Shown here: piece after piece, positions 1 through 64,000 of the stretch
Position numbering within the stretch: the stretch's first letter is position 1
Layout of the letters: each line of letters starts with the position of its first letter
From: Luteitalea sp.
Lineage (GTDB): Bacteria; Acidobacteriota; Vicinamibacteria; Vicinamibacterales; Vicinamibacteraceae
Direction: 5' to 3'
NCBI GenBank assembly: GCA_009377495.1
Contig: WHTZ01000003.1
Coordinates: 1-64,000, forward strand
Length of the DNA: 64,000 nt
The notes under the pieces: model-generated
Seen by the model: only the letters and a program-made list of their open reading frames with translations
Told to the model about the DNA's origin: nothing
Databases searched by the model: none
Made by a program: the position numbers and the translations under genes

Positions 1-1370
1 CCCAACTCACTGAGGAGCGCTGCGAGGATGAACGCACGGGCATTGTCGTCGGTACAGTAGCCCTCGGAGAAGTTCGGCACGGTGAACGTGGCATGTTGAA
101 AGATTCCGGTCGAATCGGTCATCCGGACGAGATGACTCAAGTTCAGCTCCGGTAGCTCCCGCGGCTTTTGGTCGAGAGTCTTCGTGGCAAGCGATTTGCG
201 AGACCACGCGGCCCCCTCTCGGCGTGACAGCTCGAATGAGCGCATGTAGAGCCGCGCCACGTTGCTCCAGATCATCTCTCGCCCGAGGCGGTAGGCATTC
301 TTGCGGATGGCATGGCGGCGCGTGTCGTCGCGCAGTAAGCCAATCACCTCGCGTGCGATGGCCTCGGCATCACCGAACGGCACCAGCACGCCCTGGTCCT
401 CGGCCAACAATTCTGCCGCGTGCCAGTACGGTGTCGACACGACCGCCTTGCCGGCGCCAAACGTATAGGCGAGCGTGCCCGATGTGATCTGCGCCTCGTT
501 GAGGTAGGGCGTGAGGTACAGATCTGCGGCGCCGATGAACTCCTTCAGCTCTTCGATCTCCACGAAGCGATTGTAGAAGATGACGTTCTTCTCGATGTTC
601 AGTTTCTTGGCGAGGATTTCGAGGCTCAGCCGGTAGGCTTCGCCATGCTCCCGCTGCTCGGTGGGATGCGTGGCGCCGAGCACGATGTAGACGACGTCAG
701 GAAACGCCGTCACGATCTGCGGCAACGCGTTGAGCACATATTCGATCCCCTTGTTCGGTGAAAGCAGCCCGAACGTCAGCAGGACCACTCGACCTTCCAC
801 GCCGAACAGATCTTTGAAAAATGTGGGATCGACGAACCCGATGTCGGGAATGCCGTGCGGAATCAGATCGAGCTTGGCCGCGGGTGCCTGGTACACGTCT
901 TCCAGCATCTCTCGACCCCGCTCGGTCATCACCACGAGTCGGGTTGAAAGCGAGATCAGCTCCTGCATGGCGCGCCGCTGGTCACTCTTCGGCTCACGCA
1001 GAACGGTATGAAGTGTCGTCACCACCGGCATTCTCAATTCGCGTAAGAATGCCAAGATGTGACCGCCAGCAGGCCCGCCGAAAATGCCGAACTCATGCTG
1101 CAAGCAGACGATGTCGACGTTGCTGATGTTGAGGAAGTCGGCGGCACGCAGATAGGACGACAGATCCTGCTCTTCGATCTCGAAGCGCACGACTTCTGGG
1201 TATTCGTAGCCACCCTTGATGTCGTTGACCGAAACCGAGAAACACTGGCTCTGAGGGTGCAAGGTTGCGACCGCCGCAAGGAGGTCTGACGTGAACGTGG
1301 CAATACCGCACTTGCGCGGCACGTGGTCGCCGACAAACGCAATCTTGCGAACTCTAGAAGCTTCCTTCAT
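1..1370 (-). CDS. Glycosyltransferase family 4 with C-terminal extension, partial
   Basis: The frame opens at an ATG (1368-1370) and runs off the left edge, so only 456 residues are visible and the C-terminus is missing. It has a GT-B, GT4-like layout: an N-terminal Rossmann half with GIATFT near residue 25, a LQHEFGIFGG segment, then LTFGLLSPNKG opening the nucleotide-sugar half and a conserved ITSGTLAYTFGAGK donor-site region. The last visible residues carry YCTDDNARAF, which in related bacterial proteins begins a second, alpha-barrel-like domain; I infer a two-domain protein. Likely role: transfer of a sugar to an exported glycan or glycoside; acceptor unknown. It lies about 100 bp downstream of groEL on the same strand, with no visible functional link. 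The family is clear; the substrate is not. Confidence 0.85.
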   Translation of the reverse strand, partial: MKEASRVRKIAFVGDHVPRKCGIATFTSDLLAAVATLHPQSQCFSVSVNDIKGGYEYPEVVRFEIEEQDLSSYLRAADFLNISNVDIVCLQHEFGIFGGPAGGHILAFLRELRMPVVTTLHTVLREPKSDQRRAMQELISLSTRLVVMTERGREMLEDVYQAPAAKLDLIPHGIPDIGFVDPTFFKDLFGVEGRVVLLTFGLLSPNKGIEYVLNALPQIVTAFPDVVYIVLGATHPTEQREHGEAYRLSLEILAKKLNIEKNVIFYNRFVEIEELKEFIGAADLYLTPYLNEAQITSGTLAYTFGAGKAVVSTPYWHAAELLAEDQGVLVPFGDAEAIAREVIGLLRDDTRRHAIRKNAYRLGREMIWSNVARLYMRSFELSRREGAAWSRKSLATKTLDQKPRELPELNLSHLVRMTDSTGIFQHATFTVPNFSEGYCTDDNARAFILAALLSEL

Positions 1371-1469
1371 AGGGCATCCTCAACACTCCTCCGGCGCATT
1401 GCCTACATGATCCAAGCGCTGCTCGCGCCGCCAATCGTCCAAGCCGCCTGGGGTGCCCCAAACGTTCGG

Positions 1470-3134
<1,665 letters not shown>

Positions 3135-3186
3135 TCATGCGCCTGCCGAAACAGCGCGACCATGCGGTCGCCATCTCGCCCCTGGG

Positions 3187-3864
3187 TTACGGCCGAAAGG
3201 TTGGCTTGTTCACGCTCCTGGCCTTGGCTTGCTCGGCGCGCTTCTCCTGGGTCTGTTTCTGTTGACGCGCGATTTCTCGCTGGGGAGCCTCTTGCTCGTC
3301 CAGCCGGACCGCTTCGAGGGTTGCGGTTCGTGCCAGGGCACCCAGTCGCTTTGAAGACACCACCAGCCCAAACGTGGACGGGTAGGAGGAGCGGAAGAGA
3401 GTGAGCGCGTATCGCGGGTCTTCCCAACGCGCCTCGACCTTGTCGCTGTCGTCAGAGACCTGGAACAACACGGGCGTGATCTCGGTGGCGGGCAGCGTTG
3501 CGACGCCGTACTTCGCCGAAATAGCGTCGACCACGTCTGCAGCCGTCAGCCCTTTGGTCCGATCTCGGTCATAGCTGACCACCATGCGATAAAGCTGGCC
3601 GTTGTAGAAGTTGAAAAGCACTTTCCTCACTGACTCTTGTTGCGGCGAAGAGCTGAGGGCGCGTGGAGGCAGCCACATCAGCTCTTGAATCAAGTGCGGA
3701 CGCCGATGCAGCACGTGCCCCTCAGGCGTGAGGCCCGTCTGCTCCGCGACGGAGACCAAGCTCATGCCTAGTTGAAAGTCCCGGTACCTGGACAGATCTT
3801 GGGCATAGATCGATGGCGTCGAAATCAGGACCCAAGCGATGGACATTGTGAGTATGCGAGTCAT
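3187..3864 (-). CDS. Secreted hypothetical protein
   Basis: 225 residues when started at the ATG at 3864, which has an AGAAGGAG ribosome-binding site and begins a clear Sec signal peptide (hydrophobic stretch ending SIYAQ). The frame stays open further upstream, but that part overlaps the preceding gene and has no signal peptide. The mature part has no motif I recognise; the C-terminal 40 residues are rich in Gln, Arg, Lys and Glu, probably a charged helix. Its ATG overlaps the stop of the upstream small membrane protein (ATGA), so the two are translationally coupled and probably act together at the envelope. Function unknown. Confidence 0.75.
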   Translation of the reverse strand: MTRILTMSIAWVLISTPSIYAQDLSRYRDFQLGMSLVSVAEQTGLTPEGHVLHRRPHLIQELMWLPPRALSSSPQQESVRKVLFNFYNGQLYRMVVSYDRDRTKGLTAADVVDAISAKYGVATLPATEITPVLFQVSDDSDKVEARWEDPRYALTLFRSSYPSTFGLVVSSKRLGALARTATLEAVRLDEQEAPQREIARQQKQTQEKRAEQAKARSVNKPTFRP

Positions 3865-4085
3865 CGTTCTCCTTCTGACCGTGTCTCGGCCTGATGCAGC
3901 ACCTCGGCCATCGTGCGAGAGGGTCTCTGCCACAACATGAAGATGATTGCCGGAACCATGCCCCACACCACGAGCAGGAGCACGCCCGAGGCGAACGACA
4001 TTGGCGCCTCGAGCGCCGCGAACAGTCCGAGCACGACGACGAGCCACACGAGAATCATCCCCTTACGGCTGAGTAGCTTCGACAT
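3861..4085 (-). CDS. Small two-helix membrane protein
   Basis: 74 residues with two predicted membrane helices: roughly residues 9-33 (GMILVWLVVVLGLFAALE region) and 33-52 (GVLLLVVWGMVPAIIFML region), then a polar cytosolic tail. Its stop overlaps the start of the secreted protein downstream (ATGA), which supports real translation. No family recognised. A helper or anchor for the coupled secreted protein is the simplest reading. Confidence 0.65.
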   Translation of the reverse strand: MSKLLSRKGMILVWLVVVLGLFAALEAPMSFASGVLLLVVWGMVPAIIFMLWQRPSRTMAEVLHQAETRSEGER

Positions 4086-4175
4086 GGTGGTTACACTTCT
4101 TTCTTGTGGTGGTTCCCGGCGGACGAAGATCGGGGACGGCCGTGTGGCCGCCCCCGCGGACGAATCGACGCCGCG

Positions 4176-4493
4176 TCAGGCCGTTGCGCGCACGATCTTG
4201 TGGAAGGTCGAGTTGGACACCTCATACGTCTGCACCTGAGGCGTGCCCTCTACCACCGGCTCCAGCGACTTGAGCACATCGGGATAGGCACTGCGGGCAT
4301 ACGTTTCCGCATCTGCCTTCAGATCCCACACACTGATCCCGATCGCGTCCGCGCCGTCCGGCGCGACGAGCGCGATCTCGTCCTGGAAGCCCTTCTGGTT
4401 GCGAAGGACGGGAATGACGTCCTTATTGAGGACATCGGTGAACTCAGCCGCCCGGCCCGGCTTGAGATGGAAGGACACACTGCGAGCAAACAT
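4176..4493 (-). CDS. ABM-like dimeric alpha/beta-barrel protein
   Basis: 105 residues with the pattern of the antibiotic-biosynthesis-monooxygenase / dimeric alpha-beta barrel family: an opening SVSFHLKPGRAAEFTDVL strand-helix, a central GFQDEIALVAPDGADAIGISVW strand pair, and a terminal QTYEVSNSTFHK strand. Members include cofactor-free monooxygenases, heme-degrading enzymes and simple stress proteins; nothing here fixes a substrate. An AGGAGGTTG ribosome-binding site precedes the ATG. The gene is divergent from the XRE-type regulator at 4636 across a palindrome-rich spacer, so it is the likely regulatory target. Confidence 0.75.
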   Translation of the reverse strand: MFARSVSFHLKPGRAAEFTDVLNKDVIPVLRNQKGFQDEIALVAPDGADAIGISVWDLKADAETYARSAYPDVLKSLEPVVEGTPQVQTYEVSNSTFHKIVRATA

Positions 4494-4533
4494 GTCAACC
4501 TCCTGGGTTGGTGTTCCTGAAAGGGGAGCAGAT

Positions 4534-4601
4534 AACCTAATTTAGTTTAGGCAATCTAAGGCTGAGGGGTCATCCACCAGTCTGGTTAACCAGATTAGGT
4601 T
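4534..4601. promoter_or_regulatory. Palindromic operator region between divergent genes
   Basis: The spacer between the ABM-like gene and the XRE regulator is AT-richer than its surroundings. It holds a perfect 14-bp palindrome TCTGGTTAACCAGA (4581-4594) and a separated inverted pair AACCTAAT (4534-4541) / ATTAGGTT (4594-4601). This arrangement fits autoregulation and divergent control by the adjacent helix-turn-helix protein. Binding is inferred. Confidence 0.5.
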
Positions 4602-4635
4602 CATTCACCTCATATGTCAAGTGAAATCGGCGATA

Positions 4636-5574
4636 ATGGCAACTACGAGGATACACTTAAGCAAATTGAGTGAATTCAAACCGGAGGAAAATCCCGTGGA
4701 TGTCCCGCTCCTCATTCGGCACCGCCTCAAAGAATTGGGGACCGAGCAGAGAGGTCTGGCTGAGGCCGCTCAAGTGACGGAGTCCTACATTTCCCAATTG
4801 CTGACAGGGAAGAAGGTGCCGCCTGCGCCCGAGCGGACCGATATTTACGAGAAAATGGAGACGTTCTTGAGGTTTCCTGCTGGGAAGTTGGCCACGCTGG
4901 CGGACCTCCAGCGCAGAGACGCCTTGAAGAGCAAATTGGCGGATCCGCCCGCGCCCTTGTTCAAGGAAGTGCGCGAATCGATTCTCCGCAAATGCGTGCC
5001 GGGCAAGGAGAGACCCATCAGGGCGGTGTTCGAGAAGGAGCCCTTTGGTACCCTCGAGCGCCTCGTCACCCAGAAGCTGCTCGACGTGGTGAAACGCGTG
5101 GCGAAAGCGGAGCTGGACGACGAAACCTGGCTCCGCCTGGTGGCCCGACTCAGCGAGCGCAGCTACGAGCAACTGCGCGTCAACGTGCTCGAGTTCCTGG
5201 AGACGGACGTCTTCAATGTCTCGGCCGAAAACTGCGTCACGTTTCTCGAGCCGCTCATTGAATCCTGGGACATCGACCTCGCCACGTTCGCGATGGAGAT
5301 TGTGTTGAACCACCGCCTGGCTCCCGGCCACCCGAAGAAGTTCGAGTTCGTGGAACGGGAACCCGCGCCGCCGGTCGACGAAGAGCCAGGCCTCCAGACC
5401 TTCCTGCAGGATCCCGCCCTGAGTGGCGACGCGACCGCGGAGGAGATCGCGTTTCTCAAGAAGCTGAAATTCACGCGCAAACGGCCGACCGCCCTCTACT
5501 ATTATCGGGAACTACAAAGTCTGCGAGACCCCCTACATTTTCACCGCGCGTCGGGCGAGGAGAAGGTGTGGTAG
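4636..5574 (+). CDS. XRE-like helix-turn-helix regulator with large C-terminal domain
   Basis: 312 residues. The N-terminal region LIRHRLKELGTEQRGLAEAA followed by VTESYISQLLTGKK is a lambda-repressor/XRE-type helix-turn-helix; the rest (about 230 residues, mostly helical) is not a domain I recognise and may bind a ligand or partner. Start is uncertain: the ATG at 4636 has no strong ribosome-binding site, while a GTG at 4696 lies 7 bases after GGAGG and would still keep the whole HTH. It is divergent from the ABM-like gene with palindromes between them, pointing to local autoregulation. Confidence 0.75.
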   Translation: MATTRIHLSKLSEFKPEENPVDVPLLIRHRLKELGTEQRGLAEAAQVTESYISQLLTGKKVPPAPERTDIYEKMETFLRFPAGKLATLADLQRRDALKSKLADPPAPLFKEVRESILRKCVPGKERPIRAVFEKEPFGTLERLVTQKLLDVVKRVAKAELDDETWLRLVARLSERSYEQLRVNVLEFLETDVFNVSAENCVTFLEPLIESWDIDLATFAMEIVLNHRLAPGHPKKFEFVEREPAPPVDEEPGLQTFLQDPALSGDATAEEIAFLKKLKFTRKRPTALYYYRELQSLRDPLHFHRASGEEKVW

Positions 5575-5821
5575 CGGGACGTTCGGCTCTTCGGCGTGCT
5601 CGGTCACGTCCCTAGCTGTCCCAACATACAGCCAGGCCAAGGCCAACTGTCCGATTCCGCCTCACCCTGTGCCAAAACCGAACGCATAGCCGCACCCTTG
5701 CGCGAGACACGCGCAGCCTGAGGCGTACTGCGCCTAGCGTTGGCGCAGCATCGTGAACGGCACGCATTTGGAAGGTGCCGTCGAAGGGCGACTCGCAGAA
5801 TAGCCTCACACAGGAGACCCG
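5575..5821. other. Intergenic region, no clear feature
   Basis: About 250 bp between the XRE regulator and the orphan permease. I see no open frame with a ribosome-binding site other than the AGGAG serving the next gene, and no convincing terminator. Confidence 0.5.
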
Positions 5822-8263
5822 ATGGACTCACTCTGGCAAGACGTTCGCTACGGCCTTCGGCGGTTGATCAATGCACCCGCGTTCACGCTTGTCGCCGTCC
5901 TGACGCTTGCGCTCGGCGTAGGCGCCAACACGGCGATGTTCAGCATCGTCAACGCCGTGTTGTTGCAATCGCTTCCGTATCCCGATGCCCACCGCCTCGT
6001 GCGCATCCTCGGGCGCGAAGGGGAGTCGCAACAACAGGCTTCACTCTCCGCGCCAGATTTTCTGGACTATCGGGCCAACGTCCGCTCGTTCGAGGCGCTT
6101 GCTGTCTACCGCTTTGATTCATTCAACCTGTCGAGCGCCGGGGAGCCCGAGCGCGTTCGTGGCGTCCAAGTCTCGTGGGATTTCTTCGACGTGCTGGGCG
6201 TCCCCGCGGCTGCGGGTCGGGTCTTTACGAAAGAGACAGCGGGTGATGCCGGCGGCCGGCTCGCCGTTCTCGGCCACAGCGTCTGGCAGCGACGCTTCGG
6301 CGGCAATCCCGGCATCGTGGGTAGGACGCTCACGCTGAGCGACGAGCCCTTTCTGGTTGTGGGCGTGATGCCGGCGGGCTTCCAATTGCCTGCGAAGAGC
6401 GAGATCTGGGTAACCGCGAGCCATGAGGTGCCCGAGCTGTCGCTTGGCAACATCCGGAACTGGAGCAAGTTCCGTGGCGCGCGCTACTTGGAGCTGATCG
6501 GGCGACTGAGACCTGGCGAATCGATTGCGGCGGCTCAGGCGAATCTCGACGCGATCGAAGCTGGCTTGAAGCGCCGATTTCCAGACGACCACGCGACGTT
6601 TCGTCCCCAGGTCGTGTCGCTCCACGAGGACCTGGTTGGGGACGTACGGCCCGCGCTTTGGGTGCTTTTGGCTGCCGTGGGAGTTGTCTTGTTGATTGCC
6701 TGTGTGAACGTGGCGAATCTGCTGCTTGCGCGCTCCGCCGCTCGGCAGCGCGAGATGGCGGTCCGCCTTTCACTTGGCGCAAGCCGCGCGCGGCTGACGC
6801 GCCAGCTGCTCGTCGAGAGCATGGTGCTCGGGGCGTCGGCCGGGCTCGTGGGTCTCCTCGTGATGCTGTGGGGATTCGACGTGCTGGTCGCCGTGCTACC
6901 GGAAGATCTTCCACGGCTCGGCGAGATTCGGATAGACCTCGCCGTCCTTGGGTTCACCCTCGCCATCTCCGTTGCCGCGGGTCTCCTCTTTGGTTTGACA
7001 CCTGCTCTCTTCGCGAGTCGGTTATCGATGCACGATGCGTTGAAGGCGGGCGGCACAAGAACGATCGGTCATCGCGGCCATCAGCGCTTCCGGAACGCGA
7101 TGGTCGTGGCCGAAGTGGCGCTCGCGGTCGTGTTGGTCGTTGGTGCGGCGCTACTGGTGCAGAGCCTCATGCGCTTGACACGTGTTTCGCCCGGCTTCGA
7201 TCCGCTCGGCGTCATGACGATGCAGATCGACTTGCCGGAGGCGCGGTACCAAACTGACGCGTCTCGTACGACGTTCGTGAACCGGCTGCGCGAAGAAATC
7301 GCCGGCCTGCCTGGCGTTGGCGTCGTCTCGTCAGTGTACCCCTTGCCGTACGCAAGGGGAAACATGACCAGGAGCTTTCAGATCGAAGGGCGGCCCGAGC
7401 CCGAGCCAGACCAGGAGCCATCGGCTGGCCTTGCTGTCGTCAGCCCAAGGTACTTCACGGCCATGCACATCCCTGTTGTGGACGGCCGTGAGTTCACCGA
7501 CGGCGACACGAATGTGGCCCCCGATGTGGTGATCATTAGCAAGGCGTTGGCAGACCAGCACTGGCCGGGCGGCGACCCGATCGGTCGACGCATCGACCTC
7601 CGCGGGCCTGAGGACGATCAGCAGTATTGGGCCACGATCGTCGGCGTCGTTGGCGATGTGCGCCCGACGGCGTTGGATCGGGCTCCGGAGCCAAGGCTCT
7701 ACGTCCCAGTGGCGCAATGGCCGCTCCCGTGGGTCGGGATGGTCGTGCGCGGATCGGACGGGCCGGTCAGTGCTCAGGCGTTGCGTGCTGCCGTTCGACG
7801 TGTCGATCCCACCCTCGCGGCTGCGAGCGTGGACGCATTCGAAGCGCTTTTGAGCGCGCACGTTGCGCCGCGCCGCTTCAACATGCGGTTGTTCGGGTTC
7901 TTCGGGCTCTTGGCGCTGACGCTCGCAATGCTGGGCACCTACGGTGTCTTGTCGTACGCCGTCGCGATCCGGCGTCCCGAGCTCGCCATCCGTCTCGCCC
8001 TTGGGGCGACGCCGCGTAGTCTCTTGTGGTTGGTCGTGCGTCAAGGTATGACCCTCGCTGCTGTGGGCGTCGCGCTCGGCGTGCTATTGGCGCTTGGCGC
8101 CACCCGCGCGCTCGGCAGCTTGCTGTATGGCATCAGCACAGCGGACCCGGTGAGCTATATCGTTGTAGGAGCCGCCCTCCTTGTCGTCGGCGCAGCCGCT
8201 TGTTACCTGCCTGCGCGAAGGGCGATGCGTGTCCAACCAATGGGAGTGCTTCGGGTAGAGTAA
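5822..8263 (+). CDS. MacB/ADOP-type duplicated permease
   Basis: 813 residues with the opening MDSLWQDVRYGLRRLINAPAF typical of the acidobacterial orphan permease group. Architecture: a first MacB_PCD periplasmic domain after one N-terminal helix (about 18-40), an FtsX domain with three helices about 280-410, a second short cytosolic linker and helix (about 425-445), a second periplasmic domain, and a final FtsX domain (about 690-805) ending RPELAIRLALGAT...MGVLRVE. No ABC ATPase is adjacent, as is usual for this family, so energy coupling and substrate are unknown. AGGAG precedes the ATG. Inner membrane; probably export or envelope stress. Intact. Confidence 0.9.
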   Translation: MDSLWQDVRYGLRRLINAPAFTLVAVLTLALGVGANTAMFSIVNAVLLQSLPYPDAHRLVRILGREGESQQQASLSAPDFLDYRANVRSFEALAVYRFDSFNLSSAGEPERVRGVQVSWDFFDVLGVPAAAGRVFTKETAGDAGGRLAVLGHSVWQRRFGGNPGIVGRTLTLSDEPFLVVGVMPAGFQLPAKSEIWVTASHEVPELSLGNIRNWSKFRGARYLELIGRLRPGESIAAAQANLDAIEAGLKRRFPDDHATFRPQVVSLHEDLVGDVRPALWVLLAAVGVVLLIACVNVANLLLARSAARQREMAVRLSLGASRARLTRQLLVESMVLGASAGLVGLLVMLWGFDVLVAVLPEDLPRLGEIRIDLAVLGFTLAISVAAGLLFGLTPALFASRLSMHDALKAGGTRTIGHRGHQRFRNAMVVAEVALAVVLVVGAALLVQSLMRLTRVSPGFDPLGVMTMQIDLPEARYQTDASRTTFVNRLREEIAGLPGVGVVSSVYPLPYARGNMTRSFQIEGRPEPEPDQEPSAGLAVVSPRYFTAMHIPVVDGREFTDGDTNVAPDVVIISKALADQHWPGGDPIGRRIDLRGPEDDQQYWATIVGVVGDVRPTALDRAPEPRLYVPVAQWPLPWVGMVVRGSDGPVSAQALRAAVRRVDPTLAAASVDAFEALLSAHVAPRRFNMRLFGFFGLLALTLAMLGTYGVLSYAVAIRRPELAIRLALGATPRSLLWLVVRQGMTLAAVGVALGVLLALGATRALGSLLYGISTADPVSYIVVGAALLVVGAAACYLPARRAMRVQPMGVLRVE

Positions 8264-8430
8264 CGCCCTCCCATTTGCAGAATTGACGATGTATCATCGT
8301 CCTGAGTGTTGAAGATTCGGCCATGACGCTTCAGTTGCGCGCGCAGTAGTTTCGCGGCTACGGGGCTTTCCCGGTCTCGCCTCCTTGGCACGCGTCTCGC
8401 AAAATCAGGCGGCATGGGAGAAGTGAGAGT

Positions 8431-9021
8431 ATGGTCATGCCGATGTTTCAGAGTCTCGTCACCGCGGACGATCTTGCGCGGATGCCAGACGATAACTATT
8501 CCTACGAGCTCGTGGAAGGACGGCTCGTAAGGATGTCGAAGTCTGGTGTCGTCCACAGCTTGTGCTCAGGGCGCATTTACCGCGCCGTAGCGGAGCACGC
8601 CGACAAGCACGGTCTCGGTCTTGTGTTGCCCCAGGACGCTGGCTTCTCGCTGCGCCGTAATCCGGATACCGTTCGTGCGCCAGACGTAGGATTCATCAGC
8701 GAGCAGCAAATTCGTACCACGGAGTTACCGGAGGGATTCTGGCCTGGTGCACCAGACCTGGTGGTCGAGGTGATCTCGCCCAATGACCGGCGCAGGGCTG
8801 TCGATCACAAGGCGCGCGAGTGGCTGGCGAGCGGTGCGCGGTTGGTGTGGGTCGTGGATGTGAGGAGGCGTACGGTCTCGGTTCACCGTACAGGCAGCGC
8901 CGCGGTAACGCTCACCCACGAGGAGGAGCTCAATGGCGAGGACGTCCTGCCGGGATTCCGGCTGCCGCTGACCACACTGTTCGAGGGCTTGCCGTATCGC
9001 CGAGAGGGCAACCTGGTGTAA
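8431..9021 (+). CDS. Uma2 family (DUF820) PD-(D/E)XK-like protein
   Basis: 196 residues with the Uma2 pattern: an N-terminal LARMPDDNYSYELVEGRLV, the RAPDVGFIS strand, the core PDLVVEVISPND containing E-V-I-S, then a VDHKAREWLASGARLVWVVD segment that supplies the Lys and final acidic residue of a PD-(D/E)XK fold. Family members are abundant in cyanobacteria and acidobacteria and are annotated as putative endonucleases without a known physiological role. A GGGAG ribosome-binding site sits upstream. It ends 1 bp before the next GTG start, but no functional link to the copper genes is implied. Confidence 0.88.
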   Translation: MVMPMFQSLVTADDLARMPDDNYSYELVEGRLVRMSKSGVVHSLCSGRIYRAVAEHADKHGLGLVLPQDAGFSLRRNPDTVRAPDVGFISEQQIRTTELPEGFWPGAPDLVVEVISPNDRRRAVDHKAREWLASGARLVWVVDVRRRTVSVHRTGSAAVTLTHEEELNGEDVLPGFRLPLTTLFEGLPYRREGNLV

Positions 9022-9022
9022 G

Positions 9023-9454
9023 GTGAAAAACGTGGATCGTGCCGCTAGGACCGTGGTCGCGTTGATCGCGCTCGTCGCGATGTCTGGCAGCGCGTTTGGG
9101 GCGAGCGTTTGCGAGCTGTTATGTGCACCGAGCGCCGCCCAGGCCAGCGACAACGCCTCAGCTTCGTCGACCGATGCGGCTACGACGTCTTGCCACAAGC
9201 CTAACGATGCTGCTGATGCTGTGCTCACGGGACACTCCCAAGAGCATTCCTGCGGCGAGCACGCCGACCTCTTCGTCACGTCAGGGGTTGCAGAAGCTCA
9301 GCGTGTTGCCGGACGGCTTGCCACATCAACAGCGTCGCTGATGCCGGCCGCTTATGCGGCCGCGATCGAGCCCGGCTCCCGCACCCTGACGCAGCCCGAT
9401 AGTCGCGCGGATATCCCGCCTCCGCCATCACACTCGCTCGTCCTCCGCATCTAA
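9023..9454 (+). CDS. Secreted His/Cys-containing protein of copper cluster
   Basis: 143 residues from a GTG start. A signal peptide (VVALIALVAMSGSAFGA) leads to a short mature protein with CELLC near residue 30, a SCHK and a HSQEHSCGEHADLF segment, all capable of binding copper. No known domain. Its place at the head of a multicopper oxidase / YHS / cytochrome cluster suggests a periplasmic metal carrier or sensor; that role is inferred from context and composition. An alternative is a rapidly evolving low-complexity protein. Confidence 0.6.
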   Translation: MKNVDRAARTVVALIALVAMSGSAFGASVCELLCAPSAAQASDNASASSTDAATTSCHKPNDAADAVLTGHSQEHSCGEHADLFVTSGVAEAQRVAGRLATSTASLMPAAYAAAIEPGSRTLTQPDSRADIPPPPSHSLVLRI

Positions 9455-9465
9455 TCTCGCTCGGC

Positions 9466-9540
9466 CGACCACACTACGTAGCGAGGTGTCTTAGACCCCT
9501 CGCGCGAGCGGCCTGAAGGCCGCTCGCTACGTACGGAAAT
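9466..9540. repeat. REP-like hairpin with GTAG head
   Basis: A perfect 10-bp stem GCGAGCGGCC (9504-9513) / GGCCGCTCGC (9518-9527) with loop TGAA, ending CTAC (9527-9530), which is GTAG on the minus strand. A related GTAGCGAGG unit lies in front (about 9478-9486). It sits between the small secreted protein and the multicopper oxidase and belongs to the GTAG-hairpin family seen at 15190, 33645, 35182, 45628 and 57762. Confidence 0.7.
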
Positions 9541-9563
9541 ACTTAAGTTCCTGAGGATGAGCG

Positions 9564-10997
9564 ATGAACCCATATCGACGCAACTTTCTGCGCGGAGTCG
9601 CGACGGTTGCCGGCGTCTCGGCTGCCGCTCGCACATCCGCGCAACATGCCCACTCGTCACCGCCGGAACGGCAAGCCCCCGCGGGTGAGCGCTCCGGCGA
9701 GAGGTCCGATGCGCAACGTGCGACCACCGCGACCTCCGAGCCCAGCTCCGACGTCGTCTCGGTCGAGACGCCGGATGTGCCGCGCATGCCGTGGCGTTGG
9801 GAGACCGGCGTCAAGGTCTTCGACATTCGCGCGGAGCACGTTCGGACCGAGTTTCTGCCGGGTCGCACGGTCGACACCTGGGGCTTCAACGGCAGCATGC
9901 CGGGTCCGACCATTGAGGTCAACGAAGGCGATCGCGTCCGCTTCGTCGTCGAGAACCGCCTCCCGGAGCTGTTCTCGATGCATTGGCACGGCCTCGAGAT
10001 TCCCGTGAACATGGACGGCGTGCCCGGCATTTCGCAAAAGCCCATCGAGCCGGGCGGCACCTTCGTCTATGAGTTCACGCTGCGGCAGAACGGCACGTTC
10101 TTCTACCACTCGCACATGGCGATGCAGGAGATGATGGGGATGATCGGTCTCTTCATCATCCATCCGCCGACGGCCCATCGTCCGCGAGTCGATCGCGACT
10201 TCGGTCTGATCTTTCAAGGATGGGCGATTCTGCCCAACAACACCATTCCCAACACGCTGGCCATGGAGTTCAACTGGCTGACGATCAACGGCAAGGCTGG
10301 ACCGGCGACGACGCCGATGCTCGTCAAGCGCGGCGAGCGCGTGCGCGTACGCATGGTGAACCTCGGCATGGATCACCATCCCATTCATTTGCACGGCAAC
10401 ACCTTCTACGTGACCGGGACCGAGGGGGGACGCATTCGCACGAGCGCTGGCGAACCTGGGAATACGGTGTTGCTGGGCGTTGCCCAGGCGCGCGACGTGG
10501 AATTCGAAGCGAGCAATCTGGGCGACTGGATGCTGCACTGCCACTTGCCGCATCACATGATGAACCAGATGGCGTCGATGGTCGGGCCCATCATGATGTC
10601 GCATGGCCGAGGCTTGCAGCCCCAGACCATGGAATCGGGTATGGGCATGGTCGACGGGCGCGCGCTCGCGGACGAGAGCGGCCCGGCGTTCGGCCGCACC
10701 CTGGCCGTTGGGGCCGAACGGGAGCGCCCCGTTGCGAACATGCCGCTTGCTGGCGCATCGCACACCGCACACGCGCAGAGCGGACGAGCCGGGCGCGGCC
10801 TGATCCCAGGGTATCCGCAAGACATGTTCATGGACATGGACGAGATGTTCGCGGGCAAGCCGGAGACGTATGGTCTGGCACCAGGATGGACGGGTGGAAT
10901 GATGGGGATGATGACGCTCGTGCGCGTGCTCGAGCCAGCGCTGTTCGACAAGATTCAGCAACTGAAGGCCGCGCAGGCGAGCAAGGGGGCCGAGTGA
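9564..10997 (+). CDS. Tat-exported multicopper oxidase
   Basis: 477 residues. The N-terminus MNPYRRNFLRGVATVAGVSA is a twin-arginine signal. All four copper-ligand blocks are present: HWHG (residues 140-143), HSHM (182-185), HPIHLHG (272-278) and HCHLPHHMMNQM (325-336), giving the type 1, 2 and 3 copper sites. The C-terminal 100 residues are rich in Met (MGMVDGR, MFMDMDEMFAG, MMGMMTL), as in copper-tolerance oxidases. Likely oxidises Cu(I) or a phenolic substrate in the periplasm. Its stop overlaps the start of the TolC-like gene (TGATG). Two-domain versus three-domain architecture is not certain from reading alone. Confidence 0.93.
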   Translation: MNPYRRNFLRGVATVAGVSAAARTSAQHAHSSPPERQAPAGERSGERSDAQRATTATSEPSSDVVSVETPDVPRMPWRWETGVKVFDIRAEHVRTEFLPGRTVDTWGFNGSMPGPTIEVNEGDRVRFVVENRLPELFSMHWHGLEIPVNMDGVPGISQKPIEPGGTFVYEFTLRQNGTFFYHSHMAMQEMMGMIGLFIIHPPTAHRPRVDRDFGLIFQGWAILPNNTIPNTLAMEFNWLTINGKAGPATTPMLVKRGERVRVRMVNLGMDHHPIHLHGNTFYVTGTEGGRIRTSAGEPGNTVLLGVAQARDVEFEASNLGDWMLHCHLPHHMMNQMASMVGPIMMSHGRGLQPQTMESGMGMVDGRALADESGPAFGRTLAVGAERERPVANMPLAGASHTAHAQSGRAGRGLIPGYPQDMFMDMDEMFAGKPETYGLAPGWTGGMMGMMTLVRVLEPALFDKIQQLKAAQASKGAE

Positions 10998-12412
10998 TGT
11001 CTCGTGTCGCGACAGATGGTGTTCGCTGGCAAAGGCTAACGCGCGCGGTTGAGCCGTTCGTTTGGTTGCAGCTCGGCCGCGCTGCGCTCTGCCTCCTGCT
11101 GATCTCCATCGCGTGTTCTGCCGTCGCGCAGACCGCCGCAGAACCAGAGCCGATAGCGCTCCCTGCGCTCGAGCAGATCGCGCTCGAGCGCAATCCGACG
11201 ATGCCGCAGGCGGAGGCTGGCATCGAGGCAGCGAGAGGTCGTGCGAAGCAGGCCGGACTCTTGCCCAATCCCACGATTGGCTATACCGCCGAGGAGGTCA
11301 GTGGTGGGCCTATCATCAGGCGAGGCGAGCACGGTTTTTTCGTCGAGCAGACGATCCCGTTGGGTGGCAAGCTTCGTTTGAGCCGCCAGATCTTCGAGCG
11401 CGAAGCACAGCAAGCCAGCTCGCTCCACGACGCGCAACGTGCCCGAGTGCTGAGCGCGGTGAGGGTGGCGTTCTATACGGCCTTGGCGGCTCAGCGCCGC
11501 ATCGAGGTGCGGGAACACCTCTCGCGGCTCGCATCGGAAGCCACCAGGGTATCGGCGCAGCTCTACAACGTTGGGTCGGCCGATCGGCCGGACGTCCTCG
11601 CGTCCGAGATCGAGGCGCGTGAAAACCAGCTCGAGCTGACGCGTGCGCGCAACGCCTGGCATCGCGCCTGGTTGACGCTGGCAACCGTCGTCGGCGATCC
11701 CACGCTCACGCCACGGCGGCTGGCCGGGGCGCTGGACGCGGGCTTTCCCGAGCTGGAGCGAGAGGCGGCGCTGCAGACGGTCATCGGCAAGAGCCCCGAG
11801 ATGGCAGCGGCCGAGGCAGCAGTCGGGCGAGCAGAAGCGGCGCTCGCGCGCGCCCGGCGCGAGCCGGTACCGGACCTCGTGATTCGTGGTGGCCCTCGAT
11901 ACAACAACGAGCGGCTCGAGGAGACGCCGGCAGGTGACCGGCGCGCCATCGGTTGGGAAGCCGCCGTCGACATCGGCGTCACCGTGCCGCTCTTCGATCG
12001 TAACCAGGGGAACATAGCTGCGGCGCAGGCAGAGGTCACCCGGGCGCAACAGGAGCTTCGCCGGCTGGAGCTCTCGCTGCGGTCCCGGTTCGCGCGTGTG
12101 TTCGAGGACTACCTGAGCGCGCTTCGAATGGCCGAGACCTATCAGGCCGAGGTGATTCCGCGTGCGGAGGAGGCCTATCGACTCTACCTGGTGCGCTACC
12201 AAGAGATGGGTGCCGCGTATCCGCAGGTCCTGATTGCACAGCGTGAGCTCTTCGAGGTCAGCGATCGCTATGTTTCGGCGCTCGAAGACATCTGGCGCGG
12301 TGCTATTCAGATCCAAGGATTCTTGCTCACCGGAGGGCTCGAGCCACCGCCGACGCCTGGCGGGCCGACCGCGGGATTCGACGCCGAGGGGGGCGACGAG
12401 ATAGCGCGATAG
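10997..12412 (+). CDS. TolC/CusC-like outer-membrane efflux protein
   Basis: 471 residues when started at the ATG sharing its A with the oxidase stop (TGATG). The frame is open further upstream but there it is only antisense-like shadow of the oxidase gene. A signal peptide (LCLLLISIACSAVAQ) is followed by the duplicated outer-membrane efflux protein pattern: LEQIALERNPTMPQAEAGIE, long coiled-coil helices with ELTRARNAWHRAW, an IGWEAAVDIGVTVPLFDRNQG strand in the second half, and a final helical hairpin. It should form the outer-membrane exit channel. No CusA/CusB partner follows in this cluster, so its inner-membrane pump lies elsewhere or is absent. Confidence 0.9.
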   Translation: MSRVATDGVRWQRLTRAVEPFVWLQLGRAALCLLLISIACSAVAQTAAEPEPIALPALEQIALERNPTMPQAEAGIEAARGRAKQAGLLPNPTIGYTAEEVSGGPIIRRGEHGFFVEQTIPLGGKLRLSRQIFEREAQQASSLHDAQRARVLSAVRVAFYTALAAQRRIEVREHLSRLASEATRVSAQLYNVGSADRPDVLASEIEARENQLELTRARNAWHRAWLTLATVVGDPTLTPRRLAGALDAGFPELEREAALQTVIGKSPEMAAAEAAVGRAEAALARARREPVPDLVIRGGPRYNNERLEETPAGDRRAIGWEAAVDIGVTVPLFDRNQGNIAAAQAEVTRAQQELRRLELSLRSRFARVFEDYLSALRMAETYQAEVIPRAEEAYRLYLVRYQEMGAAYPQVLIAQRELFEVSDRYVSALEDIWRGAIQIQGFLLTGGLEPPPTPGGPTAGFDAEGGDEIAR

Positions 12413-12446
12413 CGAAGCTTGCGTGAAGCCACAGGAGCTGCTAGTC

Positions 12447-12968
12447 ATGAGATCAGGAAAACACCATATCATCCTGCTTACGCTCGTCGGCGCGCTCGTC
12501 GGCGGGGCTGACGTACACGGCCAGCACGCGGAGCATCAGACGCCAAAGCCTACGAACCCGACCGAACAGGTGGGCGAACAGGCGGTGAGCGGCTGTTCCG
12601 AAAGTGCCCAATCGGCTGTCGAGGATCTGGATGCGTTGGCGGCTCGACTCGAGCAGGCGCGTCAGACGAACAGCGCGGCCGATATGCGAAACGCGGTTGA
12701 CGACATTCACGCGGCGCTCGACCGTCTCCGCGCGCAGGTGCGTCCCTGCGCCCAGGAGACCCCTTCGGCGAAAAAAACGATGGATCACGCCCGTCATGGC
12801 CCATCGGTTGCTGTCGATCTCTGCGCGATAGAGGTCGATCACAGGAGCGCGCCGCACGTGATGCATGAGGGCAAGACGTACTATTTCTGTTCTGAATCGG
12901 ATCGGCAAAGGTTCCTCGCTGATCCCGCGAAGTTCGTCAAGACCCTGGAGCGCCAGGACGGGTCATGA
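12447..12968 (+). CDS. YHS-domain periplasmic protein
   Basis: 173 residues, starting at the ATG that has AGGAG 9 bases upstream; a GTG at 12423 is the alternative. The signal peptide ends in GADVHGQ, then a helical segment with two cysteines (SGCSES; RPCAQE), and a C-terminal YHS domain (VDLCAIEVDHRSAPHVMHEG then KTYYFCSESDRQRFLADPAK). YHS domains bind metal through Cys/His and are common in copper-handling systems. The gene overlaps the cytochrome gene by ATGA. Probably a periplasmic copper-binding or chaperone protein for the oxidase. Confidence 0.85.
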   Translation: MRSGKHHIILLTLVGALVGGADVHGQHAEHQTPKPTNPTEQVGEQAVSGCSESAQSAVEDLDALAARLEQARQTNSAADMRNAVDDIHAALDRLRAQVRPCAQETPSAKKTMDHARHGPSVAVDLCAIEVDHRSAPHVMHEGKTYYFCSESDRQRFLADPAKFVKTLERQDGS

Positions 12969-13600
12969 GGTTCGTCTTGAAGGCGCTGCTGGTGCTGACG
13001 ATTCTCGCCGTGGCAGTGGCAGGCGCGATCGCCGTTTCCCTCGTCAACCGTGGGATCAGCACGAAGGCGGCACCCACGTGGGTGGAGGTGCAGATCGCCC
13101 GGGCGATGCGACATCTGGCGATTCCGCGTGCCGATCGAGAAAGGACGAGCCCAGTTCCAGCGAGCCCGAAGACCGTCCAGGCAGGGCTCGAGCACTTCGC
13201 GGACCACTGCGCGATCTGTCACGGCAACGACGGGAGCGGTGATGTGCAAATCGGCCGAAACCTCTATCCCAAGGCGCCGGACCTGCGAGACGCTGACACA
13301 CAAACGCTCTCTGATGGCGAGCTGTTTCACATCATTGAAAACGGCGTTCGGCTTACCGGCATGCCTGGATGGAGCACGGGCACGCCCGAAGGCGAGGAGG
13401 CGAGCTGGCACCTCGTTCACTTCATTCGTCATCTGCCGAGGGTCACCGACCAGGAGCTGGCACGGATGGAGGAGCTCAACCCGAAGAGCCCTCATGAGTT
13501 CCGCGAGGAAGAGGAAATGCGACGATTCTTGGAAGGCGAGGAGGCGAAGCCGCCGGCAGCGTCACCGAAGCATCCACACTCTGGAGGGCACGATGATTAG
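12965..13600 (+). CDS. Membrane-anchored c-type cytochrome
   Basis: 211 residues: one N-terminal membrane helix (residues 4-27), then a single class I cytochrome c domain with the heme motif CAICH (82-86) and the distal-ligand region RLTGMPGW (Met133). The C-terminal tail is charged and His-rich (HPHSGGHDD). It overlaps both neighbours (ATGA with the YHS gene, 8 bp with the next), so it belongs to the copper operon and probably moves electrons from the multicopper oxidase or another periplasmic donor. Confidence 0.9.
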   Translation: MRFVLKALLVLTILAVAVAGAIAVSLVNRGISTKAAPTWVEVQIARAMRHLAIPRADRERTSPVPASPKTVQAGLEHFADHCAICHGNDGSGDVQIGRNLYPKAPDLRDADTQTLSDGELFHIIENGVRLTGMPGWSTGTPEGEEASWHLVHFIRHLPRVTDQELARMEELNPKSPHEFREEEEMRRFLEGEEAKPPAASPKHPHSGGHDD

Positions 13601-13943
13601 ACGTGCGACGGCTGTGCTCATCGCACTCTTCGCGGTTGCGATCGCCGCGCGGCCGGCTGTCTTTGCGCACGAGGGGGACGATCACAAGGTCATGGGCACC
13701 GTGAAGTCGATCCGGGACGGGCACATTGAAGTGCAAGACCAGGACAGTGAGACCACGACCTTCATGGTGACGGACAAGACGAAGATCCGTCGCGGCAAGG
13801 TCCCCGCAGAGCTTGCCGACATCGAGGTCGATGAGCGTGTCGTCGTGATAGGGGCGATGGAAAAGAAGACGAAAGGCGTCGAGCATCCGTCCGATCACGA
13901 TGCCATGATGACAGCTAAGGAGATTCGGTTGGGGGCAAGGTGA
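13593..13943 (+). CDS. Small periplasmic protein, last gene of copper cluster
   Basis: 116 residues with signal peptide (LIALFAVAIAARPAVFA) followed by HEGDDHK, a compact beta-strand domain (MGTVKSIRDGHIEVQDQDSE; KTKIRRGKVPAELADIEVDE) resembling DUF5666-type OB-like modules, and a tail with SDHDAMM. A GGAGGG ribosome-binding site precedes the ATG, which lies inside the cytochrome gene. His/Asp/Met-rich ends suggest metal binding. Its stop runs directly into a G-rich tract. Confidence 0.7.
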   Translation: MIRRATAVLIALFAVAIAARPAVFAHEGDDHKVMGTVKSIRDGHIEVQDQDSETTTFMVTDKTKIRRGKVPAELADIEVDERVVVIGAMEKKTKGVEHPSDHDAMMTAKEIRLGAR

Positions 13944-13986
13944 CAAGGTGAAGGGGCGAGGTGCGAGGGGCGAGGGCTGTCTCAGG
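13931..13986 (+). repeat. G-rich tract after copper cluster, with AGGGCTGTCTCAGG
   Basis: Repeated AAGGTGA / GGGGCGAGGTGCGAG units run from the last codons of the preceding gene to 13977 and lead into AGGGCTGTCTCAGG (13973-13986). G-runs are on the coding strand. The same G-rich-then-GTCTCAGG order recurs at 19800 and 52637-52710. It lies between convergent genes. Confidence 0.55.
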
Positions 13987-13993
13987 CTCTAGG

Positions 13994-15228
13994 TCACGCC
14001 GCACGCTGGGCAACCCGATCACCATCGGCCAGCGTATCGGGCGGGTAGAGCACGATCTGATCCCGCTCGCGCACGCCCTCGAGTATCTGGGCTTCGGCGC
14101 CGTTGCGCTGACCGATCTTGATGGTCCGCAGACGTGCGCGGCCGTTCTCGACGATGAACAGCGCCCATTGGTCCCCACGCCGAAACAGCGTGCCCGTCGG
14201 CACTTTGAGAACCTTATCCTCTTCCCAGACGACCACGCGGACCTCGACTCGATAGCCGTCGCCGATCGCGCGTGTGGCCTGCTCCGGATCCACGAAATCG
14301 ACAATGACATTGACCCGCTGCTCCTCGACACCGAGCGCCGACACCTTCATGAAGCCCGAGGGCTCGACTCGGCGAACGCGACCACGCAGCGTGTCCCCGC
14401 CGCCCCATTGCTCGATCAGCACCGCGTCACCAGCCTTGACCCTCACCGCGTCGGATGAGAGGAGATCAGCAACGATTTCGAGAGCCTTCGGGTCGCCGAT
14501 CTCCAGCAGTGGCTCGCCGGCGGGCACGACGCTCTGGCTGTGACGAAGGCGCTTCAGGACGACGCCATCCACGGGTGCGACGAGCGTGATGTCACGGGTA
14601 CCCTGGCTGGTGCTGCTTTGCACACGAGCCGCGCACGAGCCACATCGACGTCGCGCTGTGCCTGCGTGACCGCGAAGTCTGAGGCCCGCAGTGCTTCCTC
14701 CGCCGTGCGCGCGTCTGTCTGGCGCGCATCGAACTCGTCACGCGAGATAGCGCCCCCCTCGACGAGCTGGGTTGCGCGCTCGAGTTGCTGCTTGGCTCGT
14801 GCGAGCACCGTGGCCGCGCGATCCCGTTCCGCGCGGACCCGGCCACGCGTGGCTTCGGCCGCCTGTACGGCGGCCGAAGCCTCCGCACGCGAACGCGCGT
14901 CGAGGGGTGTCGGTGCCGACGGTCGCACCGTGGCCAGCACCGTTCGGCCGCCTTCGACCGGATCACCCGGCTCGAGATTGATGCGGAGCACCTCGCCGGC
15001 CACGGGCGACGTCACCTCGAACCGTTCCCGCACCCGCGTCTCACCTTCCTCGTCGACCGTGACCACGAGAGGACCGCTGGTGACGGTGCCGAGGTCAACC
15101 TCCACCGGACGCGGCCACAGCGCGATGATGAGCAGGACCGCGATGACCAGCGCGATCAGCAGTACGCGACGGTTCGTCAAGAGTGCCAAGGCGCCCCTAA
15201 AGGGGCCCCCTACCGCTGTTTGCAACAT
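13994..15228 (-). pseudogene. HlyD-type membrane-fusion protein, frameshifted
   Basis: The 5' part (15228 down to about 14620) encodes an N-terminal membrane helix (VLLIALVIAVLLIIALWP), a barrel/lipoyl half (VTSPVAGEVLRINLEPGDPV) and a coiled-coil hairpin. The 3' part (about 14620 to 13994), in another frame, gives the second lipoyl half (DITLVAPVDGVVLKRLRHSQ) and beta-barrel. They join if one base is added or two removed at GTGTGCAAAGC near 14617-14627; a duplicated GT or TG would explain it. As written, the product would stop after about 224 residues. It may be a real inactivating mutation or an assembly error. It is the last gene of the TetR/ABC operon, 4 bp after the permease, with GGGAG before the ATG. 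Confidence 0.8.
15190..15213 (-). repeat. REP-like hairpin inside coding sequence
   Basis: GGCGCCCC-TAAA-GGGGCCCC followed by CTAC, i.e. GTAG plus hairpin on the minus strand, with one stem mismatch. It is read in frame as residues 6-13 of the membrane-fusion protein (VGGPFRGA), just ahead of the membrane helix. Same family as the intergenic hairpins. Confidence 0.65.
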
Positions 15229-15232
15229 CGCA

Positions 15233-17602
15233 TTACTCCCGAGTCTTCAACACGCCGACGAGATCGAGGCGATCGAGCTGACGGCGTACGACCAAGCCGG
15301 ACACGAACGACGCGATGATGATGGTCAGTGCTGTCCACGCCATGACCTGCGGCGTGACTCTGAGCGGAAGGCGGAACAGCTCGGCCTCGATCGACAGCGC
15401 AATGAGCGCCAGGAGGCCGTAGCCCAGCGCGGCGCCAACCGGCAGCGCCAGCAGCGTGAGCACCGCCAGCTCGCCGAGCAGGATGAGAGAGATTTCGGCG
15501 CGCGTGAAACCGAGCACTCGCAGCGACGCGAGCTCGCGGCTCCGCTCCGACAGCGAGACACGCGCCGCGTTGTAGACGACACCAAACGCGATAATCCCAG
15601 CAAAGAGCACATTCAACGTAATCTGGATGTTCATGTTCTCCGCCAGCGTCTCGCGGAAGTTCTCCACGACGACACGCTTCGACGCCACACCGGCGACGGC
15701 GGGGAGCTCTTTGAGCCTGGCTGATAGCTCGCGCTCGCGCGCAGGATCGATGAGCAATGCCGCGCCAGAGAGTGTCGCCCCCTCACGCATCAGTCGATGG
15801 AGCGCCTCGATCTCCATGTACGCGAACATCCCCAGCGTGTCGTCGACGACGCCTGCGACGCGAATCTGCCGGACGGGCCGGTTGCCCTCGAAGACCTCGA
15901 CGGTGACATCGTCGCCAGGCGTGACGTCGAGGATCTCGGCGAGCACGGACGAGAGCACGAGCCCCTCCGACGGTGGCGTCACGGCGCGACCGCGGCTGTT
16001 GACGATGCGCTTGAGCTGTGCCGCCGCAGGTAGCCCTGAAATCGCGAGGTCGCGATAGCGATACGTGGCGCGCAAGCGGGCGGGCACCGAGCGTTGTGGC
16101 TCGACGGAGATCACACCAGGTAGGCGGCTGATCGCATAGATCGCGTCAGATGATGCCGGCTCGACGAAGTTCAACGTCACGTGCTGGCGCTCTGCCACCG
16201 AGAACTGCATCAGGATGAGCTCCTGCATCGCGTCGGCCATTCCGACGCCGATCTGTAAGATGCCTCCCGCAAACGCAATGCCGATGACCGATGCCGCCGC
16301 GCGCACGGGCTGGCGCTCGATGTTGCGGAGGACCATCCGCATCCCGGTGGGCACGTGACGCCGCAGCCACGGCGTCTCGATCACGCTCTGACGGTAGCGG
16401 GCGGGCGGCTCCGGCCGCATGGCCTCGGCGGGCGGGATGCGCACGGAGCGACGCACGGCCGAAAATGCGCCCGCCGCGGCAGCGCCCAACGCGATGGCCA
16501 AGGCGCCCAGGATGACGTTGAACGAGATCCCATAGAGCAGGATCGGGAAGGCGAAATATTGGGTGTAGAGCTGCGCGAGTCCCGAGCCGAGCCACGCACC
16601 TGCGATGATGCCCAGCAGCGCGCCCGCCAGGGCGATCGCGAGCGCCCACTTGAGGTAATGCCAGCCTAGCTGGAGGTTCGTGTACCCCAGCGCCTTCAGC
16701 GCTGCGAGCTGTGGCCGCTGCAGCGCCAGCGCACGCGTGAGCGCGACGTTGAGCACGAACGCCGCGACGAACAGAAAGAGGAGCGGGATGACGAAGCCTT
16801 GGCTCTCGAGCTGGGCGAGCTCGCTATTGAGCGTCCAGTTCGAGAATTGCCGCGCGCGCGGAATCGCGCCAATCCCGCCGTACGGCGTCAGCAGCCGATC
16901 GAGCTGTGCGATGACGTCGTCAATCAATGCCCCGCGATCGAGCTTCAGGGCGACGTCGTTGAAGCCGCCTTCCATGTCGAACGCGCTCGCCAGCGCGCGG
17001 CGCTCCATCCAGAAGACGCCGAAGCGCCGGGCGTCGGGAATGATCTCGCCCGGGCGGATGCTGTAGACGTACTCGGGGGAGAGCGCGATTCCGGCAATGG
17101 TGAGTCGGCGCTTGCGGCCGTTGATGATCGCAGAGACCTGATCACCGACGCGGAAGCCATTCGCGTCGCAAAAGGCGCCGCTGGCGATGACCTCGTCCGG
17201 ACGAGACGCCGACACCCACGTCCCGGCGCGCATGTGTAGATCGTTGAGCGCAGGGCGCTGTGACGCTGGCACAGCCACCAGTCGACCGGAGGCCGGCTCG
17301 TCGACCCCTGGAACGTCCAAGACGACGTTCGCCACCACCCGCGTCTCGACTTGCGCCACGCCGGGTATAGCGGCAATGCGCGCCGCCAACTGCTCTGGCG
17401 CGCGCTTGAGCGACGCAAAGACGTCCGCAAACCGTTGCCGCTCGTAGTAGGCCTGCTGCGTGCGCCGGAGCGAGTCGAAGTTCGAGAGGAACGTCACGAA
17501 CATCGTCATGCCAGCCGCGATGACCAGCGCGATCGCGGTTGCCTGGCCCTTCATCGCGACCAGGTCGCGGAGCAGCTTACGGTTGAGCGCGGAGACTCGC
17601 AT
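15233..17602 (-). CDS. ABC transporter permease, duplicated FtsX type
   Basis: 789 residues from the ATG at 17602 (GGACGAG ahead). An N-terminal helix (ATAIALVIAAGMTMFVTFL) and a large periplasmic domain precede an FtsX block with three helices about residues 265-390; a second helix/periplasmic domain and a final FtsX block (about 670-780) follow. Ends RRQLDRLDLVGVLKTRE. Together with the ATPase and membrane-fusion protein next to it, this forms a DevBCA/MacAB-like exporter of the inner membrane. The gene starts 11 bp after the ATPase stop. Substrate unknown. Intact, unlike its partner membrane-fusion gene. Confidence 0.9.
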   Translation of the reverse strand: MRVSALNRKLLRDLVAMKGQATAIALVIAAGMTMFVTFLSNFDSLRRTQQAYYERQRFADVFASLKRAPEQLAARIAAIPGVAQVETRVVANVVLDVPGVDEPASGRLVAVPASQRPALNDLHMRAGTWVSASRPDEVIASGAFCDANGFRVGDQVSAIINGRKRRLTIAGIALSPEYVYSIRPGEIIPDARRFGVFWMERRALASAFDMEGGFNDVALKLDRGALIDDVIAQLDRLLTPYGGIGAIPRARQFSNWTLNSELAQLESQGFVIPLLFLFVAAFVLNVALTRALALQRPQLAALKALGYTNLQLGWHYLKWALAIALAGALLGIIAGAWLGSGLAQLYTQYFAFPILLYGISFNVILGALAIALGAAAAGAFSAVRRSVRIPPAEAMRPEPPARYRQSVIETPWLRRHVPTGMRMVLRNIERQPVRAAASVIGIAFAGGILQIGVGMADAMQELILMQFSVAERQHVTLNFVEPASSDAIYAISRLPGVISVEPQRSVPARLRATYRYRDLAISGLPAAAQLKRIVNSRGRAVTPPSEGLVLSSVLAEILDVTPGDDVTVEVFEGNRPVRQIRVAGVVDDTLGMFAYMEIEALHRLMREGATLSGAALLIDPARERELSARLKELPAVAGVASKRVVVENFRETLAENMNIQITLNVLFAGIIAFGVVYNAARVSLSERSRELASLRVLGFTRAEISLILLGELAVLTLLALPVGAALGYGLLALIALSIEAELFRLPLRVTPQVMAWTALTIIIASFVSGLVVRRQLDRLDLVGVLKTRE

Positions 17603-17613
17603 GGTCTCGTCCG

Positions 17614-18351
17614 TTACCAAGACACGTCGCGCGGCGAGACCTTGTGCGCGTTGCGCTCGACAGAGGCCACGTGCCCGTCGGCGAGCCGCACGACGGAATC
17701 GGCCATGCTCGCGATGGCGGCGTTGTGTGTAATGACGACCGTGGTCGTGCCGAGCTCGGCGTTGACGCGGGCCAGTGCCTCGAGCACGATGATGCCGGTG
17801 GTCACATCGAGCGCACCGGTCGGCTCGTCACACAGCAACGCAGCAGGGCGCTTGGCGATCGCACGGGCTATCGCAACGCGCTGTTGCTCACCGCCCGAAA
17901 GCTGCGAGGGAAAGTGATCGAGACGGTGTTCGAGCTCGACGATGCCAAGCGCTTCTTCGGGCGTGAGCGGTTGCTCGACGATCTCGGTGACCAGCGCGAC
18001 GTTCTCACGCGCGGTCAGGCTCGGTATCAGGTTGTAGAACTGAAACACGAAACCGACGTACCGTCGGCGATACTGCGTCAACGCGGCTTCGCTTGCCGCC
18101 GTGAGATCTTGGCCGCGATAGGTCACGCGACCGCTCGTCGGTACGTCTAGGCCACCGAGGATGTTGAGCAGCGTGGACTTGCCGGAGCCAGAGGGCCCCA
18201 GCAGCACCACGAACTCGCCTTCATTGAGCTGCAGGTCCACCTGGCGCAGTGCAGGAACCTCCACCTCTCCCATGGTGTAGACCTTCGTCAGTCCCTGAAT
18301 GTCGAACACGGTGCGGTGCGTGTTCGGCGTGGCACCATCGGATGCCATCAT
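17614..18351 (-). CDS. ABC transporter ATP-binding protein (LolD/MacB type)
   Basis: 245 residues with Walker A GPSGSGKS (52-59), Q-loop at FVFQFYNL (about 101-108), signature LSGGEQ (151-156), Walker B ALLCDEP (171-177) and the H-loop VITHN. Sequence type matches ATPases that pair with FtsX-like permeases. AGGAGG precedes the ATG, and the first codons overlap the TetR stop (ATGA). Energises the neighbouring permease for export. Confidence 0.95.
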
Positions 18352-18989
18352 CCAGCCTCCTGAGTCGGCGGCGGCAACTCGATCATGCGACGAACCACGC
18401 TGAATAACTGGTGCGGCAGCGTCTCGCGCTGATCGGATGTCAGCGCGTCCCAGTTATCGATGAGCCAACGGTCGGCTGCCATATCGAAGGCAGAGATCAC
18501 GGCGAGCAGGAGATCGTCCGGAAGGTCGCGGCGAATACAGCCGATTTCCTGGCCGCGGCGCACGAACGACAACTGGATCTGCCGGCCGAGCTCGAACTTC
18601 TCCGCCACGACTTGACGAATCGCAGGATCCTCGGGCGGATGGTAGAGATGGCGCCAGAGTCCGATCCACCAAGGCATCGTGCGGACCACGTCGCGCGATC
18701 CCTCTCCGAACTGCTCCAGGGTCGACCAGAAGGTCTCTGCTTCCAGACGGCTGAAGTCGAAGAGTGTATCGGGCAGCACGCGTCGCCACGCCCAGTCGAG
18801 GACCGCCCCAAAGAGATCGGCTTTGTCGTCGAAGTAGTAGTAGAACTGGCCCTTACTGAGCCCGAGCCGCTCGATCACCTTGTTCAGCGAAGCTTGTTCG
18901 TAGCCGTGAGCCGCAAACTCGTCAGCGGCGGCTTCGAGGAGCCGATTGCGACGAGCGGCATCGAGGTTGAGGAAGCGGGGACGCGGCAC
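18348..18989 (-). CDS. TetR family transcriptional regulator
   Basis: 213 residues from a GTG at 18989 (GGAG upstream). The N-terminal HTH is [20 protein letters not shown] followed by [20 protein letters not shown], the standard TetR signature; the C-terminal 150 residues are the helical ligand-binding/dimer domain. The frame is also open upstream, but that extension would have to begin inside the tandem operator at 19027-19052, so I reject it. First gene of an efflux operon it presumably represses, inducer unknown. Confidence 0.92.
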
Positions 18990-19026
18990 GTTCTCGTCTC
19001 CGGACCTACCCGGCTGCAGCGTACAG

Positions 19027-19052
19027 ACCGATCGGTCCAACCGATCGGTCCA
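19027..19052. promoter_or_regulatory. Tandem TetR-type operator
   Basis: Two exact 13-bp direct copies of ACCGATCGGTCCA (19027-19039 and 19040-19052), each containing the palindrome ACCGATCGGT. They lie 38-63 bp upstream of the TetR start. GACCG(A/C)YCGGTC-type palindromes are common operators of efflux-linked TetR regulators. Binding is inferred; the symmetry is directly visible. Confidence 0.75.
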
Positions 19053-19062
19053 ATCATATCAA

Positions 19063-19092
19063 GAAAGGGAACCGGTACCCGGTTCCTTTTTC
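19063..19092. terminator. Bidirectional terminator-like hairpin
   Basis: Stem GGAACCGG (19068-19075) / CCGGTTCC (19079-19086), loop TAC, with TTTTT on the plus side and CTTTCTT on the minus side. It directly follows the VapC stop (minus strand), so it most likely ends the vapBC transcript and insulates the TetR operon. Confidence 0.6.
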
Positions 19093-19497
19093 TCAGGGTG
19101 CCAGGATGCGCAGCTTGGGAAAATAGCTGCGATAGCGGCGCGCGTCTCGCGTGAGAAGTGTCATGCCTCGAACAGCGGCGTGAGCGCCAATGAAGAAGTC
19201 GGGCAGGGGCGAGCAGCGCCTCCCGCCGCGCCGCCGATACTGGACGAAGCATTTGGCGGCAAGAAACCCGGCCTCGTAGGGGATAGCCTCTCGGCGGTAA
19301 TAGTCTGTTGGCAGCGCTTCGTCGAGGTCCTCTATCCGGTCGAAATAGACCGAAATTTCCGCGTAGATCACCGGGTTGACGACCAGGATCTTGGCATCGG
19401 CGCATGACGCCAACATGAACGCAGACCAGTCCTGCCACTCCTGGTCTTCGGCGAGCACGTCGAGGATGACGTTGGAATCGACGAGCACCGCCGACAT
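19093..19497 (-). CDS. vapC: PIN-domain toxin, VapC family
   Basis: 134 residues with the PIN nuclease acidic residues: Asp7 in LVDSNV, Glu47 in YAEIS, Asp100 in LPDFFIGAHAA and Asp118 in LLTRDARRY. These would coordinate Mg2+ for RNA cleavage, typically of tRNA or rRNA. The gene starts on the A shared with the antitoxin stop (TGATG), the usual coupled order antitoxin-then-toxin. Intact by length and residues. Likely a stability or stress module. Confidence 0.9.
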   Translation of the reverse strand: MSAVLVDSNVILDVLAEDQEWQDWSAFMLASCADAKILVVNPVIYAEISVYFDRIEDLDEALPTDYYRREAIPYEAGFLAAKCFVQYRRRGGRRCSPLPDFFIGAHAAVRGMTLLTRDARRYRSYFPKLRILAP

Positions 19498-19733
19498 CAG
19501 TATTCTCGCGTGAGCGCGAGGATCTCGTCGGTCGTCATCGAGCTGGTCTGCCTTGCCCCTACGGCGCGCATCCGGCGGATCAGTTCGCTGCCACGCGTCT
19601 GCTGACCGGATGCCTTGCGAATGCGAACCGAATTCTCAACGACGTCGAAGACGACCTCAGTACTTGGTAGCAGGCCGAGCTGCTGCCGGATGGCCAGGGG
19701 GATGGTGACTTGACCCTTGGTTGTGAGCCGCAT
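19497..19733 (-). CDS. vapB: AbrB/MazE-type antitoxin, VapB
   Basis: 78 residues. The N-terminus MRLTTKGQVTIPLAIRQQLG is the swapped-hairpin SpoVT/AbrB DNA-binding motif; the C-terminal half (RGSELIRRMRAVGARQTSSM onward) would thread into the toxin. GGAG precedes the ATG at 19733; an upstream TTG would add residues that overlap the promoter repeats and is less likely. It should neutralise the PIN toxin and autoregulate through the repeats just upstream. Confidence 0.88.
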   Translation of the reverse strand: MRLTTKGQVTIPLAIRQQLGLLPSTEVVFDVVENSVRIRKASGQQTRGSELIRRMRAVGARQTSSMTTDEILALTREY

Positions 19734-19735
19734 GA

Positions 19736-19759
19736 GTATTACTCCTACTGGTATTACTC
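19736..19759. promoter_or_regulatory. Direct repeats upstream of vapBC
   Basis: GTATTACTC occurs twice (19736-19744, 19751-19759) with a 15-bp period, immediately before the antitoxin start. Such repeats commonly bind the antitoxin or toxin-antitoxin complex. The proximal copy overlaps the ribosome-binding site. Confidence 0.45.
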
Positions 19760-19799
19760 TAACGCCTCGGCGGGACGCAGTCAACGTTGCGCCTGAGAC

Positions 19800-19843
19800 C
19801 CCAACCTTGTCACCTCCTCACCTTGTCACCCCCTCACCCGTCT
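19800..19843 (-). repeat. G-rich tract at 3' end of cytochrome-LRR gene
   Basis: Read on the minus strand: GGGTGAGGGGGTGACAAGG, then GTGAGGAGGTGACAAGG, then TTGGGG and GTCTCAGGC (to about 19790). The last codons of the gene fall in it. Same design as 13931-13986. Confidence 0.5.
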
Positions 19844-21341
19844 CGTCCTTGGCTTCTTGGCTCTTTGGCCCCGTGACGAAGTCGCCACCGCTGATGACGA
19901 CGCAGTTCGGGAGGGCGGACGCGACACGGCTTACGTCTGCGTCAGGCAGGGATGTGCCGGAGAGGGTAAGATGCTGCAAGCTGGCGAGCGTCGCGAGGTC
20001 ACGCGTGACGCCTGGATCGAGCGGCGTGGCCGCGAGGTTCAGCGTTTGGAGCTGCGCGAGCGCGCGCAGTCGGCCTAGGTCCCGGCCCTGGACCTTCGTG
20101 AACGCGAGGTTGAGCGTGAGCAGGTTGGTCCAGGTGGCCAACGTCGTGACGGCGGCGTCGGTTGCATCTGAATGCGAGAGGTCCGCTTCGCGCACGAACA
20201 GGGCGAGCGGCGCCAGCTTGGCCAGCGCGTTATCGACGCCGCCGCTCGGAAGGCTGAATGCGCTGACGCGGAGGCCATCACGCGCATCACTCGAGACCGG
20301 CGTTACGACAAGCCCAGTGGCACGTGCGAGCCTGGTTGCCTCCTCGAGTGGCAGCGGCCCAGCCGGTCCCGTAGCGGTGGCACGATCCAACAATCGTGCG
20401 ACCTCATCCGGCGGGCTCTTGGCATCAGCGAGCGTCATCTCCTCCGATGCACCGGACGCGATCCACCAGCGGAGAAGCGCCACCTCCTCCTCGCTGAGCG
20501 GCGGTCGCCCTTCCGCAGGCATCGCCTCCTCGTGATCACGCGGCAGCGTGACACGACGGAGCATCTCGCTGTTGTCGACTTCGCCAGCGCGCACGACCGG
20601 CCCGTGCTTTCCTCCCTGTCTCAGTGCCGCAAAGGAGTCCAGGCGAAGGTCGCCTTTAACTTGGCTGGTCCCGTGGCACGTGGTGCAGTTCTCGCGCAAG
20701 ACGGGCTGCACGAGCGCATCGAAAATCCCGCTGTCGGGTCCAATTGGCGCCTCCGGCTCCTCTTGGCGCCAGGGTAGGTGTTCTGTCAGGTACGTCTCAC
20801 CGTGCGTGAGCTGACCGCCCAGGTGCCCCGTCCATACCGTGAGCAGCAATGCGACCACGAGCACGGCGCGCGAGCACGTCAGCCAACGTCGGAGCTCGCG
20901 CTCGCGGGACGCACGCGCGGCCATCACGCGCAGCGCCGCGGCGATGAGCATCGTCGACACAACACCGCTCGCCGCCCAATAGTGGCGAGACAGGATGCTA
21001 CCTGTCGTGCCTTCGCCCCGCGCGAGCAGAACGCCAAGCGTGAACGCCACGAGCGCGCTCATGGCCGCAAGCATCAGAAGCAGAGGGACGACGACCTCGA
21101 GCGAGCGCGCACGCTCACCTCGCCGGAGCCCAGCGAAGGCGGGGCGGGCCGCGAAGACATCGAGTGCAAACGCGAGCGGCACCAACGTGACCGGGAAATG
21201 CACGAGAAGGGGATGGAATCGGCCGAGGAACGCCAGCCAGCCTCCCGCCGCGTCGCCCGATGGCGGCACGAGCAGCGGCAGGAGCGGGGGCACCAGCGCG
21301 ATGAGCAAGGCCGCGACGATGAGGTGACGTTGCGCGCGCAT
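19818..21341 (-). CDS. Membrane cytochrome c / leucine-rich-repeat fusion
   Basis: 507 residues. The first about 175 residues hold four or five membrane helices with LGRFHPLLVHFPVTLVPLAF, as in DUF2231-type domains. Next comes a planctomycete-type cytochrome c domain with heme motif CTTCH (219-223) and LSEEEVALLRWWIASGA. The last about 150 residues are short leucine-rich repeats (LTLNLAFTKVQGRDLGRL; LQTLNLAATPLDPGVTRDL; LQHLTLSGTSLPDADVS). The heme and LRR parts should face the periplasm. Downstream in a run with a membrane protein, anti-sigma-like protein and ECF sigma factor. Function unknown; electron transfer coupled to a binding surface is an inference. Confidence 0.85.
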   Translation of the reverse strand: MRAQRHLIVAALLIALVPPLLPLLVPPSGDAAGGWLAFLGRFHPLLVHFPVTLVPLAFALDVFAARPAFAGLRRGERARSLEVVVPLLLMLAAMSALVAFTLGVLLARGEGTTGSILSRHYWAASGVVSTMLIAAALRVMAARASRERELRRWLTCSRAVLVVALLLTVWTGHLGGQLTHGETYLTEHLPWRQEEPEAPIGPDSGIFDALVQPVLRENCTTCHGTSQVKGDLRLDSFAALRQGGKHGPVVRAGEVDNSEMLRRVTLPRDHEEAMPAEGRPPLSEEEVALLRWWIASGASEEMTLADAKSPPDEVARLLDRATATGPAGPLPLEEATRLARATGLVVTPVSSDARDGLRVSAFSLPSGGVDNALAKLAPLALFVREADLSHSDATDAAVTTLATWTNLLTLNLAFTKVQGRDLGRLRALAQLQTLNLAATPLDPGVTRDLATLASLQHLTLSGTSLPDADVSRVASALPNCVVISGGDFVTGPKSQEAKDETGEGVTR

Positions 21342-22298
21342 CTAGATGGATCCCTGCGCTGATTCCTGCGCGAAGCCTTGCACGGCCTCCGAGACCTCTC
21401 GCCAGACGTAGCCACGGCTCGCCTGGAGTATGGCCTGTAACTGATAGGCTGGGCCGAGCGCGAAGCAGGCGCTCGCGACGAACCAGACGTGCCAGGAGAC
21501 CACGGCCAGCGCATACGGCAGATAACCCTTGCCCCAGGCCCAGAGCCCCATGTCCCCGAGCGATGTGAGCAGGATGGCCGTTGTGAAGGCCACCCAACAA
21601 CGAGGAATCAGTCCCCAACCCAGGTTGGCCGCCGATCGGTGGATGAGAATCGCCTCCAGCAACAGCACGCACAACAGCGGATCGCTGGTCCATGCCAGCA
21701 CCACGTCAACCGGCTCGCTCGGGCGCATGGGCGTCAAGACGGAGGTGGCAAAGAAGTGGATCGTATAGCCGGAGACGATGCCAATGAGGATGACATCGAT
21801 CGGTTTCAGCCTGCCCAGAACGCCGTTGCGGCGACACGCCCGAAGCACGTAGAACAATCCGCAGGCGAGCAGCGCCATGTACAGTGGACTCAAGACGCGC
21901 CCGACGTCCAGGGCGCGATCGATCAAGATCTCGCTCGTGTTGGCGGACAAATACACGAGAGGATTCATCAGCGACGGCCGGCCGAGCAGGTGGCCGGCCA
22001 GCGCGCCTACCAACTGACACAGAGCCGAGAGAAAGATCAAGAACCAGGCTGGACGAAGCAATTCGCCGCGCGAGAAGTGCCGCCAGACGAGGCCGCTCAG
22101 TGCGGCTCCGAGAGCGCTGCACGCGATGAAGAAGAGCGTCCCCGGGTAATGGAAGTAGCTCTGAATCCAGGCCGGGTCTCCCGTTTGCCACCACGCCACA
22201 GACGCGGCCGCGCCGAGCGCGAGCAACACGGTCGTGCTGCCGACGATCCAACGCGGGGAAGCCTCCAGGCGCGATGGGAGTGGACGCGAGGTCGGCAT
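21342..22298 (-). CDS. Polytopic membrane protein, unknown
   Basis: 318 residues starting at the ATG at 22298; the frame is open upstream through the neighbouring gene but that is shadow. About eight hydrophobic helices are visible (e.g. WIVGSTTVLLALGAAASVAW; TLFFIACSALGAALSGLVW; PIDVILIGIVSGYTIHFFAT). No family recognised. It ends exactly at the base before the cytochrome-LRR gene stop/start region, implying co-transcription; it could be the membrane partner of that cytochrome. Confidence 0.75.
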   Translation of the reverse strand: MPTSRPLPSRLEASPRWIVGSTTVLLALGAAASVAWWQTGDPAWIQSYFHYPGTLFFIACSALGAALSGLVWRHFSRGELLRPAWFLIFLSALCQLVGALAGHLLGRPSLMNPLVYLSANTSEILIDRALDVGRVLSPLYMALLACGLFYVLRACRRNGVLGRLKPIDVILIGIVSGYTIHFFATSVLTPMRPSEPVDVVLAWTSDPLLCVLLLEAILIHRSAANLGWGLIPRCWVAFTTAILLTSLGDMGLWAWGKGYLPYALAVVSWHVWFVASACFALGPAYQLQAILQASRGYVWREVSEAVQGFAQESAQGSI

Positions 22299-22303
22299 CG
22301 ATA

Positions 22304-22825
22304 TTAGCAGGCCGTCGTGCGGGCTATCTCTCTCGCCAGCGCCTCGCCGGCCCGCCTGCCGAGAAAGACGCTGAAGAGCGCCTTGGTGGCTGGCAGCAGA
22401 TGCGCGTCGCCCTGCCGCGCGGAGCCACCGCAGCGCTCGATGCGCGTCGCCGCGCGCGCACCAAAGTACAGCCTGAGCGCTCTGGTGGCGCGCCAGTCGA
22501 CGGCGGATCGGGTAGAGAAAGATGACAGGCATCTTTTCTCCACCCCCTGCAACGAGCGCCATGTGCGCATCCTCGCCTGGAGATCGCGGAACCCTTCATC
22601 GAGGGCGTCGGCCCGATCTTTGTGGAGCGAGGGCAGCGCAGGCCGCCGGCTGACGTCGTACAGGCGCTCGGCTTCGTTCCGGCACGGCGCGCACGTGACG
22701 AGGTGCGCCGCGAGCTCGGTGGCTTTTGTGGAACGCATCTCGCCATCGCACCAGGCCAGGATGTCCTCGATGCCAGGATGCCCGACGGGCATGCGTCCCC
22801 GCAGCCAGTGGAAGAACCGGTTCAT
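22304..22825 (-). CDS. Zinc-finger (zf-HC2) anti-sigma-like protein
   Basis: 173 residues. The N-terminal half has IEDILAWCDGEM and the H-x3-C-x2-C site His41, Cys45, Cys48 (AAHLVTCAPC) of ZAS anti-sigma domains. The rest is basic and has no obvious membrane helix, so it may be a soluble sensor. Its ATG shares a base with the sigma-factor stop (TGATG), strongly suggesting that it controls that sigma factor. Confidence 0.8.
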   Translation of the reverse strand: MNRFFHWLRGRMPVGHPGIEDILAWCDGEMRSTKATELAAHLVTCAPCRNEAERLYDVSRRPALPSLHKDRADALDEGFRDLQARMRTWRSLQGVEKRCLSSFSTRSAVDWRATRALRLYFGARAATRIERCGGSARQGDAHLLPATKALFSVFLGRRAGEALAREIARTTAC

Positions 22826-23448
22826 CAGGTACTCCCCGCCTGAAAAGGGAGCTGGTCCGCTTTTCCGAGGGCGAGACGCATTTTTCGCATGGCGCGCGAG
22901 ATCAACGCACCGACGGTCCCTGATCGAACTCGCAACGCCGTGGCGATCTCATCGTATCGAAGGCCGGCGCCTCGGAGCCTGACACATTCCCGCTCACGAG
23001 GCGTCAACGTCTCCTGGATGAGGCGAAGCACCTCGCGGCGATAGTAACTGGCTTCCACGTCCTGGTCGGTGCCCGGACAGGAGGACAGCTCCTCGATGCT
23101 GCGTTCGTCTCGGGCCCGGTACGCCTTCATCCTGTCGAGCAAGTAATTACGCATCACCCGATAAATCCAGGCGCGAGCGTTCGTGATCTGCTTCCCGTTA
23201 CAGAGCGCGACGAAGTAGCGCATGAAGGCTTCTTGCAGCGCATCGCGAGCTAGCTCCTCGTCTTTGCTCAGCAACAGCGCGTAACGGCGAAACTCGGCCG
23301 CGCTCTCGTGGTAGAGCGCAGACGCTCGGCGCTCCGCCTGGTCGGCCAACACGTCCGCTGCGGGTTGTGCTTCGCGGTGACCCAGAGAAACGGCGAGCGG
23401 TTTCGTCATCTTGGACGGCGCCAGAGAGGCAAGGAAGTCCCGCTGCAT
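22825..23448 (-). CDS. ECF RNA polymerase sigma factor
   Basis: 207 residues with region 2 (DEELARDALQEAFMRYFVAL, then ARAWIYRVMRNYLLDRMKAY) and region 4 (LTPRERECVRLRGAGLRYDE, IATALRVRSGTVGALISRAM). These recruit RNA polymerase to alternative promoters. Translationally coupled to the zinc-finger protein. The gene diverges from the TonB receptor at 23623 with a 174-bp spacer, so autoregulation or control of the receptor is possible but not shown. Confidence 0.92.
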   Translation of the reverse strand: MQRDFLASLAPSKMTKPLAVSLGHREAQPAADVLADQAERRASALYHESAAEFRRYALLLSKDEELARDALQEAFMRYFVALCNGKQITNARAWIYRVMRNYLLDRMKAYRARDERSIEELSSCPGTDQDVEASYYRREVLRLIQETLTPRERECVRLRGAGLRYDEIATALRVRSGTVGALISRAMRKMRLALGKADQLPFQAGST

Positions 23449-23622
23449 GACTCTCGATCTGCGCAGAGGGACGTAACGGAGTCAGCATAACACGTCGGGT
23501 ATCTCTCTAGAAAAAGGAAGAGATGCCCGCATCGTTTCTCGTAAAGAAATCCGCGGGCCGAATCGTCATAGTGAGAACGCGATCCGAGCCGTGAGCCGTT
23601 CTCGGGAAAGGACGGGTGAGCT

Positions 23623-26600
23623 GTGTTCCGCGCACGCAGACGAAGCAGAGACAGGGCGCGAGCGCTGCTGCTTTTCGCGGCGTTCCTCATATTGCTATTT
23701 CCGGTGCCCGCACAGCCGCAAACGGGCCGCGGCGTGATCACCGGCGTCGTGACCGATACCTCATCGGCGGTGATGCCCGGTGTCACGGTGATGGTGACGA
23801 ACGCAGAAACAGGTGTCGTGCACCTCGCCGTCAGCAACGAGCGTGGGCTTTACTCGGTTCTCAATCTTCCTCCGGGGACGTATTCGGCCTCCTTCACACT
23901 ACCGGGTATGCAAGCGGTTGAGCTCGATGGCGTCAGGGTCTTCGTCAATCAAACCGTGCAACTGGACAGGGTCATGGAGGTGGGCGCTGTGGAGGAAGCG
24001 GTCACCGTCACGGGTGCGGCTCCGCTCAATACCCAGACATCGAGCATCGGCACGGGCCTCGATCACCGCACGATCACGGATCTGCCGCTTCCCATCGAGG
24101 GTGGGCGTGGGCTGGAGTCGTTCACGTATGCCGTGACACCATCGGTCGAAGGCAACGCGTGGACCTCCTACATCAACGGTGGGCCGGCGTTCTCGAAGGA
24201 AGCGCTCTTCGATGGCACCACGGCCACGGTGCAGATTGGCGGCGACATCGAGGCCACGAGCCCTTCGCTCGAAGCCGTCGAACAGTTCAAGGTGGAAACC
24301 AGCGGGATGCCGGCAGAGCTCGGGCGGACTGGCGGCGGCGTCATGATCTTCGCGCTCAAATCGGGCACGAACCAGCTCCACGGCAGTGCCGTGAGCTTCC
24401 TGCGCAACGAGTTCCTGAACGCCAACACCTGGAACAACAACTTCCTCGCCAGCACCAACCCAGACGACAGACACCTGTACGACAAGCCAAAGGATCGCCA
24501 ATTCACCTATGCCTTCAGTGGTGGCGGCCCAATCGTGAAGAACAAGACATTCGTCTTCGGTGCGTTCGAGCACTTCTTCAAGGACGATCTCACCTTGGGA
24601 CCGCTGAGCGCGACAGTTCCCGTTCCGGCGTTTCTCGATGGCGACTTCAGCGCACTGCTCAACACGAGCGGCCGGCCGCTGGGCCAAGACGCCGCTGGGA
24701 ACCCGATGTATCCCGGGGCCATCATCGATCCGGAGACCGGGGTCGTCTTTCCGGGCAATGTAATACCGCGAAGCCGGATCACCGGCGTGTCCCAGCGGAT
24801 CGTAGACCTGTACCGGGAGTTGTACCGGCCCGCCATCCCGGATCGGCTGAGCGACAACAACGCGCTGCCGGGCGCGCAAACGACCCATCAATCGGCGTCG
24901 CAGTTCTCGATCAAGATCGATCACGGCCTCAGTGACAAGAGCCGGCTGACTGGATCGTTCATCTTGGTGAATCAGCCGCGCGTCCTGGTCGACTCCGGTG
25001 GCATCTGGGATCCTTCGGATCCAAACGATACGGGTGGGCCGCTCTCTCGCGCGAGACAGCAGGATGTCACCAGCCGGTCCTTCCGCTTGAGCCACAGCTA
25101 CGTGCTGAGCGCCAATGTGCTGCACGTGACCAACTTCGCCTACGGGCGCTATCGCAATCCAAGCGTCGCGAGCTCGTCGGAGGGTAACTGGTTGGAGCAG
25201 TTGGGGCTCGGCTCCGGCGTGGGCAATTTTCCCGAAATCAACTTCGGTGCGGCCGTAGGTGGCGTCGGGACCACCGGGATTGGGTATGGCATCTCCGGCT
25301 ATTACGTCTCCGACGTGTTTACGCTGAGCAACGCCCTGAGCTGGATCAAGGGCCGTCACAACGCCAAGTTCGGCTTTGAGGGCCGGCTGTATCACATGAA
25401 CAGCCATTCGCCTGCCGAGGCCGCGCAGCGGTACTCGTTCAGCAACCATCAGACAGGGGCACCGCTCGAACCCTGGGCCAATCAGGTCGGCTTCGGATTC
25501 GCGAGCTTTCTGCTCGGCGCGGTCGAGAGCGCGAGCCAGGACGTGCCGATCGACCTCTATGGTCGCCGGAAGTACTTCGCGCTCTACGCTCAAGATGACT
25601 TCAGAGTAACAGACAAGCTAACCCTGAACCTTGGCCTCCGTTGGGAGGCGACGACCCCTCTCACGGAGAAGTACGGACACTGGGCCAACTTCGAATATGA
25701 CCTCGTCAACACACGTCTCGACATTCCAGGTGCGCTCGCATACGCGACCGATGGCAGCAGCTCATTCATGGGTGAGCGCGACTGGCTCGAGTTCGGGCCA
25801 CGCGCTGGCCTGGCCTATCGGGCGAGCGACAAGCTCGTGATTCGAGGCGCGTACGGCATCCTGTACATGCCCCTCGGGTTGAATTTCTGGAGTGGCGTTC
25901 CCTATGGCTTCTCGCCAGCATCACAGGGCACCAATCAGGTTGTGCCGAGGGTCGACAGGGCGCCGGCGTTCTACTGGGATCGGGGCTACGCGGGAGAGTT
26001 CGTGCCCGGCTCGGAGGACCCAAACCACGTGCAGAACCCGATGGTCCGGATCGATCCTCGGGCGCTCGAGGCCGGTCGCATCCAGCAATGGAATGCCGGC
26101 TTCGAGCTCCAGATTGCCAAAGACACGTCGGTCGGCGTGAACTACGTCGGCAACAGAGGCAGTCGTCTCCAGAGCGATCAGTTCGAGCGCAACCAACCTC
26201 TCGACGCGGCGGCCGTGACCAGGCTCCTGCAGTCGGGCAACGAGTTCACCCCCATCACGAGCCCAGAGGAGGCCGCCGCGGTTGGGGTACCGTATCCGTA
26301 TCCGGGCTTCGCTGGCCCAGCCTGGGTGGGATTGTCGCCTTACCCGCAGATTGCCGAGCAGTTCGCGCCGCTCTTCGTGATCGGCGTGCCGAAAGCAGGT
26401 CCGATTACCGGGCGCTGCAGCTTACCGTGAGCCGCCGTGGCACCCGCGGGCTGACCTTCGAGCTCGGTCATACCTGGTCACGCGCACGAGGCAATGCCAG
26501 CAATGCGTTCGAGGAGAATGGGTGGAACGGCGATATTCAGGACGTGACAAAGCTGGATCAGGAAGCCAAGTCTTTGGTTGGGATCGACCTGACGCACGTC

Positions 26601-27164
26601 TTCAAAGGCTACGTGTCGTATGAGTTACCGCTTGGCGAAGGCCGTCGCTTCCTGGCCGACGCCTCCGGGCTGCTCAACGCCCTGGTCGGGGGGTGGACCA
26701 TTGCCGGCATCGTGAACTATCAATCTGGCCGGCCCATACCGATTGTCTCCAACAACTGGTATCAGGTTTGGAGCGGCACGATCTACGCAAACGTCGATCC
26801 AAACGGCGATTTCGAGCGTCAGTTCGACGCGGACAACTTCGATGCTGCGAACCCCGACGCGCCCGGTAATCGCTATTTCGATCCAGCGTCGTTCAGCAAT
26901 CCGCCCTACGGCGAGCTTGGCTCCGGCCCACGGCTCCAACCCGAGCTGCGCGACTTCGGTTACCTGCGGGAGGACGTGAGTCTACTCAAGAACTTCAGGA
27001 TTGGCCACGTCCGCCTCCAGGTTCGTGCAGAGTTCTACAACGTGTTCAATCGTCACTACTTCAACACGCCGGAGACCGACATCAATAGTCCCTTCTTCGG
27101 ACACGTGACCAGCGTCGGCGGGAATCCGCGGACGGGCCAGCTTGGGCTGCGAGTCGACTGGTAG
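23623..27164 (+). pseudogene. TonB-dependent receptor with carboxypeptidase-like domain, frameshifted
   Basis: From a GTG at 23623: signal peptide (LLFAAFLILLFPVPAQ), a CarboxypepD_reg domain (GVITGVVTDTSSAVMPGVTV), a plug region (LPLPIEGGRGLESFTY), and a long OmpA/TonB-type barrel. The frame ends early at 26430 after PLFVIGVPKAG, while the adjacent +1 frame continues SDYRALQLTVSRRGTRG through the final strands and stops at 27164 (GQLGLRVDW). The break is within about 26388-26402. Together they give a normal-length outer-membrane receptor of about 1180 residues. As written it lacks the last about 250 residues of barrel, so it is either inactive or carries a sequencing error. The neighbouring beta-helix gene suggests polysaccharide uptake. 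Confidence 0.85.
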
Positions 27165-27176
27165 GGTGCGCGTCAC

Positions 27177-28898
27177 GTGTTGATCCGAATTGCGCTGGCA
27201 CTCCTCTCGATCGTCATCGTGCCCGAGTCTCCGACGGTTCCAGACCAGGGCGTGCCGTACTACGTTGACTGCGCGGCCGGCGATGACGCGAGCGACGGCT
27301 TGTCGCCGGCACACCCGTGGAAGAGCCTGAAACGGGTCTCCAATCATCCGTTCGACCCTGGCGACTCGATTCACTTCAAGCGAGGAACGGTGTGCAGGGG
27401 CATGCTGTGGCCCAAGGGATCCGGGACGGACGGATCTCCCATCCGCGTCTCGTCCTACGGCACCGGGCCTCTTCTAAGGATCCAATCAGGGCCCCAACAC
27501 GTGGCAGCCTTCCGGCTCTTCAATCAGGAGTATTGGCACGTCGAGAGCATGGAGTTCGTCGGGGGTGAGCCACATGGCGTGTGGATCAGCGGTGACAAGG
27601 GCGTGCTGCATCAGATTCACCTGAAGAACATCGTCGTGCGCGACGTCACTGGGGAAGTGGGGAAGCAGAAGGAGAGCGGCCTGATCATCGTCTCCCCGGG
27701 GACGCCGGAACAGCGGTTCGATGGTGTGGTGATTGACGGGGCAACCGCTTACAAGACCACCCAATGGGCCGGGATTTTGGTGGGTGGCGGCGATTTTGGC
27801 TTTCCGCCGGAATCGACACGCAGCACGAACGTCGTGGTTCGCAATTCAATCGTGCACGACGTGCAAGGGGATGGCATCGTCCTGTTTCGCGTGAACCACG
27901 GGCTGATTGAGAAGAGCGTCGCGTGGCACACCGGCATGCAGTTCAAGGAGACGATTGGCACGCCCAATGGCATCTGGACGTGGATGTGCCGAGACTGTAC
28001 CGTCCAGTACAACGAAGCATTCCTCACAGACAGCCCAGGCATCGACGGCGGTGCGTTCGACATCGACTACGGGAACGCGGACAATGTCGTGCAGTATAAC
28101 TACGGCCACGACACGCAGGGCTACTGCGTCGCGGTGTTTGGTGCGAGCTGGGTTACGACAAACAGCGTGGTTCGCGACAATGTGTGCGTCAACAACGGCG
28201 TCAGCCCTCGGCTCGCACGTCACCAGGGCGCGATCCTCTTGTCGACGTGGGACGACGGCAAGCTGGACGGGGTGCAGATCGAGAGCAATACCGTCGTGTG
28301 GGGTCCGGCCGTCGACGCCCCGGCTGTCAAGAACAGCGCGGACTTCGTTGGCCGACCGGGTATCTTCAGGGACAACCTCATTCGCTCGACGAGTCAGGCG
28401 TGGATCGCCAATAACGGCTCGCTTCGTCTAGAAGGCAACACGTTCGAGCACATCGACGCCGTGGATGCGATGGAGGATCCGAAGAGGGAGTCCCATGCCG
28501 ATCGGTCAAGTGTGCCCGTGCTGAACCTCCCCGTTTCTCTCGCGAGATACGCGGGGAAGTGGCTTCTGCTGTCACACATCGACACGGGCGCGCCGTCCCG
28601 CAGCCAAGTGGTCATGCTCCAGAGCGTGCAGCAGCAGTTTCGCGCGAGGGGCTTGCAGGTCGTCTTGCGCGGGCCGGTTGCTCGGGATGTTGCGTACGAC
28701 TGGCATCTTCAAGACATCCCGCTCTTGCCAAACGACGGCCATGAGCCCGCCGGACAACGGCCCACCACCCTGCTGGTGTCCCCCGATCGAACCGTTGTGG
28801 CTCGATGGGAGGGGTTTGTTCCCCCGGCGGTGGTGGGCATGGCGCTGCGGCAGCACCTGGGGGCACCGGACTTCGCTCAGATGGGGCGCGAGCGATGA
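27177..28898 (+). CDS. Secreted right-handed beta-helix protein with redoxin-like tail
   Basis: 573 residues from a GTG start. Signal peptide (IRIALALLSIVIV), then YYVDCAAGDDASDGLSPAHP, the opening typical of pectate-lyase-like beta-helix proteins, and repeated coils of the form VVVRNSIVHDVQGDGIVLF and NVVQYNYGHDTQGYCVAVF through about residue 430. The last about 120 residues look like a thioredoxin/redoxin fold (GKWLLLSHIDTGAPSRSQVV, later PTTLLVSPDRTVVARWEGF) but with no CxxC where the active site should be. Probably a surface polysaccharide-binding or -cleaving protein. It begins 12 bp after the TonB receptor. Confidence 0.8.
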   Translation: MLIRIALALLSIVIVPESPTVPDQGVPYYVDCAAGDDASDGLSPAHPWKSLKRVSNHPFDPGDSIHFKRGTVCRGMLWPKGSGTDGSPIRVSSYGTGPLLRIQSGPQHVAAFRLFNQEYWHVESMEFVGGEPHGVWISGDKGVLHQIHLKNIVVRDVTGEVGKQKESGLIIVSPGTPEQRFDGVVIDGATAYKTTQWAGILVGGGDFGFPPESTRSTNVVVRNSIVHDVQGDGIVLFRVNHGLIEKSVAWHTGMQFKETIGTPNGIWTWMCRDCTVQYNEAFLTDSPGIDGGAFDIDYGNADNVVQYNYGHDTQGYCVAVFGASWVTTNSVVRDNVCVNNGVSPRLARHQGAILLSTWDDGKLDGVQIESNTVVWGPAVDAPAVKNSADFVGRPGIFRDNLIRSTSQAWIANNGSLRLEGNTFEHIDAVDAMEDPKRESHADRSSVPVLNLPVSLARYAGKWLLLSHIDTGAPSRSQVVMLQSVQQQFRARGLQVVLRGPVARDVAYDWHLQDIPLLPNDGHEPAGQRPTTLLVSPDRTVVARWEGFVPPAVVGMALRQHLGAPDFAQMGRER

Positions 28899-29690
28899 GT
28901 AGGCGCGGTCATCCACAGATGAACAGGTGTCGTGGGTCGCCACGTACCTCACGGTGGGGCTCCTGGGCGACGAGCACGTTCGCGAGGCGGGAGGCGACGA
29001 GCGAGATTATGGTTGTCGTACGGCGGCGGGCGTCTGCGCCCCCGTAATGGCGTATGCGGTCACGCGGCGCACGCGGGAGATGATCCTGCACCATAGGGTC
29101 GCGAAGTCGAGCGAGACGTCTTCCGGTGGCCGATCGGAACTATCGTCAGATGCCTTGAGGGAATCGTGTTGTCGATTTTCATGCGCCATGTGCATGAACT
29201 CGTTCCGGAACGAGTCCGGCACGCGCCTTGCGCGCGCGAGGGACGATAGACGAAATTAGACGTGTTTTTCGCCGTGGTTAAGGGAACATCCGTTCTCGGA
29301 GGCGGACCGCGGACAGGAGGACGACGCAGGAACCCCGCCGCCACGAACCAGAGCCGCACCCACGAGCACGAGCACGAACACGAACAGCCGGAGCGGACCT
29401 CAGAGCACAGCACGGACCACAGCACAGCGGCACCGGTGTCTCGACATGCCGTGCGGGCGGGGCCGCGCTCGCTCTAGTTCGTCCATGCGCGTCGTGCTGT
29501 CTGCAGTACTGATCGTATGCGCGTATGGTGATGACATAGCACCTCCGAGCATGCCCGCTGCACCATCCACACCAGCTTCGGCAATACGGCGTTTTGACTT
29601 CACGCAAGCCACGACGTCACGAACGAAACAGATGCGTTACGAGCATCTGTTATCCTAGAGGGCGCCCAGTGGCAAGAAAGGCCGATATCC
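28899..29690. other. Long intergenic region with weak small frames and a palindrome
   Basis: About 790 bp without a convincing gene. A minus-strand frame of 71 codons (29007-29222) has moderate codon bias but no strong ribosome-binding site. A perfect 16-bp palindrome CTCGTTCCGGAACGAG lies at 29199-29214, and a short ACGAGC/ACGAAC low-complexity run around 29359-29384. AT content rises toward 29600-29660, where a promoter for the next gene could lie. Confidence 0.5.
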
Positions 29691-30056
29691 ATGCTTCGCT
29701 CCAAGCGTTTCTCCGGAAAACCACGGCCGGAGGCGGCAGCCAGGAATAGTCCGCCTTTCGACAATGGCGAGACCAGCGAGGGGGTCGCAACGCTTCAAGG
29801 GGCCTTCATCGACCTCGGGTTCCCAATGCCCGTCTCAACGGCGAAAGGACGCGGCGAGCCCGACGGAATCTTCGGTAGTGAAACCCGCGCCACTATCAAG
29901 CGATTCCAGCAGCAGAACGGTCTCGTGTCCGACGGTATTGCGGGCGCAAACACGATGCGACGGTTGGACGAGATCTACCTCGTGCGTGAGTCTCGCTCGC
30001 GTCTGACCTTTGACGAGCGGCACTTCGAGATCTCAACCGCGCGGCCAAAGGCCTGA
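29691..30056 (+). CDS. Peptidoglycan-binding domain protein
   Basis: 121 residues with one PG_binding_1 module: EGVATLQGAFIDLGFPMP, PDGIFGSETRATIKRFQQQN and DGIAGANTMRRLDEI. No signal peptide or catalytic domain is visible, so it is a stand-alone binding module, as found in cargo or tail-associated proteins as well as in truncated lytic enzymes. It lies 57 bp ahead of an unknown protein on the same strand. Confidence 0.8.
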   Translation: MLRSKRFSGKPRPEAAARNSPPFDNGETSEGVATLQGAFIDLGFPMPVSTAKGRGEPDGIFGSETRATIKRFQQQNGLVSDGIAGANTMRRLDEIYLVRESRSRLTFDERHFEISTARPKA

Positions 30057-30113
30057 GGACAAGAACGACGAGGGACGCTGCAAAGCGCCACCCAGTGGTT
30101 CAGGCGACGCAAA

Positions 30114-30953
30114 ATGGCAATCACCGTTCGTTTTTCAACAGCAGGCATCAACGTCGTGGCCCAAAAGGCCAAGCCGGCGATCGACTTCACCCCGCCGAAA
30201 GTCGTGGTGGCCAACTTGACCAATGGCTACCAGAACGTCAATACCGTGTCGAACACCTTTTCGGCTGTCGGGCAGGTCGAGGTCACCGTCGGGCCAGGCG
30301 ACAACATGTCGCTGCTGGCCTTCGGTTTCATCCAGATCCAAAAGGTGAAGGCGGCTCAGTTCTTCTATGCCGGTAAGCGCGTTGACCACGGCGCTGTCAG
30401 CCTGTTCGTGGATCGCAAGCCGGCAATGCCGCAGACCGTTGCGCTCGACAGCTCTACATTCTCCTTCCCCTGGACCAAAGGAGCCCCACGATTCACCCAT
30501 CAGCCTCCCAAAGTCGTCGCCGACACAGGCGACCACCCGCTCACCAAGGCCCCCAAGAGCATTACGAATTCGGTGACGCTCGAACAAAATCTGCTCTTCC
30601 ACTTAATCGATGATCGCGAGTTCTGGACCGTGTTCATGTCCGAGGACAGCTCCGGCGTGCGCACTCCCATGGCTCATTTCCACTGGTCGCTGCGCTACGA
30701 CTTCATGCTGATCTGGCCAAAGGGCAACCCCACCGTACACCTGAATCGCTCCACGTTCAAAGTGGATGCAACCGTATCGGGACCGCCAACCGATGCTGCA
30801 ATCGCCGCTCTCGTGACCGCGCCCAACGAGCCGCATTCGAATGACCTCATGAAAGCCGCGGTCTTTGCGGCCGTGAGCCGTGGGCAGTCAGTCAATCGCA
30901 AGGATCACGAGCGCCGTTTCGCCAACGTCCCACCAACCTTTTTCACGCCGTGA
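30114..30953 (+). CDS. Hypothetical protein paired with peptidoglycan-binding module
   Basis: 279 residues, not recognised. No signal peptide or membrane helix. It is rich in beta-strand patterns (MAITVRFSTAGINVVAQK; GQVEVTVGPGDNMSLLAFGF; PMAHFHWSLRYDFMLIWPKG) with a helical C-terminal segment (DLMKAAVFAAVSRGQSVNRK). No clear ribosome-binding site precedes the ATG. Codon use matches its neighbours, so I take it as real. The pairing with a peptidoglycan-binding protein suggests a cell-wall or contractile-injection context, but that is weak inference. Confidence 0.6.
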   Translation: MAITVRFSTAGINVVAQKAKPAIDFTPPKVVVANLTNGYQNVNTVSNTFSAVGQVEVTVGPGDNMSLLAFGFIQIQKVKAAQFFYAGKRVDHGAVSLFVDRKPAMPQTVALDSSTFSFPWTKGAPRFTHQPPKVVADTGDHPLTKAPKSITNSVTLEQNLLFHLIDDREFWTVFMSEDSSGVRTPMAHFHWSLRYDFMLIWPKGNPTVHLNRSTFKVDATVSGPPTDAAIAALVTAPNEPHSNDLMKAAVFAAVSRGQSVNRKDHERRFANVPPTFFTP

Positions 30954-31148
30954 CCCCTCGGGATTGGCATGTCCCAAGCCGCCGCAACACCGCCGGGCAC
31001 TCCGTAGAATCCCTGAGGAAGAGCTCGTCACCTGGGAGAAGTCCTGCGGCGATCCGAGGCGCTCACCGCGTACGAACGTGCCGTTCTTACTCCCCATATG
31101 CTTTCCGGTGATGGGACCAGTGGTGTATCATTAACAGATCTTTAAGGA

Positions 31149-31209
31149 AAACGGGGACAGTCCTCGTTTTCCCCATGTTTCTCTAGGAAAACGAGGACTG
31201 TCCCCGTTT
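31149..31209. repeat. GGGGACAG inverted repeat (intergenic copy)
   Basis: A perfect 24-bp inverted repeat: left arm 31149-31172, beginning AAACGGGGACAGTCC, and right arm 31186-31209, ending GGACTGTCCCCGTTT, separated by 13 bases. It sits 21 bp before the DUF1549 start. Two related copies lie inside coding sequence at 48490 and 63247. Resembles RAYT-associated REP/REPIN elements. Confidence 0.85.
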
Positions 31210-31230
31210 CCCCATCATATGGCTTGACTG

Positions 31231-33648
31231 ATGTCTGCAGTGCCGCGCTTTTCGTGGGCGAGCTGGAGCGTGCGCGTTGGCGCGTTGGGTGCAACGGCCA
31301 TTGCGCTCGGCGGAGGTCTGTGGCTCGGCACTGACCTGCTCCGGAGCGGCCCCGACGTCGAGTTCAGCCGCGACATCAAGCCCATCCTCAATGAGAACTG
31401 CACGGTTTGCCATGGGGGTGTCAAGCAGGCGGCAGATTTTAGCTTGCTCTTCCCGGAAGAAGCGCTGAAGCCCAGCAAGTCTGGCAAGCCGCCTATTGTG
31501 CCGGGCGACCCCGACGAGAGCCTGCTGATCCGGCGCGTTGAGCACACCGACCCCTCCGAGCGGATGCCGCTCGATCACCCGGCGCTGGCTCCGGAACAGA
31601 TCGAGCTGTTGCGGCGCTGGATCGAGCAGGGGGCCAAGTTCCAGCCGCACTGGGCGTTCGTGGCCCCCGAGCGCCCGGGCGTGCCAGAGCCCGAAGGGAA
31701 GGCGTGGCCCGAAGGGAAGGCGTGGATCGAGACGCCCATCGATCGCTTCGTGCTCGCACGCCTCGAGCAGAAAGCGATCCGGCCGGCGCCGGAGCAGGAT
31801 CGGCGCAAGTTGTTGCGTCGCGTCAGCCTGGACCTCACCGGGCTCCCACCCACCGAGTCAGAGCTCGCCGCGTTCGTGGCCGACCGATCACCGCGTGCCT
31901 ACGAGCGCCAGGTGAGCCGCTTGCTCGCGTCGCCGCGCTTCGGCGAACGCTGGGCCGCCTGGTGGCTGGATCTTGCCCGCTACGCCGACACGAAGGGATA
32001 CGAAAAGGACATGCCGCGCGAGATGTGGCCCTATCGCGACTGGGTCGTGCGCGCGTTCAACGCCAACATGTCGTTCGATCGCTTTACGATCGAGCAGCTC
32101 GCGGGCGATCTGCTGCCAGACGCAACCGACGACCACCGGATCGCGACCGGCTTCCATCGTCTGACGATGACCAATGACGAAGGCGGGACCGATGATGAGG
32201 AGTTCCGGACCGCAGCCGTGATCGATCGCCTGAATACGACATACGAAGTGTGGCAGGCGGTGACGATCGGGTGTGCACAGTGCCACAACCACCCCTACGA
32301 TCCCATTCGACAGAAGGACTTCTACCGTTCGCTGGCGTTCTTCAACAACACGGCCGATGACGATCGCGAGGACGAGCTACCGACCCTCGGCATCTACGAG
32401 AGCGAGGCGGATCGTGCCAAGGGAAGACCACTCGAGCAACGCATTCGTGAGCTGACGCTTCAGCACGAGGCGATGGTCGAGCCGGAGCGGTCGACGGACG
32501 CGCCGCGCATGCTCACGGGTGCGGCAAAGCGCGAGCACGATCGTCTGGGCAAGCAAGTGGAGGCCCTGCAGAAGCGGCTCGCCCCGCTGCGGAAGGCGGC
32601 GCTCCCCGTGATGGAAGAGGTGCACGGCGCGGCACGCCGTGAGACCCATATCTTCGAGCGTGGCAACTGGACGTCGCCGGGTGCGGTGGTGACGCCCGGC
32701 GTGCCCGTCTCCCTCCCACCGCTGCCCAAGGGCGCGGCAGCCAACCGGCTCGGCTTCGCCCGGTGGCTCGTCGGTCCCGATAACCCCCTGACCGCGCGGG
32801 TCATCGTCAACCGGTTGTGGGATCAGCTCTTTGACGCGGGCCTCGTCGAAACCGTTGCCGATCTGGGATCTCAGGGTGAAGCGCCGACCGACACCCATCT
32901 CCTCGACTGGCTCGCGGTGCACTTTCGCGACGACCTGGAGTGGGACGTCAAGCGCCTGCTGCGCGTGATGGTGATGTCGGCGACCTATCGGCAGGATAAC
33001 CGTCCGCGTGAGGATCTGGCCGATCGTGATCCGCGCAATCGCTTGCTGGCGCGTGGTCCGCGCGATCGACTGTCGGCGGAGATGGTGCGGGATCAGGCGC
33101 TCGCCGTCTCCGAGCTGCTGAGCCCGAAGATGTTCGGACCTGGCGTGATGCCGCCGCAGCCGGCGGGTGTCTGGCGCTCGCCGTACAACGACCTCGACTG
33201 GGAGACCTCCCCCGGCGAGGACAAGTATCGGCGCGGGCTCTACACGTTCTGGAAGCGGTCTGCGCCGTACCCGTCGTTTGTTGCGTTCGACGGACCGTCG
33301 CGCGAGTTCTGCGTGAGCGAGCGGGGCACGACCAACACGCCCCTGCAGGCACTCGTGACGCTGAACGACCCGGTGTATCTCGAGTGCGCGACCGCACTCG
33401 CCGAGCAGATGCAGTCCTGGGATGTGAGCGCCGCACGGCGTCTCGCACGCGCGTTCACGCGGTTGACCGCGCGCGAGCCGAAGCCGGACGAGCTCGCGCT
33501 GCTCGTCGACTATTTCGAAGGGGCGAAGACGCGATTTGCGGCCCAGCCAGACCAGGCACAGGCCTTGGCCCAGGGTGATGCTGAGCTCGCGGCGTATGCG
33601 GCGACCACGAGCATCATGTTGAATCTCGACGAGGTGTTGACAAAGTAG
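31231..33648 (+). CDS. DUF1549/DUF1553 protein with planctomycete cytochrome c domain
   Basis: 805 residues. N-terminal membrane anchor (GALGATAIALGGGLWLGTDL), PSCyt1 heme domain with CTVCH (57-61) and MPLDHPALAPEQIELLRRW, DUF1549 (ETPIDRFVLARLEQKAIRPA ... GCAQCHNHPYDPI) and DUF1553 (NRLGFARWLVGPDNPLTARV ... REFCVSERGTTNTPLQALVT). This family is abundant in planctomycetes and acidobacteria and occurs next to DUF1501 proteins; its reaction is not established, though a periplasmic oxidative role in polysaccharide or organic-matter turnover is often suggested. Its TAG stop is supplied by a GTAG hairpin element. Confidence 0.92.
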   Translation: MSAVPRFSWASWSVRVGALGATAIALGGGLWLGTDLLRSGPDVEFSRDIKPILNENCTVCHGGVKQAADFSLLFPEEALKPSKSGKPPIVPGDPDESLLIRRVEHTDPSERMPLDHPALAPEQIELLRRWIEQGAKFQPHWAFVAPERPGVPEPEGKAWPEGKAWIETPIDRFVLARLEQKAIRPAPEQDRRKLLRRVSLDLTGLPPTESELAAFVADRSPRAYERQVSRLLASPRFGERWAAWWLDLARYADTKGYEKDMPREMWPYRDWVVRAFNANMSFDRFTIEQLAGDLLPDATDDHRIATGFHRLTMTNDEGGTDDEEFRTAAVIDRLNTTYEVWQAVTIGCAQCHNHPYDPIRQKDFYRSLAFFNNTADDDREDELPTLGIYESEADRAKGRPLEQRIRELTLQHEAMVEPERSTDAPRMLTGAAKREHDRLGKQVEALQKRLAPLRKAALPVMEEVHGAARRETHIFERGNWTSPGAVVTPGVPVSLPPLPKGAAANRLGFARWLVGPDNPLTARVIVNRLWDQLFDAGLVETVADLGSQGEAPTDTHLLDWLAVHFRDDLEWDVKRLLRVMVMSATYRQDNRPREDLADRDPRNRLLARGPRDRLSAEMVRDQALAVSELLSPKMFGPGVMPPQPAGVWRSPYNDLDWETSPGEDKYRRGLYTFWKRSAPYPSFVAFDGPSREFCVSERGTTNTPLQALVTLNDPVYLECATALAEQMQSWDVSAARRLARAFTRLTAREPKPDELALLVDYFEGAKTRFAAQPDQAQALAQGDAELAAYAATTSIMLNLDEVLTK

Positions 33649-33671
33649 GGCGCGGCCTTTGGGCCGCGCGG
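33645..33671 (+). repeat. GTAG-headed REP-like hairpin at a stop codon
   Basis: GTAG (33645-33648) followed by stem GCGCGGCC (33650-33657), loop TTTG, and GGCCGCGC (33662-33669). The TAG inside GTAG is the stop codon of the DUF1549/1553 gene, and the hairpin ends just before the DUF1501 start. Confidence 0.7.
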
Positions 33672-33676
33672 AAAGA

Positions 33677-35164
33677 ATGACCATGCGACTCGATCTTTCC
33701 ACGGAGGCACGTCTCGAAGAGGCGCGGCTGACGACGCGGCGGCACTTCCTGCGCCATTGCAGCCTCGGACTCGGCGCCGTCTATCTGGCCGGCCTTGGCG
33801 ACCCCGCCTGGAGTGCGTCCGGACCGGGCGCTGTCGACCTCACGAACCCTCTGATACCGCGACCGCCGCAATTCGCGCCCAGGGCCAAGCGGGTGATCTA
33901 TCTGCATATGGCGGGTGCGCCCTCGCAGCTCGAGATGTTCGACTACAAGCCGAAGCTCATGGAGCTGGATGGTCAGCGGTGCCCCGACTCGCTGCTCGCG
34001 GGGCGGAAATTCGCCTTCATTCGGGGTGTACCGACGATGCTCGGGCCGCAGTACGAGATGAAGCAATACGGCCAGAGTGGCGCGTGGGTCTCCGAGGTGC
34101 TGCCGGACTTCGCGAAGGTGGTCGACGACGTGTGCTTCGTCAAGTCGATGTATACGGGCGAGATCAATCACGCGCCGGCACAGCTCTTCGTCCACACGGG
34201 CGCGCCGCGTCTCGGGCGGCCGAGCCTCGGCTCGTGGGTCGTGTATGGCCTTGGCTCGGAAAACCAAAATCTCCCCGGCTTCATCGTGCTCGTGTCAGGC
34301 GGCCACGCACCGGATGCGGGCAAGAGCGTCTTCGGGAGCGGGTTCCTGCCGTCCGTGTATCAAGGCGTGCAGTGCCGCAGTCACGGCGATCCGATTCTGT
34401 ACGTGACGAACCCCGATGGTGTGTCGCGCGACGAGCGGCGCCAGGCGCTCGACACGCTCAACGCCCTCAACCGCAAGCAGCTTGCCGAGGTCGGCGATCC
34501 GGAAACGCTCGCGCGTATCGCGCAGTACGAGCTGGCGTTTCGGATGCAGGTCAGCGTGCCAGACGTCATGGACATCGAGAAGGAGCCTGCCTACATCCAC
34601 GAGATGTACGGCACTGAGCCGGGTCAAGAGTCGCTCGCGAACAACTGCTTACTCGCCAGGCGACTCGTCGAGCGCGGCGTGCGCTTCGTGCAGCTCTTCG
34701 ACTGGGGCTGGGATTCACACGGCGCCTCGGAGAAAGAGGCCCTGAACAGTGGCTTCAAGCGTCAGTGCCGCGTGATGAACAAAGCGGTGTCCGCCCTGAT
34801 CACCGATCTCAAACAACGCGGCCTGCTTCAGGACACGCTGGTCGTCTGGGGAGGAGAGTTCGGCCGGACACCCATGCAAGAGAATCGCGGCGGCGTGATC
34901 AACAAGTTCGTCGGCCGCGATCATCATCCCGAAGCGTTTACGATCTTTCTAGCGGGCGGCGGTATCAAGCCGGGCATCAGTTACGGTGAGACTGACGACC
35001 TCGGCTACACCATTGTGCGGGATCCGGTGCACGTCCACGATTTGCAAGCGACCATCCTCGATCGCCTGGGATTCGACCACACCAAGCTCACGTATGACTA
35101 CCTCGGTCGCCCGTTCCGGTTGACGGACGTGGAAGGCAAGGTAGTGCGGAGCATTCTTGCGTAG
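33677..35164 (+). CDS. DUF1501 (sulfatase-like) protein
   Basis: 495 residues from the ATG at 33677 (a second ATG lies at 33683). Begins with TTRRHFLRHCSLGLGAVYLA, a Tat-like signal, then the DUF1501 pattern: RVIYLHMAGAPSQLEMFDYK, CFVKSMYTGEINHAPAQLFV, FVQLFDWGWDSHG, LVVWGGEFGRTPM, GRDHHPEAFTIFLAGGGIKP. DUF1501 belongs to the alkaline-phosphatase/sulfatase-like fold and is regularly coded after a DUF1549/1553 protein, as here (28 bp apart). Periplasmic by its signal. Reaction unknown. Confidence 0.93.
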   Translation: MTMRLDLSTEARLEEARLTTRRHFLRHCSLGLGAVYLAGLGDPAWSASGPGAVDLTNPLIPRPPQFAPRAKRVIYLHMAGAPSQLEMFDYKPKLMELDGQRCPDSLLAGRKFAFIRGVPTMLGPQYEMKQYGQSGAWVSEVLPDFAKVVDDVCFVKSMYTGEINHAPAQLFVHTGAPRLGRPSLGSWVVYGLGSENQNLPGFIVLVSGGHAPDAGKSVFGSGFLPSVYQGVQCRSHGDPILYVTNPDGVSRDERRQALDTLNALNRKQLAEVGDPETLARIAQYELAFRMQVSVPDVMDIEKEPAYIHEMYGTEPGQESLANNCLLARRLVERGVRFVQLFDWGWDSHGASEKEALNSGFKRQCRVMNKAVSALITDLKQRGLLQDTLVVWGGEFGRTPMQENRGGVINKFVGRDHHPEAFTIFLAGGGIKPGISYGETDDLGYTIVRDPVHVHDLQATILDRLGFDHTKLTYDYLGRPFRLTDVEGKVVRSILA

Positions 35165-35281
35165 CTTAGGACGGCCCCTTTGTAGGGCGCCCCTCTTGTA
35201 GGGCGCCCCTTTAGGGGCGCCGTTCCTTTAGGGAAGCCGTTCGCTGCACGCCTGATGGCGCGGCTAAAGCCGCGCCCCTAC
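35165..35281. repeat. Cluster of GTAG-type hairpins between convergent genes
   Basis: Two GTAGGGCGCCCC units (35182 and 35198), the second forming a perfect hairpin GGCGCCCC (35202-35209) / GGGGCGCC (35214-35221), and an opposing hairpin GGCGCGGC (35257-35264) / GCCGCGCC (35269-35276) ending CCTAC. The opposite orientation of outer units is REPIN-like. It separates the convergent DUF1501 and GntR genes and may also terminate transcription. Confidence 0.7.
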
Positions 35282-35949
35282 TCCTTTAGGTATCCCAGAT
35301 ACGCGGCGAGCGCGGCCTGGTTGTGCTGGCGGACCAGATCCTGCACGGCGGCGATGTTGCGAGCCCGCAACGCGGCCAGGATCGCACGGTGCTCCTGCTG
35401 TGCCTGCGCCACGCGGCGCACGAGCACGCCCCTGAAGTAGAAGCGACGGACACGCCCCCAGCGAGCGAGGACGCGCTCGCTCATCTCCTGAAGCAGCGCG
35501 AGCCCCGGGATGGCGCTGATGGTCAGGTGGAACCGCGTGTTCAGCTCGGCCCACTGATCATACTGCCCAGCCAGTGCAGCTTCGTCCATTCGGCCAACGA
35601 GCGCTGCCAGTGTCTCGAGATCCGCCGCGGTCGCCCGCTCCGCCACGAGCTTGGTCGCGACCGTCTCGAGTCCCTCGAGGACGGTAAAGACGTCCTGAAT
35701 CGACTCGCGCGACACAGGGGCGACCGTGGTGCCCACATGGGGGATGTTCACCACGAGCCCCTCGGACTGCAGCATGTGCAGCGCTTCGCGGATCGGGATG
35801 GTGCTCACCTGGAGGCGGCGTGCCAGCTCGTCGATCACCAAGCGCTCGCTCGGCCTGAGCTCACACGTCATGATGGCGTCGCGCAGCGTCTGGTAGACGA
35901 ATTCCTGCTTGGTACGGTGTTGCCTGTCCTTGGGTATCGCGAGCGGCAT
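35278..35949 (-). CDS. GntR family regulator, FCD (FadR) subgroup
   Basis: 223 residues. The winged HTH is QEFVYQTLRDAIMTCELRPS followed by LARRLQVSTIPIREALHMLQ and GLVVNIPHVGTTVAPVS; the all-helical FCD ligand domain follows, with the metal-site histidines expected in AELNTRFHLTISAI and QAQQEHRAILAALR. Its last codons run into the hairpin cluster. It is next to a Gfo/Idh/MocA oxidoreductase on the same strand, separated by a MITE copy, and may control sugar-derivative metabolism. Confidence 0.92.
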   Translation of the reverse strand: MPLAIPKDRQHRTKQEFVYQTLRDAIMTCELRPSERLVIDELARRLQVSTIPIREALHMLQSEGLVVNIPHVGTTVAPVSRESIQDVFTVLEGLETVATKLVAERATAADLETLAALVGRMDEAALAGQYDQWAELNTRFHLTISAIPGLALLQEMSERVLARWGRVRRFYFRGVLVRRVAQAQQEHRAILAALRARNIAAVQDLVRQHNQAALAAYLGYLKE

Positions 35950-35968
35950 GGTCAGCGGCTCTTGGCCC

Positions 35969-36132
35969 TAGTGTCCTGTCTCAGTGATTCGCGACATAAT
36001 TCCCGGGCGGGGCATCCCGGCTGGCTTCGTTGCTCGTCGGTTACATACGGCCTGTATGCTCCCTCCTCGCGCCTTGCGAGCCGGGCGCCGCGCTCCGGGA
36101 CTTATGCCACGAATCACTGAGACAGGACACTA
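35969..36132. mobile_element. 164-bp MITE-like element, copy 1
   Basis: Bounded by near-perfect terminal inverted repeats starting TAGTGTCCTGTCTCAGTGAT on both strands (about 23 bp exact, weaker symmetry inward), with CTAG at both boundaries. No coding capacity of note. About 96% identical by eye to the copy at 42641. Its right end supplies the TAG stop codon of the minus-strand oxidoreductase gene. Confidence 0.9.
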
Positions 36133-37437
36133 GGTGCTCGACGTTTCACTGCCGTCCCCGACGCGCACGCGGGTCTTCTGCTCTGCGGCCGCGTCCGCGC
36201 TCAGGCACGCGATGGCGGAGCCGAGCGCGCGCTGTGGTCCACAGGCCAAGGGCCTCTTGACGCGCACGGCTGCGCAGAACCCGGCAATCTCGCTGCGATA
36301 CGCGGCGAGCCGATCGATCTGCTCGGACGAACCACCCGCTGACCGTCCGCCGCGTGCGTCCGCGACGCGGCTTTCCGAGGCCTCGAGCACCGGGCCGGAT
36401 CCCTTCTCCGTGACCTCGATGCCCGTGGCCTCCCGGCCCCCGGCCTCGTCGAAGAGGAATGCCTCTGCCTCGCCACGCAGGATCAGCGTGCCCTTCGTTC
36501 CGAAGAACGCTTCGTAGTAGTGGTCGAATGCGTTGGATTCGATGCTGGAAAAGACGGCGGTCCTACCGTCGGGGTACTCGAAAGTCGTGTAGAGATGATC
36601 GGCCACTTCGCGGCCGTCCGCGAAGCGATAGACACCGCCCGAGCCAAAGACCGCCTCCGGTGTGGCATCGAAGAACCAGTTGGCGACCGCGACCTGATGG
36701 CTGCCCAATTCTGCCAGCAAACCCTTGGAATAGCGCTTGTACAAGCGCCAATTGAGCAAGTGCTCCCACGTGGGGTAGCCCCACGGCGACGGGTCGTAGT
36801 CTGGTGAGGGTGGCTCGCCTTTCCGCCGCCAGTTGCCGTTCCGGTGCCACGCGAGCCGGGCGTGGTAGACGTCGCCGAGCACCCCCGCGCGGATGACCCC
36901 TTCATAGGCGGCCTGGTACATGGAGTTGTAAAAGCGCTGATATCCGACTTCGAGCACGCGGTCGTGGCGGGCAGCGACGGCGCGCATACGCTCGCAACCG
37001 GCCGCGTCCCAGGCCATCATCTTCTCGCACAGGACGTGTTTGCCGGCCTCGAGGCATCCCACCGTGATATCGGCGTGTGCCCACAGCGGCGCGGCAATGA
37101 CGACCGCCTCGAGATCTTCTTGCTCGAGCATGTCGCGCCACTCGGCGTAGTGGCGCGCACGCGGCCGGTCTGTCTTGACCAGGACCTCGTCAGCCGCGGC
37201 GAGCTGCCTGGGGTTGATGTCGCATAACGCGCGCACGTCGCCGAAAGCGGGATCGGTCTGTCCCAGGAGGACACGACCCTCGCCACCCACGCCAATGACG
37301 CCGAGGCGTACGGGGCCGCCATGCACGGGGCCCTTGAGCGCCGCGGCTGTTCCTAGACCGGCGAGCGCCGGAACCCCCGCAATCGCCTTGAGGAAATTGC
37401 GACGTCCGACGGCCTGTTGTTCAGGAGTCAGATGCAC
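36130..37437 (-). CDS. Gfo/Idh/MocA family oxidoreductase, Tat-exported
   Basis: 435 residues from a GTG at 37437 with GGAGGG in front; this start gives MHLTPEQQAVGRRNFLKAIA, a Tat signal. An ATG at 37554 is possible but buries that signal. Rossmann motif LGVIGVGGEGRVLL, then the family motif AGKHVLCEKMMAWD with the catalytic-site EKxx, and a C-terminal beta-sheet substrate domain (GYPTWEHLLNWRLYKRYSKG LLAELGSHQ split here). NAD(P)-dependent sugar dehydrogenase or lyase; exported members usually carry tightly bound cofactor. Its stop TAG (36130-36132) lies at the edge of the MITE. Confidence 0.9.
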   Translation of the reverse strand: MHLTPEQQAVGRRNFLKAIAGVPALAGLGTAAALKGPVHGGPVRLGVIGVGGEGRVLLGQTDPAFGDVRALCDINPRQLAAADEVLVKTDRPRARHYAEWRDMLEQEDLEAVVIAAPLWAHADITVGCLEAGKHVLCEKMMAWDAAGCERMRAVAARHDRVLEVGYQRFYNSMYQAAYEGVIRAGVLGDVYHARLAWHRNGNWRRKGEPPSPDYDPSPWGYPTWEHLLNWRLYKRYSKGLLAELGSHQVAVANWFFDATPEAVFGSGGVYRFADGREVADHLYTTFEYPDGRTAVFSSIESNAFDHYYEAFFGTKGTLILRGEAEAFLFDEAGGREATGIEVTEKGSGPVLEASESRVADARGGRSAGGSSEQIDRLAAYRSEIAGFCAAVRVKRPLACGPQRALGSAIACLSADAAAEQKTRVRVGDGSETSST

Positions 37438-37668
37438 AGGCCCTCCACAGCTACTCGTCCCGAGCTTCCCACGATTTGCGACACGCTCGTCGGCGTCAAA
37501 TAGCGCAGGTAGCTCTGGTGTTGCACACCCACAGACGGAAAGCCCATTGACCACATATGATATACGATAAACGGGCGCCTGAATCTAGACGAACTCCCGT
37601 TCCGGGTTTCTCATCCCTGATTCCCGAGTCCCCGTTCGTGATTCCTGGTTTCCGACGGCTCGTCGCGA

Positions 37669-37872
37669 TCACTCCGTCTCTTCATCTGCCCACGGCAGGG
37701 GTTGTGGGCCGGGACGGATGCCGGCGATGTCCGGATCTTCGTCTCCGGAGCGTGCGGGGGTCTGTGCCCGACGGGCCTTGGTGGCCTCCCGTCGCGCCGC
37801 CTTCTGCTTTTGTCGTTCCATCCGCGCGCGTTCTCGCTCGCGCTTGAGTTGAGTGGGTCTCGACCGAGCCAT
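37669..37872 (-). CDS. Small highly charged protein
   Basis: 67 residues, with an Arg/Lys/Glu-rich helical first half (RERERARMERQKQKAARREA) and a proline-rich acidic tail (PGPQPLPWADEETE). GGAGGA lies upstream of the ATG. Not a family I can name; the composition suggests a nucleic-acid- or ribosome-associated protein. Convincing because of the ribosome-binding site and codon use. Confidence 0.55.
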   Translation of the reverse strand: MARSRPTQLKRERERARMERQKQKAARREATKARRAQTPARSGDEDPDIAGIRPGPQPLPWADEETE

Positions 37873-37893
37873 CCAGGTCCTCCTCGGGCTAGG

Positions 37894-38142
37894 CTAGTCG
37901 CGTGCTCCGGCCAACGGTTGCCCGCTACTCTTGGGCGTGGCCCGCTTGCCGCGCTTGGCTGCCTTGCTCCGAGGTGGCGGCGCCGGCTCGTCGGTCGGCT
38001 CGAGCACGACGAGACTTGTCACGAACGTGCGGAGTCCGTGCTGGTCGAAGTCAATCACGGTGTGGCGCACATTGGCGTCGGTGACGGTGCCCGGCCCGTA
38101 ATTGGGCTGCGTGACGCGGTCGCCCTTGGCATACAGTCGCAT
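37894..38142 (-). CDS. Small DUF3553-like protein with basic tail
   Basis: 82 residues from the ATG at 38142, which has AAGGAG; the longer open frame upstream lacks one. The N-terminal 45 residues (YAKGDRVTQPNYGPGTVTDA; HTVIDFDQHGLRTFVTSLVV) form the small SH3-like barrel found at the C-terminus of UvrD-type helicases and as stand-alone DUF3553-like proteins. The tail is Lys/Arg/Pro-rich. Probably binds nucleic acid or RNA polymerase. Confidence 0.7.
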   Translation of the reverse strand: MRLYAKGDRVTQPNYGPGTVTDANVRHTVIDFDQHGLRTFVTSLVVLEPTDEPAPPPRSKAAKRGKRATPKSSGQPLAGARD

Positions 38143-38464
38143 AGAACTCCTTTGCGGAAGGCGGATATCCGACCGGTAGGGCCAAGCCTCTACCCGGCAG
38201 AAGTGACCGAATCGGGCTGATTGCCTTCGCGAACGACGACCGTCCGCTTCGGCAAAGCCTAGCCGGAGCGCCGCAACTACTCGCGCCGCGCGGGCCTGGC
38301 TCAATCGACTCCGATGTGAGGCGGAGCGTGCGGGCTGAATCCGCGGCTCCTAGAAGTGTACATCATCGTGAGCCAGACCGAAAGGCAACGGAAGGGTGCT
38401 AAACGGGAACGTGGGGTCGCAACGGCGGAAAAGAGGAGTTTCGCAGCGGAAAAAGGAACCGGCA

Positions 38465-38500
38465 CTCGGCCCTCGCCCCTGGCACCTCGCCCCTCTTTTA
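38465..38500 (-). repeat. G-rich tract after lipoprotein gene
   Basis: On the minus strand the sequence after the stop reads AAGAGGGGCGAGGTGCCAGG then GGCGAGGGCCGAG. Same purine-rich design as the tracts at 13931, 19800, 52678 and 60611. Confidence 0.5.
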
Positions 38501-39223
38501 GAGCGCTGGCTGTTCGATGTCAATCGGCACGTTGTATTCGTACGCGACCTGCGACTTCATGTCGAAGAGGCCCGTACGCGTTTCCATCTCCGTTCGCGCC
38601 GGCAACCCGTCATCCGTGCGCACCCACGCTTTGCCTGTCCCGTCGAAGATCATGCCGAGCGCTTTCCACTGGAATCGGAACGTGTAGGCGGATGATGTGA
38701 CGCCACTTGCGCTGTCCGTGCCAACCAGTTGCACGTCGGTGATCCCGCTGGCAAGCATCTGCGTGAGGTCGGCGGAGGGCTTCGCTGCGGATGCGCGGTC
38801 GGCTGCTTGCCACGTGCCATTGGCATGCAGGTACGTCTTGCCCTCGATCGCGACGATCTCGCCGGACAGTCCGCCGCGCCGCCATTTCACACGGGCTCGA
38901 TCCGGTGCTGCGTGCTCGGAGATCCGCACCATCGGCTGAATGGTGAGTCCAATGTTGGTCGTAACCGTGGACTTATCGGTCAAGCGATAGGGATACGCCG
39001 TCCGGAGCTTGTCAAAGGCCCGGAGAAGCGCTTTGTGCGTAGGATCTGCAGCCGTGCGCGCCGCCTCTGCATGCGAGGCAGGCTGGGCCTGGGCGGATGC
39101 CGCGTCGCGGCGGAGCGCCTGCACCTGCTCTTGCCGCGGGTCTTGACCGCAGCCAGGCAGCAACAGCGCGACCGTGACCAACAACGTATGCGTTTTCCAC
39201 GTCCGATTAGCCGGCAGCCTCAT
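38498..39223 (-). CDS. Lipoprotein of LolA-like appearance
   Basis: 241 residues from the ATG at 39223 (ACGGAG ahead). The signal ends LLLPGC, a lipobox with Cys25 as acylation site. The mature part has a Gln/Ala-rich linker and then a mostly beta domain (IVAIEGKTYLHANGTWQAAD; SSAYTFRFQWKALGMIFDGT; MKSQVAYEYNVPIDIEQPAL) that resembles the half-barrel of LolA/LppX/DUF-type lipoproteins; I would not assign more. It ends the same-strand run after the thioredoxin-like gene. Confidence 0.75.
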   Translation of the reverse strand: MRLPANRTWKTHTLLVTVALLLPGCGQDPRQEQVQALRRDAASAQAQPASHAEAARTAADPTHKALLRAFDKLRTAYPYRLTDKSTVTTNIGLTIQPMVRISEHAAPDRARVKWRRGGLSGEIVAIEGKTYLHANGTWQAADRASAAKPSADLTQMLASGITDVQLVGTDSASGVTSSAYTFRFQWKALGMIFDGTGKAWVRTDDGLPARTEMETRTGLFDMKSQVAYEYNVPIDIEQPAL

Positions 39224-39294
39224 AACCCGCTCCGTGAACGGCCGCGCGCCATGACCATTGCGGCAGCCGCGCTCCTTGGGCCGCCCCTTGCGCC

Positions 39295-39798
39295 TCACCG
39301 TAAGCGTTTCAGCACCTCGGCTTCTTCATCGGCCTGGAGCCTGCCGATCCAAGAGTCGGTCACCTCGCCCTTGTTGTTGACCAGAATCAACGTCGGTGTG
39401 CCCACGACGTTCAGGGAGCTCAGCGGGTGTTGTCTGACCTCCTTGATCGAAACCTTGAGGGAGTCGAGATACTGGCGTGCTTCGCCGATCTCCTGAGGCA
39501 GGACCGCGATCAGTTGCACGTCGCTCTTGTTGGCGGTCTCTTTCACGAGCTGCTGATAAAAGGGCGCACTCTCCGTGCAGAATCCGCAACCGACCGCGAG
39601 GGCCAGGACCAGCGTCTGCTTGCTCTTTTCCCACTGCACCTCGTCCAGCGAAACCTTCGTTCCGGCCGCGATCTCCGGCTGCCCAGCGTTACGCGGACTG
39701 AGCACGAACATCTGGAGGAGAATCACCCCGAGGAACAGGGCCACGACGATGATGGCGACGTTGGCGACAACCTCGAGCTTCTTGGCGAGACCGCTCAT
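39295..39798 (-). CDS. Membrane-tethered thioredoxin-like protein (CGFC)
   Basis: 167 residues from the ATG at 39798 (AGGATG in front). One membrane helix (VANVAIIVVALFLGVILLQM, residues 11-30) places a thioredoxin fold in the periplasm. The active site is CGFC (71-74), and the cis-proline is in VVGTPTLILVN. The CGFC dipeptide and ResA/TlpA-like layout leave oxidase or reductase roles open. It lies directly downstream of two secreted six-cysteine peptides, beyond a terminator, which makes it a good candidate for handling their disulfides. Confidence 0.85.
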   Translation of the reverse strand: MSGLAKKLEVVANVAIIVVALFLGVILLQMFVLSPRNAGQPEIAAGTKVSLDEVQWEKSKQTLVLALAVGCGFCTESAPFYQQLVKETANKSDVQLIAVLPQEIGEARQYLDSLKVSIKEVRQHPLSSLNVVGTPTLILVNNKGEVTDSWIGRLQADEEAEVLKRLR

Positions 39799-39865
39799 AT
39801 GCCCATCCTGGAAGAGAGTTGAGGGGCTTGATTCTAATGCCTTCGAGGAAGCGTTGACAAGTGAG

Positions 39866-39928
39866 CAGAAAAGAAAGGAGGCATCGCTCAGAACGCTGGG
39901 AGGAGTGCTCACAGGTCTGAGCGATGCC
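39866..39928 (-). terminator. Rho-independent terminator after six-cysteine peptide genes
   Basis: A perfect 13-bp stem GGCATCGCTCAGA (39880-39892) / TCTGAGCGATGCC (39916-39928), 23-base loop, followed on the minus strand by TCCTTTCTTTTCT. It ends the peptide transcript 22 bp after the second peptide gene and before the thioredoxin-like gene. Confidence 0.75.
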
Positions 39929-39949
39929 CACGGCTTCACCGGTAAGCGT

Positions 39950-40198
39950 TTACCCGGTGATGATGCACAGGACGCCGCACAGGATTTCCAGTGCGGCAAC
40001 GCCCGCACCGCAGACGATCGAGCCGATGCCGCCCGGATTGGTCAGCAAGCAGTACTGCATGTTTGCCAGCGTGACCTCGATACACTGCGCACGGCAAATG
40101 GGCTGCTGTGCGAAGGCAGGTACCGCAAACACCACACCTACCAACGCAACCAACATCAGCAGCCTGAACGCGAGCCCCTTGATTTCAGCTTTGGTCAT
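39950..40198 (-). CDS. Secreted six-cysteine peptide A
   Basis: 82-residue precursor. Signal peptide (LLMLVALVGVVFAVPAFA, cleavage before QQ) and a mature peptide of about 52 residues with six cysteines spaced C-x3-C-x10-C-x12-C-x10-C-x3-C, starting CRAQC and ending CGVLC. The spacing is symmetric and identical to peptide B upstream although most other residues differ. Twin CX3C spacing recalls alpha-hairpinin and twin-CX3C proteins, but I know no bacterial family with this pattern. GGGGGTGG serves as ribosome-binding site. Likely an exported disulfide-bonded peptide; antimicrobial, signalling or structural roles are all open. Confidence 0.8.
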   Translation of the reverse strand: MTKAEIKGLAFRLLMLVALVGVVFAVPAFAQQPICRAQCIEVTLANMQYCLLTNPGGIGSIVCGAGVAALEILCGVLCIITG

Positions 40199-40278
40199 TG
40201 TCCACCCCCGGATTCAAACCGGTGATAACAGGCTAAACGTGAGCCTCTCTTGAGTTCACCGTTCCTCGTGTGGGCGCC

Positions 40279-40509
40279 TTACCAGCAGAAGGCGTCACAG
40301 AGGATTTCCTGGTTGTAGGCAGCCCATCCACAAAGTATCCCGTACGTCCCGCTGGCGTTGCCGAGCGCACAGTACGACAGGGCGACCTGATACTTCTGGA
40401 TGCACCCCTGGAAACACAGTTCTCGCACTTGGGCGTACGCGGGTACAGCGAACACCGCGCCGACCAACATGACCAGCATTACTAACTTGAGCAAAAGCGT
40501 TTTGGTCAT
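40279..40509 (-). CDS. Secreted six-cysteine peptide B
   Basis: 76-residue precursor from the ATG at 40509 (AGGAGG 8 bases ahead; an upstream GTG would swallow that site). Signal peptide (LVMLVMLVGAVFAVPAYA) is close to that of peptide A. The mature peptide starts CFQGC, ends CDAFCW, and has the same C-x3-C-x10-C-x12-C-x10-C-x3-C spacing. A and B are tandem paralogs 80 bp apart with no terminator between, so they should be co-transcribed. Confidence 0.8.
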   Translation of the reverse strand: MTKTLLLKLVMLVMLVGAVFAVPAYAQVRELCFQGCIQKYQVALSYCALGNASGTYGILCGWAAYNQEILCDAFCW

Positions 40510-40792
40510 TTTGTCATCCTCCTGTTGAGCTAACGGCACGAATCACACCTCACTGGAGCGCTGGTCACATCTGACGACAGACCGCCGCTCGTCGACGTTT
40601 CCAGCGCGTGTGACCCGGTGTAGGCGACGCAAAGCTGAACGCGGGGCGACCTCGTCCATGCTGCTCACCCGTGCAGAGTCCAACACCAGCGTCCCGGGGC
40701 CTCGTGACCCTCGCCCACGACGGGAAAGAGCCTCTGGCGTCGGTCGGCCCACCGGAGTGGGCGCCTGCCTCAGATCTGTCGACCTAAGGCGT

Positions 40793-40894
40793 TCAGAGCG
40801 GGAGCGCGCCGCCCAGCAGACCCGAGACGATCCCGAGCACCGGCTCCAACAGACCGAAAACGAGGGCAAGGATTGTGTCAAGCGGCAGAGCCAT
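40793..40894 (-). CDS. 33-residue hydrophobic peptide
   Basis: Opens at the ATG at 40894 with AAAGGAGG 7 bases upstream (another ATG in the same frame at 40900 would be too close). Sequence: MALPLDTILALVFGLLEPVL then GIVSGLLGGALPL, one hydrophobic, Gly/Leu-rich amphipathic helix, no cysteine, no cleavable signal. Could be a small membrane protein or a leaderless bacteriocin-like peptide. Upstream of the six-cysteine peptide genes on the same strand (283 bp away). Confidence 0.5.
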   Translation of the reverse strand: MALPLDTILALVFGLLEPVLGIVSGLLGGALPL

Positions 40895-41557
40895 GGTCAT
40901 TCCTCCTTTGCTACGGCTACCTGGGGGCTCATGCACCCGCGTGGTTCGTCCGACGAATCCACCCAACGGGTGGCCACCAGTGCCGAGCCTGGGGAGTTGC
41001 TCGAACCACCGGCGTGACGAGACCGCGGCGCTTTTGGGGAAACGGCGCCCTAGTCGCTACATGAGCAGGACGTAAGATACTCCAGGCGGGTAATAGTGTC
41101 AATAGGGTCAATCCCCCTAGGCGAATGGGTCTTCAGGCCAAGTTCACAATTGCAGTGTCTGCGGATCGCTCCGAACATCGAGGGATGAATTGTAGTAGAA
41201 CTCACGACTACTACGTTTAGGAAATCACCATGGATAAGATACATATGAGTCCTATTTGTCAAAATTAATCCACGTTGTCTCGGTTAAACACCACGCCAAT
41301 CACATACTCTCCTGCAGTGTACACCTGCGGCTCGATTGGGCTGCGTCTCGAGCTGCACGTAGATGCTGGTCCAGGGGTATTTTTTGTGCGACGTGCCCAG
41401 GGCGAAGTGTGAGCGGAAAGGTTCACGATTCATGGTCGAACGGGCGAGGAGGAGGCGGGGCGGTTACGCGTGGCACCGTGGCTGTCGTATACCAGCATAG
41501 GGACTGCCGAGCGTCCGCCGATCGCGCGTCATCCGGCTCTTCCCAAATGGTAATAAG
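40895..41557. other. AT-richer intergenic region, divergent promoters expected
   Basis: About 660 bp between divergent units. It is clearly more AT-rich than its surroundings around 41080-41300 and holds GTAGTAG / CTACTAC (about 41190-41215). No convincing gene. It probably contains promoters for the peptide cluster (minus) and for the adenylating-enzyme operon (plus). Confidence 0.45.
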
Positions 41558-42643
41558 ATGCCTTCCTCGATGCCTGTTTCCACTGACGCTGTAGCGGCGC
41601 GCGAAGCACTGGACCGCTGGACGCGCGAAATCGTGCAATGGCACTTCGACCCGGCCACGGGAGCGCCATTTTGGCTGGAGTACGCGAGCCGCCTCGATTG
41701 GGATCCGCGGCTCGAGGTTCGCACCTACGACGATCTGGCGAAGTTTGGCGCCTTTCAAGATGACTGGCTACGTGGCGGCCCCGTCCGCCGCTGGGTGCCC
41801 AAGGCCTACGTCGGACGTCCCGTGTCGCTGTTCGAGACCGGCGGCAGCACCGGGGTTCCAAAATCTCGGATCAGCGTCGAGGATTTCCGCACCGATTACG
41901 AACAGTTCAGCGAGACCCTGCCCGACTGGGCCTTCCCGGCAGGCGGCGACTGGTTGGCCATCGGTCCGACGGGGCCACGTCGCCTCCGACTCGCGGTAGA
42001 GCACCTCGCGCAGCATCGCGGCGGCATCTGCTTCATGGTGGACCTCGATCCTCGTTGGGTCATCAAGCTGATCAAAAGGCGTGCGTTCGACGAGGCGGAG
42101 CGCTATAAGCAGCACGTCATCGATCAGGCGCTCACGCTGCTGCGCGCGCACGACACGATTCGGTGCCTCTTCACCACGCCGAAGCTGCTCGAGGCGCTCT
42201 GCGAGAAGGTGTCGCTGCGCAAGATCGGGATCACGGGCGTGTTCTGCGGTGGGACCGAGATGACGCCGCAATTCCACCGCTTCGCGGTCGAAGAGCTGCT
42301 CGAAGGCGTTTACTTTGCGCCCACCTACGGCAACACCCTGATGGGACTCGCCGTGCACAAGCCGGTCGTGCCCGAGGACAACTACGCCGTCATCTATTAC
42401 CCGCCTTCGCCCCGCGCGATGATGGAGGTCGTCGATCCCGATCGGCCGGACCGGGTGGTGGCGTACGGCGAGACAGGCCGGGTGCGTCTGACGACGCTCA
42501 CGAAAGAGTTCTTCATGCCCCGCTTGCTGGAGCGCGACGAGGCGGAGCGCGAGCCGCCGTGCGAGCGCTATCCGTGGGACGGCGTCCGCAACGTGCGCCC
42601 GTTTTCACGATTTCAGGCAACAGTCGTCGAGGGAGTCTACTAG
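41558..42643 (+). CDS. LuxE/EhpF-like adenylating enzyme lacking the C-terminal domain
   Basis: 361 residues. The P-loop-like FETGGSTGVPKS (92-103), GVFCGGTEMTPQFHRF and FAPTYGNTLMG, and a late TGRVRLTTLTKEFF match the large domain of ANL enzymes, but there is no room for the usual C-terminal domain. Two known truncated types do this: LuxE acyl-protein synthetases and EhpF of phenazine biosynthesis. Predicted job: activate a carboxylate as acyl-adenylate and hand it to the aldehyde dehydrogenase coded next. Substrate unknown. The TAG stop is the first three bases of MITE copy 2. Confidence 0.8.
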   Translation: MPSSMPVSTDAVAAREALDRWTREIVQWHFDPATGAPFWLEYASRLDWDPRLEVRTYDDLAKFGAFQDDWLRGGPVRRWVPKAYVGRPVSLFETGGSTGVPKSRISVEDFRTDYEQFSETLPDWAFPAGGDWLAIGPTGPRRLRLAVEHLAQHRGGICFMVDLDPRWVIKLIKRRAFDEAERYKQHVIDQALTLLRAHDTIRCLFTTPKLLEALCEKVSLRKIGITGVFCGGTEMTPQFHRFAVEELLEGVYFAPTYGNTLMGLAVHKPVVPEDNYAVIYYPPSPRAMMEVVDPDRPDRVVAYGETGRVRLTTLTKEFFMPRLLERDEAEREPPCERYPWDGVRNVRPFSRFQATVVEGVY

Positions 42644-42804
42644 TGTCCTGTCTCAGCGATTCGCGACATAATTCCCGGGCGGGGCATCCCGCCTGGCTTC
42701 GTTGCTCGTCGGTCAAATACGGCCTGTATGCTCCCTCCTCGCGCCTCGCCAGCCGGGCGCCGCGCTCCGGGACTCATGCCACGAATCACTGAGACAGGAC
42801 ACTA
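42641..42804. mobile_element. 164-bp MITE-like element, copy 2
   Basis: Same length and ends as the copy at 35969, about seven differences by eye. CTAG at both boundaries. It fills exactly the gap between the adenylating enzyme and the aldehyde dehydrogenase: its left TAG is the upstream stop codon and the next ATG is 4 bases beyond its right end. The near-palindromic sequence would form a long hairpin in the operon mRNA. Confidence 0.9.
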
Positions 42805-42807
42805 GCG

Positions 42808-44277
42808 ATGTTGCACATTCCCTTGCTGAGGCATGGCGTATCGTACAGGAGCCTCGACGAGGCACACGTTCCGCATCACCGCACTGGACAGCCATTCGTC
42901 GCGGTGAGTCAAGCCAACGTGGGGCTCATTCGCCGCGACCTGTTGCCGAGCCACCAGGCGGCCGCACGGCGGGCGCTGGCCACGCTGTCGGCGGAGCACC
43001 TGCTCGCGATCTGCCAGGAAGCCGCCGATCGGTTCCTTCACGGCACGCTCCCGATTGGCGACGATCAGCAGACGCCGCAGGACTACATCGAGCAAGTCTC
43101 CGCGACCACGGGGATGCCCTATGTGCTCGCGCGGCGCAATATGGGCCGAATTGCCGATGTGCTCCTCCAGATGCGGCAGATCATCGGCGGCCTGACACGC
43201 CAGCTCGGTCTGCCGGTTCTCGATACTGGGGTCGGCGAGGTCGCGGGGCAAGTCTTGAGCTTCTTCCCCCGCACCCAGGCGCTGGCCGTCGTCCTGCCGA
43301 GCAACTCGCCGGGCGTGCACGCGCTCTGGACGCCCGCTGTGCCGCTGAAGACGCCGCTCGTCTTGAAGCCCGGCAGCGCCGAGCTCTGGACGCCGTTCCG
43401 GATTGCGCAGGCGTTCATCGCGTCGGGCTGCCCAGTCGAGGCGTTCAGCTACTACCCGTCGGACCACGCGGGCGCGGGCGAGATCATCCGCCAGTGCGGG
43501 CGCTCGATGTTCTTTGGCGATGCCTCGTCGGTGGGCATCTTTGGCGGAGATCCGAGGGTCGAGCTGCACGGGCCCGGCTACACGAAGATTCTGATCGGCT
43601 CGGATCAGATTGAGCGCTGGACGGACCACTTGGACCTGATGGTGGCCTCTATTGCCGACAATGGTGGCCGTTCGTGCGTGAACGCTTCCGGCATCTGGGT
43701 GCCCGCACGAGGTCGCGAGATCGCCGAAGCGCTCGCCTCACGCCTCGCGGCGATCGTGCCGCGGGAAGCAGACGACCCGGAAGCCCGGATCGCGCCCTTC
43801 ACCGATCCACGCGTGGCTACCTGGGTCGATAACCAGATCGAAGCGGGGCTGCGGGAGCCGGGTGCGATCGACCTCACGGCTGGTCACCGCCGCGGCCCGC
43901 GGGCGGTCCAGGAGCACGGATGCACGTACATGCTACCGACCATCGTCTACTGCGATAGTCCCGGGCATCCGCTGGCGAACCGCGAGTTTCTTTTTCCTTT
44001 CGCGAGTGTCGTCGAGATGGGACCTGAGGAGATGGCGCGGTTGCCCGAGGCCATGGGCCCCACTCTGGTCGTCACTGCCTTGACGTCGGACCGTGGGCTG
44101 CTCGAGCGTCTCATCGCGTCGTCGCTGGTCGATCGCCTGAATGTCGGGCCCATCGCGACCAACCAGATCGCGTGGGATCAGCCGCACGAAGGTAACCTCT
44201 TCGAACATCTGTACGCGCGGCGCGCCTTTCAGCAGACCGCTCCGGCCCGCGTGAGCGCGACCGGGAGCGCCGCCTGA
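42808..44277 (+). CDS. Aldehyde dehydrogenase-family reductase (LuxC/EhpG-like)
   Basis: 489 residues with the aldehyde dehydrogenase fold: AVVLPSNSPGVHALWTPAVP in the nucleotide-binding region, LVLKPGSAELWTPFRIA, MFFGDASSVGIFGG, and catalytic Cys290 in DNGGRSCVNASG. The NSPGVH motif is closer to acyl reductases than to classical aldehyde oxidisers. Next to a truncated adenylating enzyme, reduction of an activated carboxylate to an aldehyde is the likely reaction. The ribosome-binding site is poor because the MITE ends 4 bp upstream. Confidence 0.82.
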   Translation: MLHIPLLRHGVSYRSLDEAHVPHHRTGQPFVAVSQANVGLIRRDLLPSHQAAARRALATLSAEHLLAICQEAADRFLHGTLPIGDDQQTPQDYIEQVSATTGMPYVLARRNMGRIADVLLQMRQIIGGLTRQLGLPVLDTGVGEVAGQVLSFFPRTQALAVVLPSNSPGVHALWTPAVPLKTPLVLKPGSAELWTPFRIAQAFIASGCPVEAFSYYPSDHAGAGEIIRQCGRSMFFGDASSVGIFGGDPRVELHGPGYTKILIGSDQIERWTDHLDLMVASIADNGGRSCVNASGIWVPARGREIAEALASRLAAIVPREADDPEARIAPFTDPRVATWVDNQIEAGLREPGAIDLTAGHRRGPRAVQEHGCTYMLPTIVYCDSPGHPLANREFLFPFASVVEMGPEEMARLPEAMGPTLVVTALTSDRGLLERLIASSLVDRLNVGPIATNQIAWDQPHEGNLFEHLYARRAFQQTAPARVSATGSAA

Positions 44278-44278
44278 C

Positions 44279-45592
44279 GTGCGGGTGCTCGCCATTACCG
44301 CGGGCGCCGGCGGCATGTATTGCGGGAGCTGTCTGCGCGACAACGCCCTCGCGGCCGAGCTCCTGGCACGCGGCCACGACGTGGTGCTCTTGCCCGTGTA
44401 CACGCCAACGCGGACAGACGAGCCGAACGTCAGCCGCCACGAGGTGCTCCTCGGCGGCATTAGCGTCTATCTCGAAGACAAGATTCCGCTCTTTCGCTAC
44501 ACGCCGAAGTTCCTCGACCGCCTGTGGGACGCTCCTGCCCTGATCCGTGCCGCCACGTGGCGCGCGGTTAGCACCGATCCGGCGACGCTGGGCGAGATGA
44601 CCGTCTCGATGCTCCGAGGCGAGCACGGGCCGCACCGTAAGGAAGTCGACAAGTTGCTGGATTGGTTGCGCGGTCAGCCGCAGCCCGATCTAACGATTTT
44701 GCCGAACTCGCTGCTGATCGCGCTCGCAGGCCCGATCGCGCGCGCGACGAGGCGGCCCGTTGGGGTCACGCTGCAGGGAGAGGACTTGTTCCTCGACGGT
44801 CTCGGCGAGCGGTACCGGGCGCAAGCGATCGAGCTCATTAGACGGCAGATCGACACGGTCGACGCATTCTTTGCCGTCAGCGAGTACTATGCGCCGTTCA
44901 TGTCGAGGTACCTCGAGATCCCGCCGCAAAAAGTGCACGTCGTCCCGCTCGGTGTCAGCGTGGACGACTTTCAGCCGCGTGAGGTCGGCCAGCGAGACGT
45001 CCGCCGCATCGGTTTCCTCGCGCGCATCGCGCCCGAAAAGGGCTTGCACGTGCTCTGCGAGGCGTATCAGCAGCTACGGGCGCCTCGCGACGTGACGCAG
45101 GATCTACCGCCCATGCAGCTCGAGGCGGCGGGTTATCTCGCGCCGGAGCACCGTGGTTATTTGGCCGGCATCGAGCGGCAGATGCGTGAAGCAGGCCTCT
45201 CTGCGGAGTTCCGTTATCTCGGGGAGCTCGATCGCTCGGCCAAGATCGAGTTCCTGCGGAGCCTCGATGTGTTTTCCATGCCGGCGACCTACGACGAGCC
45301 GAAAGCCTTGTCGGTGCTCGAGGCCATGGCCAGCGGTGTGCCGGTCGTGCAGCCCCGCTGCGGGACGCTGCCGGAGATCATCGAGAAGACGGGTGGCGGC
45401 CTGCTCGTCGAGCCCGGACGCGTGGATGCGCTGGCCGAAGGGCTTCGCACGGTGTTGCGTGATGCCCCGCTGGCCGCGCGCCTTGGCGCGGCCGGCTTCG
45501 CCGGCGTACGCCGTCATTACAGCGTCTCCCAGATGGCGGATCGCGCGCTGGAGGCCTACGCCGCGGTCATCGGCCGTCGCGTTCTGGCTTAA
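44279..45592 (+). CDS. Glycosyltransferase family 4
   Basis: 437 residues from a GTG 2 bases after the previous stop. GT-B fold: ITAGAGGMYCGSCLRDNALA (glycine-rich acceptor loop), VGVTLQGEDLFLDGLGERY, IGFLARIAPEKGLHVLCEAY (start of donor domain), and the E-x7-E motif Glu340...Glu348 (YDEPKALSVLEAMASG). Retaining transfer from a nucleotide sugar. Its position between a carboxylate-activation/reduction pair and an ABC exporter suggests glycosylation of the same small molecule or lipid. Confidence 0.9.
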   Translation: MRVLAITAGAGGMYCGSCLRDNALAAELLARGHDVVLLPVYTPTRTDEPNVSRHEVLLGGISVYLEDKIPLFRYTPKFLDRLWDAPALIRAATWRAVSTDPATLGEMTVSMLRGEHGPHRKEVDKLLDWLRGQPQPDLTILPNSLLIALAGPIARATRRPVGVTLQGEDLFLDGLGERYRAQAIELIRRQIDTVDAFFAVSEYYAPFMSRYLEIPPQKVHVVPLGVSVDDFQPREVGQRDVRRIGFLARIAPEKGLHVLCEAYQQLRAPRDVTQDLPPMQLEAAGYLAPEHRGYLAGIERQMREAGLSAEFRYLGELDRSAKIEFLRSLDVFSMPATYDEPKALSVLEAMASGVPVVQPRCGTLPEIIEKTGGGLLVEPGRVDALAEGLRTVLRDAPLAARLGAAGFAGVRRHYSVSQMADRALEAYAAVIGRRVLA

Positions 45593-45627
45593 TCCGGCAC
45601 TCAGTTGTCTGGTCACTGGTATGGACG

Positions 45628-45681
45628 GTAGGGCGGGGCTTCAGCCCCGCCGATCACGGCGGCCCTGAAGGGCCGCCCTAC
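45628..45681. repeat. REPIN-like pair of opposed GTAG hairpins
   Basis: GTAG + GGCGGGGC-TTCA-GCCCCGCC (45628-45651), 6 bases, then GGCGGCCC-TGAA-GGGCCGCC + CTAC (45658-45681). Two REP units in inverted orientation, 5 bp before the ABC ATPase ATG. Confidence 0.8.
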
Positions 45682-45686
45682 TCACG

Positions 45687-46382
45687 ATGCTCGGACTTCA
45701 CGCGGCTGACATCACAATGAGGTATCCGACGCCGCGCGGTGCGCTCGAGGTGCTCTCGGGCGTGTCGCTTGAGCTGGCGCCTGGGGACGCCGCAGCGATC
45801 ATGGGCCCGTCCGGCAGTGGCAAGAGCACGCTGCTGTACATCCTTGGTGCGCTCGAAACGCCCTCATCTGGGCGTGTAACGCTCGACGAAGAGGACCCGT
45901 ACGCGCTGCCAGAGTCTGCCCTCGCGCTGTTTCGCAATAGAAAGATCGGCTTTGTCTTTCAAGATCATTTGTTGTTGCCGCACTGCTCGGTGCTCGAGAA
46001 CGTTCTGGCGCCGACGCTGGTCGACAGCAGCCGCGACGGCCCCGCTGACCGCGAGCGGGCACTGACCTTGCTCGCGCAAGTGGGGTTGACCGATCGGATC
46101 GACCATCGACCAGCCGAGCTGTCGGGTGGTGAGCGGCAGCGCGCCGCGGTCGCGCGCGCGCTGATCCGCCGGCCGCGGCTCGTGCTGTGCGACGAGCCCA
46201 CCGGAAATCTCGATCGCGCGACGGCCGAGGCGGTCGTCTCGCTGCTCATCGATCTCCACACACGCGAGCAAACGATCCTCGTGGTCGTGACCCACAGCAC
46301 GCTGCTCGCCGAGCGCCTTCCGGTCCAATTCGATCTCGTCGATCGGCGCCTCGTGCGCCGACGAGTGGACGAGCGCGGGTGA
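45687..46382 (+). CDS. ABC transporter ATP-binding protein (LolD type)
   Basis: 231 residues with Walker [10 protein letters not shown] (39-47), Q-loop FVFQDHLLLP, signature LSGGER (145-150), Walker B LVLCDEP (165-171) and VVTHS. It is followed after 4 bp by a very large FtsX-type permease, which it should drive. LolD-type ATPases move lipids, lipoproteins or peptides out of the inner membrane. Confidence 0.94.
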   Translation: MLGLHAADITMRYPTPRGALEVLSGVSLELAPGDAAAIMGPSGSGKSTLLYILGALETPSSGRVTLDEEDPYALPESALALFRNRKIGFVFQDHLLLPHCSVLENVLAPTLVDSSRDGPADRERALTLLAQVGLTDRIDHRPAELSGGERQRAAVARALIRRPRLVLCDEPTGNLDRATAEAVVSLLIDLHTREQTILVVVTHSTLLAERLPVQFDLVDRRLVRRRVDERG

Positions 46383-46386
46383 TGCG

Positions 46387-49300
46387 ATGACCTTCGGCAC
46401 GCTTGCGCGCCGCGCTGTCTCCTACTACCGCCGCACGAACGCGGCAGTTGTCCTCGGCATGGCGTGCGCCGTTGCCGTGCTGTCAGGCGCGCTGCTGGTC
46501 GGCGCCTCGGTACGGGAGAGCTTGCGCGAGCTGTCAGTCGGTCGACTCGGCCAAACGGATCTCGTGGTCACGTCCGGCGGTTTCTTTCGAGAGCAGTTGG
46601 CCGCGGACGTTGCGGCCCAAACCGGGGGCACGGTGCCCATTGTTGTTGCGGATGCGCTGGTCGCGGCCGAGCGGAGCGAACGGCGCGCGTCTGGCGTGCA
46701 AGTCTTCGGCGTCGATGAGCGGTTCTGGCGTTTCCACGCCGTCGAGGCCCCCACCCTCAACGGCTCGGATGCGTGGGTGAGCCCAGGTCTGGCGCGCGAG
46801 CTGGCGGTGACGGAAGGGGATACGCTCCTCGTCCGCACGGAAATGCCGTCCGCGATTCCCGCGGAATTTCTGCACGGCCGCCGAGACGAAGCCGGCCGGA
46901 CGATGCGGATGCGCACGGCCGGGGTGTTGGCGCGCGCGCGGCTTGGCGAGTTCAGCCTGAAGCCGCAGCAGGATGAGGTGCGGGCGGTGTTTCTACCGCT
47001 CGGACGACTGCAGCGCGATCTCGAACAGCGGGATCGGGTCAACGCCATCCTGGTCAGGTGCCCCGAACAGAGCGACGGCCCGACCGACTGCGCGCGTCCC
47101 GTGCGCCAACATGCCACACTCGAGGACCTTGGGCTCGCTGTCCGTCCGGTGGCAGGTGACACGGCGCTCTCGGTTGAAAGCACCACGGGGCTCCTCGCCG
47201 ATGCCGTTGCGCGTGCGGCCACCGAAACCGCATCTGCCGAGGGGTATCAGGCATCGTCGCTTTTGACCTATGTCGCCAACGCGATTCGGCACGGCGATCG
47301 CGAGGTGCCGTACTCGCTCGTCACCGCTCGCGGTTCTCGCGAGCGCAGCTCCGATCTTCCGTCGATCGTGGTGAACGACTGGGTCGCTCAAAGGCTCGGT
47401 GTCCGCGGTGGTGAGCGCGTCACGCTCGAGTACTACGTGTGGGAAGGCTCCGGGCGACTCGCGACCCGGACTACAGACTTCCGGGTGTCGACCATCGTAC
47501 CGATCGCCGCCGCCGATCGTGACTTCGCACCCAACTATGAAGGCATCAGCGATGCCACGAGCGTAGCGGACTGGGAACCCCCGTTTCCCATCGATCTGGG
47601 CAAGATTCGCCCTGCGGATGAGGATTACTGGGAGCGCTACCGGACTACGCCCAAAGCATTCGTTCCGCTGGAGGTCGGTCAACAGTTGTGGGGCTCGCGC
47701 TACGGGCAGCTCACGTCGGTGCGCGTGTCGTTGCCACAGGGTACTGACGCACAAACGGCCCACGGCCGCTTCGCGCGCGGCCTGCGCGCCAAGCTGGATC
47801 CGCTTGCCTCCGGGCTGGTGGTCATCCCCGCTCGCCAGCAAGCGCTGCGTGCGTCGGTCGGTGCGACCGATTTCGGCGAATATTTCGCCTATTTCAGCTT
47901 TTTTCTCGTCGCGGCTGCGGTGCTCCTGGCGGCCTTGTTCTTTCGGCTCGGGATCGAGCAGCGGATCCAGCAGGTTGGGCTGCTCCGCGCGGTTGGGTTT
48001 TCGCCCGCGGCCATTCGACACCTCTTCCTGCTCGAAGCCGTCGGCCTCGCGCTCGTGGGGGGCGCTCTGGGCATGCTCGGGGCTGTCGCGTATGCCTGGC
48101 TGATCATGCTTGGCCTGCGGACGTGGTGGGTGGGCGCTGTGGGCACGACGCTCCTGGAGCTGCATCCCTCCTTCTTGACGTTGAGCGCCGGTGCCACGGC
48201 GGGACTCCTAGTCGGCGTGGTGGTGATCTGGTGGACGCTCCGGTCGCTGGGACGAGCATCGCCGCGCGCACTACTTGGCGGCGATGTGGCGTCGGCGTTC
48301 GCAGCCCGGTCGCCCGGTCCTCCGTGGCGCCTCCGGGTTACCGCGGCGGGCCTCGTCGCCATGGCTTTTGCGCTGGCAGCGTCGTCAATGGCCGGCCTGA
48401 TTGGCGAGACGGCAGGCTTCTTTGGCGCAGGCACGCTCGTGCTCGCGGGCGCGCTGGTGGCCTTCGGCGCCCGCCTCGCGCGCCGAGAAAAAAGGGGACA
48501 GGCCCATTTTCCGACGCGAAATGAGCGGAAAAGGGGCCTGTCCCCTTTTCTCTCGGTTCCGCGCCTGGGCATCCGGTATGCGGCCTGGCGGCGTGGGCGA
48601 AGCGTGCTTTCGGCCGCGCTCATTGCGGCGGCCGTGTTTCTCATTGTCTCGGTCGAGGCCTTCCGACGCGAGGGTGCCCCTGATGCCACTGACAAGGCGT
48701 CGGGCACGGGGGGCTACGCGCTCGTGGCAGAGTCGTTGCTGCCGGTCTTCCACGATCCGGCGACAGCCGAAGGACGCGACGCGCTGAACCTGATACCTGA
48801 TTCGAGCTCCGATCCCCATGCCTCGTTCGGCTTGACGCGGTTCCGTCTCCGTCCTGGTGACGACGCGAGCTGTGCCAATCTGTATCGGCCGCAAAGACCT
48901 CGCGTGATTGGTGCGCCCGCCGCCTTCATCGAGAGCGGCCGGTTTTCGTTCAGCGCCAGCACCGCCTCGACCGACGAGGAGCGGCGAAATCCTTGGCGTC
49001 TGCTGCGTCGCCGCGATGCCGGACGCGCGGTGCCCGCGATTGCCGACGCAACATCGCTCCAGTACGTGCTTCACGTCGGTGTTGGCGACGAGCTGGTTAT
49101 CGATGAAGGCGAGCGGCCGGTCCGTCTTCGCATCGTCGCCGCGCTCGCGGATAGCGTGCTGCAGGGAGAATTGATCATCGACGAAGAGCGATTTCTCGAA
49201 GTGTTCCCTGAGGAGGAGGGCTATCGCTTCTTCCTGATCGACATTGCGCCGCCGCCTCATGCTGACTCGAGCCACGATCGCGGTCAGATGTCAGCGGCCG

Positions 49301-49773
49301 TTGCTGGGTTTCTCGAGGCGCGGCTCGATGACTTTGGGTTCGATGCCTCGTCCACGACGGATCGGCTCGCCGCCTTCCATCGCGTCGAGAACACGTATCT
49401 CTCGACGTTTCAAGCGCTCGGGGCGCTCGGCCTCCTACTCGGGACGGTCGGCTTGGCGGCCGTCGCCGTACGCAACGTGCTCGAGCGGCGGCGCGAGCTC
49501 GCGTTGCTGCGCGCGATCGGCTACAGGGCCCGCGACCTCAGCGTGATGATCGTGGCGGAAAACGCCATGCTGCTAGCGGTTGGCCTTGGTGCTGGCGTCG
49601 CGGCAGCGCTCGTGGCCGTCGCGCCGGTTGCCTTCGAGCGGGGCGGCCGGCTGCCACTGCTGTCGCTGGCGGCGCTGGTACTCGCGGTGCTGGCGGCCGG
49701 ATTGCTCTCATCGGTTGCAGCTGCGCGCGCCTCCGCTCGTACACCGCTCCTTGCCGCACTTCGGTCTGAATGA
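46387..49773 (+). CDS. Giant FtsX-family ABC permease
   Basis: 1128 residues. N-terminal helix (AVVLGMACAVAVLSGALLVG), a large periplasmic domain to about residue 490, helices around 500-660 (YFSFFLVAAAVLLAALFF; LLVGVVVIWWTLRSLG), more helices near 650-760, a second periplasmic domain, and a final FtsX block (residues about 1010-1125) ending ASARTPLLAALRSE. It is longer than usual FtsX permeases (800 residues). A GGGGACAG inverted repeat at 48490-48549 is read in frame between residues about 700 and 724 (KRGQAHF ... KRGLSPF), in a cytosolic linker, without breaking the frame. Confidence 0.9.
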   Translation: MTFGTLARRAVSYYRRTNAAVVLGMACAVAVLSGALLVGASVRESLRELSVGRLGQTDLVVTSGGFFREQLAADVAAQTGGTVPIVVADALVAAERSERRASGVQVFGVDERFWRFHAVEAPTLNGSDAWVSPGLARELAVTEGDTLLVRTEMPSAIPAEFLHGRRDEAGRTMRMRTAGVLARARLGEFSLKPQQDEVRAVFLPLGRLQRDLEQRDRVNAILVRCPEQSDGPTDCARPVRQHATLEDLGLAVRPVAGDTALSVESTTGLLADAVARAATETASAEGYQASSLLTYVANAIRHGDREVPYSLVTARGSRERSSDLPSIVVNDWVAQRLGVRGGERVTLEYYVWEGSGRLATRTTDFRVSTIVPIAAADRDFAPNYEGISDATSVADWEPPFPIDLGKIRPADEDYWERYRTTPKAFVPLEVGQQLWGSRYGQLTSVRVSLPQGTDAQTAHGRFARGLRAKLDPLASGLVVIPARQQALRASVGATDFGEYFAYFSFFLVAAAVLLAALFFRLGIEQRIQQVGLLRAVGFSPAAIRHLFLLEAVGLALVGGALGMLGAVAYAWLIMLGLRTWWVGAVGTTLLELHPSFLTLSAGATAGLLVGVVVIWWTLRSLGRASPRALLGGDVASAFAARSPGPPWRLRVTAAGLVAMAFALAASSMAGLIGETAGFFGAGTLVLAGALVAFGARLARREKRGQAHFPTRNERKRGLSPFLSVPRLGIRYAAWRRGRSVLSAALIAAAVFLIVSVEAFRREGAPDATDKASGTGGYALVAESLLPVFHDPATAEGRDALNLIPDSSSDPHASFGLTRFRLRPGDDASCANLYRPQRPRVIGAPAAFIESGRFSFSASTASTDEERRNPWRLLRRRDAGRAVPAIADATSLQYVLHVGVGDELVIDEGERPVRLRIVAALADSVLQGELIIDEERFLEVFPEEEGYRFFLIDIAPPPHADSSHDRGQMSAAVAGFLEARLDDFGFDASSTTDRLAAFHRVENTYLSTFQALGALGLLLGTVGLAAVAVRNVLERRRELALLRAIGYRARDLSVMIVAENAMLLAVGLGAGVAAALVAVAPVAFERGGRLPLLSLAALVLAVLAAGLLSSVAAARASARTPLLAALRSE
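48490..48549. repeat. GGGGACAG inverted repeat inside a coding sequence
   Basis: Left arm AAAAGGGGACAGGCCCATTT (48490-48513 in full) and right arm ending CCTGTCCCCTTTT (48526-48549), 24 bp with one mismatch, 12-base loop. It adds about 24 codons to the giant permease in frame. Matches the copies at 31149 and 63247. Confidence 0.88.
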
Positions 49774-49929
49774 TGGAGAGCGCAAAGGCCGCGGGAACCG
49801 TCCGATGCTCGTCAGCGTCAGTAAGAGGGAAATACGGACGGACCGCCTGTGCCATTGACCAGCGCCGCTTTGTGCCCACCCGGCGCTGATGCCCCCGAGG
49901 ATGTAAACCCATTCTGACGGAGCTGACCT

Positions 49930-51213
49930 ATGACTAGATCATCCCGCTATCTCCTGGCCGTCGTCTTGTGCGTTGGCGTCGTGATTCCTCCTGTTTCGGT
50001 TGGCGGCGCTGCGGGCGGAGGTGCGTGGACGCAGTGGGGCGGCCCTCACCGCAACTTCATGGTGGAGGCACAGGGGCTAGCAACAGACTGGCCAGCCGCC
50101 GGGCCGAGACAACTGTGGAGCCGCGCGCTCGGGGAGGGACACTCGTCGATCCTCAACGAGGATGGGCGGCTGTACACGATGTACCGGCCACTCTCCGCCG
50201 CCGGCCGAAGTGAAGAAGAGGCCATCGTGGCGCTCAACGCGGCGACCGGTCAAACCATATGGGAGCACAAGTACGCCTCGCCAACCTCTGGAGTGGACTT
50301 CTCGGCAGGCGCCGGCCCGCACTCGACGCCGCTCATCGTCGGCGACCGCATCTTTGCTGCTGGATCGCGGAGGGAGCTCTTCGCTCTCGATAAGCAAACG
50401 GGTCGCGTGCTCTGGTCGCACGACCTCATGAAGGAGTTCGGCGCCCCAGAGCCCGACCGGGGCTTCGCGCCGAGCCCAATCGCGTTTGGTGAGACGATCA
50501 TCTTGCCGGTCGGCGGGCCAGAACAGTTCGTGATGGCCTTCGAGCAGCGGACGGGTGCGGTCGCGTGGAAGAAACACAGCTTTAGCTTTGCGCCCGGATC
50601 TCCTGTCCTCATTGGCGTGGACGGCCAGCAGCAACTCGTGGTCTTTGGAGGCGACGACGTAGCAGGCATCAACCCCGCCAACGGAGACCTCCTCTGGCGT
50701 CATCCGCACAAGACCGACTACGGCCTCAACATCAGCACGCCCGTGTGGGGGAGCGACAATCTGCTTTTCCTGTCGTCGGCGTACAACAACGGGAGCCGCG
50801 TGCTGCAGCTCACGCAGACTGACGGAAAGACCAGCGTCAAGGAGCTCTGGTTCAACAACCGGATGCGCGTGCACATCGGCACGGTCATTCGGCTCGGCGA
50901 CTACGCTTACGGGGCAAGCGGCGACTTCGGGCCGTCGTTCATTACCGCCATCAACGTAAAGACCGGCGAGATCGCGTGGCGCGATCGCTCCTTTGCGCGC
51001 TCGCAGTTTCTGTACGCGGACGACAGGATCGTCATCCTCGATGAAGACGGCGCGCTAGGAATTGCAACGCTCTCGCCGAAGGGCCTGAAGGTGCACGCCC
51101 GCGCGGACGTGCTGACGAAGATCTCGTGGACACCCCCGACGCTCGTTGGCACGCGGCTGTACGTTCGAGACCGAGCGAACATCGTCGCGCTGGAGCTTGG
51201 AAGTAGCAGCTAG
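49930..51213 (+). CDS. Secreted PQQ-like beta-propeller protein
   Basis: 427 residues with a signal peptide ([20 protein letters not shown]) and repeated propeller blades of the form [48 protein letters not shown], and [20 protein letters not shown]. Only the PQQ-type fold is evident; I see no enzyme-specific heme or Trp-docking motif, so it may bind other ligands or act as a scaffold. GGAG precedes the ATG. Confidence 0.85.
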
Positions 51214-51356
51214 CGCTATCATGACGAGATTGAGGGCCAGGGGTGCGAAACGGCGGCCCCCATGTGGGCGTATCGTCATGGAGAGCCCTCGTGTGTGAGG
51301 TACTATAGCAACCTGTGAAGTCAGCCGTCAGAGCCTTGCGCATCAAGGAGGGAACT

Positions 51357-52625
51357 GTGCGTCGCGTGCTTACCTCGTGTGTTGTCGTAGTGCTTGCCGC
51401 CGGTGTCGTGCTCGAGGCCGAGAACTGGCCCCAGTGGCGCGGCCCGCAGGCGAACGGTGTCAGCGCCGAAAAGGGCCTGCCTGTGAGCTGGTCCACAACG
51501 GAGAACATTGCGTGGAAGCTCACCATGCCGGAGTTCTCGGGCTCGACACCGATTGTGTGGGGCGAGCGAATCTTCCTGAATACCGCCGACGGCGACGAGC
51601 TGCAGCTCTGGGTGCTCGACCGGGCGAAGGGCGACGTGCTCTGGAAGCGCACGCTCGGCAGTGGGAACTTCAAGATTCGGAAGCAGAACATGTCGTCGCC
51701 CTCGCCGATCACGGATGGCGAGCAGGTGTGGGTGATGACCGGTACGGGGATCCTAAAGGCCTTCGACTTCAACGCGCGCGAGCTGTGGTCGCGAGACATC
51801 CAGAAGGACTACGGGGCTTTCGGTCTCAACTGGGGCTACGCGTCGTCGCCGCTGCTCTACGACGGGGCGCTGTTCGTCCAGGTACTGCACGGGATGAAGA
51901 CGGATGACCCGTCGTATGTCTTGCGCATCGATGCCAAGACGGGCAAGACCGTGTGGCGTATTGAGCGGCCGACACCTGCCATCCGCGAGTCACCGGACTC
52001 GTATGCGACCCCGGCGCTGCTGCAATACGACGACGCGGCGGAGATTGTCGTGGTCGGCGGCGATGTCGTCACGGCCCACGATCCGGACAGCGGGAAGGAG
52101 CTCTGGCGTTCGGGCGGCCTCAACCCCGAGAACAACCCCTTCAATCGCATCGTGGCCTCTCCGGTGGTTGTCGATAACATCGTCTACGCGCCGTCACGGG
52201 AGAAGCCGCTGCTGGCGATCAAGGGAGGCGGCCGTGGTGATATCACCGACACGCATCGTCTCTGGTCGTTCGACCGCGGACCGGATGTGCCCACCCCCGT
52301 CACCGATGGCAAGTACTTTTACGTGGTGAACGACAGGGGTATCGCACATTGCCTCGATGCGAAGACAGGCAAGGTCGTCTGGGGGCCGGAACGCCTCCAG
52401 CCAGGCACCTACAGCAGCTCGCCAGTGCTCGCAGACGGCAAAATCTATGCGACGAACGAGGATGGGCTGGTCAGCGTTTTCAAGGCTGGCCCCACATTCG
52501 AGGTTCTCGCAGAGAACGCGCTCGACGATTATTGCCTCAGCTCACCGGCCGTCTCCGACGGGCAGATCTTCATTCGGACGACGAAGTACCTGTGGGCGAT
52601 CGGCGAACGGAAGAAACAGGGGTGA
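51357..52625 (+). CDS. Secreted PQQ-like beta-propeller protein
   Basis: 422 residues from a GTG at 51357 with AAGGAGGG 4 bases ahead; the open frame extends 14 codons upstream without such a site. Signal peptide ([18 protein letters not shown]) then [20 protein letters not shown], the standard opening of this acidobacterial/planctomycete family, and seven or so blades ([34 protein letters not shown]). Paralog of the preceding gene. A strong hairpin follows the stop. Confidence 0.87.
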
Positions 52626-52636
52626 GAACAGGTGTC

Positions 52637-52675
52637 AGGGCTGTCTCAGGGACAAGGCATCCCTGAGACAGCCCT
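52637..52675. terminator. Strong hairpin between convergent genes
   Basis: A perfect 16-bp stem AGGGCTGTCTCAGGGA (52637-52652) / TCCCTGAGACAGCCCT (52660-52675) with a 7-base loop. No long T-run follows, so termination is plausible but not assured. It shares AGGGCTGTCTCAGG with the site at 13973-13986. Confidence 0.6.
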
Positions 52676-52677
52676 TG

Positions 52678-52710
52678 GACCTGGCCCCTCGTACCTCCCA
52701 CCTGCTCTTA
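52678..52710 (-). repeat. G-rich tract after membrane-protein gene
   Basis: On the minus strand, from the stop: TAAGAGCAGGTGGGAGGTAC then GAGGGGCCAGGTCC, leading into the AGGGCTGTCTCAGG hairpin. Same order of parts as at 13931-13986. Confidence 0.5.
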
Positions 52711-53163
52711 GGCAGCCGGACGATAGTAGAGCACCAGCGCGGTGCCAATCGACGCCAGGACGAAGCCTGCGTACAGCATCGGATTCGGCGCGACCTTGGG
52801 TGGATGGATGATGAGCGACATGAGCACATTGACGAGCGGCGCGCCGCCAAAGACGAGTGGCATCACGTAGAAGGGAAGCCCACCGGCGCGGAAGGCATAG
52901 ATGATGCACGCGGCGCCAATCGCGCCGAGCCCACCGGCGACCGTGGCCGTCATGATGCCGCTGGCGGTAAAGTCGCGTGCGCCAAGGGTCCCCTGGTAGC
53001 TCAGCGCTGCGAGAGGGACCAGCACACCGATCAAGAAGTAGGCCACTCCCACGCAGAGCAGCGCGCGCAAGGGGTTGCCGAGCTTAATCTGCCCCTGGTG
53101 TAGCAGAACACCATAGCTGCCCCACGAAAGAACCGCACCGCCAACGAACCAGAGCCAACTCAT
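52708..53163 (-). CDS. Small EamA-like membrane protein
   Basis: 151 residues from the ATG at 53163 (GAGGAA ahead). About five helices: WLWFVGGAVLSWGSYGVLLH, LLCVGVAYFLIGVLVPLAAL, IMTATVAGGLGAIGAACIIY, FYVMPLVFGGAPLVNVLMSL, MLYAGFVLASIGTALVLYYR. Resembles half of a drug/metabolite transporter and could function as a dimer. 17 bp downstream of a TonB receptor on the same strand. Confidence 0.75.
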   Translation of the reverse strand: MSWLWFVGGAVLSWGSYGVLLHQGQIKLGNPLRALLCVGVAYFLIGVLVPLAALSYQGTLGARDFTASGIMTATVAGGLGAIGAACIIYAFRAGGLPFYVMPLVFGGAPLVNVLMSLIIHPPKVAPNPMLYAGFVLASIGTALVLYYRPAA

Positions 53164-53180
53164 TGATTCCTCGCCCTTTC

Positions 53181-56100
53181 TTAGAATGTTAACCGGACGC
53201 CGAGCTGAATCTGCCGCGACGAGGTCACCGTCGACGTGATCCGTCCGAACGTCGCGAGTGGCGCTTCGTCGTCCGCCGCGCCGGCAAAGGCGGTGAGGCC
53301 AGGTGGGCCAAAGTTCGCGCGGTTGAGCACGTTGAACGCTTCGACGCGGAGCTCGAGACCCGCGCGGTTGCCGAGCCGACCGAGTCGGACTCGCCGCGTG
53401 AGCGAGAGGTCCAACGTCCGTAAATCGGGACCGGTGAAGTCGCCTCGACCGGTGTTGCCAAACGTGCCAGCCGGCTGGAGCGCGAACGCGGTCGGATCGA
53501 ACCACTGATCGGGGCTTCCACGTACGGCGTTCGAGGCGTCACGGCCTGCCGCGTAACTCGCTCGATCTTGCCCGATGCCGGGACCGAGTGACGGCGTCCA
53601 GAGCGAACGCGATCGGTTCTGCTGCACGAACACGGTGAGGGGATTGCCACTCCGCATGGTGAGGATGCCCGAAAGCTGCCAGCCGTCGAGGATGGTGCTG
53701 GCCAGGCCGCCGCCGCCACGCGCGAACGGCAGCTCCCACGTCGCGCTCATCACCCAACTGTGCGTCGCGTCGAAGTCCGATCGCCCCTTGTTGTAGTCGG
53801 GGATGAACTCCGGAAAGGCAGACGTGGTGCCGTTGGTCGCGTCCGAGAAGAACGTGGACGCCTGTGTCGTGTCCTCGCTGCGCGAGAACGTGTAGGAGGA
53901 CTGTAGCATGAGCCCATCACGCCAGCGGCGCCGCACGTCCACGATGAGCGCCCGGTACCACGAGTCGCCGTCGCTGCTCTTCATCTCGATGGTCGAGAAA
54001 TTGGGGTTCGGTCTGGGCGTGCCGGGCGGGATGAACGGTGTGCCGTCCGGGAGTTGTGCCGGCGTGGGCACATTCAGATCGCTGCTCCGGAGCAGGTGCT
54101 TGCCGCGCGAGCCCGCGTAGCCGACTGTGGCGACGAGCTCCCACGGCAGTGCACGCTGAAGGCTGACGTTCCACACATGCACACGCGGGTTCTCCAAATC
54201 CCACTGTACGGGACGAATCGAGTTGCCCACGGCGCGATCGAACGGTGGCACGGGGAAGCTCGGGTTCGAGATGATCACGCGCGGCGTGGCCGGCGGATTG
54301 GTAACGGTGACGATGAGGTTCTGCTGGTTGTTCGTGTTGAAGTAGAGACCGTAGCCGCCGCGAAGCGACGTGACGCCATGCCCGCCGATGTCCCACGCGA
54401 ACCCTCCACGCGGCGACACGTTGGTCAGCGTCGGATTCTGATAAAGCTGACCAACCGTCGGTTCCTGATCGTTGAAGTCGATGAGGGCTGAGTCGCGCCC
54501 GTGGATGTCCTTTGGCAGCGTGGTGACCTCGTACCGCAGACCGCCGTTCAGTGTGAGGTGCGGTGTAACCTGGAATTCATCCTGCGCGTAGACGCCGAAG
54601 AGCGTGAAGCGCCAGTAGCGATCGATCTCACCCTCGGGCGCCAAGCCAATGAACGTCAGGGGCTGGTTCTCCAAGAACGTTCGCAGATTCGCGAACCGAA
54701 AGATGCCAAGACTAAAGGTCGGGTTGACCATGTTGTCCTGATAACGCTCGATGAGCGCCCCCGCCTTCAGGACGTGCCGGCCACGCGTGTGCACGAGGTC
54801 GTGCTGGAAGCTGAAGACATTCTGCACGAGCCGGAGATTCGCCGAGCTCTGGGGTCCGAAGCGCCGGAGGCCGCCGATGTCGATGTCGCCGAGCATCGCC
54901 TGGCCAGGCACGAAAGCCGTGAGCGGCTGCGAGAGGTCTGCGTCTACCGTTTGGCCGAAGCGCGTGCGGCTGAAGCCGATGCGGAACGTGTTCAGCGTCC
55001 GCTCCGACGTGACGTGCCGAGATTCGGCCGTGAAGAACTGGTTGCGCGACACGAACGCTCGCGGAAACTGCGGATAATCGGTCGGAAGCTGTTGATCCGC
55101 GTCGTCGAGCGTGTAGCGCGCAAAGAGGTGATGGTTGTCGCCGAGGTGGTAGTCGACACGTCCCTGCGCAAAGTGCTGGTCGATGGTCTGATTGAAGGGA
55201 AACGTGTAATCGGCGAGCCCGCCGCCCAGCGAAGGACCGTTCGCGACCGGGAACGCCTCCAGGTAAGGCTGAACGCTCGAATCGATCGGCACCGTGATTG
55301 CACGGCCCGGATTCGCCGGATCCGGCAAGACACCGCGTCTCGCGTTGTCGTCCGGGACAACAGTGGAGATGGTCCGTCCCAGCCGCTCACGGAGCGCTTC
55401 GTACCCAACGAAAAAGAATGTGCGGTTGTGCTGCAGTGGCCCGCCGATCGCCGTACCGAACTGATTACGCGTGAACGCCGGCTTCTCTTCGCGGTCGAAG
55501 AAGTTGCGGGCATCGAGCGCGTCGTTGCGATGATACTCGTACGCGCTTCCGCTGATCTCGTTCGTTCCCGACTTGGTGACGACGTGAATCTGCCCTCCCG
55601 AGTTGCGACCGAACTCGGCGCCGTAGGCGTTGGTCTCGACCCGGAACTCGCGGATGGATTCCATTCCGAGCGTCGTACCGGCGGCGCTGCCCGCCGGACC
55701 GTTCGTAAAGTCGTTCTGCAACGTGCCATCGATCAGGTACACGTTCGAGCGCGGATCCTGTCCGTTCACGCTCATGGCCAGGCCGTGCGCCACCACGGAC
55801 CCGCCGTCTCGGTGCGGAAATGGGTTGACGCCCGGCTGCAATAGCGCGAGGTCGGTGTAGTTGCGCCCGTTCAGTGGGAGCTGCTCGATCGTCTGCTGCG
55901 CGACGAGATAGCTCAGCTCGGACGTACGTGTGTTCACCGGGGATGCACCACCGCTTACGGTCACGGTTTCGTCGATGCTTCCGACCTCGAGCACGAGCGA
56001 AAGCCGTGCGGACTCGCCAACGACGAGGTCCACGTCGGGGCGGACGAGCGGTTTGAAGCCGGAGAGCGCTGCGCGAACTTCGTAGCGACCCACCGGGAGC

Positions 56101-56330
56101 CCCACGATGATGAACTGCCCGTCCGGACCGGTGACGACGCTGCGGCTCGCGGCTGTGTCGACATGACGTGCCGACACGTGCGCGCCGGCCAGCGCGCCAC
56201 CGTTGACGTCCTGAACGGTGCCGGTGATGGCGCCGAAGGTGGCCTGGGCGCGCGCACGTGCGACAAACGGTGTGACGAAGGAGAGGAGCGTGGCGAGGAC
56301 GATCAGAAGGACCATTTTCAGGTGTTGCAC
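53181..56330 (-). CDS. TonB-dependent receptor with carboxypeptidase-like domain
   Basis: 1049 residues, intact. Signal peptide ([21 protein letters not shown]), CarboxypepD_reg domain ([20 protein letters not shown] ... [15 protein letters not shown]), plug ([37 protein letters not shown]), and a long outer-membrane barrel ending [13 protein letters not shown]. This Oar-like type is the common acidobacterial receptor for oligosaccharides or other large substrates. Unlike the receptor at 23623 it has no frameshift. Confidence 0.95.
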
Positions 56331-56360
56331 GCGGCGGACTTCCTTCGTATAGACATAAGG

Positions 56361-56397
56361 AAAAGATACCAGGTGCCGTTCTCAGGCACCTGTTTTC
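56361..56397. terminator. Hairpin in divergent spacer
   Basis: CAGGTGCC (56370-56377) / GGCACCTG (56385-56392) followed by TTTTC and preceded by AAAAG. Symmetric like a small REP; it lies in the spacer between divergent TonB receptor and MFS genes, so a terminator role is less obvious than a palindromic repeat. Confidence 0.4.
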
Positions 56398-56442
56398 TCA
56401 TAAGATTACGGTTCGCCCCCTCGTTCTGTTTCAGGAGCCCGC

Positions 56443-57765
56443 ATGATTCGTCAACCGCTCACGCCCGTGCAATGGGTCATTTGCGCGATTGCCGCGATTG
56501 GCTTCGCGTTCGACATCTACGAGATTCTGATGCTGCCGCTCATCGTGGGGTCAGCGTTGAGGGAGCTGACCGGCGCGACGCCTGGCAGCGCGGAGTTCAA
56601 CTACTGGGTCGGCCTGCTGTTCTGGCTGCCGGCGATGGCGGGCGGCATCTTTGGCCTGATCGGCGGCTACCTGACCGATCGCTTCGGCCGCCGCCGCGTG
56701 CTCGTCTGGAGCATCCTGCTCTATGCGTTCTCAGCCTGTGCAGCCGGCTACACGACGTCCATCGAGTGGCTCCTCTTCTTTCGGTGCACGACGTTCATCG
56801 GCGTGTGCGTAGAGTTCGTGGCGGCGGTCGCGTGGCTCGCGGAGCTGTTTCCGGATCCGAAGCGGCGCGAAGCCGTCCTCGGCTACACGCAGGCGTTTTC
56901 GTCAATCGGCGGCGTCGTTGTCACCGTTGCATGGGGCCTGGCCGTGACGTACGGCGATTCCCTGCCCGCTATCCACGGTGGCCACGCCGCCTGGCGCTAC
57001 ACCCTCATCTCTGGCGTGATCCCGGCGCTCCCGCTCATCATCGTACGACCATTTCTGCCGGAGTCGCCGATCTGGCGGGAGAAAAAGTCCGCCGGCACGC
57101 TCCAGCGTCCCAGCATTGCCGAGATCTTTAAGCCGCGCTTCCGCAAGACGACGCTCGTGACGGCGTTGATGTTCGCGTGTAGCTACGGCGCGGCGTTCGG
57201 GGCGCTCCAGCACGCGCCGCGCATCGTGCCAGGTCTGGCGGAAGTCGAAGCGCTTCCCGACGTGCAGCAACAGCAAACGGTCAGCGTGGTTCAGGGGTTT
57301 CAAGAGACGGGCGGCCTCGCCGGTCGATTCGCGCTCGCGTTCTTTGCGGTACGGATTCTGGCGCGGCGTCCGTTGTTGCGGATGTTCCAGGTGCCGGGCC
57401 TCCTCATCATCCCGCTCGTCTTCTTCTCGTCGGCGCGCGAGGGCCTCGAGTTGCTCAAGTGGGGCATTTTCGCGGCCGGATTCTTCACCGTGGCACAGTT
57501 CAGCTTTTGGGGCAATTACTTACCCCGCATGTATCCCGTGCATCTACGCGGCACGGGTGAGGCGTTTGCCGCCAACGTTGGCGGCCGCATGGTGGGGACA
57601 TCGGCGGCGCTCCTCACGGCGCAGCTCTCGAACGTCATGCCGGGTGGCACCCCGTCCGAGCAGCTCGCGTACGCCGCGGCGACGGTCGCGTTGCTAACCT
57701 ACGCCGTCGGCTTCACGGCGAGCTTCTGGTTGCCGGAGCCGAAGTCAGAGGCGCTGCCGGAGTAG
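56443..57765 (+). CDS. Major facilitator superfamily transporter
   Basis: 440 residues, about twelve membrane helices. AIGFAFDIYEILMLPL in helix 1 and the loop 2-3 motif GGYLTDRFGRRRVLVW identify the sugar/organic-acid MFS group. AGGAG precedes the ATG. The TAG stop is part of a GTAGGGCG hairpin element. Substrate unknown; the neighbouring molybdenum oxidoreductase suggests an aromatic or heterocyclic compound, as inference. Confidence 0.93.
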   Translation: MIRQPLTPVQWVICAIAAIGFAFDIYEILMLPLIVGSALRELTGATPGSAEFNYWVGLLFWLPAMAGGIFGLIGGYLTDRFGRRRVLVWSILLYAFSACAAGYTTSIEWLLFFRCTTFIGVCVEFVAAVAWLAELFPDPKRREAVLGYTQAFSSIGGVVVTVAWGLAVTYGDSLPAIHGGHAAWRYTLISGVIPALPLIIVRPFLPESPIWREKKSAGTLQRPSIAEIFKPRFRKTTLVTALMFACSYGAAFGALQHAPRIVPGLAEVEALPDVQQQQTVSVVQGFQETGGLAGRFALAFFAVRILARRPLLRMFQVPGLLIIPLVFFSSAREGLELLKWGIFAAGFFTVAQFSFWGNYLPRMYPVHLRGTGEAFAANVGGRMVGTSAALLTAQLSNVMPGGTPSEQLAYAAATVALLTYAVGFTASFWLPEPKSEALPE

Positions 57766-57785
57766 GGCGCCCCTTTAGGGGCGCC
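57762..57785 (+). repeat. GTAG-headed REP-like hairpin at a stop codon
   Basis: GTAG (57762-57765) and a perfect hairpin GGCGCCCC (57766-57773), loop TTTA, GGGGCGCC (57778-57785). The TAG is the stop codon of the MFS gene. Confidence 0.75.
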
Positions 57786-57811
57786 GCGCACCGGGTCGAG
57801 GTCGCGTGTCC

Positions 57812-60010
57812 CTACGCCCACTGCAGGCCGTGCTTCGAGAGCGGCAACGAGCGAATGCGCTCGCCGGTCGCGGCGAAGATGGCGTTGCACACCGCGGGAA
57901 CCGCCGGGGGCAGCGCCGGCTCGCCGAGACCGGTCGGCGGATGCTCGGTCGGCCGGAAGTGGACCTCGACGGGCGGCGCCTGCGTGAGGCGCAGGAGCGG
58001 GAAATCGTTGAAGTTGCTCTGGACCGTGCGGCCGCGCTCGATGGTGATCTCCTGACCGAGCAGCTCTCCAAGACCGTCGAGCACCGAGCCCTGCACTTGA
58101 TTCACGGCGTTGCTGGTGTTGATGATCTGGCTGCCGACATCACCGGCCACCCAGAACTTATGCACCTTGAGCTTCTTGCTCGCGTCGACGCTGACCTCTG
58201 CCACCTCGGCGAAGTAACCGCGATGGCTGAAGTGGAACGCGACGCCCATGCCCGTGCCCTTGGGCAGCGTTCGCTTGCCCCAGCCGGACTTCTCGGCGAC
58301 GAGCTCGAGCACGCCACGCATCCGAGCGGCGTCGTAGCCGTCGCGCCCTTCCGGATCACCCACGAAGCGCGGCTCACCGAGCAGATCGAACCGAAACTGC
58401 ACCGGATCCTGACCAGCGGCATGCGCGAGCTCGTCGATGAACGACTGGAAGACCCACGCGAGCGCGTTGCTGCCGGGTGCGCGCAGCGCGCCGGTGGGCA
58501 CGCCCAGCGGCATAACCGAGCTCTCGAGCGCGAAGTTGTCGATGAACCGCGCCGGGAACTCGGTATCGCGAATTCCCGCACTCGGCACGAACTCTTCACC
58601 TTCGCCGAAGCTGACGAAGTGATCGCGCCAGGCCACCAGCTTGCCGCCGCCATCGACGCCGCCCGTGAGGAAGTGAAAGCCCGCGGGACGGTAGAAGTCG
58701 TGCTGCATGTCGTCTTCGCGCGTCCACAGCAGCTTCACGGGCGCGCCGGCCGTCTTCGCGATCCACGCGGCTTCCACCATGTAGTCGTTGGTCAGTCGGC
58801 GGCCGAACCCACCGCCAATGCGCGTCAAGTGGATGGTCACCGCACTTTCGGGAATGCCGAGCGTCTTCGCGACGAGCTCGCGGCCCGACTGCGGCGTCTG
58901 CGACGGCGCCCAGATCTCGATCTTGCCATCCTGGAAATGCGCCGTGCAGTTCTGTGGCTCGAGCGTCGCGTGCGAGATGAACGGGTAGAAGTAGGACGCC
59001 TCCACGACCTTTGCGCCCTGCAACGCCGCATCGACGTCACCGTCGCGACGCAGCGTTCTGGCCGGCGGTTGCTTGGCCAGCTCCTGCGCGCGACGGGCGA
59101 AGCCTTCGCTGCTCTGCGAGGTCGTTTCCCCCTCCTCCCACTTCACCTGGAGCTTCTGACGCGCGGTGCGTGCCGCCCACCACGTGTCAGCGACGATGGC
59201 CACGCCGCTGAGCAGTTCGTTGAGCTCGGTGCCGCCGTCCACCACGAAGGCATGGCGGACACCGGGCATGGCCTTCACCTCGTCGAGATTGGCGCTGGCG
59301 ACCTTCCCGGCGAATACTGGGCACTTCTCGAACACCGCGTGGAGCATGCCCGGCACCTTGGTGTCGATGCCGAAGAGCGGCTTGCCCGTGACGATGGACG
59401 GGTTGTCGACACCCGGGACAGCCGTGCCGATGATCTTGTAATCCTTGGGATCCTTCAGCGAAACGGACTCGAGGTCCGGGGGCGTGAGGGTGGCCGCCTT
59501 GGAGGCGAGCTCACCGTATCCGAGTGTCCGTCCCGTTGGCTTATGGTGCACGCTCGCCGAGGCGGCGTAGCACTCCGACTCGGGCACGTCCCAGGTCTGT
59601 GCCGCGGCAGCGACGAGCATCTGTCGACCCGCCGCGCCGACTTGGCGCAGCTCATCCCAGTTGTTGGGCGTGGAGGTGCTGCCGCCGGCGACCTGACGGC
59701 CATACTTTTCCTGGTCACTCAGCGCCTGCTCGATTTTGACGTCCTTCCAGTCGACTTCCAGCTCCTCCGCGATCAGCATCGGGAGCATCGTCTTGACGCC
59801 CTGGCCGACTTCGGGGTTTTTGGCGATGAGGGTTACGACACCGTCAGGTGTGATGCGGATGAACGCGTTGGGCGTGAACGCCCCGTTTGCGCCTCTCGCC
59901 GCGGCGACGCCTTCGCCAACGCGTTCGACGCAGGAGCCAAGCAGGATGCCACCGCCAGCCAGGGCGGTCACGCGAAGGAACGAGCGACGGTCGACAAGCA
60001 CGCTGTTCAC
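57812..60010 (-). CDS. iorB: Molybdopterin-binding oxidoreductase subunit (IorB-like)
   Basis: 732 residues. Tat signal [20 protein letters not shown], then an aldehyde-oxidase/xanthine-dehydrogenase-type large subunit as in isoquinoline 1-oxidoreductase beta chains: [80 protein letters not shown], and the late [19 protein letters not shown] with the active-site Glu. Periplasmic; oxidises N-heterocycles or aldehydes with the 2Fe-2S subunit coded 9 bp upstream. I see no maturation gene (XdhC type) nearby. Confidence 0.92.
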
Positions 60011-60019
60011 GGTGCCTCC

Positions 60020-60517
60020 TTATTGGTTGGCGGAAGGTGGATTGGCGCGAGCCGTCTCCGTTACAGCAGTCCCAGCGGCCTTGTGGATGGCCTTGCGGAT
60101 ACGCAGGTATGTGGCACAGCGGCACAGGTTGCCGCTCATGGCCGTATCGATATCCGCGTCTGTCGGTTTGGGCGTCTTGGCAAGGAGCGCGGCCGCCGAC
60201 ATGATCTGGCCGGCCTGACAGTACCCGCATTGGGGCACGTCGACCTCTTGCCAGGCCTGCTGAAGCGGATGCGAGCCGTCGGGCGAGAGTCCTTCGATGG
60301 TCGTGACCTCGGCGTTCCCGACCTTGGAAACGGGGACCTGGCAGGAGCGAACCGCTTTACCCGCGAGATGAACCGTGCAGGCGCCGCACAGCGAGATCCC
60401 GCAGCCGTACTTCGTGCCCTTCAGGTCGAGCGTATCGCGCAATACCCACAAGAGCGGCATGTCGGGCGGAACGTCCACTGACGTGGACTTCCCATTGACC
60501 TTGAGTGTGAAAGCCAT
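60020..60517 (-). CDS. iorA: (2Fe-2S)-binding subunit (IorA-like)
   Basis: 165 residues with the plant-type cluster Cys39, 44, 47, 59 ([20 protein letters not shown]) and the second, helical cluster Cys97, 100, 132, 134 ([10 protein letters not shown] ... NLCRCATY). It passes electrons from the molybdenum subunit to a cytochrome. No signal peptide is visible; it would be exported by hitch-hiking with its Tat partner. Confidence 0.95.
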
Positions 60518-60610
60518 GGAGTCACCTGTTCTGCGATGTGATCGTTCCCGTTAGGCCGCCGCGTCCCAATGGCGCGGCCAGGTCGAGCAGCTACTGTAGT
60601 GACGCTGCTA

Positions 60611-60660
60611 TTTTACCCCTTCACCCCTTACCCTTTTACCCTTTACCCCTTTACCCCTAA
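60611..60660 (-). repeat. G-rich heptad-like tract with G-quadruplex potential
   Basis: On the minus strand: GGGGTAAAGGGGTAAAGGG then TAAAAGGGTAAGGGGTGAAG GGG, at least five G-runs separated by short A/T spacers. It starts inside the last codons of the propeller gene and runs about 35 bp past its stop. Confidence 0.65.
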
Positions 60661-61806
60661 ACAGTAGAGCCGGCCGTCTTGCGCGCCGATGACGAGCCGG
60701 CCCGCGGCAATGGCCGGTGACGCCGAGATCGGCGCCCCGGCCTCGAACTCCCAGGTCTTCTCGCCGCTGGCCGCGTCGACCACGTAGAGCCGACCGTCGC
60801 TCGAGCCCACATAAACGCGGCCGCTGGATACGACGGGCGACGAGTCGATTCGAGCGCGCGTCATGAACGTCCAGAGCGCCTTGCCAGTTGCCGCGTCGAG
60901 CGCATGCAGGATCTTGTCGCGCCCACCCACGAAGACCGTCGTGCCCTCGATGGCTGCCGACGAATAGAAGGGAAAGTTACGCTCCGGGTGACGATAGCGC
61001 CAGAGAATCTTACGCGCATCGAGATCGACCGCGAGCACCTCGTTCTCGAACGTCCCGTAGAAGGCGCGTGAGCCCTCCAGAGCGGCGGAGGCACCCGTGT
61101 ATGCCCCCGACGACACGGTGAAGAGCTGCTTGCCGTCCGCCACGCGGATGCCGCGGAGCATCGTGTCGCAACCCGCAATGTGCGCCACGCCGTCGCGAAT
61201 CGCGGCCGTTGCGTGCACCGGTCCTTCCGTTCTCACCTTCCAGGCCAGCTGACCGTCCAACCCGAGGCCATAGAGATGTCCGTCGTACGATCCGATGAGC
61301 ACGTGGTCGTCGGCAATGACCGGTGAGGACTTGATCTCACCTTCTGTCTCGAACGTCCAGCGGGCCTTGCCCGTGGCCGCGTCGACCGCGTGCAGCACGC
61401 CGTCGAGATCGCCGATGTACACGACGCCGTCATGCACCGCCGGCGATGACTCACCCACGCCCAGATCCGACGCCTCGTATGTCCACTTGACCTTGCCGCT
61501 GGCCAAATCGACCGCCGCAAGCACGCCTGGTTGTGCGCCGACGTAGACCGTGCCGTCCACGATGGCCGCAGACGATTCGACCGACTCGCCGATCTCGGCT
61601 GTCCACAAGAGCTCGATCGTCGGCGGGAGCTCGTCTGCCACGCCCGTGAGCTGAGGGTTGCCGCGGAACTGGGGCCAGGCGTCCGGGCGCGACGACTCCT
61701 GTTGCGCGGTCGCCGGCCACATCGAACACCAGAGGACGAGCGTGCAAACGGCAACCCATCGCCCCGGCGCGATCCTACGGGTCTGGAAGACGTGAACGAG
61801 CCCCAT
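60643..61806 (-). CDS. Secreted PQQ-like beta-propeller protein
   Basis: 387 residues from the ATG at 61806. Signal peptide (VAVCTLVLWCSMWPATAQ), then AWPQFRGNPQLTGVADELPP and eight tandem blades of the pattern VHDGVVYIGDLDGVLHAVDA ATGKARWTFE, unusually regular. Probably a ligand-binding or scaffold propeller (BamB/PQQ-like fold). It starts 4 bp after the next propeller gene, so the two are co-transcribed. Confidence 0.87.
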   Translation of the reverse strand: MGLVHVFQTRRIAPGRWVAVCTLVLWCSMWPATAQQESSRPDAWPQFRGNPQLTGVADELPPTIELLWTAEIGESVESSAAIVDGTVYVGAQPGVLAAVDLASGKVKWTYEASDLGVGESSPAVHDGVVYIGDLDGVLHAVDAATGKARWTFETEGEIKSSPVIADDHVLIGSYDGHLYGLGLDGQLAWKVRTEGPVHATAAIRDGVAHIAGCDTMLRGIRVADGKQLFTVSSGAYTGASAALEGSRAFYGTFENEVLAVDLDARKILWRYRHPERNFPFYSSAAIEGTTVFVGGRDKILHALDAATGKALWTFMTRARIDSSPVVSSGRVYVGSSDGRLYVVDAASGEKTWEFEAGAPISASPAIAAGRLVIGAQDGRLYCLGVKG

Positions 61807-61810
61807 GCTG

Positions 61811-63343
61811 CTAAGGCCCCGCCGTCTGCGCTCCCTTGGCGCTGAGCGCGAACAACTGATTGCGGTTGTTGATGAACAGCACGCCATTGGCGGGCACGGG
61901 GGTCGCGTAGACCGAGCTGCCCATGTTGTTCTCGCTGATCTCCTTGAGCTCCTTGCCCGCCTGCAGCACGGTGATGTCACCGTCCTCGTCGCCGAGATAC
62001 ACCTTGCCGTCGATCACCAGCGGCGAGCCCCAGATGGCGGCAAACATGTCGTGTACCCAATAGGGCTTTCCGGTCTTCGCGTCGAGGCAATGCAAGAACC
62101 CACTGAAGTCGGCATAGTAGACGAGGCCGTCATGCACGGCCGCGGTCGAGATCGAGCGGCGGATCTTCTCGTAGTGCCACACGCGCCCGCTCTCGGTGAT
62201 GTCGCCTCGCTTGGTGGGGTCGATGGCGTAGAGATGCCCCACACCTTCGCCGTGCTCCGGATCCTGACCGTTGGCGACGTAGACCAGCCCGTCGTAGACA
62301 ACGGCCGTGCTGATCACGTTGTTGCGCGTCTTCGGCCACACGGCATCCTTCGGGTTCGTGTCGAACTCCCACAGCCGCTCGCCCGTGACCGCATCGTTGG
62401 CGCGGACCCAACCGTCGCCCTGACCCATGATCACCTGCACCGTATCGCCGACCTTCGCGACCGCTGCTGCCGACCACTGACCATGCAGAATGCGATCCTC
62501 GACGGGATTGTCCTCCCACACCAGCTCGCCGGTCTTCTTGTTGAGCGCGATGATCGCGGGCGCCTTCGGCGAGGGGATGTTGACGTGGCTCTCGTCCTGC
62601 CCGTTCGACGTGCTCACGTAAATCAAATCGCCGTGAGACACCGGTGACGAGTTCGACATGTTGTGGGGAAACGAGCCCACTTCTTCCATCATGTCGAACT
62701 GCCACACGATGTCGCCATCCCGCTCGCTCGTGAGCTTCTCGTCGGTGACGGGACCGTCGTTGTTCCCATCACGGAAGCCGTCGAGATCGACCGCCATGAC
62801 GACGCCGCGATTCGACACGTAGTAGGCGACGCCGTTCTCCACGAGTGGAGAAGAGCACACCCCTTGATACGGCCAATCGTTCGCGCGGCCCGAAGACAGC
62901 TTCTCGTGGGTGATCTGCCACAAGAACTCCCCATCCTCCTCGCGAAAGGCCATCAGCACGCCACGATCGCCGTCCTGCTTCGGGTCTTTCACCGACTCGT
63001 TGTTCGTTCCGACGAGCACGACACCCTCGGCCACCACCGGGTTGCCGTAGCTCTGCGATCCCAGCTCCGCCATCCACTTCACGTTCTCTTTGCTCTCGAC
63101 GTCCCATTCGGTCGGGACGCCGGTCATCTTCGACACCATGTTGCGATCCGGCGTGCCGCCCCACATCGGCCAGTCGCCGGTGCCCGGATCGGACGCGCTG
63201 AGCAACGTCCCGGCGCCCAGGATGATGAGGAGTGTGAGGAAAACGGGGAAAAAGGGGACAGGCCCCTTTTCCACTTCCCTGCGCTGAGGAAAAGGGGCCT
63301 GTCCCCTTTTTCCGCTAGTGAGAGCTCTTCTGAGGCGCATCAT
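61811..63343 (-). CDS. PQQ-like beta-propeller protein with repeat-derived N-terminus
   Basis: 510 residues from the ATG at 63343 (AGGAACA ahead). Residues about 11-32 (KRGQAPFP ... EKGPVPFF) are translated from an inverted repeat that sits between the start and the hydrophobic signal/anchor helix (VFLTLLIILGAGTLLSAS). The propeller follows: [60 protein letters not shown]. Overlaps the upstream gene by about 29 bp. Confidence 0.85.
   Translation of the reverse strand: MMRLRRALTSGKRGQAPFPQRREVEKGPVPFFPVFLTLLIILGAGTLLSASDPGTGDWPMWGGTPDRNMVSKMTGVPTEWDVESKENVKWMAELGSQSYGNPVVAEGVVLVGTNNESVKDPKQDGDRGVLMAFREEDGEFLWQITHEKLSSGRANDWPYQGVCSSPLVENGVAYYVSNRGVVMAVDLDGFRDGNNDGPVTDEKLTSERDGDIVWQFDMMEEVGSFPHNMSNSSPVSHGDLIYVSTSNGQDESHVNIPSPKAPAIIALNKKTGELVWEDNPVEDRILHGQWSAAAVAKVGDTVQVIMGQGDGWVRANDAVTGERLWEFDTNPKDAVWPKTRNNVISTAVVYDGLVYVANGQDPEHGEGVGHLYAIDPTKRGDITESGRVWHYEKIRRSISTAAVHDGLVYYADFSGFLHCLDAKTGKPYWVHDMFAAIWGSPLVIDGKVYLGDEDGDITVLQAGKELKEISENNMGSSVYATPVPANGVLFINNRNQLFALSAKGAQTAGP
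63247..63313. repeat. GGGGACAG inverted repeat inside a coding sequence
   Basis: Perfect 26-bp arms: left 63247-63272 (GGAAAAAGGGGACAGGCCCC start) and right 63288-63313 (ending CCTGTCCCCTTTTTCC), 15-base loop. Lies within the N-terminal codons of the propeller gene and abuts the stop of the upstream gene (63315-63317). Confidence 0.9.
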
Positions 63344-64000
63344 TGTTCCTATACACGTTGATGTTGTCGAACGCCATGTCGGATAGCGCATCGGAGTACA
63401 GCCCAGGGCTGCCCTCGCGGTGTCCGATTGAATCCATCTTCTCGACCAGCCATTCGGTCGGTTCCGGCTGGCCCGTCGGCCAGGCCTTCCCTTGTACGCG
63501 CGTCGCGCCATTCTCGCGGTTCTCGACGCGCAGCTTCACGCGATACCAGGTGTCCGGCTTCCACTCGAACGGGGCGCGGACCGTCATCTCGTCGGCGGCC
63601 TGCCAGGGATGCAGCTCGATGCGCTGGCTGTTCCCGAACAGAACGAGCACGTAGCGCTGCGCGATGACCCCGGCATCTCCCATCCGGCGCCGCTGCTCCG
63701 ACGCCCGCACATCAGCCTCCACCGTGTAATCGGACCAGTCCGGCGGTCCCAAGTACGCGCGAATGCGACGGGCGACTACATCGTTCGCCTCGCGGAACAG
63801 CGCCCTCGTGCCGGCGACGTCACGGACGATGAACCGGAACTTCCCACTCGCGTTGATCCAGTGCGCCGGGGGCTCCGGTGCTTGGTTTGACTCGAAGTCG
63901 ATCGACCAGGGGAGCGGCGGAATGACGCGCACCCGACCGGCGCCGGAGACCGATCCGAGCGTGGCCTTCACCGTGAGGGCATGTGGTCCATCTGCCGGCG
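63315..64000 (-). CDS. C-terminal part of a jelly-roll (DUF1080/LamG-like) protein, partial
   Basis: Runs off the right edge; the frame is still open at 64000 (DGPHALTVKATLGS just before the visible GTG), so the real start is outside. The 228 visible residues form a concanavalin-like domain: PLPWSIDFESNQAPEPPAHW, DYTVEADVRASEQRRRMGDA, YRVKLRVENRENGATRVQGK, ending DALSDMAFDNINVYRNN, as at the C-terminus of some PQQ-propeller or 3-keto-glycoside hydrolase-like proteins. It heads the minus-strand propeller operon. Confidence 0.75.
   Translation of the reverse strand, partial: PADGPHALTVKATLGSVSGAGRVRVIPPLPWSIDFESNQAPEPPAHWINASGKFRFIVRDVAGTRALFREANDVVARRIRAYLGPPDWSDYTVEADVRASEQRRRMGDAGVIAQRYVLVLFGNSQRIELHPWQAADEMTVRAPFEWKPDTWYRVKLRVENRENGATRVQGKAWPTGQPEPTEWLVEKMDSIGHREGSPGLYSDALSDMAFDNINVYRNNDAPQKSSH

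What the first reader, a model, noticed from the sequence alone, without database searches (positions are those of the whole stretch)
39950..40509. Tandem secreted peptides with identical symmetric six-cysteine spacing
Two adjacent small genes encode signal-peptide precursors whose mature parts share C-x3-C-x10-C-x12-C-x10-C-x3-C exactly, although most other residues differ. The spacing reads the same in both directions, as expected for a helical hairpin stapled by twin CX3C motifs. Conserved spacing between diverged paralogs indicates selection on the disulfide fold. A terminator closes the transcript, and a membrane-tethered CGFC thioredoxin-fold protein and a lipoprotein follow on the same strand. 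I do not know a bacterial family with this pattern; it could be an exported antimicrobial, a signal or a structural peptide.
Basis: partly seen in the sequence, partly recalled or inferred. Interest (0 to 1): 0.8.

Follow-up and report, generated by a model that had tools for sequence, protein, structure and literature searches.

The report
Disulfide-ladder helical hairpin secreted peptides
Two neighbouring bacterial genes make small exported peptides whose cysteines are placed in mirror symmetry so that two helices can be riveted together rung by rung, and relatives with the same symmetry rule turn up in at least seven families of the bacterial phylum sampled, although no protein-family database describes them and their job is unknown.

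Summary
Confirmed and extended. Both genes (A 40198..39950, B 40509..40279, minus strand) encode Sec-type precursors with mature C-x3-C-x10-C-x12-C-x10-C-x3-C. AlphaFold2 folds both as two antiparallel helices (mean pLDDT 84-85) whose turn lies at the centre of the cysteine symmetry. The genome has three more dispersed paralogs and the only other genome of the genus has four members, all mirror-symmetric but with different spacings. Profile searches of some 750 genomes found 46 exported ladder ORFs in 26 genomes, seven families. Whenever a cysteine is gained, lost or moved on one arm, its mirror partner changes too (16 of 17 homolog groups, 0 of 200,000 shuffles), which implies nested disulfides C1-C6, C2-C5, C3-C4. 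No Pfam, NCBIfam, PHROGs or PDB match. The tethered CxFC thioredoxin is separated from A by a terminator, but homologs of it in three further families have a cysteine-rich hairpin gene directly downstream, so the partnership recurs. The operon also holds a conserved 33-residue hydrophobic peptide. Best reading: exported, oxidised hairpin scaffolds with freely varying surfaces; A/B resemble gallocin A, a two-peptide hairpin bacteriocin. Function is inferred only (about 0.3).

The parts
41074..41102 (-). promoter-like site TTGACA-17-TATCTT upstream of the three-peptide operon
   Evidence: consensus scan; conserved as TTGACA-17-TACCTT in the syntenic locus of G001
40793..40894 (-). 33-aa hydrophobic peptide gene (MALPLDTILALVFGLLEPVLGIVSGLLGGALPL), first gene of the operon
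   Evidence: AAAGGAGG ribosome-binding site; in-frame indels and dN/dS 0.07 against G001; no Pfam or NCBIfam match
40279..40509 (-). peptide B, 76-aa precursor, mature ~50 aa, C-x3-C-x10-C-x12-C-x10-C-x3-C
   Evidence: AF2 hairpin pLDDT 83.6; dN/dS 0.19
39950..40198 (-). peptide A, 82-aa precursor, mature ~52 aa, same cysteine spacing
   Evidence: AF2 hairpin H2-23/H28-51 pLDDT 84.8; dN/dS 0.32
39866..39929 (-). intrinsic terminator closing the peptide operon
   Evidence: fold -36.4 kcal/mol over the 90-nt stretch, followed by TCCTTTCTTTTCT
39831..39860 (-). promoter-like site (TTGTCA-18-TAGAAT) in front of the thioredoxin gene
   Evidence: consensus scan only
39295..39798 (-). membrane-tethered thioredoxin-fold protein, CGFC motif (CRFC in G001)
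   Evidence: Pfam Redoxin/Thioredoxin; homologs in G008, G011, G017 lie directly upstream of cysteine-rich hairpin genes
38498..39223 (-). lipoprotein (lipobox LLPGC) of unknown family, syntenic in G001 (66% identity)
   Evidence: link to the peptides is by proximity only

Best explanation
A and B are Sec-exported mini-proteins that fold outside the cytoplasm into two antiparallel alpha-helices riveted by a ladder of nested disulfides (C1-C6, C2-C5, C3-C4). They are members of an undescribed bacterial family in which the ladder is conserved and the outward surface varies freely. Shown by sequence: the genes, precursors, terminator, purifying selection, and the mirror rule across relatives. Strongly inferred: the hairpin fold and disulfide pairing. 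Inferred: oxidation in the periplasm by DsbA-type enzymes, with the tethered CxFC thioredoxin making or proofreading the bonds. Most likely function, about 0.3: the hydrophobic, nearly uncharged A/B pair and the 33-residue co-transcribed peptide act together on membranes of other cells, in the manner of the two-peptide bacteriocin gallocin A.
For: Exact genes and motif. AF2 hairpins whose turn centre coincides with the cysteine-symmetry centre. Three more paralogs in the genome and four members in G001, all mirror-symmetric: 3-11-3, 3-6-12-6-3, 3-6-18-6-3, 3-6-3-8-3-6-3, 3-10-12-10-3. Distant exported relatives: 3-10-9/10/11-10-3, 3-6-10/11-6-3, 3-10-17-11/12/13-17-10-3. Paired loss or gain: syntenic P5/P8 differ by one whole rung, L166 lost the rung at 15 on both arms, f36 two-cysteine relatives keep only C2-C5 (32 residues apart), L078 lost only C1-C6; 16 of 17 groups match, none of 200,000 shuffles reaches that. 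All rung offsets (0, 4, 11, 15, 33) lie on one helix face. Purifying selection. DsbA-family proteins present. TRX homologs in G008, G011, G017 sit directly upstream of cysteine-rich hairpin genes. A and B carry 3 and 5 charged residues with GRAVY +1.04 and +0.35; gallocin A has two disulfide hairpin peptides with few charges, a third small gene and a thioredoxin-domain protein needed for activity (PMC10100652).
Against: No experiment. Gallocin peptides use a GG leader, an ABC exporter and one disulfide each, none of which applies here. Most relatives stand alone, without a second peptide, immunity gene or TRX, and range from strongly basic to strongly acidic, so one shared membrane-active role for the family is unlikely. 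The TRX is outside the A/B transcript. G008 and G017 ladders are not perfectly symmetric.
Confidence: 0.6

Rival explanations
1. The hairpins are secreted inhibitors or binders of proteases or other targets: the ladder presents the loop at the hairpin tip, as in the plant alpha-hairpinin trypsin inhibitors.
For: Alpha-hairpinins with the same CX3C...CX3C logic include trypsin inhibitors with a reactive Arg between the two CX3C motifs (PMC7191063). In family f36 the tip loop is conserved (C-R/K-A/L/E-IP-L/F/Y-K...) while other parts drift. A keeps TNPGGIGS unchanged between the two genomes.
Against: A and B have no basic residue in the loop; loops differ completely between lineages; no protease gene is a recurrent neighbour.
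Confidence: 0.2
2. The hairpins are envelope proteins of the producer itself (structural spacer, chaperone of the Spy/CnrX type, or stress protein), not weapons.
For: Most members are single genes with no immunity or export partner, and one was seen to have its own promoter-like site and terminator. A two-cysteine relative gives a weak Metal_resist match (E 0.0027, below cut-off). One member is the N-terminal module of a larger exported protein (L120) and one carries a long Asn-rich repeat tail (L143).
Against: Surface divergence, copy-number variation and patchy presence within families do not suggest a housekeeping role; the Metal_resist match is not significant.
Confidence: 0.3
3. The cysteines stay reduced and bind metal (Cu, Zn) or act in redox relay with the thioredoxin.
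For: Six to eight thiols per ~50 residues; a thioredoxin-fold protein next door.
Against: Cysteines are gained, lost and moved in mirror pairs, as expected for disulfides and not for a fixed metal site; export to an oxidising compartment with DsbA present.
Confidence: 0.1
4. The symmetric spacing is a coincidence kept by recent duplication of one gene.
For: A and B are paralogs, so their identical spacing may be inherited.
Against: Other relatives have different spacings that are again symmetric on both arms; purifying selection on both genes.
Confidence: 0.02

Closest known systems
Plant alpha-hairpinins and scorpion CS-alpha/alpha (kappa-KTx) peptides
   Same: Two antiparallel helices joined by mirror-placed CX3C motifs, Cys1-Cys4 and Cys2-Cys3 nested disulfides (PMC7191063, PMC11591084); the G001 member with 3-11-3 fits the published motif C-X3-C-X4-20-C-X3-C
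   Different: Eukaryotic; mostly two disulfides and short arms; the published six-cysteine version is CX3CX3C...CX3CX3C, not 3-10-n-10-3; no sequence similarity found
Neurotoxin B-IV of nemertean worms (Pfam Toxin_13, PDB 1vib)
   Same: Helical hairpin with four disulfides; cysteine spacing in the alignment printed is close to that of paralog P5 (3-6-3-8-3-6-3)
   Different: Animal toxin; match not significant (E 0.57 by profile, 0.26 for one member in Pfam); taken as convergence
Gallocin A (two-peptide class IIb bacteriocin of Streptococcus gallolyticus, PMC10100652)
   Same: Two adjacent small peptides modelled as helical hairpins closed by disulfide, few charges, a third small gene, and a thioredoxin-domain protein needed for activity
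   Different: GG leader and ABC exporter, one disulfide per peptide, Gram-positive host, known immunity gene; direct sequence comparison was not run
Mitochondrial small Tim (twin CX3C) and CHCH proteins
   Same: Mirror-placed cysteine motifs staple two helices
   Different: Four cysteines, Mia40-dependent import, eukaryotic chaperones; different spacing (own knowledge plus the review papers)
TIGR04453 Lepto_8Cys (NCBIfam)
   Same: Small Cys-rich bacterial proteins; best weak match for the G123 member (E 0.019)
   Different: Far below its cut-off (at most 15.8 vs 34 bits) in four genomes searched

Membership tests
Plant alpha-hairpinin | C-X3-C-X4-20-C-X3-C motif | tested here: not met
   A and B have 34 residues between the two CX3C motifs; only the G001 3-11-3 member fits
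Plant alpha-hairpinin | helix-turn-helix fold with nested disulfides | tested here: inconclusive
   AF2 hairpins and paired cysteine changes agree; disulfides not measured
Plant alpha-hairpinin | sequence homology | tested here: not met
   no significant Pfam, NCBIfam or PDB match
Toxin_13 / neurotoxin B-IV | Pfam PF07822 above its cut-off | tested here: not met
   one member 11.9 bits against cut-off 21; 1vib E 0.57
Class IIb two-peptide bacteriocin (gallocin A type) | GG leader and ABC export | tested here: not met
   Sec-type signal peptides, no ABC exporter in the operon
Class IIb two-peptide bacteriocin (gallocin A type) | two adjacent hairpin peptides with small third gene and thioredoxin-domain protein nearby | tested here: met
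   window 38498-40894, conserved in G001; TRX in a separate transcript
Class IIb two-peptide bacteriocin (gallocin A type) | membrane permeabilisation and killing | not testable with these tools
   needs purified peptides
TIGR04453 Lepto_8Cys | score above curated cut-off (34 bits) | tested here: not met
   at most 15.8 bits in four genomes
Small Tim / CHCH | twin CX3C or CX9C with four cysteines and Mia40 import | tested here: not met
   six to eight cysteines in the main architectures, Sec signal
RiPP precursor | leader peptide plus modifying enzyme gene nearby | tested here: not met
   Sec-type signal; no RiPP enzyme among the neighbouring genes that were scanned

The most novel reading that the evidence does not exclude
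A phylum-wide, so far unnamed family of Sec-exported disulfide-ladder helical hairpins, evolving by adding, removing and sliding whole disulfide rungs while the surface diversifies, with a dedicated membrane-tethered CxFC thioredoxin in one order, and used as interbacterial (or anti-eukaryote) effectors.
Probability: 0.3. Interest if true: 0.87.

Novelty: new variant of a known kind. Interest (0 to 1): 0.72.

Why it matters
Multi-rung disulfide-stapled helical hairpins are known to me mainly as plant defence peptides and animal toxins; I found no description of a bacterial family of this kind, and Pfam, NCBIfam and PHROGs have no model for it. The paired gain, loss and sliding of rungs lets disulfide connectivity be read from sequence alone and gives a natural library of stable helical-hairpin scaffolds with interchangeable surfaces (net charge -12 to +12). 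It also gives the tethered CxFC thioredoxin a testable substrate and points to an unexplored part of the secretome of this phylum.

Tried and rejected
Exact 3-10-12-10-3 DNA pattern over 396 genomes: nearly all hits outside the genus are TGC/TTG repeat noise or look like parts of long ORFs; the only one followed up as a short exported ORF was G425. Two scans of genome contigs with the B and A ortholog pairs: no relative; they reach close relatives only. Alignments A1 and A8 were too variable for the search for related loci. Plasmid records: no match. Foldseek against PDB: no confident match, uninformative for a two-helix fold. TIGR04453 search: below cut-off everywhere. Weak HMM hits L008, L009, L067, L079, L081, L087, L091, L092, L121 and others are signal-peptide-only or unrelated matches and were dropped. 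Scanner hits L046 (3-9-3) and L058 (3-15-3) are repeat or wrong-frame ORFs and were dropped. RiPP idea rejected (Sec signal, no enzyme found). Metal-site idea rejected as unlikely (paired, sliding cysteines).

Full report
Observation. Both mature parts read C-x3-C-x10-C-x12-C-x10-C-x3-C. Both have good ribosome-binding sites and Sec-type signal peptides (by eye). A strong intrinsic terminator follows A. The thioredoxin-fold gene (CGFC, one N-terminal TM helix) and a lipoprotein gene follow; TRX has its own promoter-like site and so is probably a separate transcript. A third gene was missed: a 33-aa hydrophobic peptide (40894..40793) upstream of B, after a conserved promoter-like site. In the other genome of the genus (G001) the whole block small peptide-B-A-terminator-TRX-lipoprotein is syntenic. 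dN/dS is 0.07 (small peptide core), 0.19 (B) and 0.32 (A), and no cysteine changes. G001 TRX has CRFC instead of CGFC.

Fold. AlphaFold2 with only the two window sequences gives two antiparallel helices for each mature peptide (pLDDT 84.8 and 83.6; in B the second helix is kinked). The turn (residues 24-27 in A, 25-28 in B) lies within about one residue of the centre of the cysteine symmetry (26.5 and 27.5). Foldseek gave nothing convincing, as expected for so simple a fold.

Family in the genome. Three dispersed paralogs exist in the window genome: C55 and C25 (3-6-18-6-3) and C33:86262 (P5, eight cysteines, 3-6-3-8-3-6-3). G001 has orthologs of A and B, a 3-6-12-6-3 member (P8), and a minimal 3-11-3 member. 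P8 has its own promoter-like site, ribosome-binding site and terminator by eye and is the positional ortholog of P5: both lie beside the same GSDH, BlaI and BlaR1 genes. P5 and P8 differ by exactly one inner pair of cysteines.

Family in the phylum. A profile of the genus members finds exported relatives in other families of the phylum. Re-seeding with them gives, after reading the ORFs, 46 exported ladder ORFs in 26 genomes of seven families (f1, f4, f6, f20, f26, f36, f74). Architectures are 3-10-9/10/11/12-10-3; 3-6-10/11/12/18-6-3; 3-6-3-8/10-3-6-3; 3-10-17-11/12/13-17-10-3; 3-28-13-28-3; 3-11-3. Further relatives keep 10-11-10 (L078) or only two cysteines 32 apart, exactly C2-C5 of the ladder (L139-L142, L144, L148; in L140 all four other rung positions read Ala). 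One f20 member (L164) has a ladder plus two extra cysteines. Cysteines therefore come and go in mirror pairs. Over 17 homolog groups with both arms readable, 16 have identical arms against a mean of 3.05 when arms are shuffled (0 of 200,000 reach 16). The groups were defined by me and are not fully independent, and the ORF tabulation itself looks for symmetry, so this is a strong indication rather than a formal probability; the profile hits read without that filter show the same. All rung offsets (0, 4, 11, 15, 33) fall on one face of a helix. Surfaces are not conserved: net charge runs from -12 to +12 and GRAVY from -2.5 to +1.0. No Pfam, NCBIfam, PHROGs or PDB sequence match reaches significance. 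Whether all members are homologous or some are convergent cannot be settled with so little sequence besides cysteine.

Thioredoxin link. In the genus the TRX neighbours only A/B and none of the other paralogs. No TRX homolog lies in the distant ladder loci held at that point. However, the four TRX homologs found outside the genus include three, in three other families of the order, that sit directly upstream of a cysteine-rich exported gene on the same strand (gaps about 40-60 nt in two cases): G011 (core 3-6-3-10-3-6-3), G008 (2-6-3-16-3-6-3, with a frame break in the draft sequence between signal peptide and hairpin) and G017 (3-6-3 arm, second arm irregular). DsbA-family proteins are present in all four genomes tested.

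How it most likely works. Shown: genes, motif, symmetry rule, selection, operon layout. Inferred: export by Sec, oxidation by DsbA-like enzymes, and completion or proofreading by the tethered CxFC thioredoxin to give a rigid two-helix ladder. The ladder carries whatever surface selection favours. For A/B the surface is hydrophobic and almost uncharged, and the third peptide is hydrophobic too. The nearest experimentally studied bacterial analogue is gallocin A: two disulfide-closed hairpin peptides with few charges, a third small gene and a thioredoxin-domain protein needed for activity (PMC10100652). That makes a membrane-active two-peptide antagonism the leading functional guess, at about 0.3. 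Envelope protein of the producer (0.3) and protease or target-binding hairpin (0.2) are real rivals, and different branches may do different things.

Comparison. Structurally the family is like plant alpha-hairpinins, scorpion CS-alpha/alpha peptides and nemertean neurotoxin B-IV (PMC7191063, PMC11591084, PMC6410017), but no membership test by sequence is passed, so it is filed as a new bacterial family that works like them structurally. Literature searches found no description of it.

Noticed in passing
window 41558-45592: Divergently transcribed, conserved in G001: an AMP-binding-like protein, a LuxC-like aldehyde dehydrogenase-family protein and a glycosyltransferase, followed in G001 by an ABC transporter; relation to the peptide operon unknown.
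   Followed up: partly
L075, L076, L077, L080, L085, L094, L098, L158, L161-L163: Nearly all long eight-cysteine members of family f20 end in a conserved tail of the type SPSxP after the last cysteine; it could be a processing or sorting signal.
   Followed up: no
L143: A 3-6-10-6-3 ladder is fused to a long tail of Asn/Met/Gly/Thr repeats.
   Followed up: no
L120 and L171 (G049): A 3-10-11-10-3 ladder forms the N-terminal module of a larger exported protein, so the hairpin also exists as a domain.
   Followed up: partly
L168 (G008), about 300-640 nt downstream of the TRX centre: The ladder gene next to the thioredoxin has its signal peptide and cysteine part in different reading frames: assembly error, mutation or frameshift.
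   Followed up: no
L108 and L110: In two genomes of genus g90 ladder genes sit at the same place, near a gene starting MGTLNxDRYHAAMGDASYKD and an isochorismatase-like gene, with two tandem copies in one and one copy in the other.
   Followed up: partly
L114 (G425) 5727..5416 and 3981..3466: A 103-aa exported protein holds the 3-10-12-10-3 positions plus several extra cysteines; another small exported protein is nearby.
   Followed up: partly
L139-L142, L144, L148: Basic exported proteins with only two cysteines 32 residues apart are related to the ladders in family f36; one gives a weak, sub-threshold match to Pfam Metal_resist.
   Followed up: partly
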